The position numbers were made by a program, and so were the translations under genes. The notes beneath the pieces are model-generated. The model had not been told where the DNA came from. It saw nothing but the letters and a program-made list of their open reading frames with translations, and searched no databases. Positions 1 to 64,000 of a stretch of 64,000 bases of DNA are shown one piece after another. Position 1 is the stretch's first letter. Every line of letters starts with the position of its first letter. Source of the DNA: Nautilus pompilius (lineage: Eukaryota; Mollusca; Cephalopoda; Nautilida; Nautilidae); contig JACATO010000121.1 in NCBI GenBank assembly GCA_018389105.1, forward strand, positions 2,609,001 to 2,673,000, in the 5' to 3' direction.

Positions 1-959
1 ACAGAATGACTGCCACTACTAGATATTTTGAGATTGACTTCTCTCTCTGCCCCTTAGGTTTTGTACCCAGATCATCATCATATATATTATATTAGTTGAT
101 TCAGCAAAGTGATCTGACAAAAATCTTAAAATTATTTAAACTTAACTCAGCTTTAATTTGGAAACTAATAGTTTGATTTCTTTTTTCCTTTAATTTTTTA
201 AAAATTTCATTTTACCCTGTAGTACCAATATAAATCTTTGTTTTATTAATGTTCTTTCAGGGCTTGTGTCACCTTATTCTAGAATGTAATTTTTTCACAG
301 TTATCTTATTAATGCTTTATACAGATATTCATAGGTTTGTTTGACTTCCCCCTCTTTTCTCTTTTTTAAAAAAAAAAAAAGAAGAAATGCTCAGGTGAGT
401 GTTTTGAAGCAACTACAGAAGTCTGGGACACTTTTTAATGTCAGTCTCCTGACAACTAGAAGCTTCATATTGTGGTATTTCTGACCAGCTTCATCAGAAT
501 GATAACAGACCAGGCAGACCACAAGAATTACTTACAGACAACATTTTGGACTTTCTGTTTAAAGATTCCACTATTCGTGTACTAAAACCATTTACTGAAT
601 GAAAGTCATATGATACATATTCCTTCTATATTCTTTCATTCATGATTATGTATTCATACGCCAAGGATTGATTACATTATATCGCCAAAGTTGAATACAC
701 AGCAGTAACTCAGTGCTCTATGTTTTAATGTTGTGCTAATTAGCAACTTGCCACCACAATTAATAGGGAAATAACTGATTAAGAGACAAGTTGATGTAGT
801 AGTAGGAATTGACCAGGTATACTTAAGATGTTAAATAGGACTAGAAAGCTGAAAATTACCAACTAAAATATGTAATATAAAGAAAATAAGTAGGCAGGGT
901 TTTCAATACTGATTTCATATATTTAAAGCTTTGGATTAAGTAGCTTGTTTTCATATTGC

Positions 960-1345
960 AGCATTTAACTGTACAGTGTGTAATGCAGATATATATTGGT
1001 ATGAGTGTGTGTGTGTGTGTGTGTGTAGTTTTTGGTGTATCACAGCTTGGTGTGACTGTACAATATGTAATGTAGGAGTTGGTGTGGTATGTGTGCGCGC
1101 ATCTAGTACGTGTTATCTGTGATTATCTGCATAGTATGTGGGCACAGTGTGTAATGTAGTATTTGTTGTGAATAGTATGTGTGGTATATGTGCCTAGCAT
1201 GAATAGTATGTATGTATCTTATAGCATCCGTGGTATGTCTAGCATGTATAATGTGTGTGGTATGCCATGCCATATAAATACAGGGGAGTATATGTGTACA
1301 AATAGTAGGGTATGGGTGCGGGTTCAGTGTTGTGATATTAGGGTA
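960..1345. repeat. GT-rich degenerate tandem repeat with (GT)n core
   Basis: A perfect GT run at 1005-1026 is followed by about 300 bp of imperfect units built on gtatgtgtggtat and tagcatgtat words. It looks like a decaying microsatellite or minisatellite. Confidence 0.65.
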
Positions 1346-4300
1346 TCGTAATTACACTAGTATATAGTTCTTATGTTAAATTTGTTTGACTTCAGTCTGC
1401 GTTTAGTTCTATAAATTTTCACAAATAATGGAATCATAGAATCAGCACAATAATGAAAATCATTTTGTTTTTTTTTTACTTTTTGATTTGGAAGTTGCAT
1501 CTTACTGATGTTCATTATGAATGTTGGTTTTAAATTACAAAATGAAATTTAATTTCACAAGTTGCATTCTTGTGCAGTAACAGCATCGTTACATACCACC
1601 ATTGAAGATTAACAAGGGTTGTCACGCTCCTTTTGATTTGCAAATGGTGCATGCTGATTGTCAATGGAGTTTTATTTAAACTCTAGATTTTATAAGTGGC
1701 TTAGCAGACATTTTAGTTATCTGTATCCCTGAGTCAGGAGGATGGAAATGGTGTGTGAAATAGCAACAGTAAATTTAGAACTACACAAACTACAGTGGTT
1801 AGCAAAAGTCGAACCCCACCTCCCCTGTTATTGAGAGTCGTAACAACATCTTTAATACCAGCTTTAAAAAATGTGGATCTGAGAAATGGTGAGTTGGATA
1901 GTAGTAAAAGTAGTGAAGCCGTCTTAATAAGAAAAATTCTAAAACTATGGATGTGAACAGTGCACACCATTCTGAGTTGTTAATAGATGGTACATCTGCT
2001 AGAATAAAATAAAATTACAAAAAGAGGATTTTTGGATTAGAAGATGGTCTTCTGAAATTCCTTTAATGATTCAGCTGCTGGTGGAAGACTAATGCAAAGC
2101 AACATTTAATGATGAATGACAAATTTACAAAGTATAAAAAGAAAGATGTTGAACCCAATCATAGTGTAGCTTAAGAATAAATGTGATGGAATAAAGACAT
2201 AAAGGGCATGTGGGTATTGGGCACGTAATGTCTAAATTAGAAATGGCATAAATTTCAGTCGATGTTTGTATCAGATCTTTCTTTACCAGCTTATTTCTTA
2301 ATTAAGCGTTTTTCTACATGGTTATTTCTTTTGTCTAATTATATAAATATTGTTTTGTGTGTTAATATGATTTATCAGATTTCTCTCTGTTTGAAGCCGA
2401 TCCATTGTTTTTTTGTTGTTTCTTATGTTGTGTTCCATCATTCTGTTTACTCGCTTGTCAGTGTGATTTGTTTCAACAGATCAATGCCACCATCTGCTGA
2501 TATATATAATCAGGCAGCATGCTGTAGTTTTGTTGAAACTTTGATCAGTTATCGAATTAATCCACATGTCTTGAACTCTTCTGCTTTTATGAAACAAGAT
2601 TTTCTGGTGTTGATTTTCTTTCTTAAATACTTAGACAGCTATGTATTTCCGTGCTAATGGACATGTTCAATATTATTATCTATTTCATTATTAATGGTAA
2701 AATAAATATCCAATACAGCTGTACTCATTCAAAAACAGTTTATTATTATCAATATACATCAAAATGTTTCTCATGGCAAAGGTGACTCTGAATAATAAAT
2801 GATTCTATAAAAAGAAGGGAAAAAAAAAATCTTTCAACTTATGAATGAGAGCCTAAATCAAAACAACTGGCATGAGAAAGACTATTTTTTCAGCTTGTAG
2901 CAAGCAGTAACCCAGCCTCTCTTAGTTATCTTTATAGTGCGTTAGATAGTTTTAGCTGACTTAGTGTGTGTAGGGTACTTAGATCCATGCCAGTGATCTG
3001 CACCTTATGGTTGCTGACTGTCCAGGCAGAAATCATTGCTCCCCAGTAGGTTTCTTTCTGTGGAGGGCTGGACATGCATACTTAATAGTCTGTGGTTTTC
3101 TTTGTTGCATAGTTGTGGTTTCACATGACTACAAGCCCTACCTACTTTCAGGGGGGGTGGGGGTGGGGAGAGCTTGCATAGATTGCCCATAATCCTTTTG
3201 TGCAGCACATGAATGGTCAGAGAGAGAAAGCTCTCACCCACCCAATCTATGTAGGCCATTTCTCAATGAAAACCAGTTGCCAACTAAAGAATTCTCTGTA
3301 GTAGTAATGCTTTTCTGTGAATGGTTTGCCGTAAGATGATGATGTTCATCAATAACCCAGAATAATAATGTTTGAAACAATCTGTCAGAAATTAGGATTA
3401 GCCACACACAACTTAAACAGAAATAATATTCTGTTTTTAGTACATTTGCAAATGCAACACAGTTGAGTGCTAGAAAAAGGAGCAAGTCTGACTTTTCATT
3501 TATGATTAAAGATGAAGAATGATATTTTTTGGTTTACGTATATTTTGATGAAAGTAACTTATACTGTAAACTAAGTCCATTGAAAATTTATTTTCAATCA
3601 CATTGATTTTTTCTTCTATAGCAATTCTCAAAATCATTGCCACTTTATGTTCATTGTAAAATTGATAACAAACAAAACTGATGCTCGATTTGAGTAGAAA
3701 AGATAAAACCTGTGTAGCTGTGAGGAAATCTTGTTTTATGTGATTTGCTCCTTATTGTTTCATTCTTTATTCCAAATGGATAAATAGGAACTGTTCTATT
3801 TTTTACTATTTAAATTTATATATTTATTGAACAGGAAAAATAACTAGGCATTTTTCAAATATGTCAATTACAATTTAAAAATCTAGTTACTTTAAACTGT
3901 ATCCAAAGGGACATAACTCATTCTTTTAATTTAATCTCTACTGATTTTTTTTTCAAGCCTAACCCTGAGTGGACATTACCATTAGAACTTAACTTTGAAC
4001 TTGGCAGTGAAGTAGAGGGAAGTAGTACTAGAATTTAATTATGATTCTTGCTGAGGTCTTATTTGAAGCTAATTATAGTTTTTAAAAAATGTTTTAAAAC
4101 ATTTTCTTCTTTTATTCTTTAAAACTTCTAAACATGCTATAGCAAACAGTTTGCCATGATGTACCAGAACTGGCCAAGCTCCCTCTCCCTTGACTATTTA
4201 CCCCCTTCACTGTTATGTCAGCTGTGGTTCACACTCTAGTGCACTAACTAACTATTCTACACTTCCTGCCATGCCAGCTGGTTCTTTGTAGTTTTCCAAG

Positions 4301-4839
4301 ATAATCCATATAAATCTGATATTATGAATGTTCCACATATCCATCCTTGATCATCTGTCTGATTTTGTCTTCTGTCTATGCTGCCCATTAAACCATTCAT
4401 CACATTTCATCTCCTTGCTCCTTGTTACATCATGATGCTTTACATGTGTTTACTTCCTGCACCTTACACTTTATAGGGAGGGTTTACAAAATTCAAAATG
4501 TCTGAGAAGTGCATTAGAAAAAAAAAAACAACATTTGACGGATTTTCTAGTGATTTTAGTAAAGATAGTTTACACTTGTATTTTTCTTCTGCCTTCCTAA
4601 TACAGTGTTAACCAGAAATCTGCGCCTATGTCAAAATATGTGATTGTAATTAGTAGTTAGGTGGGATGAGTAAAGGAAATAATTTTTGATTTAGCTGTAC
4701 ATGAAAATTTAATTGTATAGATGAATGATGCTACTTTACTAACTAGTTGGGAAAATAAAGTAAAAGAATGCATTAGAAATGTGTTATTTCTTTCTAGCAG
4801 TGTCAAATCCTAGTATGGGTAGGTAGCTTTATTACACTT

Positions 4840-5490
4840 ACTACATGTCAGACCTCATTGTGTCACTTCCTGACACTTGGTATGTCATATCCCATTATAT
4901 CACATTACTACTACTAGCACACATCAGATCTCACTGTATGGTTTTAATTACACCTAGCACATGCCAGATCCCTGTATATCACTTTACTTCACACAGTCTG
5001 TGTCAGATCTTGCTAAATCCCTTTACTACACCTAGCAGATGTCAGATCCCAGTATTATGGTTTACTGCAACTAGCACATGCCATGTCCCATTACACAACT
5101 TTACTGTATTACATGTTAGATCCTAATATATGGCTTTACTACACCTAGCACACACCAGATCCTAATAAATAGCTTTAGTATCTAGCACACATCAAGTCTT
5201 AATGTATGACTTTAGGATGGCTAGCACATGTCAAATCTCAATATATGGCTTTAGTATGCCTTGCACACATTAGGTCTCACTATATGGCTTTACTATGCCT
5301 AGCACATGTCAGATCCTAATATATGGCTTTAGTAGCCTATCACATGTCAGCTCTGCTATATGGCTTTTCTACACCTAGCACACCTCAGTTTTACTACAGG
5401 ACTTTGCTACACACCTAGCACATGTCAAATCTTATTACATTTATTTAGTTTACATGTCAGATCTCACTATGCAGCTTTACTACACCTAGC
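4840..5490. repeat. Degenerate minisatellite, unit about 40-50 bp
   Basis: About fourteen diverged copies of a unit resembling 'tagcacatgtcagatc' plus 'ctaatatatggctttact' with variable spacing. The + strand open frame at 4845-5126 is a by-product of the repeat and is not a gene. The array runs into a (CA)n tract at 5513-5532. Confidence 0.75.
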
Positions 5491-6537
5491 ATGTACATAC
5501 ATGCATGCACAAACACACACACACACACACACGTGCTTCAAGTGTGTGTCACTTTACCAGACAGGTAATGGTCAGAGCGGCACTCCTACAGCAGACCAAG
5601 TTAAAGATAACTTTTGGATAAGACCCAAATTTGACATTTCAAACCAAATTAGAAGAAACGTTTTCTGACAGACTTGATGTGGAATCCAAGATACATAGAG
5701 ATTCACAACTTGTCATCAGATGACTGAATGTCAATGACTAACAGGATCGCAGACGTTACTAGTCTCATGGTGGTTGGAACTCTCAATATGCATTAGTCGT
5801 ATCTAATTTCCTTTTTATTAACAAAATTTGTAAAATTGAAATTTTAAATATCCCATATAAATTAAAATTTTGCTGTAATCTAAGAAATGCATCAAAAGTT
5901 CAAAATGACAGCTGGTTTTATTTGATTTTTTTTTTTTTTACTCTAACCTGTGGCTGATTTTTATTCTCTACTTTACTGAGATGATATCACAGGGTACTGT
6001 AGTAGTTTGACTTGCTGATCCTTATGACTATAGACTGACTGCTGTTTCCTTGAACCTACTTTTATGTTGATTTTCTACCTGATATTTTAAAAATACATAA
6101 CAGCATTACATACATCTTGTCAACATGGAATTTGGGAATAAGATTTTTGTAGCTGAAGGAGGATTGTCAGGCATTTTCATGGGGATGGTGTGGGAGCTGT
6201 TGGTGATGCCTGTTTTTTTTTAGCCCCCCGTTTACCTTGCCTAAATATTAAGCTTTTGTGGGCAAATAATCAAGCAGCTCCAAGTTTGCTGGACATGGAA
6301 TAAGTTTAGAGGGATTTTTGTTTGGATGTTTTATTGATCAGAAGTTTAGAATACTGAGGCTGTTGTTAATCCCCCTACCCCCTTAATCCTGGGAATATGA
6401 ATTTTTTGTGCCTGGTGAATAAAGCCTATAAATAGAATGCCAATTAGTGCCAGATAAGGAGACTTTAGCTTAATCATTGCCAGAGGAGATGGAGAAATGT
6501 GGATAGGAGAGTCTATCAACAACAACTGCCCCATATG

Positions 6538-6546
6538 TGGGTGGTC
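6538..6546 (+). promoter_or_regulatory. Perfect Gli/Ci-type binding site
   Basis: The 9-mer TGGGTGGTC is exactly the consensus bound by Gli/Ci zinc-finger factors. It lies in a less AT-rich island, 15.3 kb upstream of the first recognised ptc exon. Patched genes are direct Hedgehog targets in flies and vertebrates. Function here is inferred. Confidence 0.4.
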
Positions 6547-7727
6547 TGGTCACTGACAGGAGCCCCTGGGGAGGGAGTCCTTTGTCTTTTTATGGATTGC
6601 TCAGATGACTCTGTCAGGGTAGTGTGTTCACAAAGCCTGGCCTTGCCTATACAACAGACCCCTTCTCTGTTCTAGGCCAAGAGGGAGCCTGTGATTTTTC
6701 TCCTTATGTTTTATGGCATAATGGCATTTGAGAGGAGGAGAGCATGATGTTACCATGGTAATGTAGCTAAGACTATGGGGGTCACTTGGGAATGTATTGA
6801 ATGGGAAGTGAGACTACAACAAAAGCAGATAGAAACTAGGAGATAGTTTGTTCTCTTTGGGTTAAACCTGGCTGGCTTCAGTTTCCCCATGGAGGGGTTT
6901 GGGGCCTGCCTGCCTACATGCTCCAAGCAGGGAATGAATAAATCCCGCTTCCTCCATTAATGGTGTGTTTTCCATCAGGAAAGAGAGAGAGAGAGAGAAA
7001 AAAAAAAAGAATTAAGAGTCAATGAAGCATCTTTTTAAGTAGATAAACTCAAGCTGTTGTTTTCATAGGACAAATTTTAAAACAGATGATTAATAAGACA
7101 GATTGAAAAACAAAAACACAACATCAAAAGGCTGCCAAGGTCAGTAACCTAATAATCTCACGCTTTAATGGAAATAAAGAGAAACAAACAGAAGATGTTA
7201 AATGAAGTTCATTTTGCATGGAGAATTCCTGGATGTTTTTTTTTGGTGAAGAACCTGTCTTCTATGACCAGAAGATTTCTATATAAAAAAAAAAAAGAAG
7301 AAATTATACTGTAGAACTCTGCCGGTCACTTTATTTATTTAATTTGTTTTTTGTTTAAACTAGATGATTGCATTGCAAGTGGTTCTTTTATAAGGATCAG
7401 TTTGGTAAGACTGTCATATTGGTTTTAAATTCATTTTCTCATTTCTTATCTTATCTTATTTTTGTGCTTGTTAAAGTGTACTAATATACTTCTGGATCTT
7501 CTTGTGTGTGTCTAGTTTGTTTTTTCTTCCTCTGCCAGTCACTCTATCTGTATTATGTTGATGCTTGTGGCAGTATCACGTGTATGCTTAACTTACGACT
7601 GTCTAGTTATCCGTGTAAAGATGACATGTGAAACAGGGTATGACCATATTATCTTTATTTCTCATGCATCACCTAGTAACCAATGTGCACTATGTTCTCT
7701 TTGGTAAAAAAATCTTCATCAAACCTG

Positions 7728-7728
<1 letters not shown>

Positions 7729-7764
<36 letters not shown>
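7729..7764. repeat. (CA)n microsatellite
   Basis: About 18 uninterrupted CA units, followed by an imperfect catacaca tail. Confidence 0.9.
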
Positions 7765-7769
<5 letters not shown>

Positions 7770-10538
7770 ATACTAGTAGTTGTCTAATATAGTGGACAGA
7801 GAATGGCAAAGGGATGTTATTTATCATTTAAAACAAGAGTTTTGTTAGTTGGCACTGTCTAGTTAAATAAATAGGTTGTCTTTCACTAAAAATAGAAGAA
7901 AACCAGTGATTTGATTAATTTTGCAGTCAATTTTTATATATTTTAGAACTTATTCTGCTGATAAGATGCAGGAACAAGCAATAAAATATTTCAATCTTTT
8001 GGTTTCTGATTGAGTAATGTCACACTATACTCTGCTTGTTGGCCATGGTGGATTATAGTAAATGAGTAATACAATTTGAAAGAGTGTTGCTAACATTGAT
8101 AAGTCATCTTAAGCATGGCAGCTACACATCTAATGATGATTTTTTTAAATTGGTGAACAGTCTTTCTAACCTTTTTTTTTCTTTTTCCATAAATATGTAT
8201 CTATATATTCTAGCCAAATGTGATACCTAAAAATATATATATATATATTCATATACCTGGTGTTTCCTGCCCTTTTTTGAGAGAGGAAATTTGGAAAAAA
8301 ATCCAGCTTATCTAATGCACCACACGTCTTTCTAATTTTACATATACATATAACTTCTTATAGGGATAATACCATACATCTGCTTATCACTGGTCCTGCT
8401 ACAGAAATGTTATTGTATACAGGCCATTGCAGTTTGGTTATGATATTGCACATTCTGTATAATGAGATGCTTTGTACATGGGATTTTATTTATTTTAGAT
8501 ATGTGTCTGCATACCTTAGATGAAATGTTAGCTTATCACATAGCTCCATTCTGTCATTTTTCAATCTCTAGTTTGATTGTAGCTATCATGTTTTGTGTAC
8601 TTCTAATGAGAAGGCTACATTGTATCATCTGGTGTAATATTAGCCGCACTTACCTTTATCTTGTGTGTATGTTTTCATCTGATCCACTGAAGGCTGTTAG
8701 AGACAGAATAGCTTACACACTATACTTGCCGCAGAACCATGACTTTGATACACAATTTTATTGTTATCTACATGGGTTTTTTTTTTAGCATAATGAGATG
8801 AGATGGAACAAAAATTTTAAAGGGGATAGGGTGACTTGTATTACCATTTTTTTAAAGGAGTTATTAGCATATGATTTATGGTTTTAAAAATGATACTGTG
8901 AACCTTTATCTGGGAATTCTTTTTTTTAGCTTAACTAACTTTTAGTTACATCTCATAATTTTAGTTGAGGCAAAATCCATTATTCAGTAAGTAAAGATTT
9001 ACTTTATTGACAGTAAAATTGTGAAACCATTAATACCATATTGATTGATGACTAGTAGAAGAAATGTGTATTTTTTGTTATTTTTCAATTCATTCCAGAT
9101 GGATTTAGGTTCCACAGAAATAGATTTTTAGAAATACATTTTTTTTTCCTCTGTTTAGTTTATCTGAAGTTCATTCTTACTCTTTAATTTCACATTTTGG
9201 ATTTGAAGAGAATTTCTTCAGGCTCCAGGAGTTACTGGGATTTATTTAAGGGGAAAAACTGCATCAATTTACACTACTGCCCTTGGAGAATTGAAACAGA
9301 AGTGAACACTGGGAGAACAAAAAAAAAAAAAACATAACTCGTTTTGCTGACTTTCTGTATATTTATGGGATATTACTATGATATATTGCTTTTGCTAATT
9401 TTGGAAGTTTATTAAGCCAAAGGATTTTTTTTTTAAAACATTTTTCTTTTGTGTGGCAATTGAAACATCTAACTTTGAAGGGAAAGGAAAAAGCAAAGTT
9501 TAACATCATATTTGTAGCAAGAATTTGCAGCAGATAAACAAATTTCCCCACAGATTTGAGAATGGCTGACTAACTGGGTGGTAAATACTCAGGAATGTCT
9601 GCATCAACATGAAAGTTAGATCACTGGAACCTCTGTCCTGGGAGTTTTTTTTAGTTGTTTCAACTGATAGAAGCTTAATGGACTAAAACACTGGGCCTGG
9701 CATCTCCTAAAGTATGCTAGAGGAATTATTTCACCCTCGGGGTTAACTCCCCTGTCTTTCTCTGTACCACCTGACCTGGTTTCTTTCCACAGCAAGATGG
9801 CTATGCATTAACATTCTTTTTGATTCTTTTTTAAAATACTGCTGTATTGAGCTCTAGCTTTACTTATTGTGATATTTGTTTTATTATTATGATTAAACAA
9901 ACTTGAGGTGAATAAAATTAACTTGTTCTTATCTTATTTATTGAATTGCTTGAAGCTCTCTCTGTTTATGCAATTTCTCCCATTGTTATTAAGATAGAAT
10001 TCTTTTAGTTTAAATTCCATTAGCGTTGATTCTAACTGGTAAGTTTCATACCCTTAATATGTTGGCTTTTGTTTGCCATCAGCAGCAGCACCAGGTTATT
10101 TTGTTAAAATAGAACTTGCACTTGATGTTTATGATGGGAATGATATCACTTTGTCTATTTAACTTTTACTTAGTAGAGAGTGACTAAGGGTATTTAATTG
10201 GTTTAATGTTTTTAAGAAGGTTAGAATATTAGAAATATGTTAAAGGAAAATTACTTCATTAATAAGTAGTTCGTGTTACTGAAAGCCAATCTGATTGTTT
10301 TGGCAGACGGATTCATAAAATAGTCTGATCAGTTGCTGTGTCTATGTGAAACTATGATATAAGATAGTTGTAACTTTAAACTTGTTTACTCATAAATAGT
10401 TTAAGACTATCTGGTTAAGTAGTGGAAGAATTGTATTCTACCATTAAACTTATAGTTATAGGAAGCCTTCCGGTGTTGAAAACTGAGGCTCTTAAAGGTA
10501 GGGTCTAGACCAAAATATCACAGTATAAATTTTTCTGC

Positions 10539-10566
10539 TATTTTATATATATATATATATATATAT
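10539..10566. repeat. (TA)n microsatellite
   Basis: About 13 TA units in AT-rich DNA. Confidence 0.85.
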
Positions 10567-13500
10567 GGATTTTAGATATGACTACAAGTGAATGAAGCAG
10601 CTGTGTTATTACCATCAAATAAAAACAGTTATTAGGTAGCACCATAAATCTGTCTAGCACTCTAGCTAAATGTTATGTTTATTCAAAATTTCTACTTCCA
10701 GCATGTGTATGTATTTTTTATGGAGGACATCTTGCACTGACATTAAACTGTTTATTATATTTCTAGCTTTAAAAGTAGGATTTGGTGAGCATCCTTTTTG
10801 TAAATAACTTTGGTGGTTACCTGAAAATGATATCATTGTTGGGTCAGGTTGTGTAGCATATTAGTGGATGAGTTGTGAGTGACAGATACTGACATTTGTC
10901 GAAACTACTCAATACAGCATCATGATTTCTTTTCAGAATATTTTCATTGTATTGCTATCCTTTGGATACTCTTGTTTCTTCTTGACCTGACCAGAAAAGG
11001 TACTTACTGGTAGGGGTTTCTGATTTGATTTACTTAGCTTGATGCCCTTGGACGTTTCTACTATTGTGCTGGCTATTGTATAAAAAAGAAAGAAATGTTT
11101 ACAAAGCATTCTTGAACTGTAGAGAAAGTAGGGTATTAGATGGGACATTTTCATCATCTAGATTAGCACTAATAAGGTATCACCAACAACTTTCTGTACT
11201 TGAACATGAATAATTCAAGGGTATTTGTAAACATTCCATTATTCTATAAGGTCAGTTTGTGAATATTTTAATTAGTTTATGATTAGTTCCCAAACATTAA
11301 AGCCTGCTTGAGCTCTAGTTTCTGATGGAGTGTTTTCTAGAAGTAGGAAGACCAACAACTGCAGTATCAACCTTTTGGCAAGACTTTCTTAACACAGTTA
11401 TCACACCTGGTTTAAACTTTGTTGATGCTGTGTAGTTAATTACAAAAGTTTTAAGAGATCATTAATTAACTCATTTCATTCAGCTTTTTACTCTTTATAA
11501 TTTTACCCTGTGTATAAAGCATTTATCAAGTGTTATAAGAAATATAAGCCCTACAAAGAGCTGGGGAACGGAGAAATGGGTCAAACACTTCCCCCTGTTT
11601 TATAGATATATTTTCACAGGACTCCTTGAGCCTTTTATCTCTGCCTTATTTCTGAATCAGAGGGGTTGGGTCAAGTTTTTTATAGTAGTTCTGATGCAAT
11701 GTAAACAAATTTGGTTCTAGGTCAGTTATAGAATCCAGTTGGCAGTTGTCAGGGGCAACAGAGATAAGCCCTGATGTTGGGGGGGGCTGCAACAGGGACT
11801 TTAATCTCCATCTGTCCCTTCTATAAATCAGCAGCTGCAGTCAACACCAGCACCTTTCTTCAGCAGCCAGGCTGGAACTGGCTGAGACTTAAACAAAACA
11901 GGGCCCTCAGCTCTTTGGGAAAAAAGACTACTCTAGTCCAAAGAAGGGGAAAAACCCCCCACCAACTAATGTTTCCAGATGGTGTGATGGATTTATCACA
12001 GGTAGCAAGTTTATTTTGTAAATAGCTAAAAAATATTTTGGAAAAATTATCTGTGCACATTTTACAAGTTTAACAATTTTTTAAAAAAATTGCTAAAATT
12101 TCTATAAATCAAAGGATATACCTTTAAAGTGTCCTGTAAGTAAAAGAAAATGCTAGTTTTTATGGATTTCTGTACTGTTGTGAATATCAGTTATATTGGT
12201 GTTTGTGTAATTCGCAAATCTATACTTAATCTCATAAATAGGAACTGACCAATCCCTGTTTAAATATAATACCAGTTTATAAATCCTTGTATAACATTAG
12301 CATCTCTTTACTTACTGCAGTTTCAGTCTGTTATTAAAGCTAAAAGCTATAATATCTCTGTGTTTGTAATAAAAGGACTTCAAATTTTGATGACTTTTTT
12401 CCGTTCAGTATTTGTTGAGGTAGTTACCCTTTAAGTTTTCACTTTTGATTATCATTTCATATCATTTGAAGCAAGAACTAACTTCAGTTATCTAAATATT
12501 TACATTAAGGTTTATTTGTTTCTAAAGTATGTTTAATTTCTTAATAAAAAATTGTATGTAATATTATCCAAATTTTGTAATGTTTAGATCGGACTGCAAG
12601 ATCTGGTTTTTATTGTATACTGTACTTAGATTTAGGAAAAGTATGTAATCAATTCCCCCCCCCACTTATTTACATAGCTTTTTGTTGTTGTTGTTGTTGT
12701 TATGGACTTTAAATGTAGATGGTAGAAATAATTATATTTATAGAGTGCTGTGTCCCTTAATGGGAGGAATAAACCCTAGCTGACCTTTCTAACCACAAAG
12801 GTTGCAGTAAAAGAACAAGAAAGCCAGTAGACAGAGAACAAGCATCCACATTTCTTCTATGAGGTTGCCAGTCTAGGTTTATATGCTGGAAGAGAGGTAG
12901 AGTTATTTACAGGATTCGCTATGCTTTTTAAAAAAAGAAATTGGGTTATCTTCAGCAATATAGGATCTATCCAGTTGGAGAAAGGGTAGGATGGGGAGCA
13001 ACCTACTTGGTGCTCAGTGAAGCAAGAAACAGTAACAAAAAGTGCCAGGTTGGTGTATGTAGAAGGGGCTGAAATACCACCTACCTAGTATCTCAGCAGG
13101 CCACTATTCTCAAAATGAACACAGGAGAAAGATAAAGAAGAAGAAGAAATTTTCTGTCTGACCTGACCACTGTGCACTTCTCCTATTCATAAGGATCTAC
13201 AGAGCTGTTTCTCTTCAAGACTGTTTTGGAATTTAATTATAATCCTTTGGGGGAAGAAACCAGCAGGAAGGTGATTTATCTGATCAATATTGACTAATAG
13301 CAGACTGATGGTCTTTTGCAGCTACTCTGAGAACTCCACCAGCCACTTCCTGGCTGGAGGTCACAAGTCACTTTAATCAGTCTTCTCAGTTCAGTACTTA
13401 AAACCCAAAGTTGATAGCTGGCACTGATCAGGCTAAGATTGAGCTGGAGATTCCTAGGACAAACATCAGCCAGTCTTTCACCAAGAGGCCATCTTCCCCA

Positions 13501-15415
13501 TAATTATCATTGATCTTTGACTACCATTTCCTTCATAACTATTTTATCTTTTCTAGACTTTACTCCTTGGAATCTGCCTGCTCTCTAGAGGAATTTAGAA
13601 ACAACAACAACAACATCTTAAATAAACATTAAAGTAAGTAAGCATTTGGGTATATGCTTGGGTTGGGACAGGTGGATTTAAACAAATCAGTCTTCAACTC
13701 TAATGTAGGTAAATGTTAATTTATTAGGCTGTTTGTTTATAAAGGTGCTTTGGATCTCACAATAAGCTGTAATACACTCTTTCTCAAGCCTGCTTGATCT
13801 TGACTGGTCAAACCATGTAAAACCATTAACATGGTGCAGAGTCTTTTATTGTGGACTAGAACTAAATTAGAAAAATAAGTACACACATTCTTGGAATATT
13901 TATGTGGGGGTTGTATTCTCGACACTTGTGCAAAGGCCTCAAAGAGCTTTTGAGTAGGAGTTTTGCATCTAGTGCATGGGTATTTATTTATTTTTGGTTC
14001 TTCACAATTTCCAAAGCCAAGGGTTGTAAGTACCAATGATTATAGTAAATTACTGGCCATAGTAGTTATTATTGTTAGTGTAATCCAGTTTAAAAATCAA
14101 TTAGTCAAATATCTGTTTTTTCCAGAGGACTATTAGAAGGCATAATGGCTTCTTTCTGGTAATAGTCAAACCAAACAAAGTTATAATAATATATTCTGGT
14201 GCAAACTATAATTATTTCCACTGTCATTTATCAGTTGGTTTACTTAATGGTTTTTACATTTACATCCAAACTGTCAGTGTTGACATGCTTTGTAATGTAT
14301 CTTTTTGTTGAATTTACTACAAAATATTCAGAAGTAAAAAAAAAATTGAATACAAGTGCTTGATTATATTATTTTAAAATTCTATATAACTTTCTCTTTT
14401 TTTTTAGTTTTTAAATGTACTTGACTTTTGATTTATTTCCCCACTTTTTATTTAGGATAATTAAAAACAAATTATTGTCTTCATATATCACTAAAAGGCA
14501 TAATGCTTTGGGTACCCATAATAGCTTTAAAAGTCTGTATGGGTCAATTAAACTGACACTACACTATCAGTCTTTACTCCATTGATTTATTTAGTAAGAA
14601 AGATGACAGGCAGTAAAGTGGGATATGTTGATAGAGAGAAAAAATCAAGAAATTTGGCTATTTGATGCCAAGAAGTCTACTGTAAAGAAGGGTTAATAGT
14701 GAAATCGTGTCCTTAAGAGAAGTTGAAAAGACTATTTTCTTGAAACAGAAGGGAGGGGAAGTAGTTTCTTTCTGGGATCTCAGCAGGCTTTTTTATTTTA
14801 TTTTGATTGCCAGGGCCACCCAGGCAGAGGCTTTCAATGAAAGCTTGTTATGGGAGGCTCACTCCTCCTACTGTTGAACCAAGTCTTTTGAACAGATGTG
14901 TTTGTCAGGGGTCATTGCTTTACAAAGACTTGGGTTGAACACAGTCAGCCAAGTGGAACTGGGTGGCTAGGTAGAACCTAGCCATAGCTGAGGGAGTGGG
15001 GCTATTGGAGGATGTGACCATGTGACACTTCCTCCCCTAACAAACATGGCACCTGGAAAGACTCTTGGTTGACCAGATGTCACTTCACTTCCCACTCAGC
15101 CCTTCATTGGGAATTACTAATATTTATTATTAATATGAAATTCTGTTATGAAAACCATTCAGTATGAATTTAAAATTAGAAAAAAATAATTGTCTTTAGT
15201 AACTAACAACTGATATTAATCATGTATTTCATTATTATATCCAAATGCGGCTATTGTAGGTGATCTCAGTTTTATGATATTTCTAAGTGAATAACCAATA
15301 GAAAGCTTTGTTCATCTTCTAAGTTAAAGTCGATAATTTTCTATCTGTTAAGTTTGATTGAGACATGGAGTTGATAGTTGCAGAAAAAAAGTTTTAGAAG
15401 ACGTTTAAGCAACAT

Positions 15416-16020
15416 TCATTGTAGCTGGTTTTTCAGCACAGCAATAGTCAGTACAAGTGATGAATACACACGCCTCTTGTACTGACTAACATACATTTTG
15501 ATACGTGCCCTGGGCCAAAAATTGGTGGAGGTTTTGATTGTACTGTTAAAGCTGACCATTAAAAAGTGGGCGATAAGGTCTGTAATGGGAGCAGGTTCTG
15601 TCACTAGCTGCTCTAGGCACATTTTCTTGCCATTCTCATTTGTTAGGCAGTCACCAGCAAGCAAATGCCAAAGGATGGAGAAGTGTTGCATTTCCCTTGC
15701 GCGCCTATCATAGGCCTGGCTGTTTATTTGCCAGAAGTTGCTATGTGTGTGGTCCGATTATATAATCGCTTTACAAAGTACAAGAGGTCAGGGAGCTGAC
15801 TGGTTTTATACTTGATTTTAAAGTTGTTTATTTTTTCTGATGTGGGTCTGGATAGTTGTAGCGAGCTCACTACAAACAGCCGAATTTTTGTGTACACCCT
15901 GGAAAGATGAACAATGAAATTAGCATCCAATGTTAAATCCTGCTTGCCGATTAATCTCATCCAAACCAACAGTTCTGTGCTATGTATAAGAGAGCCTGTA
16001 TGCGTGTTATGGCATTACGC
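15416..16020. other. Candidate conserved non-coding block
   Basis: This stretch is of higher complexity and less AT-rich than its surroundings. It has no homopolymer decay and no convincing coding frame (several short open frames on both strands, none recognised). It contains homeodomain-like words such as GATTAATCTCATCC near 15950. It could be a cis-regulatory element of ptc, but there is no comparative evidence. Confidence 0.2.
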
Positions 16021-19000
16021 TATTGCTGGAAAAATATTGGTTTACAGTTGAATAATTAGGTATTTTCAGAAACTGTAGCTAAAATAGTTGAACACTTTAA
16101 ATCGTAAAAGCCTGTAAATTGAACTTTTTTTGTGACTTGTATCTCAATAGTCTGGTAGAAAGTAATAATAATAATTTAGTTTTTGACATATGATGGGTGA
16201 TAAAGTAAAGAATTCTGTTTAATTTTATTTTCTTTTGCAAATCATAAAACAAAATTTAATATAGTAGTAATCTATCTGAAAACAGCAGAAATGTTCTGTC
16301 TTGTCTTGTTCGTGGAACATTTGATTCAATTTTGTTCATTAGGTAAAAGGGAAAAATGCCTTGAAACATATATTATCATACTTTCTGTTTATCCACTTCT
16401 TAGAAGGTTGGAGTATAAATTAGCTATTAATCCCCAGGTCTACGATATTCTAGCAGTTGTAAAAAAATTGTCAAGCTTACTAAGTTTTAAACTCTTCTAG
16501 TCTCCATATTGGTGTTTATTTAGCCCTTTGAAGATTACACCTGAATATTTACAGGAAGATGAGTATTCATTTTGATAGAGTAATCCAATAAATGTTTTCT
16601 AGTGTTCCAAAGGGTTTATCTTTGTGTTCATGTAGTCGAAGTTATTCACTTGAAGGACGTCTGTAAATGTTATTCTATTGTCTACATGAATAGGACTGGA
16701 CTGGCTTTCTGTTGTTTTATCTCCCAGTTTCTTTCTTTTGATGATTTGTTTTATAATAAGAAACTTGCAGAACTTGTTTAACATTCCAAATAAATTTACT
16801 GTTGGTTTTCTGCTTTAAAAAAAAAGAAGCAAGTAATCATGCTTTTGCTATCTTTTCGAAAGCAAAAGAGTTAAATATAAAAAGTGATGGAACAGATAAA
16901 TATTAAACATATGAAGAGAGAGAGAGTGTGTGTGTGTGTGGTATTTTCCTTCAAGACCCACATGTATAATTTTTATCTGGAGTGGATGTTCACATAAGCC
17001 CTCTATTTACTCTTTTTTTTTTTTGTTGTTGACTTCTTCTAGCCATGAAGGTATTGATAGTGGGTGTTTTGTATACATAAGCATGGTTTGGTCTTCCCCA
17101 GGGAGAGGGAATGGGAGGGAGCCAACTTCCCTAGAGGCATCCAGTAATAAATATTTGTAATATGACTGAAAGCCAAGGGGCCCACACAAGCAGTCAGTCA
17201 GCTGTGTGAGAGAAGCTGGGAGCAGTTTCAGGGCCAGCCACCTGTGAAATAGGAACCAGAAGAGACTCAGTGACAGCCATGATTCTGCTTACAGTATATT
17301 TGTCCATCCATAAACACAGCAACCGCAGTGGATTCTTACATTTACATTTTTTTGCAAATAGAAAAGGATCTCCAGGTCAGGCTTGGAAATTGTACACAGA
17401 CACAAGCTGGCTTTTCTTCACAGTGATTGGTGTTTGTTTTACTATTGATGGCTGCTGGTGCAGAGAAAACTAACTCACTCACTGTTAAGATCTGCAACTT
17501 TTCCCCATTTGTCATGACTTTTTAATTGGATATTTGCACTGTTGGCTTCATTCTGTTTCCTCTGGATCTAAAACACTTCGAGATGGAACACAATAGATTT
17601 TATGTTTCTTTAGAGCTACACCTTAATTAAACTTGCCCCCTTTTTTGTTTTTTAGTTAGATGCTATGCTCAAAGCATTTCTTCTTGCACCTGCACGAGCA
17701 TCGTGTCTTTATGGTTTTCATTAGACGAAGAAAGAAATGTCTGTTATGTGCAGGTGTTAATGGAAATCAAACCTTTTGCAGAACAATGCCATTAACTTTT
17801 GACTGCTGCTGCTGAGCTAGTTAGGAACTGACTTTTGCAGCAACAACAAAACAATCTAAAGCAAAACCTAGCGTGTAACCAGTAGGAGACCTAAGACAAA
17901 TGGTATGTATGCATGGCTTGTTCTGTTGATGTGAAGAAGAAAAAAACTTTCTTGTGAATTACATGGCTGCTATCTGATTCTTGTGGGAAGTTGGGGTTTG
18001 AGATGTAGACGCCTAAATGCTAGCTAGCTTAGCGGTTTGAAAACATGTATATGCCAAGACTTCAAAACAAAATCAACTAAAAAGCATTTTTCTCTGAAAA
18101 CAAACAGCTCAGACACATTTAGAACTGATAGTAAACTCTGCCATTGGTAAAATTTCCTTTAAGAATTGTGACCTAAAGGAAGACAGGCTAATAAGGCATT
18201 ATTATTATTTTTATGTAAGATAGACCTTGGCTTTAATATTCTCTTCACCCAAATTTGTCTGGCTCCTGTATATTAAAATGAGTGCAGTAATTATTACCAT
18301 GAAAACCTTTAGTTATTGGATAAAGAAACAGGCCTCTGTCATGTTGTACATACATTAAAATTCTTTCCATGGTCTTCGCTAATGAAGACTTTCTTTGACA
18401 TGATTGGGGTCAAATGTTATTTTAATGTGAGTTGTCAATGAATGCAGTGTTATATCTTTGAGGTTTGCTCCACAAATAAACATGATGTCTGAATTTATTT
18501 TCAGGCTGAGGTGTATAATCCACAATTACCATTTTAAAAAGGAGAACTAGCTAAGAAATCTTTTCATGGATGGTGGGCATTTCTTTAAATGCTTTAACCA
18601 TAGTAAAATACTAAGTCTTTATTATTTTATCAAAGTTTTCATTAACTAAATAAAGAAATATTAGATTTTAAATTTAGGGCCTCGAAAATAATTGTAGGCC
18701 ACAAAGTTTGCCACCAAAAATCTCTCATCTTGAGTTTTAAATTTATTTTCAACTAAATTCTTGTATCCTTTACTAGGTAATCATTGGTATGATACTGTGA
18801 TACTGGGGAGTCATTTAGACTTTTCTAAAAGTTTTTAAGAACAGCTGTCTCTGGTTAATGACAGATTCCATTGGGAATCAGGTGATTACTTTTCATTGAG
18901 ACTGATGGTGATATATGTTGCCAGCCATGTGTTAGATCTAGGTCCTGGCTAATTTATTGGCCATATTTAGGAAGTCAAAGGCTTTGCATTTACTATCTGT

Positions 19001-21464
19001 TTGCAGTATTATTTATTTAGGAAAAGCAAAAAAACCAGCACTCCCAAGCAGTCATTTGCTCTCTGTTCACTTTTACTACTGTCAGAAGTCAAGAAGTTTG
19101 CTTCATATGTTTCTCTTAAAGAATGGATATTTGAGCCATGCTTAGAAAAGAAGATTGAGAGCTTAACCACTGAGATATTGGGGTGTGAACAGTGGAGACT
19201 GGGAGAGGGGATAGCAGCTGACTATATTTAAGGTAAAAGGGGACTGGACTCAGAGGGTGGTAAGATATGTCAGCATCCAGATCTCTGAACCATGACAACT
19301 CAGCTCCCATTTCTTTCTGAAGGTATTCATGTCATCTGCAGACAATGAAGTAGAGGAAGAAAATTCCATTGCTCACAATCCTTTACATCACAGCTGACCT
19401 TATAGTTCAGGTGGCTTGCTAATGCAAATATACTCAGCAGGCAGAATCAGGATTTCAAACATCTAATGAATGACATTTGAAAGTTGTTCTGACCTAATGA
19501 AAACACATTAGCACTGTTAGCTTTTTAAAGATCTTTATTTTTCTTTAAAAAATGAGAATTTGAATTGGACTGATATATGTGCCAACATTCAGATAGAAGC
19601 CCTGGTGCATTTAGTTGTAGCTATGTAATTTTTGTGTGGTGGGATTAGGGAGATTTATGGTAGTATGTTTGTTTTGCTTTAATTTTGTATCGTCTACATG
19701 TAGACTTATCAGAAGTAGATGTACATTCCACCAACCCACTGTTTATCCATCCTCTCTATAGACAAATAAGCTTTCTGTGTAAAGACGTATTGATCGTAAA
19801 GGTATTTCTGCCTCACTGAGACTAAGGTTGGTTGTAAGTCTCTGTGTGTATTATTGTGATTTTTTGTTATTTTTCATTAACATCTCATTAACATAATTTT
19901 ATGTAGATAAATTCTAGTTATCTGTATACACAGCAGCCTTCATTCCTCATTCGTTATTTTCTTCTTTTTTTCTGGATAAAATGTGTATTTAGGGACTTGG
20001 AAGAAAATACGCGCCATCAATAGATTCTTTACTGTAAACCAAAAGTTTGGCAAACATTTTATTTATTAATGAAACTTTGTGGTCTTCCACAGTCTTTTGT
20101 ATGCTTAAGTATGCATTTCTAGAGGGTAAAATGCATACCTTGAGATTTTATTGTTTATAAGGGAGCAAAATTTATCTTTCATCACACCATACCTTGGAAT
20201 TCAGTTCAATTGGTTTTTGCTACACTTCAGACCATCCAAGCGAACACCAGGAATGAACCAATAAAAAAGCGGCTCCATTTAATGAATATATATGTATATT
20301 AAGTTTATATTTTTGTGATATCATTAAATCATTGCACAAAAGCCATGGCATCTGTTAGTGGAGTCAAAAGGGGGAGGGAATAAAAAAAGGCCACCCAGTT
20401 TGGCTTTTTTGCCTTTCATCTTCAAAGCAAACTCTCATTTTTATCTTTATATGTATTACAGGTGGATCTAGCAACACACCTGGTAAATTAGCTATATACA
20501 ATGTCTCAGCTTCATTAGGCATATGTCTTTATGGCACTTGGAGGAGATGAAGCAGTATCACAGTAGCAAGTACGATGATTTAAAAAATAAAACCGCATTT
20601 ATACTGATAGTCCCCTCCCTCTATAAATTAGTCTGAAAAAAAACCTTTAATTTTGTTTCATTTACATCTAGATGTCAGTTGTGTTTTTTTTTTTTTTTTT
20701 GTTTTGATAAATTTATTTTTCCTTACTGGAAAACCTATCAATTGGTATTTAACTTGTAGTGTGCACTCCAAACTAAACGGACTCCATTTGTAATTAGTGT
20801 TTACCAGAACCAACAAAAGGGTAATGTAGCACCGCTGTGATAGAGTCTATAAAGTCAGCCAGTCTTGCAATACACGGTAAAGAAGCAGAAGGCTGTGGCG
20901 AAAGGAAGAGAAAAAACAGATCGGCAGGCAGAAAGAGGAAGACTTGAGTGTTTTGTGTCTGTTCAATATGTTCTCGGCTCTGCTATTTTAAAGAACAGTT
21001 TATAACACCATAGTTGTTTAGATAAAAATTATTTCTGGTGTTAGCTCGGTTGGTCATTGGAGGAGCAAAGGGTTATTTCGCTTGCTGACTCGCAGGAGCG
21101 CAGATGTGTCCATAAAAATAAAGTGGTCCAAATAAATCAGTGCATCTAGCGTTCAACAACCAAACAACAAATAGGCCCTAAGTTTATGGATGTTGAAGTA
21201 CTATTGCACAACAAGTATCTTGGATGTTGGATGTTTCTTTGTGACCTTTACGTATCCATTGATTTTGTTTGAGTTAACCAGAAAACCCTCTGATATATTA
21301 CAAATGACACCTGCTTCTACGTAGTAGAATAAGAACCTTTAGTCTGCCATCACCCTACAATGTATGCATTCTAATTTCTATCGGCTTTATTGCATCTGTT
21401 AACAAAAAAAAAAAGAAAAAGAAAGTGAAAAACTTTTCCGTGTCTCAGATGTTTTGTAGGACTT

Positions 21465-21566
21465 GTGATGGATGCTGACAGAATTATCAATATGTATACG
21501 AAATGATGCTGCAGTGTGATGGATGCTGACAGAATTATCAATATGTATACGAAATGATGCTGCAGT
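21465..21566. repeat. Perfect 51-bp tandem duplication
   Basis: Two adjacent copies of a 51-bp unit starting gtgatggatgctgacagaat, at 21465-21515 and 21516-21566, with no differences seen. It lies 270 bp before the first recognised ptc exon. Confidence 0.92.
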
Positions 21567-21834
21567 CAGCATCTTATCTTTGAACTTCCCCAGCTCTTTC
21601 ATGCCAGGTATTTTACTCACATTTGAGTAAATAATTTAGCATTAAACTGGGGTGGAAATCTGATACCTGCTTTCTGGAGAAGTACTATTTGGTAAATTAA
21701 ATCAAATTAAACAATTTAAAAACTGTGCAGACTTGAAAATCACAAGAGAAGGTATATAAACTGTAGGCATTTTCATTCTTTTTAAATTGTGATCTTTGGC
21801 ATTATTTACAATGTTGCAAGTTGCTTTGTTTCAG

Positions 21835-22021
21835 AGGATGGGAGATTAGCAAAAGAATTAGAGTATACAAAGAAAACAATAGGTGAAGAAAGCGGAACGA
21901 CATATGAAGTGATTATACAGACTCCAAAGAAAGGATTAAATATTCTGTCGGTGGAAAACATGCAGGTGCATCTCCAGGCAGTGTTAGAGGCAACAAAGAT
22001 TGAAGTGAAATTATATGATAT
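21835..22021 (+). CDS. ptc: ptc in-window exon 1: start of extracellular domain 1
   Basis: Acceptor tttcag, donor gtaagt, 187 bp; enters with 2 bases of a split codon and leaves with 2. It encodes [14 protein letters not shown] followed by [12 protein letters not shown], matching the ELNYTRQKIGEE...IQTPK segment of Patched just after TM1. It corresponds to human exon 3. The open frame runs back into the intron to an ATG at 21789, but the acceptor and the homology boundary argue that this is fortuitous. Confidence 0.93.
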
Positions 22022-25000
22022 GTAAGTGCTTTATGTATGTCCTTGCTGTGTTTCAATTTTGACTGGAAACTATATCTGTCTGCTTGCTTACTTCAGACTT
22101 ATATGTATAAACACAAACAGTGCATTTCTGAGACTAGGACTAAAAAAAGAACTAAGGAATTATATATTCTCTCTCCCTCCCTGGTTATGCAACCACATTT
22201 GCAAGAATGGAGGTAGAAAATGATAAATTACCATTAAGTATGTTATTTCACCTCCATTAATCACATGGTAAGAAGCAAACAGGGAGAAGAGAGTGAATAC
22301 CTGCTAATGTACACTACTGGAAGTTGAGCTAAGGTGCTGTTAATAACCCCGTTTTTCAGTCTTATCCTCACTTGCCAGGCAGCTTGTTAGGAGAGATTAA
22401 GTAACCCATCTATGAATGAGCAAAGCTGTGGTAGTGTAGTGATGGCCTGACTATTGGTAAGGCAACTAGCTGTCAGCAGATAGAAGTCACCAATGGGATC
22501 CGGGCAGGGCTACAGAAGGTGGATTTCTTCTGTGACATGGAGTTCTGGCTCCAGTGAAGGGGAAGTGGGAGGAGGAAAGCTGAGATGAAAGGGGGCCTGG
22601 GAAGAGGGTAGAACTGGTTGTGGGTCCTTTCTGAGTTAGCCAAGCTGTTTCTTATAGAGAACTGATGGCTTGCAAATGTTAGAGAGCTAAAAGAATGGAT
22701 ATATCTTCCATGTGAGCGTGGCACCAATGTAATGGCTACACAGAAAGCGAACATGTGGAAGGGAGTTGATTCAAAGTATAGCTGCAGTGCTGGTAGGGGT
22801 CAGCCAGTTCAGTTCAGTGGGTACAAGTGGTTAGTGGGTGGGGGGGGCTGCTTTTCTTTATTGGTATGCAGCAGTGGTGACAGCAAAAGATAATGAATCC
22901 ACTTCATGACAGGAGTTTGTGTGTGGGGAGGCTTGCTCTTATTAAACTCTGCTCTCCTTGCTTCAGGATTTGACAGTACGCTCAGCTGTTTTCTTTACCA
23001 TTCTCTGCCATGATAAACACAGGTCTGTCTACCTGGAGATCTCCAAAAACAAATCTCCCAGCACCATAACTAGAGAGCTTAAAAATCACTAAAATATTTT
23101 AGAAATTTGAAACAAAAAAAAACCGAAAGGAAGACATTTTAGATAATGGCTCTGGCCAGTTTCTCTCAACTCATTTTTTTTTTTTTTTTTTTTGGATAAA
23201 CCATCATTGGTTTTTCCATCTTGCCTAATTATTTAAAATGTTATTAGAGGTGAGCTAGGTGTCTTTGTCAGAATACCTGATATCTACCTCAGCTCCCTGG
23301 GCTGGTTAGTCTTAGGGTGTGGCCACATGTGATGGGATATTCCTGCAGTACATTATACAGCATTAATGTTAAAAGAATGCTTAACACGGATGGCTTGGCT
23401 TTCTTAGAGCTATGCATGCTGACTGTCAAACTGATGTTTCAGTTTTGTGTAAATCAGAATGTTAACATAGACATAACTATGAAATGTTTTTAAAATAAAT
23501 TTAGTTGTTTTTTTTTAAATATATTTTAAATTCTTTAATTTTCAGTACAATTTAAAATTAAAAAAAAAAGGAAATTGTAAAAAAGATACTTCAGCTGCTT
23601 AGACATCACATTTACTCTATCAAGAGAAGGTTATTATGATGATGTGCTGTTTGTGAGTAATGGAAGCTTTGTTTATTTTCATCATTTCAGAACCTGGAAA
23701 TTCCATGACTTGTGTTATACTGCATCATTTCAAACTTTTGAAAATCCTGTCATCAATAACGTAAGTGGCATTGATCACTAACAGTTATGCATATTGCATA
23801 CATATCCTCTCTTGTTTCCTCTTTTTTTTTTTCATGGAAAATTTCTTAAAATATGTTTCCAGCTACTTTTACATTTGCAATTGTGTTACCATAGAATGTA
23901 TGTATTATCAAGTTAATATCTTTCACACTGGATAACACATTTCTGTTTCAGATACTGTACAAGGTTTTGCCTTGTGTTATCATAAGTCCCCTGGACTGCT
24001 TTTGGGAGGGAGCACGTGTTCTGGGGCCTGAAAACCCACTTTATTCAATGTAAGTAAAAGGAGCAATCAGTAGTAGATGGCTTTAAGCTATCGGCAAGGT
24101 TATTCCAAGAGAAGTTTGACGTGTATCTTGGTTGATTAATGAAAATAATTACTGAAGTAATGGGCTTCTTGACAACATGTTCTGAACTAACTGAGGGTTG
24201 CTAGAAACTTACCAATAGCAAGTCAGCTGCTGTCTGTCCTAAAGTAATATTACTGCAGATGTTGCTCCAGTTTCTGGCAATGTCTTTTGTTTTATGCCTC
24301 AGCCTTGCTGCAGAAGTGTTGTCATTGGATCTAACAATAGGTACTGAATTAAATCGTTTATCTGCCTTTAATGACAGGCTGTGTTTGCATTAGATTGGTT
24401 ATTGAGAAACCAGGGCTAATTAAAATACATGTTGTTGTAATTATATTTTTACCAAGTATTAATTCAGCTTCCTGCCTTCAGAAAAAAAAAAACAGAACCA
24501 ACAGCTTGCTGTTCTCTCCCATTAGGTAGATTTCACCTGGGTTATTTATAATGTTTACAAAAGGGGCCAGAGGTCTGCAGTAAATAACCAAGAATTTTTT
24601 TTTTTTTTTTAATGAGTCTATTTGAAGAATTTGTTATTTTTATCTTATGAGCTGGCAGCTGAAAATTTCTCAACTGGAAAATCCCTATTCTGGGCTAGAA
24701 CAAAACCTAATTACATCTCCAGGACTGCTTTTCCTGTGAGAGAGAGAGAGAGGTAGAGAGAGAGAGAGGAGTCTGGCAAACCTCCTATGGATGATTTCTA
24801 TCTATCAGCATCTTCTTCAAAGGCTCTTTCAAACCTGTAGCTCTCCTATCAAATCCTGTTTGATGAACATAAAATTACCAGTTGTGATCTGTGCTCACTC
24901 AATCTCATGTTTCACATTAACTCTTCAACATATACACTTAACAAATTATGAATATAAAGTAGTCAAGATTTCAACATTCTAAATAGGTCAGTGTAAATTA

Positions 25001-26675
25001 GCAATACTAGGATTAGAATTACATTAAAAGAGATGGAAAATTGGCTTAGGCAGATTTTCATTTTATTAAAGAAAAAAACTATGAATGAATCACTTTTAAT
25101 AAACTGAAAAATTTGAATAGTTTCAATAAACTTTAATGTAGTTAATGGTGCTTTATTTTAACTCATTGGAGAAGCAACCCCTGAGATATTGATAAGAATT
25201 TTAATGTTATATTAAAGTGCTAGCTCCTATAATATACGAACCTCAATGAAAAAGTGAAGGTGATGAATTGCAGATATTGAGAGGGGAATTCTTTTAAAAA
25301 GTCGAGTTCCTGTTGTGTTGTCACTGACTGGCAACAGTTTACTGGGAGTCTAACCCAATTTCAGTGGACCACTTCCTATTGTCTTTGAAGGGCTGGCTGA
25401 TCTGATCTGTGGGGAAGCACATTAAAACATCATCGGTTATTGGATGCCAAAGTGGAAATATTTTGGAGATCTCTCTCTCTCTCTCTCTTTCCTTAAAAAC
25501 AACTTTATCTCTGTGTAGATGGTTGAGTGTTGTTTGAATCCCCCTTTGTGGCTTCATGGTGGGTGTCCTGGCAGCTCCAATAAACAGGCTACATTTGAAA
25601 AAGGATACTCTTCATACATCCTAGTCCATTTGTGGTTCTGTCAGGAAAAGGCATGTTTGTTATCTTAGTTTATGCCCTAGCAGCCTGGCTGTATCTGATC
25701 TCTCTCTTTAAAACATGGCTCCCCTTGCTGGTTTGTGGGGAAATAATTTATTTGGGAGAGACAAGAATTAATTTAAATATGGTAAAAGAAAAAAAAAACT
25801 TATACATTTATGTTCAAGAACAGGTAACAACAAGAGATTTATGTGAAAGGGCACAAAAAACTATTTACATTTTTGTTGTTGTTGAGGTATATACATGAAT
25901 TAATTCAATTTTTTTTAAAGAGGAAGAAATGAAAAGAATGATTTATTTAGGGTATCAAAGAAATGAATTCCTGGTTTGTTGTTTGTTACTGGTTAGTTTA
26001 AATTCCATGCCTGATAACATGGGCTTTGCTCTGAGCAAAGGTAGACTCTTGTTTGTCAGGGTCTATCTAGTCTAAGGATACTGTTTTATTCTAAAGACTT
26101 ACATCACTTTAGAAACACAGTTTTAGAGAACATCATTTGTGCTCACAACTGGAAAGTATTATTAAGTTTCATATTTCAGGCATTTTTCTGGTCTAAATTA
26201 CTAATTTACTGAATGAAAAAATATGTTTATTTATTCTGTTTTTAAGAGTGATCATGGCAAGTTTATTTATTTTTTATATTTAAAGTATGCCTACAGTTTA
26301 CAGGTTCTGACCTTTTTGGTGATGGGTGTCTGTAGCAAACTATTGTTTTTTTTCAGAGATAATAACGGTTTTAAATGGACCAACTTAAATCCAAAAGCCC
26401 TTGTAAAAAACATGAAGTTTGTCTCCGATCGGGACTTGAAAGCCATCTTGGAAATCATGAATAGAGTAAGTGGAAGACTGTTTTTCCTGCTTTTTGATGG
26501 AAAATACTTTTTAGATGACAATTTCTACTTAATGTTAATAAGGTTTTTGTAAATCTAATCTAGAGTTAACAAAAAAATTAAATTTAAAAGAATAAAGAAC
26601 AAAACTATTCTTTTTTTTTTTTTTGGAAATGACCAACCATTTTTTAAAATTGCTGATCTCTTTTAGAGTTGTGCA

Positions 26676-26707
<32 letters not shown>

Positions 26708-29700
26708 CACGTGTGTGCATGTGCCCGCTGGATAATATTTCACTGTGTGGAGGCAGCTGATAATGGCCACTTCGGCCAAAGGCTGACCTTGTGGGGAGAG
26801 TGTAGTTTATATGGGGCTTGGCACCTTGTTTATATTAGCAGCCACCATTGATAACAGTTCTCTGAGGATTGTTTATGCAATAGGAAATGATTTCCTGTGG
26901 TAATTTATCTGGGGCCAAGTTGGCAAGAGGAAATAGGCTGGTAGCTAAGATGAAGGACCTGTGTATGTGTGATTGTTTATGCTGTGTTAGTGCCACTGAT
27001 ATTCTTTCCATCCCAGCTGATAAAAAAACCACATAATTAGAACCCAGTAAATTTGTAGGAACGCAGCAGGTTGAAGAGTTTTAAATTAGCCGCAGCAGTT
27101 TAACTTGCATTACAAGTTCCTTGACAACAGCCATTTCTAAATTTAGAAAGTGTACCTAAATTATTCAACTTGCTAATTATTTTCTTTTAAAATTATACTG
27201 TAATTTCTGATAGCTTTCTGTCCAGTACAGAAAATAAAGATACATGGAGTTTGTGTTTTATTTTCTTATTTTTAAGGCAGGTATATCAAGTGGATACCTG
27301 GAAAAACCTTGCCTCAATCCTGCTGACCCTGAGTGTCCCTTTTCTGCTCCCAACAGACTATCTAAGCAGGTAATTAAAGACAGGTATATAAGATAAAAAT
27401 TGCAAAGAGTCCAAATTAACAGTAGTATGGGACATCCAACTTATGTGCTTTTGTTATCTGAAACGACAACCAGATTTCGTCAGCAACATTCCTGTTTATA
27501 TTGTTTTTTAAAGTTGCCTGACGTTGGGGTGGAACTGACCAATGGCTGCACAGGATTTGCGGCCAAGTACATGCAGTGGCACGAAGACCTGATAGTGGGT
27601 GGTGTGCAGAAAAATAAAACTGGTTACATTGTAAAGTAAGTGGTTCTTCTGTTTCTCAACTGTGTGGTTTGGAAGAGAATGGGGCTTGGGTATTTCGTCT
27701 TGAGTGAGGTATTTCTGGAATCTTGCTTCTGTTGTGTTGAAATGCATGTGAAACAGGAGCTGAACATGCACTGCACTGCACTGTCCTCAGTTGTGCAAGT
27801 AAGTTTCTATTTTCTTTCTGGTTGACTATTGGGGTGATCTCCTGTAATGGGCAGTCTTCATGTTGTATCTGGATAGTTTTAATTCTTTATTAAAGAATGA
27901 TTCTGTATTTTTGTGCTTTTGGTTCTTTTTTTTTTTTTGTTGCCAGCTTCTTTTTTTTTTTTTGTGTTGCTGTTGGTGAGGTGATGCCCTGTGCTGGAAT
28001 TCATTGAGGCACTTTGTTTATTTAGTGAGTCTGCTCTTCTGTGTGGCAAGGCAACAGGACATCTAGAAGACAGAAGGCAGTGTTGGGTCTGTTGTTGATC
28101 ATTACTTCTGGCATCTTGGCTTCAACTGCCTCAGATAACTCTAGTTTTTTTCTAAAGAAGCCTCATGGTCTGCATTCAAAAGTCTACTGTATTTCATTTC
28201 TTGACATCCCAGGGCCGAGGCATTGCAGTCTATTGTCCAGCTGATGGGAGAGAAGGACATGTATGACTTCTACCAGGATAGGACCATAGTCCATAACATT
28301 GACTGGACTATGGACAAGGCAAAAGAGGTGTTGGAAACATGGCAGAGGAAATTCACCAAGGTAGGAAAACTTCACCAAAGTCTTTGAGGTCCAACAAAGG
28401 TGCAAGAAAATTTAATTGCACTATAAACAGGTTTAAAATTTGCATTACATCTACTTTTATAAACAATTTTTTGTAATAACACTAAAAAGGGAAATTTTTG
28501 AACATTTAAACAGAAGTGGGAACCTGTGGTCCATGACCAACCAGCCAAAAACAGACTGTGGAGGTGTTTAATTAGCAGGACTGTAAACTACATACACAGA
28601 ACACCAGTCCCTACAGACTATTTGTATATTAAGTTCATATATCACTGCACTGTGCATTGACATGAAGGACTTGTTTTTTTTTCTTCCTCTTACAGAAAGT
28701 GAACATGGTAATGGAAGGTGCTCATAAAAATGAAATTCATACATTTTCTTCCACATCATTAGCTGACATCATGAAGGATTTCTCCAATATTAGTGTTGTG
28801 AGAGTAGCTCTTGGATATGTTGTTATGGTAAGTGTGAACTTGTGATATAATTAGTAGACTTTTCTTTAAAGACTAAGTGTGATAGGCCTGTCTTATGTGT
28901 TATTACAATTGATCTTTAACATGGTCAGGACAGGTTGTCTTGTATAGAATATTCTGTGGTCTTAATTTGATTTCATATGATTGGTCTTATATGGAATGAT
29001 GGAGGTAGTCTTAAACAACAAAACAACTTATGATTTCAAAACTGATTTTAAAATTAAAATTTTTTTTGTGCCTTTCATGTTACCATAGCAACCATTAGAA
29101 ACAAAATTGTAAATAGATTATGAATGGAATTGTTTGCTATTTTAGTAAGCTATAAAACTGAACAGACAACACCATCTTTTGGAAGACTGTATGTAAAAAT
29201 AGACCATAGTCTTACCACCGCAAAACTGATCATAGTACTTGCTTTCCAGGTGTTCTATGCTTGCCTATCTTTGTTACGCTGCAACGATGCTGTAAACTCT
29301 CAGTGTGGGATTGGAGTTGTAGGTGTTGTGTTGGTCGGACTGTCTGTTGCTGCTGGACTTGGCATGTGTTCTGTTCTTGGCATCAAGTTTAATGCATCAA
29401 CTACACAGGTGTGTTTCTTTTAATGTTATTGTTATGTATAGGCAGTGAGCTTGCCCAATGCTGCCTGCCATTTACCTGTTTGTGTGGAAAAAGACAAGAA
29501 CAGTTCCCATGTGTGTTTTGCTCACTTTTTAAAACTCTTTCCCCCTAAAAACTTTGACTACACATTTAAACTGGTATTGTACTAAATAGCTGGGGTGGTG
29601 TGGTGTTAAATCTTGAAATTTATTCTTATGGTGGTGGTGTTTTTTTGTTTTGTTTCAATTTGTTTTGGTTTTGTGACAGCCACTGGATCCTCTTGTTTAC

Positions 29701-32700
29701 AGATTATTCCATTTCTAGCACTTGGTCTCGGAGTGGACGACATGTTCCTGATTGCACACACATATGCTGAGAATGCAAACAACTGCAACATACCATTTAT
29801 GGTAAGTTCAGCCAAACCAAATAAAGTTCTACTGATAATTTTATTAGACAGGGATGGTTTCTGATCGTGGGAACTTTTAAATCTCTGTCCCATAGAGTAT
29901 ACGTTTCTCATTCAGAAGAACAGGGAATAATTCCAGAAGGTTAATTGTGAAATTAATGTGACTGCCCAGCGTGTGAGCAAAGGATTTTTGGGATAGCAAC
30001 AGTGTGAAAAGGGTGCATGTGTACAATCCCTTGTTTACACCTGTTTTTCTATTAGATGCTGATGAGGAATGGGTGGATGTACACATTCTGTGAGTAACCT
30101 AGTTCCTCATTTACTCTGAGGTATAGTGTTGAGGATAAATAGTAAAAAAAAGAAGTAAAACTCTGCTGTGTTATTATCAGAGCAAAAGTTCAAGGATTGG
30201 GTTTTTTCTAGGCAGCTCAGTAGTCAAGGGAAACCTGATAGGTGCCCATTACTGGTAGGTCAGGAGGGGTTTGTTAGAGGCACCTGTTAGCTGTGGCCAC
30301 ACAGGACTTCTTTGCCACATGTGTTTATTAACTCTTTTAGTTACTCATACCATCCAAGAACTTGTCACTCCTAACACCGTATTGGAGTGATTTTATTTCA
30401 GAGAAGAGTCATCTTTTTTTTTTTTTTTTAATATGATGATGATAATCAGATTCTGAAATTTTAAAATTTTTTGTTCCTTTTGTTGAAACTTGTATGTTTC
30501 TATGTTAACCCTATTCAAAATGCATTAAAGACGGTTTGTATTTTTATTAATATCACAATGCATTCTGGCTTACACAGAGATAATTATTCATGAAACCCAC
30601 TTTGTGGTCTGATAGAACAAATTAAAAGTAAATTTTATGAAGAGCAAAAACCAGTGCTTGAATAGAATTAAATGCAACTATTTTTTTAAAAAATCGTATA
30701 TTATTAATATTCTTCACTAATTAAATTTTTTTATAATATTTACCTTTTTCATGCTGCCAGTTAAAAAGTAAGTTTTTATTGATGTGTTGATAAAGGAAAA
30801 TCAGATTTTTTTTCTTTTTTTTTTGAGTTTACATCGCACCTTATTTGTTGTCCTCTGTGAACTCGTTGAGTTCTGTTCATCTCAGCCTTTCCTTACTCCA
30901 CCATGATGGAGAAGAATCAGTTGCTATTTGCACTTTATTTTGTTTACTTCAGTCGTTATAAACTGGTGAAAGTAGTTAGAAGGCCAAATGAAGAAAGCCT
31001 TTTAGTGTTTTTGCTATTTAAAATATCTTTCTTCCTTATACTTAGTCAAATTCTGTCTGTACTTCTAATAATTTGTATTTTATGTAGTAAATTTTACAAG
31101 AATATTTAAAGTAGTCTGCATGTCTTTATGCGTGCATACTTAAGAAACAAAAACATTCTTTTAAAGATATTATTGTGTGTGCAATTTTTTAAAAATTGAA
31201 ATATACTATATGCCTAATATCTGTAGTATATCTATTTTATAGCTGTTTTTTTCTGCTTTTTTTATGTTTATGAAAAACTAAAAACTTATTTTATATGGCC
31301 TAAATATAATTTTTGTTTTATTGTTGTTTTTTTTTTTGTTTTTGTATCTTTTAATTGACACCTGTTTTGCTGGTGCTTTTAGTTGTTCAGTGTTCTGTTC
31401 TTGTTGCAAACCTTATTCTGGTTTTTTTTACAATCTGTTTTAACCAAGTGGCTAGTTGCCGGTATGCTGCTTTGTCTTACCACTGACCTGTCCAATGCTA
31501 TTGTTTGTACTCGACTATAGTAAAATTGATATTGAAAACCAAGTATGGAAATTTGGAGAAGTATTTAGATAGCTTTTGGATGTGTGTGATTAAATATAAT
31601 GTGGAAGGATCTTGCTTAATATCATTATTACCTGTGGATTTTATTTTATCTTAATTCCATTATAGTCAGCAAAATAAGACATTTAGAATAAAAACCAGGC
31701 TCTGTTCTTTTCAGTGGATAGATGTAAATTGAAGGAAAAAAAAAGGAAGAAAACAAGCTTAATTAATGCTGAAAAACTCTTTGGATTTTTATATTAATAT
31801 CCAAAATTTAACAGGGTTGTTGGGTATTCAAGTTTACATTGTATTTTAAAAGAGGAGCATAATGTAACCATGGTTCTGATATTCTAGCTCTTTCTCAATG
31901 GTTAGCTGCCTTTCCAATTCCCTTCACTGTAAGCTGTCGTCTGTCTTACCTTCAGTCTCTCTTTCTGTCTCTCTCTCTCTCTCTCTCTGTTTTTAGGACC
32001 AGACAGGGGAATGTTTAAGGAGGACAGGAGTCAGTGTCATGTTAACATCTGTCAGCAACATCATGGCTTTTCTGGCAGCAGCCATCATTCCAATACCTGC
32101 ATTACGAGCTTTCTCCTTACAGGTGAGCCCTCCAGTTCCATAATTCTCCAGCAGACAGACAGACATTTGTGCAATCATAATAAATGTCTAGAAATTTTAG
32201 CTGAGATGTATGGCTATTATTTTTGTTGTTTAGTTTATACCAAACCAAGGGCAGCTTATACAAGGGTCCCAGGTTCTGCGACTGATTGACCCTCTGATTA
32301 CAAACAGATTTTGCTGGTGGTTTGTCCTACTTAATGAGAATTTCTTCCTGTGGTTTGCACTCATGACTACAGCTAACAATCAATGAAGCAGTAATCGTCA
32401 CTTCTCAGCCAAGCTCCAAAACCTAAAAGCCCGAATCTACATATGAAGAATTTAATTCCCATCTATTTACAGATCATTTCTTTAAAACAATACTTTTTAA
32501 TATTGATTTTTACTTTATATTTAACCAACTTAAAAATGTTTTGACCATTTCTGCCCATGAAGTCTAATAAGTCATTCACTTCTGTGTCTGTACAGGATGT
32601 TCCTAATGAGACATAAACAAAGTCTTCCTTATACACGGATACCAATAAGTCTTTAGTTCAGGATATTTTTTGTCTTTTTAAGATTGTGACTGAAGATTTG

Positions 32701-34356
32701 GTTTTACTAAAGCTGTAGAGTTCACCAGAATAGAAGTCTTATTGATTTCTGGTTTACATGTTTTTTTAAAAAGTCAATGATTGAAGACATGAAGCCAACA
32801 TGCTACCTTCTCCACAGGCAAGCATAGCACGAAGCTGAATTGGCTATTCGGAGGCGAGGAGCACTTTTTGCCTTTGGCCTGCCTGTCTGGCTAGGAAGGT
32901 TAGGTGCGTCGAGACCGGTTTCGGACTTGATGTGCTGAGGCCTTTTTTCCCAAGATTGGTTTTTGGCTGGGGAAACGGTCACTCTAACAGGGGGCATTTG
33001 TGCCCCCAACCCTGGCTGCTGAGGCGGCCAGTTACACAAGGTGCTTCGGCGCCTCAACCCGGCCTTTTAGGCCTTAACGGGAGCTTGCTCCACACTGGGT
33101 TTCGGCCCCTACACGGCTTCGGCCACCACCCCCACTCCCTTCTCTTCGGAGATACACACGCACCACTTACGCATTCACCACAAAAAGATAAATAAAAAAA
33201 AAATTTGTTGCTTCCATTTTCTGCTTGCCTTCAGTATCTTTTTCACCGTTTCATCTTTTCCCAGCTGTGGTGGTGGTTGCAGATAAAGAGCATGTTGACA
33301 TTATCCCTACATGCTTGTTGGAAGCAGAAATCTGCAATTAAATTGAAGTAGAAATATGAAAATTATCTAATTTGTAGTATGGTAAACTATGGCTTTCATA
33401 AAAGATGTCTTTTTTTAGAAATGTCAGTTTGTTTTTACCTATATCTTTGCAGACGATACGATTTATTCTGACTGGGTTAGATAGGGTTAGTGTGTGTTTG
33501 CCTACTAGTGGGGAGAGGTTTCCCTACCCCTGAAGAATTTGGCAGTCAAGTTGATTACTGAAGCTCTTAAGGTTCAACAAATACATAACAGGCTACTACA
33601 TTTTTTTGGTGAAGTTGTTAGTAGTAATAAGAGTTTTGAAAAAAAGAAAAAAATTACATGTTGTATCTAATTTTCTTAAAAAAGTATTGAAACACAGTTT
33701 ATTCTGTTGGGCCTCAGAGGAGTTGGTTACAGAAATGTCATAATTGACAGAATATTACTTAGATGTAATGGATAAAGACACGGACTGTTCTATTCCTGGC
33801 TTTTCTTCATCCAGCACCAGACAGGCATTTTTTTCTGTATTTACTTTTCTGGTATTATATACCCCTTATCAGATATTCTACAACAACTGTTCTGCGAGCT
33901 GACAAATTACCAGTGGCTCCAGTCAATAGCCGTGTGGTCTTAACAGAATGTCGATCTTCTTTCAGCAGTGTCTTTTGCCAAGAACATATATACACACACA
34001 TTTTTATGTATGCACACACACACACACTTAACACACACCATTAATGTTTCACTTGGTGTAATAGAAAAAAATTCTAAAGTTATTTCTTTATATGATTAAA
34101 ACCTTAAGTTGATCTGATCTGACCTTGTGGTGCCTGTCTGCCTATCAGTCAGTTAGCAAGCAGACCACACAGAAAACTCTATCTTGGGCTCTCTGTTGGT
34201 GGCCCTCATACCGCGCAAGTCCTTTTGCCCCCCCCCTCTCCATCCATCTTAGCTGACGGGTTTTTTGTTGTTTTTACCTTTTGTTTTTCCTCCCTTTTTC
34301 TTTACCACATTTTTAGCTGCTTTCTAGCCTCTTATAATTGGATAGATCATCTCTCT

Positions 34357-34396
<40 letters not shown>

Positions 34397-37300
34397 CACC
34401 TCCTCTCTCTTCTCTGTTTTTTTACAGTGTTAACTTTTTTCCTGTTTGTTTGTTTTCTATCATTATTTACTTGTATTTTGGGACAACAAAGGATTGACCG
34501 ACTGACTGGTCAGCTAATTTAATAAGGTTATAAAGTAACTTGTTGGATTTTTCTGGAAGTTGTTTTTCTTTTGGATTTTCTCCTGTTCCCTGAAGGATAG
34601 ATAGCTTGTGGGAGAAAAGTTGCTCCTATAACTAAATCTTTGCATCAGAACAGCTAGACTGACTTGTTTGTTGTCAGTACTTGCACATTACATACTTTTC
34701 TCCAAAGTTACTTCCTGTCTGCATGGCGAAACCTTGCTTGGAATAGACAGACAGCTAATGGTCCCTGCTCAGTGTTGTCGTGGAGGGAGTGATATCAGCT
34801 GGTTTTCCACCATCAACTTATCTTAATGAAAACATCCCATCTTTGAAGTTTTGACATTTGCTTTATGACAAGGCTACTTACTGTCTCTACTTTCATTCTG
34901 GCTGTGCCTAGCAAGCTTAGCTCAGCTTCCTTAGCTAGCACATTTATGCACATTCCTGGAATTTTACTTTAAAATACACCATTGAGACAATAATACAAAG
35001 ACTTATATATATATATATATATACTTCTAAACCATCAAAATATAATTCTTTTAGATATCTGAAATAACATTTGAGTTTCTTACATGTGCTTCCTCATAAA
35101 ATGTTTCTTCATGTCTACATGAATCTTTGATTTTTTATTCTCTGTGGATATAGATATTCACTTAGTATTTGTTTTTTCCCTTTGTATTGTCTTTCAGGCT
35201 GCTATTCTTGTGATATTCAACCTTGGATCTGTTCTTCTCATCTTTCCTGCTGTGGTAAGCTTGGATCTTGTACGGAGAGAAGACAAGCGAATTGATGTTC
35301 TTTGCTGTTTTCAGAGGTACTATCTCTTCTGGTTTAACTGTGGCTTGTATGCATGTATTTCATAAATTTAAAAGCATCTCAAGATAGATACCAGCAATGC
35401 CAAAATATACATGTAATTCTAGAAGATTATTTCCATGCAAGAATAAGCATCTTTGAATACGAAATCTGTGAGATCAGGATGTACTATACTTATATATATA
35501 AAAAGATTTTTCTTTCTTTCATAAACTGCTATAAAATTTGGTGCCTTTTTTTTTTTTTTTCAATTTCTCCTTCAAAGTCCAACTGTGAACCAAGTAATAG
35601 AACTACAACCACATGCTCGAGATCTTGACAGAAGAGAACACAGTCCACCCTTATCTCCACCCCCAGGGTACAGTCCACCACATCCCTCATTAAATCTACC
35701 ACCACTGAATTCTGGCCCTCCCCCCAGATACAGCTCAGCAACAGCACATCAGACAGTCACACGGACTAACATCAACGGGACCCACCCTGTTACATCCCTT
35801 GCCCCAGGAGAGAGATTGACGCCTCCGCCCAACTCACTGCCAGGTACAGATATTACAGTTGTTTTATCATTAAAGAAAACTTAAAACAAACCTCTTTCTG
35901 TAACAAAGACAACAGTTTATAGGTCTGTTACTTGCTGATATGTTTCTGTGTGAATTTCAGTGCCCCATTCAGCCTCATCATCTCGTCAGTGCCTTGCACC
36001 AGAAGATGGCCTCTCTTGCAAGGAGAGATGTGTGCAAACACAGCGAGAATGCTTTAGTTTGTCATTGTCCTGCCTGGCAAAAACACATTATGGTCCCTTT
36101 TTGCAGAGGACACCTGTTAAGGTAAATTTCCATGATTGCTTATCTTCATCTTTCATTTTGCACAGGGTTGAGGTTTGAAAAATCTGTGCACGAGTTTTTA
36201 TGCAAATCTAACAAACAATGGTGATGCTTTTTTAAATATGGCTCTTTCAATGAAGTCCAGATGTTACTGCATTGATACAGTTTATGATTATGGTGAACAA
36301 TCACTACACTAATACATATAAGAATCATTTTAAAGCCTTGTCTAATAATAACTGATCTGAGTCATCTATTGTTAGGGACCTTATTTTAACTGCCTATGCA
36401 TGCATTGTGGTGACTTTTGAGCCATCTGCAGAATTTAAAAAGTGTTTATTAACTTGTTGGTAGTAACAGTGACAGTTATTTCATGGTGGTTTATTGTCCA
36501 CATTTTAGGTGTTTATCATGGTTTTTTTTATGGTAATCCTAACAATTGGGATTTGGGGAACAGCTCAGGTGAAAGATGGGCTTGACATGACAGACATTGT
36601 TCCTCGGGGAACATCAGAATACAAGTTTCTGGAAGCTCAGTCAAAGTATTTTGGCTTCTACAGTTTCTATGCAGTTACAAAGGTGAGAGGAAGTAAACTA
36701 TCTTGACCTACTATCTTTCTAAATCCAGTTTTAAAGCTTATAAGAATACCTGATTCATGCTTTAAAAGGCGACTACATCATTACATGTCAGAAAAATAAC
36801 CAACTGCTCTTTAATGTACATCTCATCTTATATTTAATAGCAAGCCTGATAGAATAAAACAGACTCTATATATGACTTGAAACGCTGTGGTTAAGTAGGT
36901 TTTTGTTGCCTGCTCTATAAATATGAAATATTTTCTTAATCATACATATATACATATTTAATGCATTTTAAAAGTTAATTTTTAAAATCTGAATTGAGTG
37001 CTGATTACAGGTAGCTGTTGGCTGGCTGCTCAATCAGTCATCCATCCTTCCTCTCCTCTTAGTGTAGTTTTGTGACTTCTAATTTAATTTGCCTACTTTC
37101 AGGGAGACTTTGATTATGCTAGAAACCAGAAGTTACTATACGAATATCACAAAGCATTCCAGCGAGTCAGCAGGATAATGAAGCGAGAGGATGGCTCCCT
37201 GCCGACATTCTGGCTGGGCTTGTTTAGACAATGGCTTTTAGGTAAGCTCTGCTTTGGGGGTTGGATTGGAGTCTAACTTAAAACTCCACATGGTGCTTTA

Positions 37301-40300
37301 CAGTGTATATACCAGAATCTGGAAGAGGAGCAATGTTTGGTTAGCCTCTAATGATATCAAGTATGAAGCCATTTTGCCCTTGGAGAGTTGTAGCTTTAAA
37401 AGTTAATAAGAAATGACTGGAAGAGGAGCAATGTTTGGTTAGCCTCTAATGATATCAAGTATGAAGCCATTTTGCCCTTGGAGAGTTGTAGCTTTAAAAG
37501 TTAATAAGAAATGACTGGAAGAGGAGCAATGTTTGGTTAGCCTCTAATGATATCAAGTATGAAGCCATTTTGCCCTTGGAGAGTTGTAGCTTTAAAAGTT
37601 AAAAAAAAAATGAGTGTGAAACTGGTCTAAAATCTAGGTGGTTCTTTCACAGTTTGCTTAGTTCACTTGATCTCACAACATAGAGAAGGTTATTTATAAA
37701 GATTTGTCCATTGGTTGGTTCTTGGGCCTGATATTGTGACATTTGCTCAGTCGAATATAGTGGTGGACAGAAGTTTAAGAATGAACCAAACATGCTTGAA
37801 ATTTGGTTACAAAAACCAAATTTTTTAGAGATTACATGTGATAAACAGATCAAGGCAGTGTTAATATCTGGTCACATGGCCATAAACATCAATCAGAGCC
37901 TGATAGTATTTAAGCATGGAATCCACAAAACAAATATTGGCCCAAGTTGACTGAATAATTTAGAAAAATTTATCCCTTTTGGGGGGGTTAATATGATAGC
38001 TCTGTCTGTGTTGTTCCATAAGTTCACTGTTGAATTCAAATTGTGGGTTTTGAGCTGGTCACTTCAGAACTGGAATTCCCTGATCTGAGAGAGATGCTGC
38101 TTAATGATTGCAGCTGAATCTTTTCAACATCATTTTCATGTTGGAAAATTCATTTGTGAGGGATGTAGTCTTCAGAATATAGTTCAGCTATATTGACCAC
38201 AGTGTCCAGATAAACAAACCAAATTCATTAATCACTGGATATGAGGAATAGGGCCTGCTCCCTTTTGGGAGAAACAGTCACAGACAGCCCTTAATGGACC
38301 CATCCCCACCTTTTTGATCATCAATTTGGTACACCTTGGATGAAAGGCTTCACTGAATCTCTGCCGCACATAAGTCAAACCATTTGATCCAAATCTCTGG
38401 AACCATGATTCATCAGAGCAGAGCACCTTGGTTCACATTTCTGCAGTTCAGTGGAGATGGTCTTTGGCAAACTAAAGTTAAGCCTTGAATTCTTCAAGGA
38501 AACAAAGTGTTTCTCCCTGGCAGCACACCTCATCACTTTGGAATCACAAAGCTGTGTCTTGGCAGTTCTTGTAGAGATTGGTAGGTCCTCCAAATCTCTT
38601 TTAAAATGTCAACACATGCCCTGTGCCAGTCCTTTTGGACAGACTCTTGATTTTCTGATTAGTCCAAGCAGCAGTTTTATGGAGTCTGCCACTTTTATGC
38701 TGTTCAATTAGTCCCCTGTTTGTTCATCCAGGCCAGAATAAACTGTCCTTTTTTACTCATTGTGGAATGCTAAAAATGTTTTGCATTAGTTTACCACATT
38801 CTATTGGTTGCTTGATAGAAACACAAATATAAGCAATTGACGTTAACATTCTTTAACTTTTATCACCATGAAATTTCGCGATGATGTAAGAAAAGCAAGT
38901 GTATGTAAAATATTTACTATTGGTCACATTGATGTATATGTCATTCAAAAAGAACAAGAAATGAAATTGCTTTTCTATCAGTGCAGTGCCCATGCTTGAA
39001 TGTTTATTTTTGCATATTTAACCCGTCAGTTTATGTTTATTCTGCCATGCTGTTGTTCTTAAACTTTTGTCTGCCACTGTACATATATATATACCAGTAA
39101 TGAAAAGGTTTCATCCCAAAAAGAGAAATTCTATTTTGATAATATATTTGATTAATTTTTTTGTTTTTTATTTTGGACAGCAAATCGTTCTGTGGGGGCT
39201 TATATAAGATCCCTGAATTACTAATCATTTTTATCAATTCAGTTAGTTTGCTGAATTATCAATGAAAATAAATAGCAGAAACTACAAATTTTAAAAGTAA
39301 CTTTATATTCATAAAACTCTCACTCCATACATTTTTTTTCACTTAACTTTTACCTTCATTAGTTTTTTTTTAATTTACAAAATGTCACATCTGACAGAAA
39401 AAAGAAATTACCATTTTATATGAAAAAACTGCCATAGTTTTATTTAAAAATGCAAATTTTGTTTACATTTGTGCAGTTTGTACTTCTGATAGAGTATTTT
39501 ACTAGTCAAGGGAAGCAACTCTATATTACATAATATATTTGTTTTTTTTTAGTTTAATAAAAATTGAATTGCTTTTTCAACAAAAAAATTTCAAATAAGT
39601 AGATTAGAGATTGAGATAAATAATAAATAACTGTAAATATTATTTTCTCTTAACTGTAATAATAAAATAATTTAGTTATTAATTTCATATTTGTCTATAA
39701 TGTCAAATTATCCATGGAACCTTATAAGCATGTTATATATGTTTGTTGGTGTCATATGATAAACCATTATTTTGTTGAGTACCCAGTAATTTCACTGACT
39801 TAAAAAGGACTTTTCTACCTCTATCCTTATAGATCTTCAAAAAGCCTTTGATCATGATGTTGAGATGGGCTATATACATAAAGATGGCTGGATCAATAAT
39901 GCATCAGATGATGGTATCCTGGCATATCGACTCCTTGTTCAAACTGGAGATGTGGATAAACCTATTGATAGGTCACAGGTAAAGAAAGCATACAAGTGGA
40001 TTCTATGTTATCGTATATAAAAATAAAATTAAAGGGGAGAAATGTAGCTGATGAAAATGTCGTGTGATCAGGCTTGTGTACCAACCAATAAGATATTTTC
40101 TTTCAAACTGCAGGAAGCTAGTAATTTGGTCAAATTAACAGTAACTGTTGTTAGCAAGTAGTACTCATCAAAGGGCAGGTAAGGATTAAAAAATGTTTTT
40201 TTATCTATATATTTGTGAATAAACAATAAAATAGGTAAACAGAGAGAGAAAAATGGTTTGATTATGATTGATAGTCAAAGCAAACAAAATAATTGGTTCA

Positions 40301-43300
40301 CTATTAACAATCTACCTACTTTACAGCTGTTAATCTGTCTCTTAAAGAAGGTAGAATTGTTGTTAACTCAAATGACTGACTTCATGAATAATTAAATGAT
40401 ATACAAATTCATTGTGTATAGTAGTTATATTTACTGTTTTATTGGCAGGTTTTTAAAATTCGTTTGGTGGATGAAAATGGAATCATATACCCCCAGGCAT
40501 TCTACAACTACCTCTCAGCATGGAAATCTAATGACGAATTAGCATATGATGCATCCAGTGGAGATTTTTACCCAGAACCTAAATTCTGGTATCATGATCC
40601 ATTATCAGACCACATGGATTTAAAAAGTAAGTAGTGTGGGTCTTGTGTAAGATGATCTGGCTAGTCTCTTTCTATCCTAACCTGGTAGTACTTGATACCT
40701 GGTTAAGCATAGCAGGAAATTTATTTGATAATATGTTTGTTATATGGAATAGCCAGAGGATTGTTAAGCTCGTGTGGGGCTCCCAAGGTTACATTTTTAC
40801 AATATCAAAATCATCAAGGCTTTTATGTGGACCTTTGACGGTGAGATTTGTTACAGACGGGCTAGCAGATCTTGTGAAACAAATTATCATACCTAGTATA
40901 ATGCAAAAATTTAAAGAGCAATTGAACAAATTAACTGGTTAGTCAACAAGAATTAAATGTGTATTTACCTAAAGGAATCTTTGTTTGAGCATCTTTCCTC
41001 AAGCAGAGTTGGCCATAACATATGGAAATCAAGTTTTCTGGTAATGTCTGACTCTGTAATAAGTATTGCTAAAGTTTTTAGCTTCTCTGGAGAGAAAGAG
41101 AGCAGCATGCTGTTTGTTGTTTTTTTACTTGTTTATGAATGTGTTTGTAGTCATTATGCTTAAGTATGTACACAGAGCTACATGCATATTAGGAAAAACG
41201 TTGCTTTAAGTTTATTGAAAGCACCAAGGTTTGTCAGTGCATTGGACTCTGAACATATTTGTTCATAAAACTGTCTTATATGTTGTCTGGATAAGCTTGT
41301 TGAAGCCTATTTTTTCATCTGCAGTCAGGTCAGCACGATCCATCAAAATGCCAAAGCAGGCATTTAGCTCTAGATGGATAGATTTTTGACATTGTACTTC
41401 TGCAGTTAACTGGTTGATGATAGCGTAAAACAGATTCAGCACGAAATCTGTGTTTCAGTGTCCTCCCTTCTCTTTTCTTGTGTGCAAACGTCATTAGACC
41501 ACCTAAAAAGGGCTGTCACAAGCTTGCTATGCCTGTTTCATATTTATCAAGCTTTTTCAGCAAAACTCTTGCATTGTTTCTTGTAAGACCATTTTCATCC
41601 TCATCAGCAGGCACGGTGATCAGGACCCTCAGATTTTATCATAATAGATCGAAGAACAATGGTTACATCATTTATGACTGGGCACTGAGTATTTCATAAT
41701 TTTTGGAGAGCAATTAAGGCTAGGAACAATGGAATTATACCTATACGTTGATGATGTGCAAAAACTATAAAAAAACCTGAACAAATCTGAAAACATTTGT
41801 GGCTATCAATGGTTTTTTTTTTTTTTAGAAAAAAATCCCTCTATGGCAGTACACTGTTACTGACCCGTCACTGTTGTCATAGTTGCATGCCAATGCTGTG
41901 AAGTTGTCCAAATTTTGTGGAAGTTCTTTACCTATCAGGTGGTTTCACAAATCTGCACAGATAATCCATTTGGATGGGTCTGAGTTGAAGTTATATATTG
42001 AGAGCTTTGAGACAGGATCCTGACTCTCACTGCTCATGGTTCTCATGATTGCACTTCTTGTCGGTGGATGGGTAATTAAACTTAGCAGGTAAAGAAGTGA
42101 ATTTTACGTTTGAAGTATCTGGGGCATCAGAAGATACGGCTTCCTCTGTGTCTGTTTCTGAATGAATTGGCTGAATGCACTTCAAAATTTCCTCTTAATT
42201 TGGCAAGGCATCTGATGATGGCAGCTTTCTAGTTTGTTTTTGGCTGTAGTAAAATAGGTTTCTTGAAGGGGGGGCAGAAAAATATTCTTTGGGTAATAAC
42301 CTAAAAGCTGAAACACTCAAAGACTAGAGAAAAGTTGTTAGCTTAACTTTTACTTGCTATAAAGTACCATAATTCTACACCACCATTTTATGGCCATATA
42401 AGCAAAAATCCAACTTGGGCTGAGTGCCCAGTAGCTGCCTAATCTTGGCAGTTGAAGCATACATAACCTTAGCTGCAATCCAAAGAGTCCAGCTGGTGGG
42501 ACCCAATGGCATTGTGAAGCAATGGGGACTGTTATAGACTAGAGCTAATAATTTCTATAAAAGCAAAATATTTAGTACAAGGTTACCAAAATTTGGAAAA
42601 CGGTAGTTAGGCTGAAGTTGCAGTGTCCCCAACCCCCCAATTATGTTTCCCCCTCTCTTATTATTAGTGTATTAAATGTGGAAAACGTCGGCTTATTGCA
42701 AAAAGAACAAATACATCTGACTGAAATAAGCTTATAATCTACTGCAGGAAAATAATTTGTAAATTCACCAAAGTTAATGTTAATATAGCTAAGTTAAACA
42801 AATAGATAAGGAGGTCTTTAAATGTTAGAATATATATCCCAGATCAATACCAGCCAGGCCAGTTTTCCCTATAGGCAGCAGTACTGCAGCAGACATGAGG
42901 CCCTGTGCACATGACTACTGCATCCAGGCCACTGGGGATGGCAGCCACAACGTCAAACTGTAGAATAAAGGGGTAGTGTTATCCATGTACAGTTTGTTAT
43001 ATTCTAAAAGGCTGTATGTATTTATAAACTGTTTATTTTCAGTTCAGAAATCTCATGCCATTACATATGCACAGCTACCATTTTTCCTTACCAACCTGTC
43101 GAATACCCAAGATATGATTGACACTGTGGTAGTAAGTATATTTTGTGGGATTTATTTACCCATAGGGTGGGTTTGTGTGTGTGTGTGATGCTGTGATAAG
43201 AAATATTAAAAGTTGAAAACCACTTGTTACAAAAAGGTGTGTCTTCATGTAGAAATTTGAAAAGTGGTGGGGTTGTTGTATTTCAGGTATTTTAGAAATT

Positions 43301-46300
43301 TAGGTGTATTAGAAATAAAAGTTGTGGAGTTATATTAAATTATTTGATATTCTGTTGGTGTTTTAAAAACATTCCTGTTATCAGCTTTGGAAAACTGAGC
43401 TTCCCAGTTCAGAGGTTTGTGTAGATTTTACATAAAAAAACAATGTGGAGAAAGAATGTCTCTGAAGGGGTTATGTTTCCACTTATGTAGTAATTAATAA
43501 ACTATTTTTTTTTTTCTTTTATACAGAAAATTCGCACAATTTGTGAATCTTTTGAAAAAAAAGGGCTGCCCAACTATCCGCGGGGAGTGCCATTCACATT
43601 CTGGGAGCAGTATCTCCACTTGCGGCTCTACCTGATTCTCTCCATCCTTTGCATCCTGGCTGTCACATTCATTGTCATTGCAGTCTTGTTGATGAATCCC
43701 TGGATAGCCTTTATCATTGTATGTGTGTCCAAATTTTGAACAATTGAACAACAGCTTCTGTGCTGAATAGCTCTTAAAAAAATTAGATAAAGGGCTTGAT
43801 GTTGACCTGCCAAGGGAGATAAGCGACTCTTTAACTTGATATTTATGTTTAATTGTTCAGTAGGTCAATAATAATAATAATAACAACAACAACAACAACT
43901 AATTGAATCAGTTAGATCTTTCTGTATTCATGTTTTAAAATAATAGTGATTATAACAACTACCAGATGTTGAAAATTGATTTTGACAAAGCGATTAAGAA
44001 TATTGACTTGTATTTAAAGTGGTCTTGAACAAAAATTCACTAATGCATGAGTGAGTTCTGTTGATTCATTGTTTAGGCTAACCTGCTCATTGTAGTGTTA
44101 CTTTAGTTATTTTGAACATATGTTCACTGAAATAATTTAAAATTTAAAATGCATTTTTAAAACCTTTTAATAAGTAGCAAAAAATCTTGAAGTTATTGGC
44201 TGTGTTGAATCCTATGAAAGTAATATTGGGCAGACAAGTTACCAATTTTTTTTGTTTGGGCAGATCGTTGTGCTAGCTATGATGGTGATTGAACTCTTCG
44301 GATTTATGGGGCTGGTGGGAATAAAGCTCAGTGCAGTCCCAGCAGTGATACTGGTCATAGCTGTGGGAATTGGTGTGGAATTCACTGTACACATCTGTGT
44401 GGTAAGTCTTAGCTTAAATAGTATACTTGATAGGTTTTGTAGGTTTTACGAAGAGGCTTTGTTTTTAGCTAATGTTGATGTTGCACCATGTTCCTGCCTT
44501 CTTCGGCTTGCAAGAACAGTAACTATAACTGAAGTAGAGAGCAAAAGATCCTCACTTCTCTCTGAATCAACAAAATTTGGATTAGGAAATAGAACATCTT
44601 ACATTTGCCACAGCTCCTTGTAGGCTCCCTTTCTGTTTTGATTTCTTTCTTTAAAAATTAAGCTGAGTCATTGTTGGAGTTGGTCTTCCTGATAATGATA
44701 CATTATGCATCGGTTAAAAATGTTTAAGGCAAATTCCAACACAAATTATTTTGGAAAGGAATGGTTAATTGCCCAGTAATTTTAATCTTGTTTTTTACCA
44801 TAGAGATTTGATTTGTATATTCACGGACTAAATGGGTTTTTATTTTCCTTTTTAGTGTTTTTTAACATCAGTGGGCAGTCGGGATAAGCGAATGTTGATG
44901 TCACTGGAACATACCTTTACACCTGTCATTCATGGAGGAATATCAACCCTGTTAGGTGTCATCATGCTGATGGGAGCAGAGTTTGACTTTATAATCAAGT
45001 ACTGTTTTGATTTTTAAGAAATTAAAATTTGTAGTCTTTGCTGTTTTTATTATTATGATATCTCTAGCCATTTAGAATAAACAACATGTTCACTGCTGGA
45101 TTCTGCTGTTATGGTTGGATGCAGTTTACGCAGGAAAACAAATTGATCAAAGCAGGCAGGCAGGCAGTGCTATTTTAGTTTTAGTTCCCAAACCTTTCTA
45201 TTTTATTGTTTTCCATTGATAATCATGATGATGAGATTGTGTTTACACTACCCACCATTAGTATCGGAAAAACACACATTCAAGTTTATTACTCTCATCT
45301 TGTTCAGTTTAATGAATTAAATAAAATTCATTGATTTTGGAAATGTTGATGCCTCTTACTTAATAAATTGTTGTTTATTCAAGATATACATATGCGGCCC
45401 TAGCCGCCATTCCCTTATGCAAGAGATACTGACTTTTTCAAAAGAATGCTTAAGGACTATATCTAAATCAGGGTTTGTGTAATATTAGGTACAGAGGACA
45501 TAGTTGCAGCCTGCTGGGTACACTGAAATGGTTTTCTCTCTCCCCCCCTCTCTCTCTCTCTCTCTCCCCTCCCTCCCTCCCTCTTTTTTTTTTTCCTTTA
45601 AGGAGCACACTTTCTTTTGATGTTGGTATTTGTCAGATGTCTTGAGAATAAGCATTATTTAATAATTTCTATTAATTATTTTGGTTGATGATTGTTTGGA
45701 ATGCTACTTTTCTGTGATTCTGACTTGTGTGTATCAAATTTACTATAGTTTCTCATTCATCACATTGTACTTTGTCCAGTGGCAGCAGTAAGAAGTAAAC
45801 AATTATGTTATGCTAGAATAAATGCAAAGTTTCAAAATAATTCTATAGATTATAATTAGAACTCCAAGAGATGTTAATTCTCTCACAATTACTGTGTACT
45901 TAACATTAGTGCATCTTCTGCACTTTTATGAATTGTTCTATTTAGCTTTACAAATATTAAGCTATATGCCATCTTGTTAATGCAGCTTATTTGTGCTGTT
46001 GGAATCAGGTTAACCTTATGATTTGTTTATGAGCTATTATGGTATTTTATTGAAGCTAAGAACCTAATAAGTGTTCCCTAGAGAATGCATTATTCTGTAT
46101 TTTATCTCATATAATTGTGAAAAATCACACATTCTTTAAATGGAATATCAAAGCAATTTTGCTAATAACTTAACTCTTCCTGGTTTAAAGGGCTACTTAC
46201 ATCCAGGTGAGTTTGTTGATTAATTTAGAAGTCATAATTTCTTACTCTTATTTTCAGATAAGATTAAATGATGAATAATGAGTTTCATGGTAATTAATTT

Positions 46301-49300
46301 TTTATATGTAAGTCTCATTTAACATAATGTATGCTTTAATTTTACAAGCTGGGACATTAGCAAGATTGGTGGTAATGAGTTTCATGGTAATTAATTTTTT
46401 ATATGTAGGCCTCATGTAACACTCTATTTAATAATATTATTATTAATATTATTAAACATAATGTCTGCTTTAATTTTACAAGCTGTGGACATCAAGACTG
46501 GTGGCTGATTATCAGTTTTGTTTTTTTTTTTTTTCAATTCCTAGCTAGCTAGATAGCTGTCTGCTCCTATCTATAAACTAGCAAGATTGATCATCAGGTA
46601 AAGTGTTCATCCTGTGAGTATTCTCAAACAGTGAATGAGATGTGCAGATGGCTGACCTTGGGCTTGCCAGAGGTCATTGGTGGGGCAGATATCAGATGAC
46701 AACCAGGTCCTGGGCAGTGGCTTGTCTGGACTGACCACCCACAAAGACTTTCTAGTGACCTGGGTGGCCTGCTGGCTGCCACTGGATTGTTAATGGTCAG
46801 TGGCTGAAGCCCCAATGCCACCCTGGTCAGAGGAAGTTGTAAGTTTGAAAGCAATTATAGGAGCTGGAGAATCTGCTTTCTGTCTGAGTGCAGGGCAGTT
46901 TTGATGGTTTGGTTGGTTCTGGGATACTTATAAATCCACTGCCTGCTAGCTTGTCAGAAAGCTCCCCTTCAACAAACTCCTCTCCTGTCAGAGAGCCCTG
47001 CAGACCTCCTCTCCCCTCTAAAGTGGAGTTCTTTGTTGGCTAGAATAGAACAACTTAAGTGCCAACCAAAGGAGTAAAAAAGAAGGGAGGAAAAATTAAT
47101 TGTGGTGGGGATGAGACCATGAATATACTTCCTTTGTTTTTTGTAGCAGCTCTATTACATAGTGATGTTTACTTTCTTATTGCAAACTGCTGCTTAACTG
47201 GTACAACAGAATTAAACTTGTTACTCACACAGACATCTGCTACCCTTATGGCATGGAAGTCTGCTCTTCAGCTTACCTGAATGCTTCCAGGAATGTATAT
47301 ATATAAAACTGGGGTAAAGAGCATAATTCCCTGATCTTGTAGTTTTATTTTCATTCATATCTTTCTCCCTCAGTGCCTACACATGCATGCACACCACAAC
47401 CAGTCTTCTAAGTGGCAGGTTTTTTTATCTGCAAGAATTATTTTTTTTTCCTTTAGTAATTAATGAAAAATGTATCTTTTTTTCCCTAAAGTTCCCTGTG
47501 TACAGTAGAAAACTGAAAATATAATTTTTAATAAAAATAAAAGAAATGTATAAACTAAAGTAAAAAAAAAAAAAAACTGATTGATTTTTTTGTCTGTTAT
47601 AAGAAAAAAGATTTCCAAAGAGAATGGAATTTTATTAAGAGATTGAAATTGTTACAAGGCATAGTGGGTTGTGCTAAGTGAAGGAATAAACAGACAGTTA
47701 GCTAAATACTGATTGATGTTCAGTAGTTAAAGAATTCATAGAGAAAGCCTCTAGGAAAAGGGACTTTTAATAGCCTGCATTCTTGCCAGCAAAGACTTTG
47801 GTAGTATTTGGGTACCGGCCATATGAGTATGTAATGTTGTTCTTCATTGTTAGAACTCCAAATCTGGGGAAAGTCTTTGCAAGGGTTTATGACCAGTACT
47901 TGGGGGTGAAAGAAAGGAGACAGTGGAGCCTGTCTAATGGCCATGGGGTTGTTGTTTCCTGTTTGCTCTCATTAAAGCATGTCCAACAACAACACCTTGT
48001 TGGAGAAGCTTTGTGGGAGGTTGTGCACTCAGACTGTTGTCTCTTAACCACTCTTGTTATCTTCTGACTCTTTCAGTACTAGAAGTAAGTGATTACATGC
48101 CTCCCCTCTCTTATGGTCTGGCTATATTTTGATAGATTAACTCCCAAAAGATTGAAAACAAGCCAAATTGTTTTTTTAAAAAAAGTTTTAGGGGCATAAA
48201 TTTTGAGGGGAAGTGTATGTATTTTGAAAAAAAAAAGGAAAACAAAGGTACTGCCGCGATTTATTGACCCCTCCCCTTGCCACGTGTGTGTGTTTTCACT
48301 ATTCATTTTCTGACAATGTTCCAAGTTACACCCTGAGACTTTTATGGGAAGCCGGCAGGCAGAGAAGTTGTTGGTCTCTCATCATCAGCTCCCATGGGAT
48401 GATTTTTAAAATGCCTGTGCATCCACTCCAAATTTTCAGAGCAGCAGCTACATCGTTTGTTGTTTGCTTTTACTTACCAGAGTCTCATGTTAAAGAGATT
48501 GGTTTTCCTTGCGTTCACAGCTCGGGCCTCTGTTTTTGTGTGTTATATGGAATGGTGGAAATTTGTCTGATTGTATGAGCTTACCAGGGTGGGTCACTCA
48601 CTGCTTCTTCGCCATGGCTAATTGTTCCAAAACAACACTTGTAATTGGTGATTCTCTGGAAAAGCTTTATTACTTGCTTAACTTCTGTTTTTTTTTCTGA
48701 TCACAGGAAAATAAATTTATTATAATTATTTTAAACAGTGGTAAAAAAAAAATGAATTTTTTTTTCTGAAATAATTTAAAACATTTATTGCAAGACAAAA
48801 GTCAGGGGAGATAACTTTGTAATTAGAAACCACCTAAATAAACTCCACTTCAATTATTTATGTTGCTTGTGTGTTTTGTTTGTTTCTGTTTATTAATGTA
48901 GAAAATCTTATTATAAAAGCAGGCTACTGCTGCTGCTGCTGCTTCCAGTAATTCTACCCTGGTGGTATTCCATTCCAGAGTTAGTTTGTGGGTGGCACAT
49001 TCTGGTATTAGATTTCTTGGCAATATCTCTTAGTCAATCACAAAATGTTTTTCCATCTTCTGGCTCTCTGACAGAGAGATAGAGGAAAAAAAGGATGGAG
49101 AGAGAAAGAGAGGTGTGTGTAGCTGGTAAAATGTTTAATTATTAATTGCTGAAAAAGAAAAGAGAATATAACATAACACACATGCTGGCTGGCTGGCTGG
49201 CTGACTGACTGACTGGCTTTAGTCCCACACATTAATTTTAGTTGAGTGTATTTATAACCCATACTTCAGTCCCCAGTCTGGATCTGTTCTGAAGATTCTT

Positions 49301-52300
49301 GGTGGGTGGTCAGAAATGGTAGTTTGTGAGGTCTTGAGGTAGAGGTGGGGGGGGGATAAGGTTTTCTCTGCCAACAAATAGATGGGGGGGCTCCTCCTAG
49401 TTCTTGGTGAGATTGCCTGGTGGGGGTTGTTTGTACAAGTGGAGGATGACTTTTGGTGGTACTTGCAGATAAGTCTTCCACATGGCCCATGGTTGTTGTA
49501 CCTTCTGGTTTTCTCATCAGACCCTGTGTGTGTGTGTGTGTGTGTGGATGGGTGGACCTTTAGGAAAAGATATCCAGTCCTGAAATTGCATCATCATTGA
49601 GTCCTGTGAAGAAAAATAGAAAAGATCACCATACCTTTCTCACCAGAATGCTTTGTCTTATCTCCTGATCACAAACCCTAGCCCTTTTCTACTACATAAT
49701 CAGGGGAATAAAAGCTTGAAAATTGAATTATTGTGTAAATGTATGGTTTTTTTGTTTGATAGGTAGCTTTTACATTACAAGTAATTCTAGATTTTATACC
49801 AAATAGGTTATTTAGTTTAATTTTTTACAAGGAGTCAGGAATCCATAATGATTCTAAAAGAGTTATCCTGGCTCACCCCCTCACTGAAGGTCAGAGGGAT
49901 ATACCTACAGGTAGATAGATGCTTCTAATCACCATCTTTTCATGTTGCAGGTATTTTTTAAATGTATTGCTGGTTTTGGTTCTGCTTGGCCTGCTGAATG
50001 GACTGATGTTATTGCCAGTGTTGCTTTCCGTGTTGGGCCCAAGGGGTGAGGTATGCTCAGGATTTATTTACCAATAGTCTATAGTGGTTTGGTTTGACTG
50101 TGGAGTTAATTGCTACCAGTGCCAATGAAATAACCCTTGGTCCATTAACTAGCATTGGAAGGGAGTTTTTTTCTTATTTTACTTCACTTTGAAGAAGTTT
50201 TTCTCCTTTTTTTTTGGATTTGATTGTTTCTTAATACAGTAATAATTATTTTGTCCTCTTATTTTCTGTAATCACATCTAGAATGTTGTTCTCATTTACC
50301 TGTTGTAGCTTTTGTATGTTTGTTCTGTGGTGGGGGTGTATTTACTAGAACTGATGCACAATGAGACCAATAGTAGTATAGCTTTCCTACTGGCTTACAG
50401 TGGCGCTGATTGTTATTGTCCACAAAATAACACAGTATGGCAGTGGAGCATGGGTCAGTACAAGTTTGGGGCTGCATATCGGCCAAGGATATCAGGGGTT
50501 TGCATGGAATCAAAGGTATGCTGGCAGGTATATGCAGGTTGTATTTCATCAGGAAGACATCGCACTGGGTGTTGATTGGTCTTCCAGCATGACAATGACC
50601 CAAAGCATACAGCCATTATAGTGAAAAATTTATCTGGAACATAGAGAGGCTGATGGGTCTCTCACATAGAGGCCTAATGTGAACATCATCATTGAGGCTA
50701 TATGGAATTATATGGCTGCTGAGAAAGTCAGATGGCAACAATATACCTTGGATGAATAGAGGAACGTGCTACAAGATCTTTGAAACATTCCACAGACCTA
50801 CAATGATAACCTGTATGGAAGCATAAAAACAAGGTGTCATGTTCAATATAAGGCAAAGGGCTCACGTACCAAAGACTAATGCTTTGTACTGTACAATTTA
50901 TTCATTTTGTTTTGTATATTTTCTGTAATAATGTATTTTGTATGTCTATCAGTTGCATTTACTCATTTATTCATATCCTGAATGAGCTTCAATAAATTAT
51001 TTTCTGTACTAATAATTTATATATATATATATTTCTTTGATCTGCAAAAATTCCAACAAGAAATAGTTGATCAAGAAATAATCTGGGATAAAAGACATTT
51101 TATATTCTCATTTAGATTTATTTACTGCTAAAAAGATGCACGGGGAAAATATAAAGTTTAAAACAATCTAACTGGGAAATTTTAACTAGCCTATTGTTTA
51201 TATGGTAAACACAGAGTTAGCATTTCAGTTGGAGGTCTCTAAAAATAGGAGGTTAGATTATAATGTGGTTTTTTTCAGATTGTGCCAAAAGATAATGGAG
51301 ATAAAATAGCTGTTCCAACCCCAGAGCCATCGCCTCGGCCTCGAGAAAGGCCAGTTCGCTCAATAAGTCGGCGAGTCTATCCCAGAATGCCATCAGATAT
51401 TTCCCTGACAACAATTACTGAAGAACCAACACAGTATTCATCACACGAAATCATCGTCCAGCCTGAAGTTGTCGTTGAAACAACAACAGTTCCCATGGCA
51501 GTGCAGGTGAATCGAGGTAGTAGAAATGTAAGTGCATCTATTATAGCTGCATCAAAACTTTCATTTTCTGTTTGTTGCTTACAATGTAATTTTAAATAAT
51601 TTACTTTCTACTGGCTTATATAAAGTGAATCAGGTTTGTCTTTGTAGTTGTTCAGTGCACAGCATTGTCCTACATCTATCATACATGCACAGTCATCCTA
51701 TTTTCTTGTCTCTCATATCACAATTAAAATAAAACAACACATTCACCTTGTTATTACTGACCGAAACCAATGTAAACTGTTGCCATGGAGGTCTTATAGC
51801 CATTTTTTTATATGAGCTGTTCCTTCCAAGTTCAGGAATTATGCCACTTAGAATTTGGTGTAAATGAAGATATCTTTCTTCTTCCTTTATGGATTCAGTA
51901 ATAAATTTGAAACCTGCATCATGTGATATGTTTCCATCTTGGACCATACCATCATAGCCATACACACTATTCAAAGAACTTGGTATATAACGATGTTCAT
52001 ACACATCTGGCTGAGGTGGCAAGTTGTTTTGATTTTTCTTGATCCATGCAGAATCATTGTATCAGTATAAACTATTCAACATTTATAGAGAGTGCAAAAT
52101 ATCTTCACTAACTAAAGAATATCTTTTTATTCATTTATATTTATATTTAATACCATGACATGTATCAAACATTATTCATTTCACAACATAATGTTTGACA
52201 ACCTTGTTTTTGTTTTTGTATAACTTTATTCTGTTGCTTATTAGCAGTCTTCCCCTCTTGACTTTATCTGATGATATTGTTCAGGATAAGTTAATATATT

Positions 52301-53242
52301 TTCTGTTCATCAACTTTTTCCTCCTAACCACCATTAAAATTCACTTAAAAAAATATTTGAAAATACCTGTTTAAAGAAATTGAAGCGATCTCAGTTTGTA
52401 CCACTCTTCAGACCAACATTACTGACAGTTCAGTAGGAACGTTACAAGACCCTTGTGTAAATAATACCTTGTGTCCAATAAAGGAATAAGAATATCTATG
52501 TAGTGGGCAGCCTGGCAAGTTGTAGAAGCTGATTGATTTCCTGTGACATTTAATTTCTTTAAAAATGCTAAGAGACAAAAATCTCTTCTTAAGTTGAAGC
52601 ATTCTGACATGCAAAATACAAGAGATTAACTTGCTTCAAATAAACATTAATAATTTTGTTCTTCCTTTCAGAATACTCCGCCAGCTTCAGTTTCATCAAC
52701 ACCTCCATCTAAACATGTGACCAGAGTTAAAGCCACAGCAACAGTAAAAGTAGAAGTGCACACACCTTTACCAGGTGAGTGATGATGAGCAAGGTACCTC
52801 TGCTAAGAGACACTGTGCTGCCTTTATTAAATTGTCCATTAAACATTAAACACTTGGTTGAGTATTTCAACATCCATCTTTCCTCTGTTTCTGCATTAAA
52901 AAAACCAAAACAATAGGATGAATTTAGTCTTATTTTTCCCTTAACAAAGATTTAAGATGACTCATTTTACAAACTGGATGTCAGGTTGTAGTCAGTAATC
53001 ATTTATGTAAAGAATTCCCATTGGCACTCAGAATAAATTCTAATTTGCTTATTTGTTATTATGATTATCAAATAAAGCTAACACTTATCGCAGACAAGAG
53101 GTATTGTAATTACCTGGCAGACAAGATTGATTGTCTTATTTACATTGCAGGTGCGGTGCAGCAAGAACACAGTTACAAAAGTAAAAGGAGGAAGTTAAAA
53201 GAGCTGGATAGCTCTGATTCAGATTCTAGTAACAAGTCATAA
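21835..53242 (+). CDS. ptc: Patched Hedgehog receptor, 5'-incomplete, 26 exons in window
   Basis: Joining the 26 exons listed below gives one open frame of 1,209 codons plus stop, entered two bases into a codon. Family knowledge: Patched is a 12-TM RND-type protein that binds Hedgehog and represses Smoothened, probably by moving sterols. Visible here: extracellular domain 1 (residues about 1-300 of this fragment) with the cysteine-rich [10 protein letters not shown] motif; TM2-TM6 forming the sterol-sensing domain (about 305-475) with the RND signature GLGVDD in TM4; a proline-rich cytoplasmic loop with PPGY and PPRY; TM7 (about 630-650); extracellular domain 2; TM8-TM12 (about 900-1055) with GIGVEF in TM10; and a tail of about 150 residues, shorter than in vertebrate PTCH1. 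The N-terminus and TM1, roughly 130 residues by comparison with human, are missing. Homology to Patched rather than Dispatched or NPC1 is clear from loop and motif similarity along the whole length. Confidence 0.95.
22022..23690 (+). other. ptc: ptc intron
   Basis: A 1.67-kb intron. Short open frames at 22026-22223 (+) and 22473-22754 (-) have no recognisable similarity. It contains poly-T and poly-A runs (about 23170 and 23510-23570) and nothing else I can identify. Confidence 0.8.
23691..23760 (+). CDS. ptc: ptc in-window exon 2: extracellular domain 1
   Basis: 70 bp, acceptor catttcag, donor gtaagt. It encodes [15 protein letters not shown], the counterpart of QWKLEHLCYKSGE in vertebrate Patched. 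The conserved cysteine and the 70-bp length equal human exon 4 as I recall it. Confidence 0.93.
23952..24049 (+). CDS. ptc: ptc in-window exon 3: extracellular domain 1
   Basis: 98 bp, acceptor gtttcag, donor gtaagt. It encodes [18 protein letters not shown], nearly identical to the highly conserved [15 protein letters not shown] segment of Patched. It ends 2 bases into a codon completed by the next exon. Confidence 0.95.
24050..26356 (+). other. ptc: ptc intron
   Basis: A 2.31-kb intron with GA and CT runs (about 24740-24770 and 25470-25490). The open frames at 25632-25898 and 26223-26356 are not supported as coding. No element was identified. Confidence 0.8.
26357..26465 (+). CDS. ptc: ptc in-window exon 4: extracellular domain 1
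   Basis: 109 bp, acceptor ttttcag, donor gtaagt. It encodes [18 protein letters not shown], aligning with LRWTNFDPLEFLEELKK of PTCH1. Together with the following exon it covers what is one exon in human, so an extra intron lies at 26466-27276. Confidence 0.92.
26466..27276 (+). other. ptc: ptc intron with (GT)n and possible regulatory segment
   Basis: This intron is extra relative to human PTCH1. It contains (GT)n at 26679-26707, then about 280 bp of non-repetitive sequence (26735-27015) with short words resembling nuclear-receptor, GATA, forkhead and Ets sites. Those words are common by chance. Confidence 0.6.
27277..27369 (+). CDS. ptc: ptc in-window exon 5: [10 protein letters not shown] motif
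   Basis: 93 bp (31 codons), phase 0 at both ends; acceptor tttttaag, donor gtaatt. It encodes [18 protein letters not shown], the Patched cysteine motif. The alternative AG four bases downstream (after gcag) would break the frame, so the aag acceptor is preferred. Confidence 0.93.
27514..27635 (+). CDS. ptc: ptc in-window exon 6: extracellular domain 1
   Basis: 122 bp, acceptor tttttaaag, donor gtaagt. It encodes [20 protein letters not shown], aligning with the [21 protein letters not shown] block of PTCH1. The length equals human exon 7 as I recall it. Confidence 0.94.
27636..28212 (+). other. ptc: ptc intron
   Basis: A 577-bp intron with two poly-T runs near 27930 and 27955 and no identifiable element. 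Confidence 0.8.
28213..28360 (+). CDS. ptc: ptc in-window exon 7: extracellular domain 1
   Basis: 148 bp, acceptor catcccag, donor gtagga. It encodes [20 protein letters not shown] followed by a segment with IDW and LETWQRKF, matching ALQTMFQLMTPKQMYEHF and ILEAWQRTY of PTCH1. The length equals the human counterpart as recalled. Confidence 0.94.
28696..28827 (+). CDS. ptc: ptc in-window exon 8: end of domain 1, start of TM2
   Basis: 132 bp (44 codons), acceptor tcttacag, donor gtaagt. It encodes [20 protein letters not shown] and then VVM, which begins TM2 and the sterol-sensing domain. The counterpart in PTCH1 is [23 protein letters not shown]. Confidence 0.94.
29250..29408 (+). CDS. ptc: ptc in-window exon 9: TM2-TM3 of the sterol-sensing domain
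   Basis: 159 bp (53 codons), acceptor gctttccag, donor gtgtgt. It encodes [11 protein letters not shown] (end of TM2), then [20 protein letters not shown] (TM3) and IKFNASTTQ, all strongly conserved with Patched. Confidence 0.95.
29703..29801 (+). CDS. ptc: ptc in-window exon 10: TM4 with GxxxDD
   Basis: 99 bp (33 codons), acceptor cttgtttacag, donor gtaagt. It encodes [20 protein letters not shown]. The paired acidic residues in GLGVDD are the RND-family motif that Patched needs for activity, and both aspartates are present. Confidence 0.95.
29802..31996 (+). other. ptc: ptc intron
   Basis: A 2.2-kb AT-rich intron. It ends in a long pyrimidine tract (about 31950-31995, CT repeats) that serves as a strong 3' splice-site tract. 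No transposon or gene was recognised. Confidence 0.8.
31997..32122 (+). CDS. ptc: ptc in-window exon 11: TM5 of the sterol-sensing domain
   Basis: 126 bp (42 codons), acceptor after a long pyrimidine (CT) tract ending tttttag, donor gtgagc. It encodes [20 protein letters not shown] and then [16 protein letters not shown]. The match to DRTGECLKRTGASVALTS...[14 protein letters not shown] of Patched is unmistakable. Confidence 0.95.
32123..35197 (+). other. ptc: ptc intron containing the GC-rich hairpin block
   Basis: A 3.07-kb intron between the TM5 and TM6 exons. Besides the hairpin block described separately it holds a (CA)n run near 34010, long (CT)n tracts at about 34349-34397 and (TA)n near 35007. 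No coding exon was found. Confidence 0.75.
32803..33195 (+). repeat. GC-rich hairpin-chain block, possible retroposon
   Basis: About 390 bp of GC-rich sequence in AT-rich surroundings, carrying a run of tight inverted repeats: 32990-33007 (7-bp stem), 33014-33029 (6 bp with one wobble), 33040-33053 (5 bp, TTCG loop), 33061-33073 (5 bp), 33080-33091 (4 bp), 33097-33108 (4 bp with one wobble, TTCG loop), 33115-33124 (3 bp, TTCG loop) and 33141-33152 (4 bp, TTCG loop). It ends in an A-rich tract with ATAAATA and ten As. Open frames of 84-87 codons on both strands overlap and have no recognisable similarity. I do not recognise the family. A structured non-coding RNA copied by retroposition is one reading. 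Confidence 0.5.
35198..35316 (+). CDS. ptc: ptc in-window exon 12: TM6 and start of the cytoplasmic loop
   Basis: 119 bp, acceptor gtctttcag, donor gtacta (a weak GTAC-type donor). It encodes [20 protein letters not shown] followed by [18 protein letters not shown]. The counterpart in PTCH1 is [27 protein letters not shown]. The length equals human exon 13 as recalled. Confidence 0.94.
35578..35843 (+). CDS. ptc: ptc in-window exon 13: proline-rich central loop with two PPxY motifs
   Basis: 266 bp, acceptor ccttcaaag, donor gtacag. It encodes a low-complexity, proline- and serine-rich cytoplasmic segment. [18 protein letters not shown] resembles VIQVEPQAYTD of PTCH1. It is followed by SPPPGYSPP and GPPPRYSSA, two PPxY motifs of the kind bound by WW domains of Nedd4/Smurf ubiquitin ligases. 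Assignment rests on the open frame, phase continuity and this partial similarity. Confidence 0.88.
35961..36121 (+). CDS. ptc: ptc in-window exon 14: end of the cytoplasmic loop
   Basis: 161 bp, acceptor gaatttcag, donor gtaaat. Its cysteine-rich first half has no clear counterpart. Its end, [17 protein letters not shown], aligns with FAEKHYAPFLLKPKAK just before TM7 of Patched. One human exon covers this and the preceding exon. Confidence 0.88.
36122..36508 (+). other. ptc: ptc intron
   Basis: A 387-bp intron with no identifiable element. It separates the cytoplasmic-loop exon from the TM7 exon. Confidence 0.8.
36509..36682 (+). CDS. ptc: ptc in-window exon 15: TM7 and start of extracellular domain 2
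   Basis: 174 bp (58 codons), acceptor cattttag, donor gtgaga. It encodes [20 protein letters not shown] (TM7), then [20 protein letters not shown], closely matching [20 protein letters not shown] of PTCH1. Confidence 0.95.
37103..37241 (+). CDS. ptc: ptc in-window exon 16: extracellular domain 2
   Basis: 139 bp, acceptor ctactttcag, donor gtaagc. It encodes [19 protein letters not shown] and then [14 protein letters not shown], aligning with ADYPNIQHLLYDLHRSF and LPKMWLHYFRDWLQ of PTCH1. Confidence 0.92.
37321..37602. repeat. 98-bp tandem repeat, about 2.9 copies
   Basis: Three consecutive near-identical units begin at 37321, 37419 and 37517 with ggaagaggagcaatgtttgg. The last copy breaks off at its end (agttaaaaaaaaaatgag instead of agttaataagaaatgac). 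High identity suggests recent expansion, or an assembly or sequencing artefact. Confidence 0.92.
37758..39079 (-). mobile_element. Tc1-like DNA transposon with terminal inverted repeats
   Basis: The left end starts tagtggtggacagaagttta and the right end, read on the - strand, starts cagtggcagacaaaagttta. These imperfect inverted repeats match closely over about 25 bases. TA dinucleotides flank both ends (37756-37757 and 39080-39081), as expected for Tc1/mariner insertion. Total length is 1,322 bp, the usual size for the group. The internal transposase is broken. Confidence 0.88.
37850..38760 (-). pseudogene. Tc1-like transposase, frameshifted
   Basis: Read on the - strand it probably starts at ATG 38760, but it meets stops and frame changes soon after. 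The stretch at about 38232-38426 contains [15 protein letters not shown], the first catalytic aspartate region of Tc1 DDE transposases. Further on, FQHENDVEK occupies the place of the second catalytic motif (usually QDN), apparently with Asp replaced by Glu. The C-terminal region near 37860-37960 resembles the W..I...LIDSMPRR segment. It is not functional as it stands. Confidence 0.8.
39833..39978 (+). CDS. ptc: ptc in-window exon 17: extracellular domain 2
   Basis: 146 bp, acceptor tccttatag, donor gtaaag. It encodes [14 protein letters not shown] and then [20 protein letters not shown], matching LQDAFDSDWETGKI and GSDDGVLAYKLLVQTG of PTCH1. The preceding intron holds the 98-bp triplication and a Tc1 element. 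Confidence 0.94.
40449..40626 (+). CDS. ptc: ptc in-window exon 18: extracellular domain 2
   Basis: 178 bp, acceptor tattggcag, donor gtaagt. It encodes [20 protein letters not shown] followed by [20 protein letters not shown]. The counterpart in PTCH1 is [32 protein letters not shown]. Confidence 0.94.
40627..43042 (+). other. ptc: ptc intron with degraded hAT-like sequence
   Basis: A 2.42-kb intron. Its middle carries a - strand transposase fossil (described separately). The open frames at 40634-40942 and 40957-41163 have no recognised similarity. Confidence 0.7.
41310..42260 (-). pseudogene. Degraded hAT/ZMYM1-like transposase remnant
   Basis: Translating the - strand piecewise gives [16 protein letters not shown], which resembles the DPxxWP start of the TTF-type zinc-finger region, and [20 protein letters not shown], which resembles the segment before the C-terminal part of this transposase family. 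Stops and frame changes are frequent. No terminal repeats were found. The assignment is tentative and rests on short stretches. Confidence 0.4.
43043..43131 (+). CDS. ptc: ptc in-window exon 19: extracellular domain 2
   Basis: 89 bp, acceptor ttattttcag, donor gtaagt. It encodes [20 protein letters not shown], aligning with [20 protein letters not shown]. It forms one exon with the next one in human (89 + 192 = 281 bp, the human length as I recall it), so the intron at 43132-43526 is extra. Confidence 0.94.
43132..43526 (+). other. ptc: ptc intron
   Basis: A 395-bp intron, extra relative to human PTCH1, with no identifiable element. Confidence 0.8.
43527..43718 (+). CDS. ptc: ptc in-window exon 20: end of domain 2 and TM8
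   Basis: 192 bp (64 codons), acceptor tatacag, donor gtatgt. It encodes [20 protein letters not shown], then [16 protein letters not shown] and the TM8 stretch ending [15 protein letters not shown]1 has KVRTICSNY...YPNGYPFLFWEQYIGLR and FLLNPWTAGII. Confidence 0.95.
43719..44263 (+). other. ptc: ptc intron with (AAT)n(AAC)n
   Basis: A 545-bp intron containing a compound trinucleotide repeat at about 43868-43899 and otherwise AT-rich sequence. Confidence 0.8.
44264..44401 (+). CDS. ptc: ptc in-window exon 21: TM9-TM10 with GxxxE
   Basis: 138 bp (46 codons), acceptor tttgggcag, donor gtaagt. It encodes [20 protein letters not shown] followed by [20 protein letters not shown] and TVHICV. The conserved acidic residue of GIGVEF in TM10 is the partner of the TM4 motif. 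Confidence 0.95.
44402..44855 (+). other. ptc: ptc intron
   Basis: A 454-bp intron. The exon's open frame continues some 220 bases into it, so intron retention would add about 74 residues, but the homology resumes cleanly at 44856. No element was identified. Confidence 0.8.
44856..44998 (+). CDS. ptc: ptc in-window exon 22: TM11
   Basis: 143 bp, acceptor cctttttag, donor gtactg (weak GTAC type). It encodes [20 protein letters not shown] and then [12 protein letters not shown], matching [32 protein letters not shown]. The length equals human exon 20 as recalled. Confidence 0.94.
46278..46506. repeat. Imperfect tandem duplication with an AT insertion
   Basis: A unit starting atgagtttcatggtaattaa occurs at about 46278 and again at about 46375. 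Both copies continue through taattttacaagctg. The second copy carries about 33 extra bases of TATTAT-rich sequence. Confidence 0.8.
46733..46741 (-). promoter_or_regulatory. Perfect Gli/Ci-type binding site
   Basis: GACCACCCA, the reverse complement of the Gli consensus TGGGTGGTC, in a comparatively GC-rich segment of the intron before TM12. Regulatory function is inferred from the consensus and the identity of the host gene. Confidence 0.4.
49185..49216. repeat. GGCT/GACT tetranucleotide repeat
   Basis: Four ggct-type units run directly into three gact-type units, a compound microsatellite. Confidence 0.85.
49303..49311 (+). promoter_or_regulatory. Perfect Gli/Ci-type binding site
   Basis: TGGGTGGTC again, 2.6 kb from the site at 46733 and in the same intron, about 640 bp before the TM12 exon. 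Confidence 0.4.
49951..50050 (+). CDS. ptc: ptc in-window exon 23: TM12
   Basis: 100 bp, acceptor catgttgcag, donor gtatgc. It encodes [20 protein letters not shown] and [17 protein letters not shown]1 has [30 protein letters not shown]. The length equals human exon 21 as recalled. Confidence 0.95.
50051..51278 (+). other. ptc: ptc intron with Tc1 fragment
   Basis: A 1.23-kb intron. Its central part is a Tc1-like transposase fragment (below). (TA)n lies near 51018. Confidence 0.8.
50450..50885 (+). pseudogene. Tc1-like transposase 3' fragment
   Basis: On the + strand, pieces in different frames read [19 protein letters not shown] and [11 protein letters not shown], the latter being the second catalytic-aspartate motif of Tc1 transposases. 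They are followed by SHRGLM and a degraded C-terminus. There are many stops and frame changes and no terminal repeats were found. It is oriented opposite to the Tc1 element at 37758, and its residues differ enough to suggest a separate family. Confidence 0.75.
51279..51527 (+). CDS. ptc: ptc in-window exon 24: cytoplasmic tail
   Basis: 249 bp (83 codons), acceptor gtttttttcag, donor gtaagt. The membrane-proximal [16 protein letters not shown] parallels PTPSPEPPPS of PTCH1. The later [18 protein letters not shown] resembles the HQVIVEATENP segment. An earlier in-frame GT (cag|gtgaat) is possible but weaker. Confidence 0.9.
51528..52671 (+). other. ptc: ptc intron
   Basis: A 1.14-kb intron. 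The - strand open frame at 51693-52022 (109 codons) has no recognisable domain and is probably chance. No element was identified. Confidence 0.7.
52672..52774 (+). CDS. ptc: ptc in-window exon 25: cytoplasmic tail
   Basis: 103 bp, acceptor cctttcag, donor gtgagt. The segment [19 protein letters not shown] resembles the [20 protein letters not shown] tract near the PTCH1 C-terminus, which supports it as the true continuation of the tail. Confidence 0.88.
52775..53150 (+). other. ptc: ptc intron
   Basis: A 376-bp intron before the last coding exon. The open frame reads into it from upstream (an ATG at 53021), but the acceptor at 53150 and the phase fit the exon model better. Confidence 0.75.
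53151..53242 (+). CDS. ptc: ptc last coding exon: C-terminus and stop
   Basis: Acceptor ttacattgcag; completes a glycine codon and ends at TAA 53240-53242. It encodes a basic patch KSKRRKLK followed by an acidic serine tract [12 protein letters not shown]. No similarity to the vertebrate C-terminus is evident. Phase continuity and the good acceptor make it the likely last coding exon. Confidence 0.82.
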
Positions 53243-53923
53243 CAGTGGTAAGCATACAAGTAATTAGTTTCCTTAGGTGACAAATATTCACAGAGCTAAA
53301 TGTCAATGAAACCGGAGACAGCTTTTTAAAATGATGCTATAGTTTCAAAAACAATCTACTTCTTTACTCAAATAATTTCTAATAGCCCTCCAACTAGTTT
53401 AATTTGAACCAACCAGCAATTCACCTATTCTGTTTCTTCAGCCTTATATTTCTTTTCTAAACTCTAATCTTCCTTCTCTTCTTTCATCAACAGACAACTG
53501 TACAAAATTACAAATTCTTGTTAGGAATTTCTCATTATCTTTGAAAAAAAAAGATGAATGTAATGCTTCTGGCATCATACCTGTAACTTAAAAAAAATAT
53601 TATTATTTTTTCAGGTGTTTTCAGAGCCTTCTACTGGTGCAACCTGCCATCAAGGTGTTTATAATTATATTTCTGACATTTAACATTATTTAATTGCAAA
53701 GTGCCTCAAGGAATGGAAACAGACTGTTTGGATTTCTGATACTGGTTTGTAATGGACCAGATGCAATGTATCCATGGCAACCAATCTGTTGGATGAACAG
53801 AGATGAGCAGGACCCCAGCTCATTGGTTTTTTCACCTACAGACTAGAAAGTACAGACAAAGGCAGCTACATTATTGCACTTCTTTACCCGTGGGTGGGTG
53901 ACATACAGTTTGTGGGTCATGAA

Positions 53924-53924
<1 letters not shown>

Positions 53925-53958
<34 letters not shown>
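53925..53958. repeat. (CA)17 microsatellite in the probable 3' UTR
   Basis: 17 uninterrupted CA units, about 680 bases after the ptc stop. Confidence 0.95.
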
Positions 53959-53960
<2 letters not shown>

Positions 53961-54065
53961 ACAAGTGATGTACAGCAGTGAATGAGACCAAGGGTTGAGC
54001 TTGTGACTGACAACTAATTCGTGAAACAAAACCAAAAAAAAAATCAGGGATATACAAGCATAGTA

Positions 54066-54113
54066 CGTGTGTGTGTGTGTGTGGTGTGTGTGTGTGTGGT
54101 GTGTGTGTGTGTG

Positions 54114-54148
<35 letters not shown>
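54066..54148. repeat. (GT)n microsatellite, slightly interrupted
   Basis: About 40 GT units interrupted by two GG steps and one GC. It is complementary to the (CA)17 tract 107 bases upstream. Confidence 0.95.
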
Positions 54149-54221
54149 TGTTTTTTGTGTTGCATTGTGGGCAGCAGATTGGCCAGGAATTCTATGACAG
54201 TTCTTCATACCTCAGCAAAAA

Positions 54222-54277
54222 AATAAAAAAAACCAAAAACACAGAAAACTCAACGATGGTCAGTATGCAGCAATAAA
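54222..54277 (+). terminator. Candidate polyadenylation signals AATAAA
   Basis: AATAAA at 54222-54227 and again at 54272-54277 (caataaagca), about 1 kb after the ptc stop. A third is at 54665-54670. In AT-rich DNA this hexamer is common, so which signal is used cannot be told from sequence alone. Confidence 0.35.
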
Positions 54278-55089
54278 GCAAGAGGTTTTCTTACATTGTT
54301 ACTTCAGTGCTGACACTTTGTATAAGCTCTCTGTTCCTTTAAAATTACTACTGTTAGCATTTGCACAGATTTTTGGATAAGTTGACATGAAGTCATTTTC
54401 AAAGATAAGAAAACACGTCTTTGTGTTCTCTACGTACGGGTATATTTTATTATGAACTCTGGAAGAAGGTATTGCCATCTGATATATTACAGGGTGGTCG
54501 TGTGCCAGTGTTAGTCATTTAGTCACAGGCAGTCAGACCCATGTAGGAACAAGTACCGACAGGTCAGACTGCACAGCTACCAGATCTTTTATTTATTTAT
54601 GATGTCTGTAAATGTACAGTTGTAAAGCTTTTGGTATATAAACTCCTGAGTGAGGTGAGTGAGAAATAAATAAGGAATTATTGTGTTTCTTTCAGGAGCA
54701 AATGTTATTACAAAGGTGTATTTTATTTTTTGTTATCTGTAAAATATTGACTCTAGCTAGCGGTATATAGATTGGGAAGCTATTCAGTGACATGTTCATC
54801 GCGTTGTTGTTTTTATTGTTGTTATGCACACTGTGTGTGCCGTTGTTTTCTCTCTCTCTCTCTCTCTCCCTCCCTCCTGCCCTCTTAGCTTTTGAAATTT
54901 TTTTGTTTGGTTTTTAATTCCAGTCTTTTGTTTTTTTTTGAGATACTCATCTGATGGTACTGACTTGCTGCTGAGCTGGAGGCAATTCTCAACTATATAT
55001 TGGTCCATATACGAGGTGTGATCAGAAAGTTCCCACAGTGAATTTATTGTGGTAATACCATGGCAATTACTAACGGCACACAGGCGCCC

Positions 55090-55235
55090 TTCTATAAGTA
55101 GTCACCTTCCACACACACACACACATGCACCACCTATTCTAGTGATTCTGTGATTCCTGGAAGCACTTCTTGTATTCTTCTTTCAGAATCAGGTGTAATG
55201 TTGCTTTTGTATTTGTAATAATAATGGACATATGG
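55090..55235 (-). pseudogene. Mariner transposase C-terminal piece, severed by hAT insertion
   Basis: On the - strand KEEYKKCFQESQNH resembles the C-terminal K.FQ.CFQ.WQ.R segment of mariner transposases. It continues the sequence at 59213 once the hAT element and one 8-bp target copy are removed. Confidence 0.6.
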
Positions 55236-55784
55236 CAGAGCCGGTCGAAGCCCATGTGGAGCCCTAGGCAAACATCACTGTCACCCTCTAAAACCCACAC
55301 TCTCCTACCTTAAAAAACTGTGCAAACAAAGGGTGTAAAGAAACAGGGGGCATTTAATTACAGCAATAAAACTAGTAACATGCAAAGTGCACACAAATAT
55401 AGTATTAACGTACAGTAATAAATAATACAACATTTAACTAATAAACTAATGCAACAAATAATTAGATATAACAGCAGATCTTAAAAACAAAGAAGATGAA
55501 TAACAATAAATATGTAATAAAGAACAATTTCTAAAAGAACTATATACATAATAATGATGCTGGCCCTCTTTCTTATGCGTCATGCCTTAATAAGGAAATA
55601 AAGCTAGTTTTACTCATGCTAATCTGACGCTAACTTAATAACGCTAACGAAAATGTTAAGCTATCGTTTATAGTATTATTTCCTTATATACATAATACAC
55701 TAGATTACTAGTGGCATAGTTATTCCTGTTTTTACAACAGACATTTAATGGCACTGAATGACAAGATATTGAGAATTTTTCAAT

Positions 55785-58493
55785 TTACAGTTTCACTTTC
55801 CTGGCCTTCTTTGCTGCAAAGTCCTCTGTGACATTGTCATATGAAATATGATTTGCAACCTCATGGTTGATACTGATTACAGCCAGACCGCTGAGGCATT
55901 CCTGAGACATTACTGACCTGAGGTAGGTTTTGATGAGCTGCTCTCTTTTGAAGAAACTGTAACTGGTAGAGTCACAGCATTCCTGAGAGAAACCCACAAG
56001 TTTGGGTAAATTTCAGAGAGCTGCTTTTCCTGTATGAATTTCAGCAACTCTAGAGCGGTCAAGCTGGTTGATGGAAAGTCAGGTAGGTTTCTCAACTCCT
56101 GAGCAAGCTCCCTTCTATCCAAATCAGGCTGTCCTTCACAACTTAAGGTGCAAGGTGTGTTCAAGGGCCTCTGCTTCTGCTATCAGCTCTTGATGAGGAA
56201 GACTTTGGAAGGTTGACAGGAAACCAAACTTATTTTCCACATCTCCAAGACTCTGAAATCTCTCCTTCAGAGCTATGATAGCAACATTCACAACCATGTT
56301 AAAGAAGGTCACCTCCAGATTTTTCAGGGCATCATGCACTGGTTCATCGGGAGACTCATATGAAAAGTGCCTCTTTGTAGACCTCAGCTTGTTTTTTGTA
56401 AGTACTGCCTCCACATTCATTTCTTCACACATGTCTTTGGCTGAGTTTTGTGCGGCCACAAAGCCTGTGGCTGTGTAGTTTTGAAGAGCATCCTCAGCCT
56501 TTTTCTGCAGGCTGACTGCTACATCCATTGCCATTGTTTTTCACTGCATGACTTTGTTCACATGTTGTATTTCACTCAAGATTTCGTATCAGGTAACTAC
56601 ACGGAGTGAAAATTTGAAGAGCTCACCACCTCTGCCAGGAACTGGGCCTCAACCTTTATGACCGGGTCTTTGGTTTGGTGCTTCACCTCAAGCAGTGCCT
56701 CTCTCACTGCTGATGCCTCAAATCGGAGAGGTTCGATAGCCTTCACTCTGCTCTCCCATCTTGTCTCTGTCATATGTCTTGCAAGGATGGTCCGTCAATG
56801 TGCAGATACTGAAAACAACGAATATAGCTTCTGCAGGATCCCAAAAAATCCTATGGCATCTTTAGAGCTTTTGGCTGCATCAGCAATGACCAGGTTAAGG
56901 GTATGAGCCCCACAAGGAACAAACAGAGCCTTGGGATTTTTCTGCAGTAGCTTGGCCTGTGCTCCTTTGTTTTTTCCCCTCATGGTTGCACCATTGTCAT
57001 CATCATAGGAAATCTGCAAATCCTGCAGCTTCTGCAAAATTAAGGTGCCCAGATTTTGCCCAGTGGACTTCTCTGCTTCTAGAAATCCCATGAAGTGCAC
57101 TTTTATCTGTGGGTTGTCTTCCAGTGTCACAATTCGAATCAACACGGACAGTTGCTCTGTGACTCACATCTCGGGTGCAATCCAAAATAACTGAAAAGTA
57201 TTTGGATTGCTTTATCTCCTGTACCATTGTTTTCACCACCTTTGATTTGATGAACTCAATGATCTCATTTTGAATGTGCTTGCCCAAATAGCTCATGTGT
57301 GAGGACTCACTGTGAACTCTATGGACACGATCTTTCATAACAGGATCAAATTTTGCCAAAAGCTCTACCACTTTCAAAAAGTTTCCATTTGAAGGAGAAT
57401 ACAGTTTTTCTGTGTCACCTCTAATTGCCATATTCCTAGCTGCTAGGAAATATACAATGGCAATTAACTGTGTCAGCACTGCTCTCCACCTCTTCCTCTC
57501 ATCATCAAGTAGGGCCATCTCTTGTTTGTCAATGGTTGCACCTGTCTTGAGCCTAAACTCAAACTCTTTCCATGATGCCATGTGCATGAAATGATCAGGA
57601 CTGCTCTCATGGGAACTCGGCAGAGCTGTTGCATTTTTACAATTGGTCAAGCCTCCATGTATTAAATGAATGCTCTTTGAGGAGAAGAGTTTGCAACAAA
57701 AACAAAAAAGGCTGTTGTTTTCATGTGAATACACTAACCAGTTTCTTTTAACTTTCTCACCATTTATTAAAGTTCTGGAAAAGTATAAATGGTGGCAACT
57801 TCTTGCGTCTTCTCTTTTTGGAAACATAAAATCCCTTGGTACCTGATACGGTTCTCTCTGCACTATTTCAGTTCTTAAATGGTCAGATAGTTGTGATGAC
57901 CAGTCAGCAGATCAAATGGACATGGTTCATCTGTCACAATCTTAGTTGGTAGGGCAGAGCAGGATGTTTCTTGTGGAGTTTCTTCTGTGTCTGCAAGGCA
58001 CATACAGACAGTATTTAGCAATTTAATTATTATTGTTCCAAGAAATTCATACATGGAAGCACATCACAACATTTTCAGTTATTCATAACTTAAGTCGAGT
58101 AGTATTTATTAAATCTGCTGATCTCAGTTGTGTCATCAAAAAATTAAATATATATATATATATATATATGGATGGCACATTTCATTATATACATTATTAA
58201 ATAGTTGCTCACCTGAGACAATAGGAACAATTGAGGAGGAAGTGCTTGCCCCTTCATCAGTTTTTCAATTGGAATCAAGGTATTTTAAAAGCGCATCTAA
58301 AATGATAAATAAAAGAACTGTAAAATGCACCTACAAATATTCTGTTTCATGATATTAATGGCTCATTGTTTACTGCATAAAATGGGGGGAAAAACAAGAT
58401 ATAGTATAATCATTGGCTACCTTTGTTTTGATTGCTCCTCTCTTCTTTCCATTGTTTTCGATACTGGGCACCTGATGGCTTTTGCTTCTTCAT
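55785..58493 (-). pseudogene. ZMYM1-like/TTF zinc-finger hAT transposase, frameshifted
   Basis: The probable start at 58493 encodes MKKQKPSGAQYRKQWKEE, the usual N-terminus of this family. A donor GTAG at 58420, a small exon at 58213-58296 and an acceptor at 57991 suggest two introns. The main part (57863 down) has FPKREDARSCHHLYF and CFCCKLFS (TTF-type zinc finger), then YFSVILDCTRDVSH (the DUF4371 start of the RNase-H-like region). After 57145 the frame shifts to a stretch with SYDDDNGATMRGKNKG and CGAHTLNLVIADAA. Further shifts occur near 56800, 56540, 56150 and 55990. The end has QLIKTYLRSVMSQECLSGLA, the hAT dimerisation region. It is inactive as it stands. Confidence 0.88.
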
Positions 58494-58550
58494 TTTGATG
58501 CGGATATCAGTTATCTATTGGGCCATGAGACCTGCATTAACTAAGATAAG

Positions 58551-59149
58551 ATAAAGATAAATTTGGCTTGCTAAGGAGGCTCCCCCCCCCCCCTTAGTGA
58601 TAGCACTTTGATTTTGATGAGATTTTAGCTAAGATAAAATTGGGGCAACAGGCCGACTTCAGGAATCAAACACCAAACTGTATAAACTTTAAGCTGAGTT
58701 TATTCGATCTAAAAAATGTAGAGTGAAATAAATTATAGGTTACAAATTGCGGGGCCAATTACATCAACATAATTCAAGATTTGTGGACAAACTTACAAAC
58801 TGAAAGAACCAAATAACAAAGTCCCAACTGTGAATACAACTGCAAGTAAACTTAATTTTTTGGTGGTCTTTCCTAAAGCCTAAAGTTTCCTGGTTAGTGT
58901 GGGCGGTCAGAGTCCCTGGTTTGCCTACTCTATGGTATTTATAGGGAATAATAGACAGCTGTACAATGCTATTGTCATACCCTGCTTGCACAGCAAGCAC
59001 ACATTACCCACTTAACAGAGCCCTAAAATAACAATAACAAACATCATATAATGCCCACACAGCAAGCCCTACAATAACAATGATAAAGTGTTAAAACTAA
59101 TGCTAATCATCGAAACAAAAATAAAGATAAATTTGGTTTGCTAAAGAGG
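58551..59149. repeat. 29-bp direct repeat bounding a 570-bp segment in the hAT end
   Basis: ataaagataaatttggcttg (58551) and ataaagataaatttggtttg (59121) begin two 29-base copies with two differences. Between them lies non-coding sequence unrelated to the transposase as far as I can see. Confidence 0.75.
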
Positions 59150-59212
59150 TGCCCCCCAGCAGATGGCACCCTAGGCAACATGCGAAGTGGCCTATAGCTA
59201 GGACCGGCTCTG

Positions 59213-59830
59213 TCATATGGGCAAATTTCCTTCCTTTCAGGGCAGAGAAGAAAAAAATCACATTGTGGTGCAGTGTCTATCCCAAAACCGATGCATTGAG
59301 AGAGATGCATGCTCGTGCACTGTCATGATGCAACATGTTTTGAGTTTTCACTTCTCTGGCTGTTGTCTATGAACTGCTTTTCATAGGCATTGCAGAACAG
59401 TTATGTAGAATGTCTGGTTCACTGATAGTGTGCTAACCCTTCATGGTCAATGAATGCCATCAGCATTGACTACACTTTCACTCTCGTCTTGCTTTTTTTA
59501 GTCCAGGTTACGATGGTGTCTGCCTTGTGAGGATCACCACTTGTTTCTCAATCATAAATGTAAAGCCAAATTTTATCACTTGTCATTATGTATGTTCTGA
59601 AAAAATTCTGGTTTGTTTGCTCCTTGTTCTCTAAAATCCTGACAGATGAGGACATGATGGCCTTTCTGCTCACAGGACAAACTTGGCAATGACCAGTCAC
59701 ATCTCTATAACCCTTCTGTAATAATTGACTGACAGGTGCCGTAGAAAATGTTAAATTTTTCAGCAACTTTTCTTGACTGAATTGTCCATTTGCGAAGTTG
59801 TCAGCCATCCAGTTCATGGATTATCTTCAA
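59213..59830 (-). pseudogene. Mariner transposase remnant (main part)
   Basis: On the - strand TSDKIWLYIYD (within 59548-59817) takes the place of the first catalytic motif, usually GDE.WVY.YD. Downstream LHHDSARAC (59308-59334) matches the HHDNARAH motif with the second aspartate. It is followed by FFLL-like and ALKGRKF words typical of mariner. Stops and frameshifts break it. The remaining C-terminal piece lies at about 55090-55220 beyond the hAT insertion (CFQESQNH). Confidence 0.75.
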
Positions 59831-60125
59831 CAGATGATGTTCTACCATCTCTAAATCGAGAAAACCATTCAAAAAGTTGAAGCATGGGATAGTGCTGCAT
59901 CATCAACATTTGATGTGCTCCACTGGCTGTTTTTCATACCTTCCAACAAAATTTGATGCCTGATTACTGCTCTGTATACCTGCACTACTTCACCTATAAC
60001 ATAGATCATCCGGAAATGATATGATCTTGCTCTAGTAATTGCATTATATTACTTATGAAATTTCAGCTCTTGGTGTTGCCACACTGACTGAATTCAGTGT
60101 GGGAACTTTTTGATGTATTTCAGAC

Positions 60126-63100
60126 AGCATGTTCACTTTCACTTTCATTGTATTACCAGTTAGATTTTAAAAGAAAAAAGAAAATTTATGCACATTGTAG
60201 CCTGTGCCTTGTTTTAACAGATGTTACTGTATGTATCTATCAGTTAGGGTGGGTTGAAGGTTACAAATAATCAATCTGCTAGGTGTTTCTAATGGATTCT
60301 GCTTGATGCCCAAGTGTACATGACAGCTGTCTTCCCTCTCTGCATTTCTTTGAGTGTGCAATAAATTAATTGATTATGCAAAATACTCATAAAAAGAGAG
60401 ATTTTGTCAGCTTAAAGATTAAATTATCTAAAAGGTGTCAATTTTGAAAGTAAAGCTTTTGGCTAAAGATTAAATTTTCTGATTACAGGTAAATAAATGA
60501 AACTAAATTTGCATGAGTTTTGCACATAAAATTACAGATTCTCTGTGGTCTGAACTGGTGACTTCAGCACTCGCCATCTAAAATGTGAGAGAGGAGCCCA
60601 TGACCTCTCAGTTAACTCTTTTAGTTGCCAGGTGGTGAATTTTGTAGTCAGTCATGGGTTCAAACCACAGAGAATCTGCAACTCCTTAAAAAATTTTATT
60701 TAAATGTCATTCTTACATTTCTAAAAATCCTGCATATATATATATATACTGCATTTTTGTACATATGCATGTATATATATATATGTGTGTGTGTGTGTGC
60801 AGACATAAAGGAGTATTTTAAAATGATATTAACATGCTAATTTTGACATAACTGTCATACTCCAGATATACAATTATAGGAAAGATGAATAATTACTCCA
60901 TTTCTTTTATTATTTTTATTATTGTTGTGTGTGCGTGCATTGGGAAGATGTTATTTGAATACATTTTAAAACAGCTAGATAACCCATAACTTATTTACGA
61001 TCACTTACTAATCACGAGAGAAAATTCTGAATTGTCTTGCTTTCACTTTCAGAATCATTCCTTTACACACTTAAATTGTGGTCGGTGCAGAAGTTTAGTG
61101 CATTTATATGATATATTGGGATCATTGATTAACTTTTTGCCTCTGAATCAAATAATATTTTATTAGACTAACATTTGGTTTCGGTTTTTTTTTTTGTTTT
61201 TTTTTGAAAAAAAAAAAGGATCTATTATCCATTGCATTTATCAGAGATTATTGAGTTTGCTTTTGCTGGAAAACAAGAAGGCAGCCTTTTGTGTTGTGTA
61301 CTAAAAAGAGATACGTTTCATTATTTACTCTTACTACGATGTACACTCAGGCTGACTATTTTTAAGCATTCTTTCCTGAAGTCACCTTTGCCAACGTTTT
61401 CTCCACATTCTGATGTATCTGCTATGTGAAGCCTTTTCTTTTCTTTTTTAAAAAAAGCAAAAAATTTCCTTTAAATGAAATACTTGAAACCTTTGCTGCA
61501 CAAACTGTTAAAAGGATGTTTGTGAAAACTCTGGAATACTAGTCAAAGGGGGGGGGGAGGGTTAAACGTGTGCCTATAAATGTTTTGTGGTCGGCAGCAT
61601 TAGAAGTTATGATTGTTTTGACCAGCCTGAAGTCGGATATGTATGTGGAGATAGCTGACCTGATAGTATTGTCTGTTTTATGATGAAAATTGCCAGTAAC
61701 CTTCAGTCTCTTGTTGTGCAATCTGATGTTTAGATCTGCCATACTTTGAAACATGTTTGCAATAGTCTTATTTTAGGATATAGTTTTGAAATCTCGTGAT
61801 TTATGTTTAATTCTAACAAAAAAAAAAACAAAAACCAAGGCTCCCCAACCTAATCCCTCAGAAATGATGTACGATTGGAATTTTTGTAAAATACCTGACA
61901 GGTATGCTAATTGCTCTTTGGCGACAGCACCACCAACTAAACTCAGTCCTGCGCCGCCTAGTGTCTGACCATCAGACTAATAACAATTGCAGAAAAGCAG
62001 TTTTTTTTACCCGCAGGTTAGCTTGCGTCTACAGCTCAGTTCGTGGCCAGTTTTCCAGAAGGCAGCTTCTCTCTAGTCATTTGAAGGGGTGAGAGGCAGG
62101 TGGAATCAGAGAGTGCAACCAGAAGGAAAACAACCTCTAATGCTTTCATCTTTCATCCTCGATCTTTGACAGTATTAAAAAGAAGTTAGGTTAGGTAAAA
62201 TAATCCCTTGTTTAGCAGAACGTGTAAGGGTGCCTGACTGTACATGACGTGCGTGTTATTCCTAGAAGTTCCAAGAAGTCTTTCATTGTTGTACTGTGCC
62301 ATATTTCCAGGGGAATTCTTTTTTTCTTTTTTTTTGTGAAAGGAGGAAGGGATCAGCATTTATGAAACAAATCCAAGAATACTTTAAAAACCTACTACTT
62401 CTAACTTTAAACAATCAGTGTCTTGTATATGAAGTTATATGTAAATATTTCGTTTGTTGACTGAGCTCAACGTGTGCTTTTTCAGGTTAGTGCGGGATCC
62501 TTAAGGTGTTCTGGGCCATTTAACTATTCTGAACCTTAATTCTGGTGATGTTAATTGTTGCTGTATCCATTATGGATGCAGGTAACTAACTTAACCTTTG
62601 TAGACTTCAGCAAGTACCATCAGATTAGATTAATCCTACTGTGCATCTTTCTTAATCTTGTTGGTAATCAGGTAAGATGTACAAAGAACCTTAGACTTTA
62701 TTATTAGTAAATTACCAGAGACTGACTAATATGTTTATAATTTGTGATTACAGAAGTGTCTAGGATGGTTCTTAACCCCCTCCCTCCACACACACACACA
62801 CACACTTGACAGGAGAAGGGGTCAGTCACACAGTCCTGCCTGCTTTCATAGTGGAAATAGTAAAAATACTGTAAGAGTTTATCAGAGTTATGGAATCACT
62901 TTATTACTGGGTAGGCTTAATCAAAATCTTTTAATCCATAGATTAATTATGTATGAAAACCTTTCTTTTAGAAGTGCCTTTGATATACCACACACACACA
63001 CACCCCATTGTTTAACATTATTGTATATTGTTAATCTTATTGTCTAACAATCTGTCACTTGAAAACAAAACCACAATCTATTTTGGTTTCTTTTGATTCC

Positions 63101-64000
63101 CTAATTCTGATCATTACTGTACTTTTAACTGTTTTAGCAAGATAGTTTTAACTTTATCCTTAATATTTATGATACGGGTGGCTCAAACATTTTTGATACA
63201 GACTACATAAGTTTTATTTTTGTTTGTCTTTTAATGTCTATTTGTTTGCTCACTTCTGCCTTGTGACCTGCTGGGGGATAACTTTCAGTTCTCTTGCAGG
63301 ATGATCCACAATATAGGGCGAAGATGCAGGAATACACCTTTTTCCTGCATAAGCACCTCTTAGTCAACATGCTATCACGATTTTCCAGTTGTTCAGAAAA
63401 TAAGTGTTCTTTGCCTTTCACTGTCAAATCTGTCTTTGGAAATCATGTTCTATGTTTCTATGGAGTTAGTGCTGGAGAGAGTACACTTCACCTGGTTTCT
63501 CCTCTCCTATCTGACACCCAGACATAACCATCACAAAGATTCTCTGTTCAAAAAGATTCTCAAGCAGCCATTCATCAATTACTTTCTGTACACCAAAGCA
63601 ATAAAAAACCAAAATTATATGAACAAAATTCAGTTTTTTTTTTTTTTACTAAATATCACCAGCACTTTTATATTTATTATTTTTTAATACTTTATTATAA
63701 AAGTATAATATTTCCTTGATATTTTATAATTTACTGACTGTTGGACTGGAAGCTAGAAATTAAATTAGTTTTTTAATATTAAAAATGGAATGACTTATGA
63801 TTTTCTTTTGCATAATCAAAATATCACAATTCAAAGAATATTTACCATAGCAGGCCTTTAATGTTGTTTTTATTTATTTATTTATTTATTTACATCTTGA
63901 ACCCCCAAATGATTTTCCAATAACAGAAAAGGTAGATAATTGTTAAAAATTTCCCCACAAAAAATAACAAAAAAAAAAAAAAAGTCTTAAGTTGTATTTA
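60126..64000. other. Intergenic AT-rich sequence
   Basis: It contains the inverted repeat at 60536-60681, TA/GT microsatellites (about 60736-60800), (CA)n near 62790 and 62990, a poly-G run at 61548 and (ATTT)n at about 63872-63894. No gene is recognised. An open stretch with a preceding acceptor-like sequence at 63299 is mentioned under rejected items. Confidence 0.65.
60536..60681. repeat. Inverted repeat with tRNA-box-B-like word, possible SINE pair
   Basis: The left arm agattctctgtggtctgaac (60536-60555) and the right arm gttcaaaccacagagaatct are reverse complements with one mismatch. The right arm overlaps GGGTTCAAACC, which resembles the tRNA B box (GGTTCRANNCC). The family is not recognised. 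Confidence 0.6.

Follow-up and report, generated by a model that had tools for sequence, protein, structure and literature searches.

The hairpin-rich block studied here is most probably (we would give it roughly three chances in four) a decayed, 5'-truncated short interspersed element (SINE) of a family with a variant-U2 snRNA head and a hairpin-bearing 3' part, whose RNA would be made from the U2 promoter and copied by LINEs that insert into U2 genes. It lies in a 64,000-nucleotide stretch of Nautilus pompilius DNA (contig JACATO010000121.1, positions 2,609,001 to 2,673,000; hereafter the window). The family is dispersed, 5'-truncated and A-tailed, is flanked by target duplications in part of its copies, and is biased towards insertion at (G)G[CT]T^AAG.

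An initial annotation had described window positions 32803–33195 as a chain of hairpins in an intronic block. Direct reading finds all eight consecutive hairpins within 32990–33152 where they had been placed, the four TTCG motifs at 33045, 33101, 33118 and 33145, and the terminal ATAAATA followed by A10; the 5' bound has to be moved, as the repeat begins at 32849 and the first 46 bases (32803–32848) are therefore flank. By sequence match the copy occupies 32849–33203 on the plus strand, from approximately consensus position 172 to the A-tail, and is a shortened member of an abundant, hairpin-rich SINE-like element with a full length of ~540 nt. It contains, all on the plus strand, runs of T5 (32865–32869), T6 (32943–32948) and T5 (32960–32964), followed by hairpin 1 (GGGGGCATTTGTGCCCCC, 32990–33007), hairpin 2 (33012–33031), hairpin 3 (33038–33055, TTCG loop, with the outermost base pair disrupted here), hairpin 4 (GGCCTTTTAGGCC, 33061–33073), hairpin 5 (GGAGCTTGCTCC, 33080–33091), hairpin 6 (33097–33108, short stem), hairpin 7 (33115–33124, 3-bp stem, TTCG loop) and hairpin 8 (33141–33152, TTCG loop), and lastly an AC-rich stretch and A-rich tail (CACCACAAAAAGATAAATA plus A10, 33153–33203). 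The stems that carry the TTCG motifs at 33101 and 33118 had been called short, and as drawn those at 33097 and 33115 have only 3 bp. Upstream on the same strand lie TTGGCT (32840–32845), which matches the preferred target half-site, and ATT (32846–32848, read directly), which with its partner at 33203–33205 is a possible 3-base target duplication but a doubtful one because it is so short; the insertion junction reads ATTGGCT^ATT|CGGAGG. The orientation is that of ptc, as annotated, on the same strand as the Patched exon at 29610–29864, and the copy is probably a passenger inside the ptc intron.

Elsewhere, the window contains a diverged 39-bp tandem array (4827–5491), a perfect 51-bp tandem duplication (21464–21566), three copies of a 98-bp tandem unit that are 98% alike (37319–37609), and a 302-aa open frame on the minus strand (57003–57911) with a sub-threshold DUF4371 match (5.4e-5), perhaps a transposase-derived gene.

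Searching the genome (727,640,739 bases in 2,558 contigs, 727.6 Mb) identified at least 40 places belonging to the family, as all 40 that were scored, the best of 1,140 first-look candidates, were matches: the window itself and 39 others at 84–92% identity. In 35 of those 39 the match sets in at query base 60 or 61 (window 32849–32850). A single-copy block would have told against the proposed SINE-like family; the block is multicopy. We fetched 73 copies, the 39 from this search plus 34 matching a 145-base 5' query, the latter being enriched for full-length copies since they were picked by their 5' part. All 73 fit one 545-nt consensus (last nine bases A) at 84.6–96.5% identity, with a mean of 90.9%, although divergence is underestimated as both sets comprise the best-scoring copies. 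The 5' end is defined, lying at or before consensus position 16 in 34/73 copies, with the remainder scattered down to position 196; full-length copies start with GGCTAAGATCAAGGCGAGG and end with CACCACAAAAAGAT and an A-rich tail. There is no long open reading frame in the sense direction, the longest reaching at most 110 codons in the near-complete copy L029 and 119 in L105, a relative of 68.6% identity with a U2 head. The element is therefore short, non-coding, dispersed and A-tailed with a defined 5' end, as SINEs generally are, and as far as tested the suggestion of an undescribed SINE-like family holds (multicopy, 5'-truncated, A-tailed, some copies with target duplications, without a long sense frame). 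Alignments to 5S and U1 were no better than shuffles, no Rfam family reached its threshold for the element, no tRNA was matched within the window, no phage or plasmid match was found, and one 25-base stretch looked for in viruses gave 0 exact hits.

The truncated copies reveal a preferred target, (G)G[CT]T^AAG. Among their junction stretches (26 bases immediately upstream of the element and four within it), [CT]TAAG is present in 19/38 compared to 11/266 control stretches (Fisher 1.3e-12), GCTAAG in 8/38 compared to 1/266 (Fisher 2.4e-7) and GGCTAA in 6/38 compared to 2/266, the controls being seven same-length upstream stretches per copy, which are mutually not fully independent. In full-length copies the motif is weaker (9/34 vs 17/237 control stretches). 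T^AAG is also found in 9 of the 11 copies whose target duplication was judged to abut both ends of the element (L010, L013, L014, L018, L023, L030, L043, L047 and L079), the other two (L024 and L031) lying in A-rich tracts. These eleven comprise ten of the 22 repeats returned by an automatic finder plus L023, added by eye; the 12 uncounted repeats were mostly set aside because they do not abut the junctions, and most copies carry no clear target duplication.

U2 snRNA contains GGCTAAGATC, which resembles this target. Neither this likeness nor the snRNA-derived head, nor the presence of LINEs inside U2 genes, could be seen from the window. Two canonical U2 genes are present in the genome (L082 and L083, 187.8 bits each), lying in inverted orientation ~2.4 kb apart, together with a variant U2 gene (L084) in which CTTCTCTGG replaces CTTTTGG. 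Fuller relatives of the SINE carry as their head up to the first 32–39 nt of the variant U2 snRNA. In dispersed heads the identity to L084 is 37/39 (L105), 36/39 (L103), 34/38 (L110), 31/35 (L100), 30/34 (L106), 23/24 (L094) and 22/23 (L097). All seven of these heads score higher with the variant than with canonical U2, at 21–35 compared to no more than 15 for shuffles. Behind them, the bodies of L094, L097, L105, L106 and L110 match the SINE consensus and that of L103 resembles the L106 body (73% over 124, 7e-21), while L100 has no body match to the SINE.

A pattern for the variant U2 head (up to 3 mismatches) found 70 places, and its reversed control 0. We read 30 of the 70, which comprise 12 with a U2 promoter and LINE-like leader, one variant U2 gene and 17 dispersed heads; ten of the latter are additional to the seven above, seven of these with SINE bodies (L129–L135; L130 and L131 have identical flanks and perhaps represent one event) and three without. 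Thus 13 of the dispersed heads are followed by SINE bodies and four were not shown to have one (L100, L128, L136 and L137); the heads of these four, on non-matching bodies, perhaps belong to other U2-headed families. In L103, L105, L110 and L129 the alignment begins at U2 nucleotide 1, the transcription start, and the sequence upstream is unrelated. Canonical U2 heads on the SINE were sought with up to two mismatches, giving 0 matches. Alignment of the whole element to U2 is not significant (16/200 shuffles are as good), and the case for U2 is made by the head alignments and the SINE bodies behind them. The main subfamily also starts in a U2-like way, which we interpret from its sequence as a remnant of the variant-U2 head. 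At the 5' junction of L016 a U2 head (GGCCTTCTCTGGCT) is seemingly joined straight to SINE position 65, possibly by template switching.

Variant U2 genes in turn carry insertions at GGCT^AAGATC; the inserted elements are LINEs that encode an L1-type endonuclease and reverse transcriptase, with the Tx1/Keno clade as a candidate placement. On the 5' side, 27 of the 70 head-pattern places continue with GATCTTTG rather than GATCAAAG, and the 12 promoter-bearing places, all among the first 20 read, pass from U2 promoter to LINE-like leader, 11 of them with long frames downstream; some of these carry a CCHC motif, and in L099 and L113 an endonuclease frame begins. On the 3' side, the pattern A5-GATCAAAGTGTAGTATCTG with up to two mismatches found 93 places reading A(n)GATCAAAGTG (reversed control 0), some of which lie in large contigs and are possibly dispersed fragments; of the ten that were read, two go on into U2, seven lead into different sequence and one (L115) looks like a dispersed fragment. 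The implied target duplication is AAGATC, nt 23–28 of canonical U2. Contig C437 has a LINE flanked by two U2 remnants at a distance of 5.9 kb from each other, a copy that is incomplete at its 5' side as it shows no U2 promoter and head there. Its ORF2 is open for 1193 aa, and 988 aa of it match LINE-1 ORF2 over 892 residues, from residue 13 (3.8e-76), with RVT_1 (1.7e-33) and N-terminal Exo_endo_phos (6.4e-11) domains, and zf-RVT (1.6e-9) in the next piece. A 218-aa piece of ORF2 has at least 150 matches in the genome (150 of 150 scored, the best of 2,111 candidates).

At the leader places (L095, L096, L099, L101, L102, L104, L107–L109 and L111–L113, around base 1500) the U2 start is followed by a short leader, which at several of them has a splice-donor-like GGTAAGTG/GGTAGGTG, as if the mRNAs of these LINEs started at the U2 start site and were spliced. 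In L116–L119 and L122–L124 (around base 1500) the A-tail and GATCAAAGTGTAGTATCTG are followed by mutually alike non-U2 sequence, which is perhaps the 5' end of the next LINE, in a tail-to-head arrangement.

The SINE head appears to receive insertions in turn. Eleven of the 73 copies have their first base at consensus position 5 (at or close to AAGATC), eight of them directly behind an A-run or the tail of another element (L040, L048, L049, L053, L064, L066, L073 and L076), and in L053, L066 and L073 the preceding element is another SINE. The head thus looks like a landing pad, since an element inserted into it at GGCT^AAGATC would leave such junctions, but the A-runs before position 5 could instead be A-rich targets, for example in L049. 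In L040, L048 and L064 the SINE lies behind the end of another kind of repeat, one found ahead of a U2 fragment (L090) as well; this repeat, which ends near AAATTTAAATAAAATTTCTTTGAACC in front of the SINE heads and the fragment alike, is probably a third element that inserts at this site.

The usual explanation of SINEs invokes a Pol III promoter within the head, consisting of A and B boxes with no internal stop. The consensus departs from this arrangement: it has internal runs of T5, T6 and T5 (at least two runs of T5 or longer are kept in 66 of the 71 long copies counted out of 73), at which Pol III would be expected to stop, neither it nor L105 has an A box, and there is one B-box-like 9-mer at its head. 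From the internal T5–T6 runs and the lack of an A box we infer use of the Pol II promoter of U2, and a start at U2 nt 1 under that promoter would be the simplest alternative. None of the 30 head places read has a SINE behind a U2 promoter, and a U2 promoter is upstream of 0/17 dispersed heads (by eye, with promoter-like scores of 6–9 vs 29 for L084).

Among the 3' ends compared, those of the SINE and the U2 LINEs have only the A-tail in common, with no significant similarity. In a profile test (10 real ends, 1,000 shuffles) the highest-scoring real end came eighth, the profile being weak as one of its six sequences had been trimmed to 10 bases, and in pairwise comparisons the scores of three of 12 ends were reached by 5–8 of 200 shuffles and those of the other nine by 59–179. 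Because the 3' ends are not alike beyond chance, the proposal that these LINEs move the SINE rests on the common target and the A-tail. This leaves room for a U2-headed SINE moved by an unrelated L1-like LINE that prefers T^AAG, the likeness of the target to U2 being coincidental: T^AAG followed by an A-tail differs only modestly from common L1-type targets, and GG precedes CT at only part of the sites, as the GGCTAA counts indicate. We nevertheless consider this unlikely, given the excess of GCTAAG at the junctions, the nested insertions at GGCT^AAGATC within SINE heads, and the fact that the U2 LINEs share that site.

A still less probable reading makes the block a LINE 3' end, the hairpins its 3' UTR and the copies truncated LINE ends. 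Truncation at the 5' side and A-tails are LINE-like, and by eye the 3' ends of the U2 LINEs also contain inverted repeats and an AC-rich stretch; against this, the 34 copies that begin at positions 1–16 differ in the sequence upstream, U2 heads sit directly before the body, and the SINE consensus matches only SINE-bodied loci and no U2-LINE locus examined.

Such regularly spaced stable hairpins had not been expected by chance. In the window copy the predicted folding is only moderately better than that of dinucleotide shuffles, with z -2.16 for the hairpin stretch (7/200 as good) and -2.34 for the whole 393-base block (2/100 as good). The predicted fold of this copy retains hairpins 1–4 and 8 as drawn, whereas hairpin 5 is absent from the minimum-energy structure and the bases of 6 and 7 are paired otherwise. 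The near-complete L029 is much more stably folded than its shuffles (z -4.67, 0/100 as good), as is L105 (z -4.73, 0/100). The covariation check that had been suggested gives no signal within the main subfamily, and between subfamilies there are both-side changes in some stems. In an alignment of 67 copies plus the window (L054, L059, L064, L066, L074 and L075 were left out as incomplete there), pairing in the eight hairpins does not exceed that obtained once the partners are reshuffled: 375 cells are paired in hairpin 1, where the shuffles average 370.5 and reach at most 378, and hairpins 2–8 are within 3 of their respective means. The changes on both sides of hairpin 1, from G-C to A-T, can be CpG decay, and a lack of covariation is expected within a subfamily because copies decay after insertion.

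Among relatives at ~65–75% identity, both-side changes are found at hairpin 3 pair 4 (L105), hairpin 2 pair 5 (L015b), hairpin 6 pair 2 (L105, L110, L015b and L035b) and hairpin 4 pair 3 (L105, L106, L110 and L035b), in a hand alignment of no more than eight sequences, without statistical test, in which hairpin 4 of L105 and L110 was positioned by judgement. Broken pairs also occur: hairpin 3 has two in L035b and one each in L015b and the window copy, and hairpins 2, 4 and 6 contain several. As the alignment was made by hand, we regard the both-side changes as supporting, without proving, that hairpins are maintained in the source RNA. That the chain is an independent structured RNA, or one co-opted by the host (for example in ptc pre-mRNA), is very improbable, since for all the strong folding of the whole element and the both-side changes between subfamilies, copies within the subfamily decay without covariation, the window copy already has a damaged hairpin 3, and in the aligned copies the hairpins are always part of the larger element.

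Returning to the U2-headed SINE, its mobility could be accounted for as follows. Pol II would make the SINE RNA from the U2 promoter, and a U2-type LINE would nick GGCT^AAGATC-like sites and copy that RNA by target-primed reverse transcription. The RNA end, ...AAAAAGAU, may pair with the nicked ATCTT-3' end, and the hairpins may stabilise the RNA or be recognised by the reverse transcriptase.

More tentatively, and at somewhat less than even odds, we suggest that U2 genes in this genome support two tiers of parasites. L1-type LINEs would insert at GGCT^AAGATC and be driven by the U2 promoter, running from the U2 start through a short leader and a splice-donor-like site to ORF1, while the hairpin-rich SINE would be expressed from the same Pol II snRNA start, its U2 head serving as a landing pad for further LINEs and SINEs. 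If so, this would be a class of SINE with no need for a Pol III promoter, and a large family that combines a head from a Pol II-transcribed snRNA with Pol III stops in its interior and head-like targets would offer another route to mobility for short RNAs. The link between head origin and insertion site would also become directly testable.

SINEs with snRNA-derived heads reportedly form the SINEU group of Kojima (2015). The element described here likewise appears from its sequence to be an snRNA-headed SINE, a non-autonomous element headed by snRNA-gene sequence and thus of a kind already known; it would be set apart by a head from a genome-specific variant U2 and by targets resembling that head. 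The class name SINEU appears in PMC5753468. Novelty is judged within the literature searched (including parts of PMC4640811, PMC5753468, PMC7245038 and PMC10886601), among whose listed papers there was no SINE of such a kind. Among the sections covered of PMC4640811 (2015), section 8 describes the Ciona repeats U2_sat and YURE, which are U2-derived and host LINEs, as U2-derived sequences do here, but a SINE goes unmentioned in that section. Keno and Utopia are the only U2 transposons that section 11 names. Utopia LINEs likewise lie inside U2 genes, and some families, their specificity weakened, land at U2-like sites; however Utopia has a restriction-like endonuclease and a 3' U2 flank from nt 39 (in Phytophthora), whereas the U2 LINEs here have no such replacement of the APE domain, their endonuclease being APE-type, and their 3' flank starts from about nt 23–25 (PMC4640811). 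Keno shares with them both the U2 target and an APE-like endonuclease, and its 3' U2 flank is the same as that of Utopia (PMC4640811). The site used here, with a flank beginning AAGATC/GATC, therefore differs from that of Keno and Utopia on the sections cited, and the U2 LINEs of this genome add a second U2 site for APE-type LINEs.
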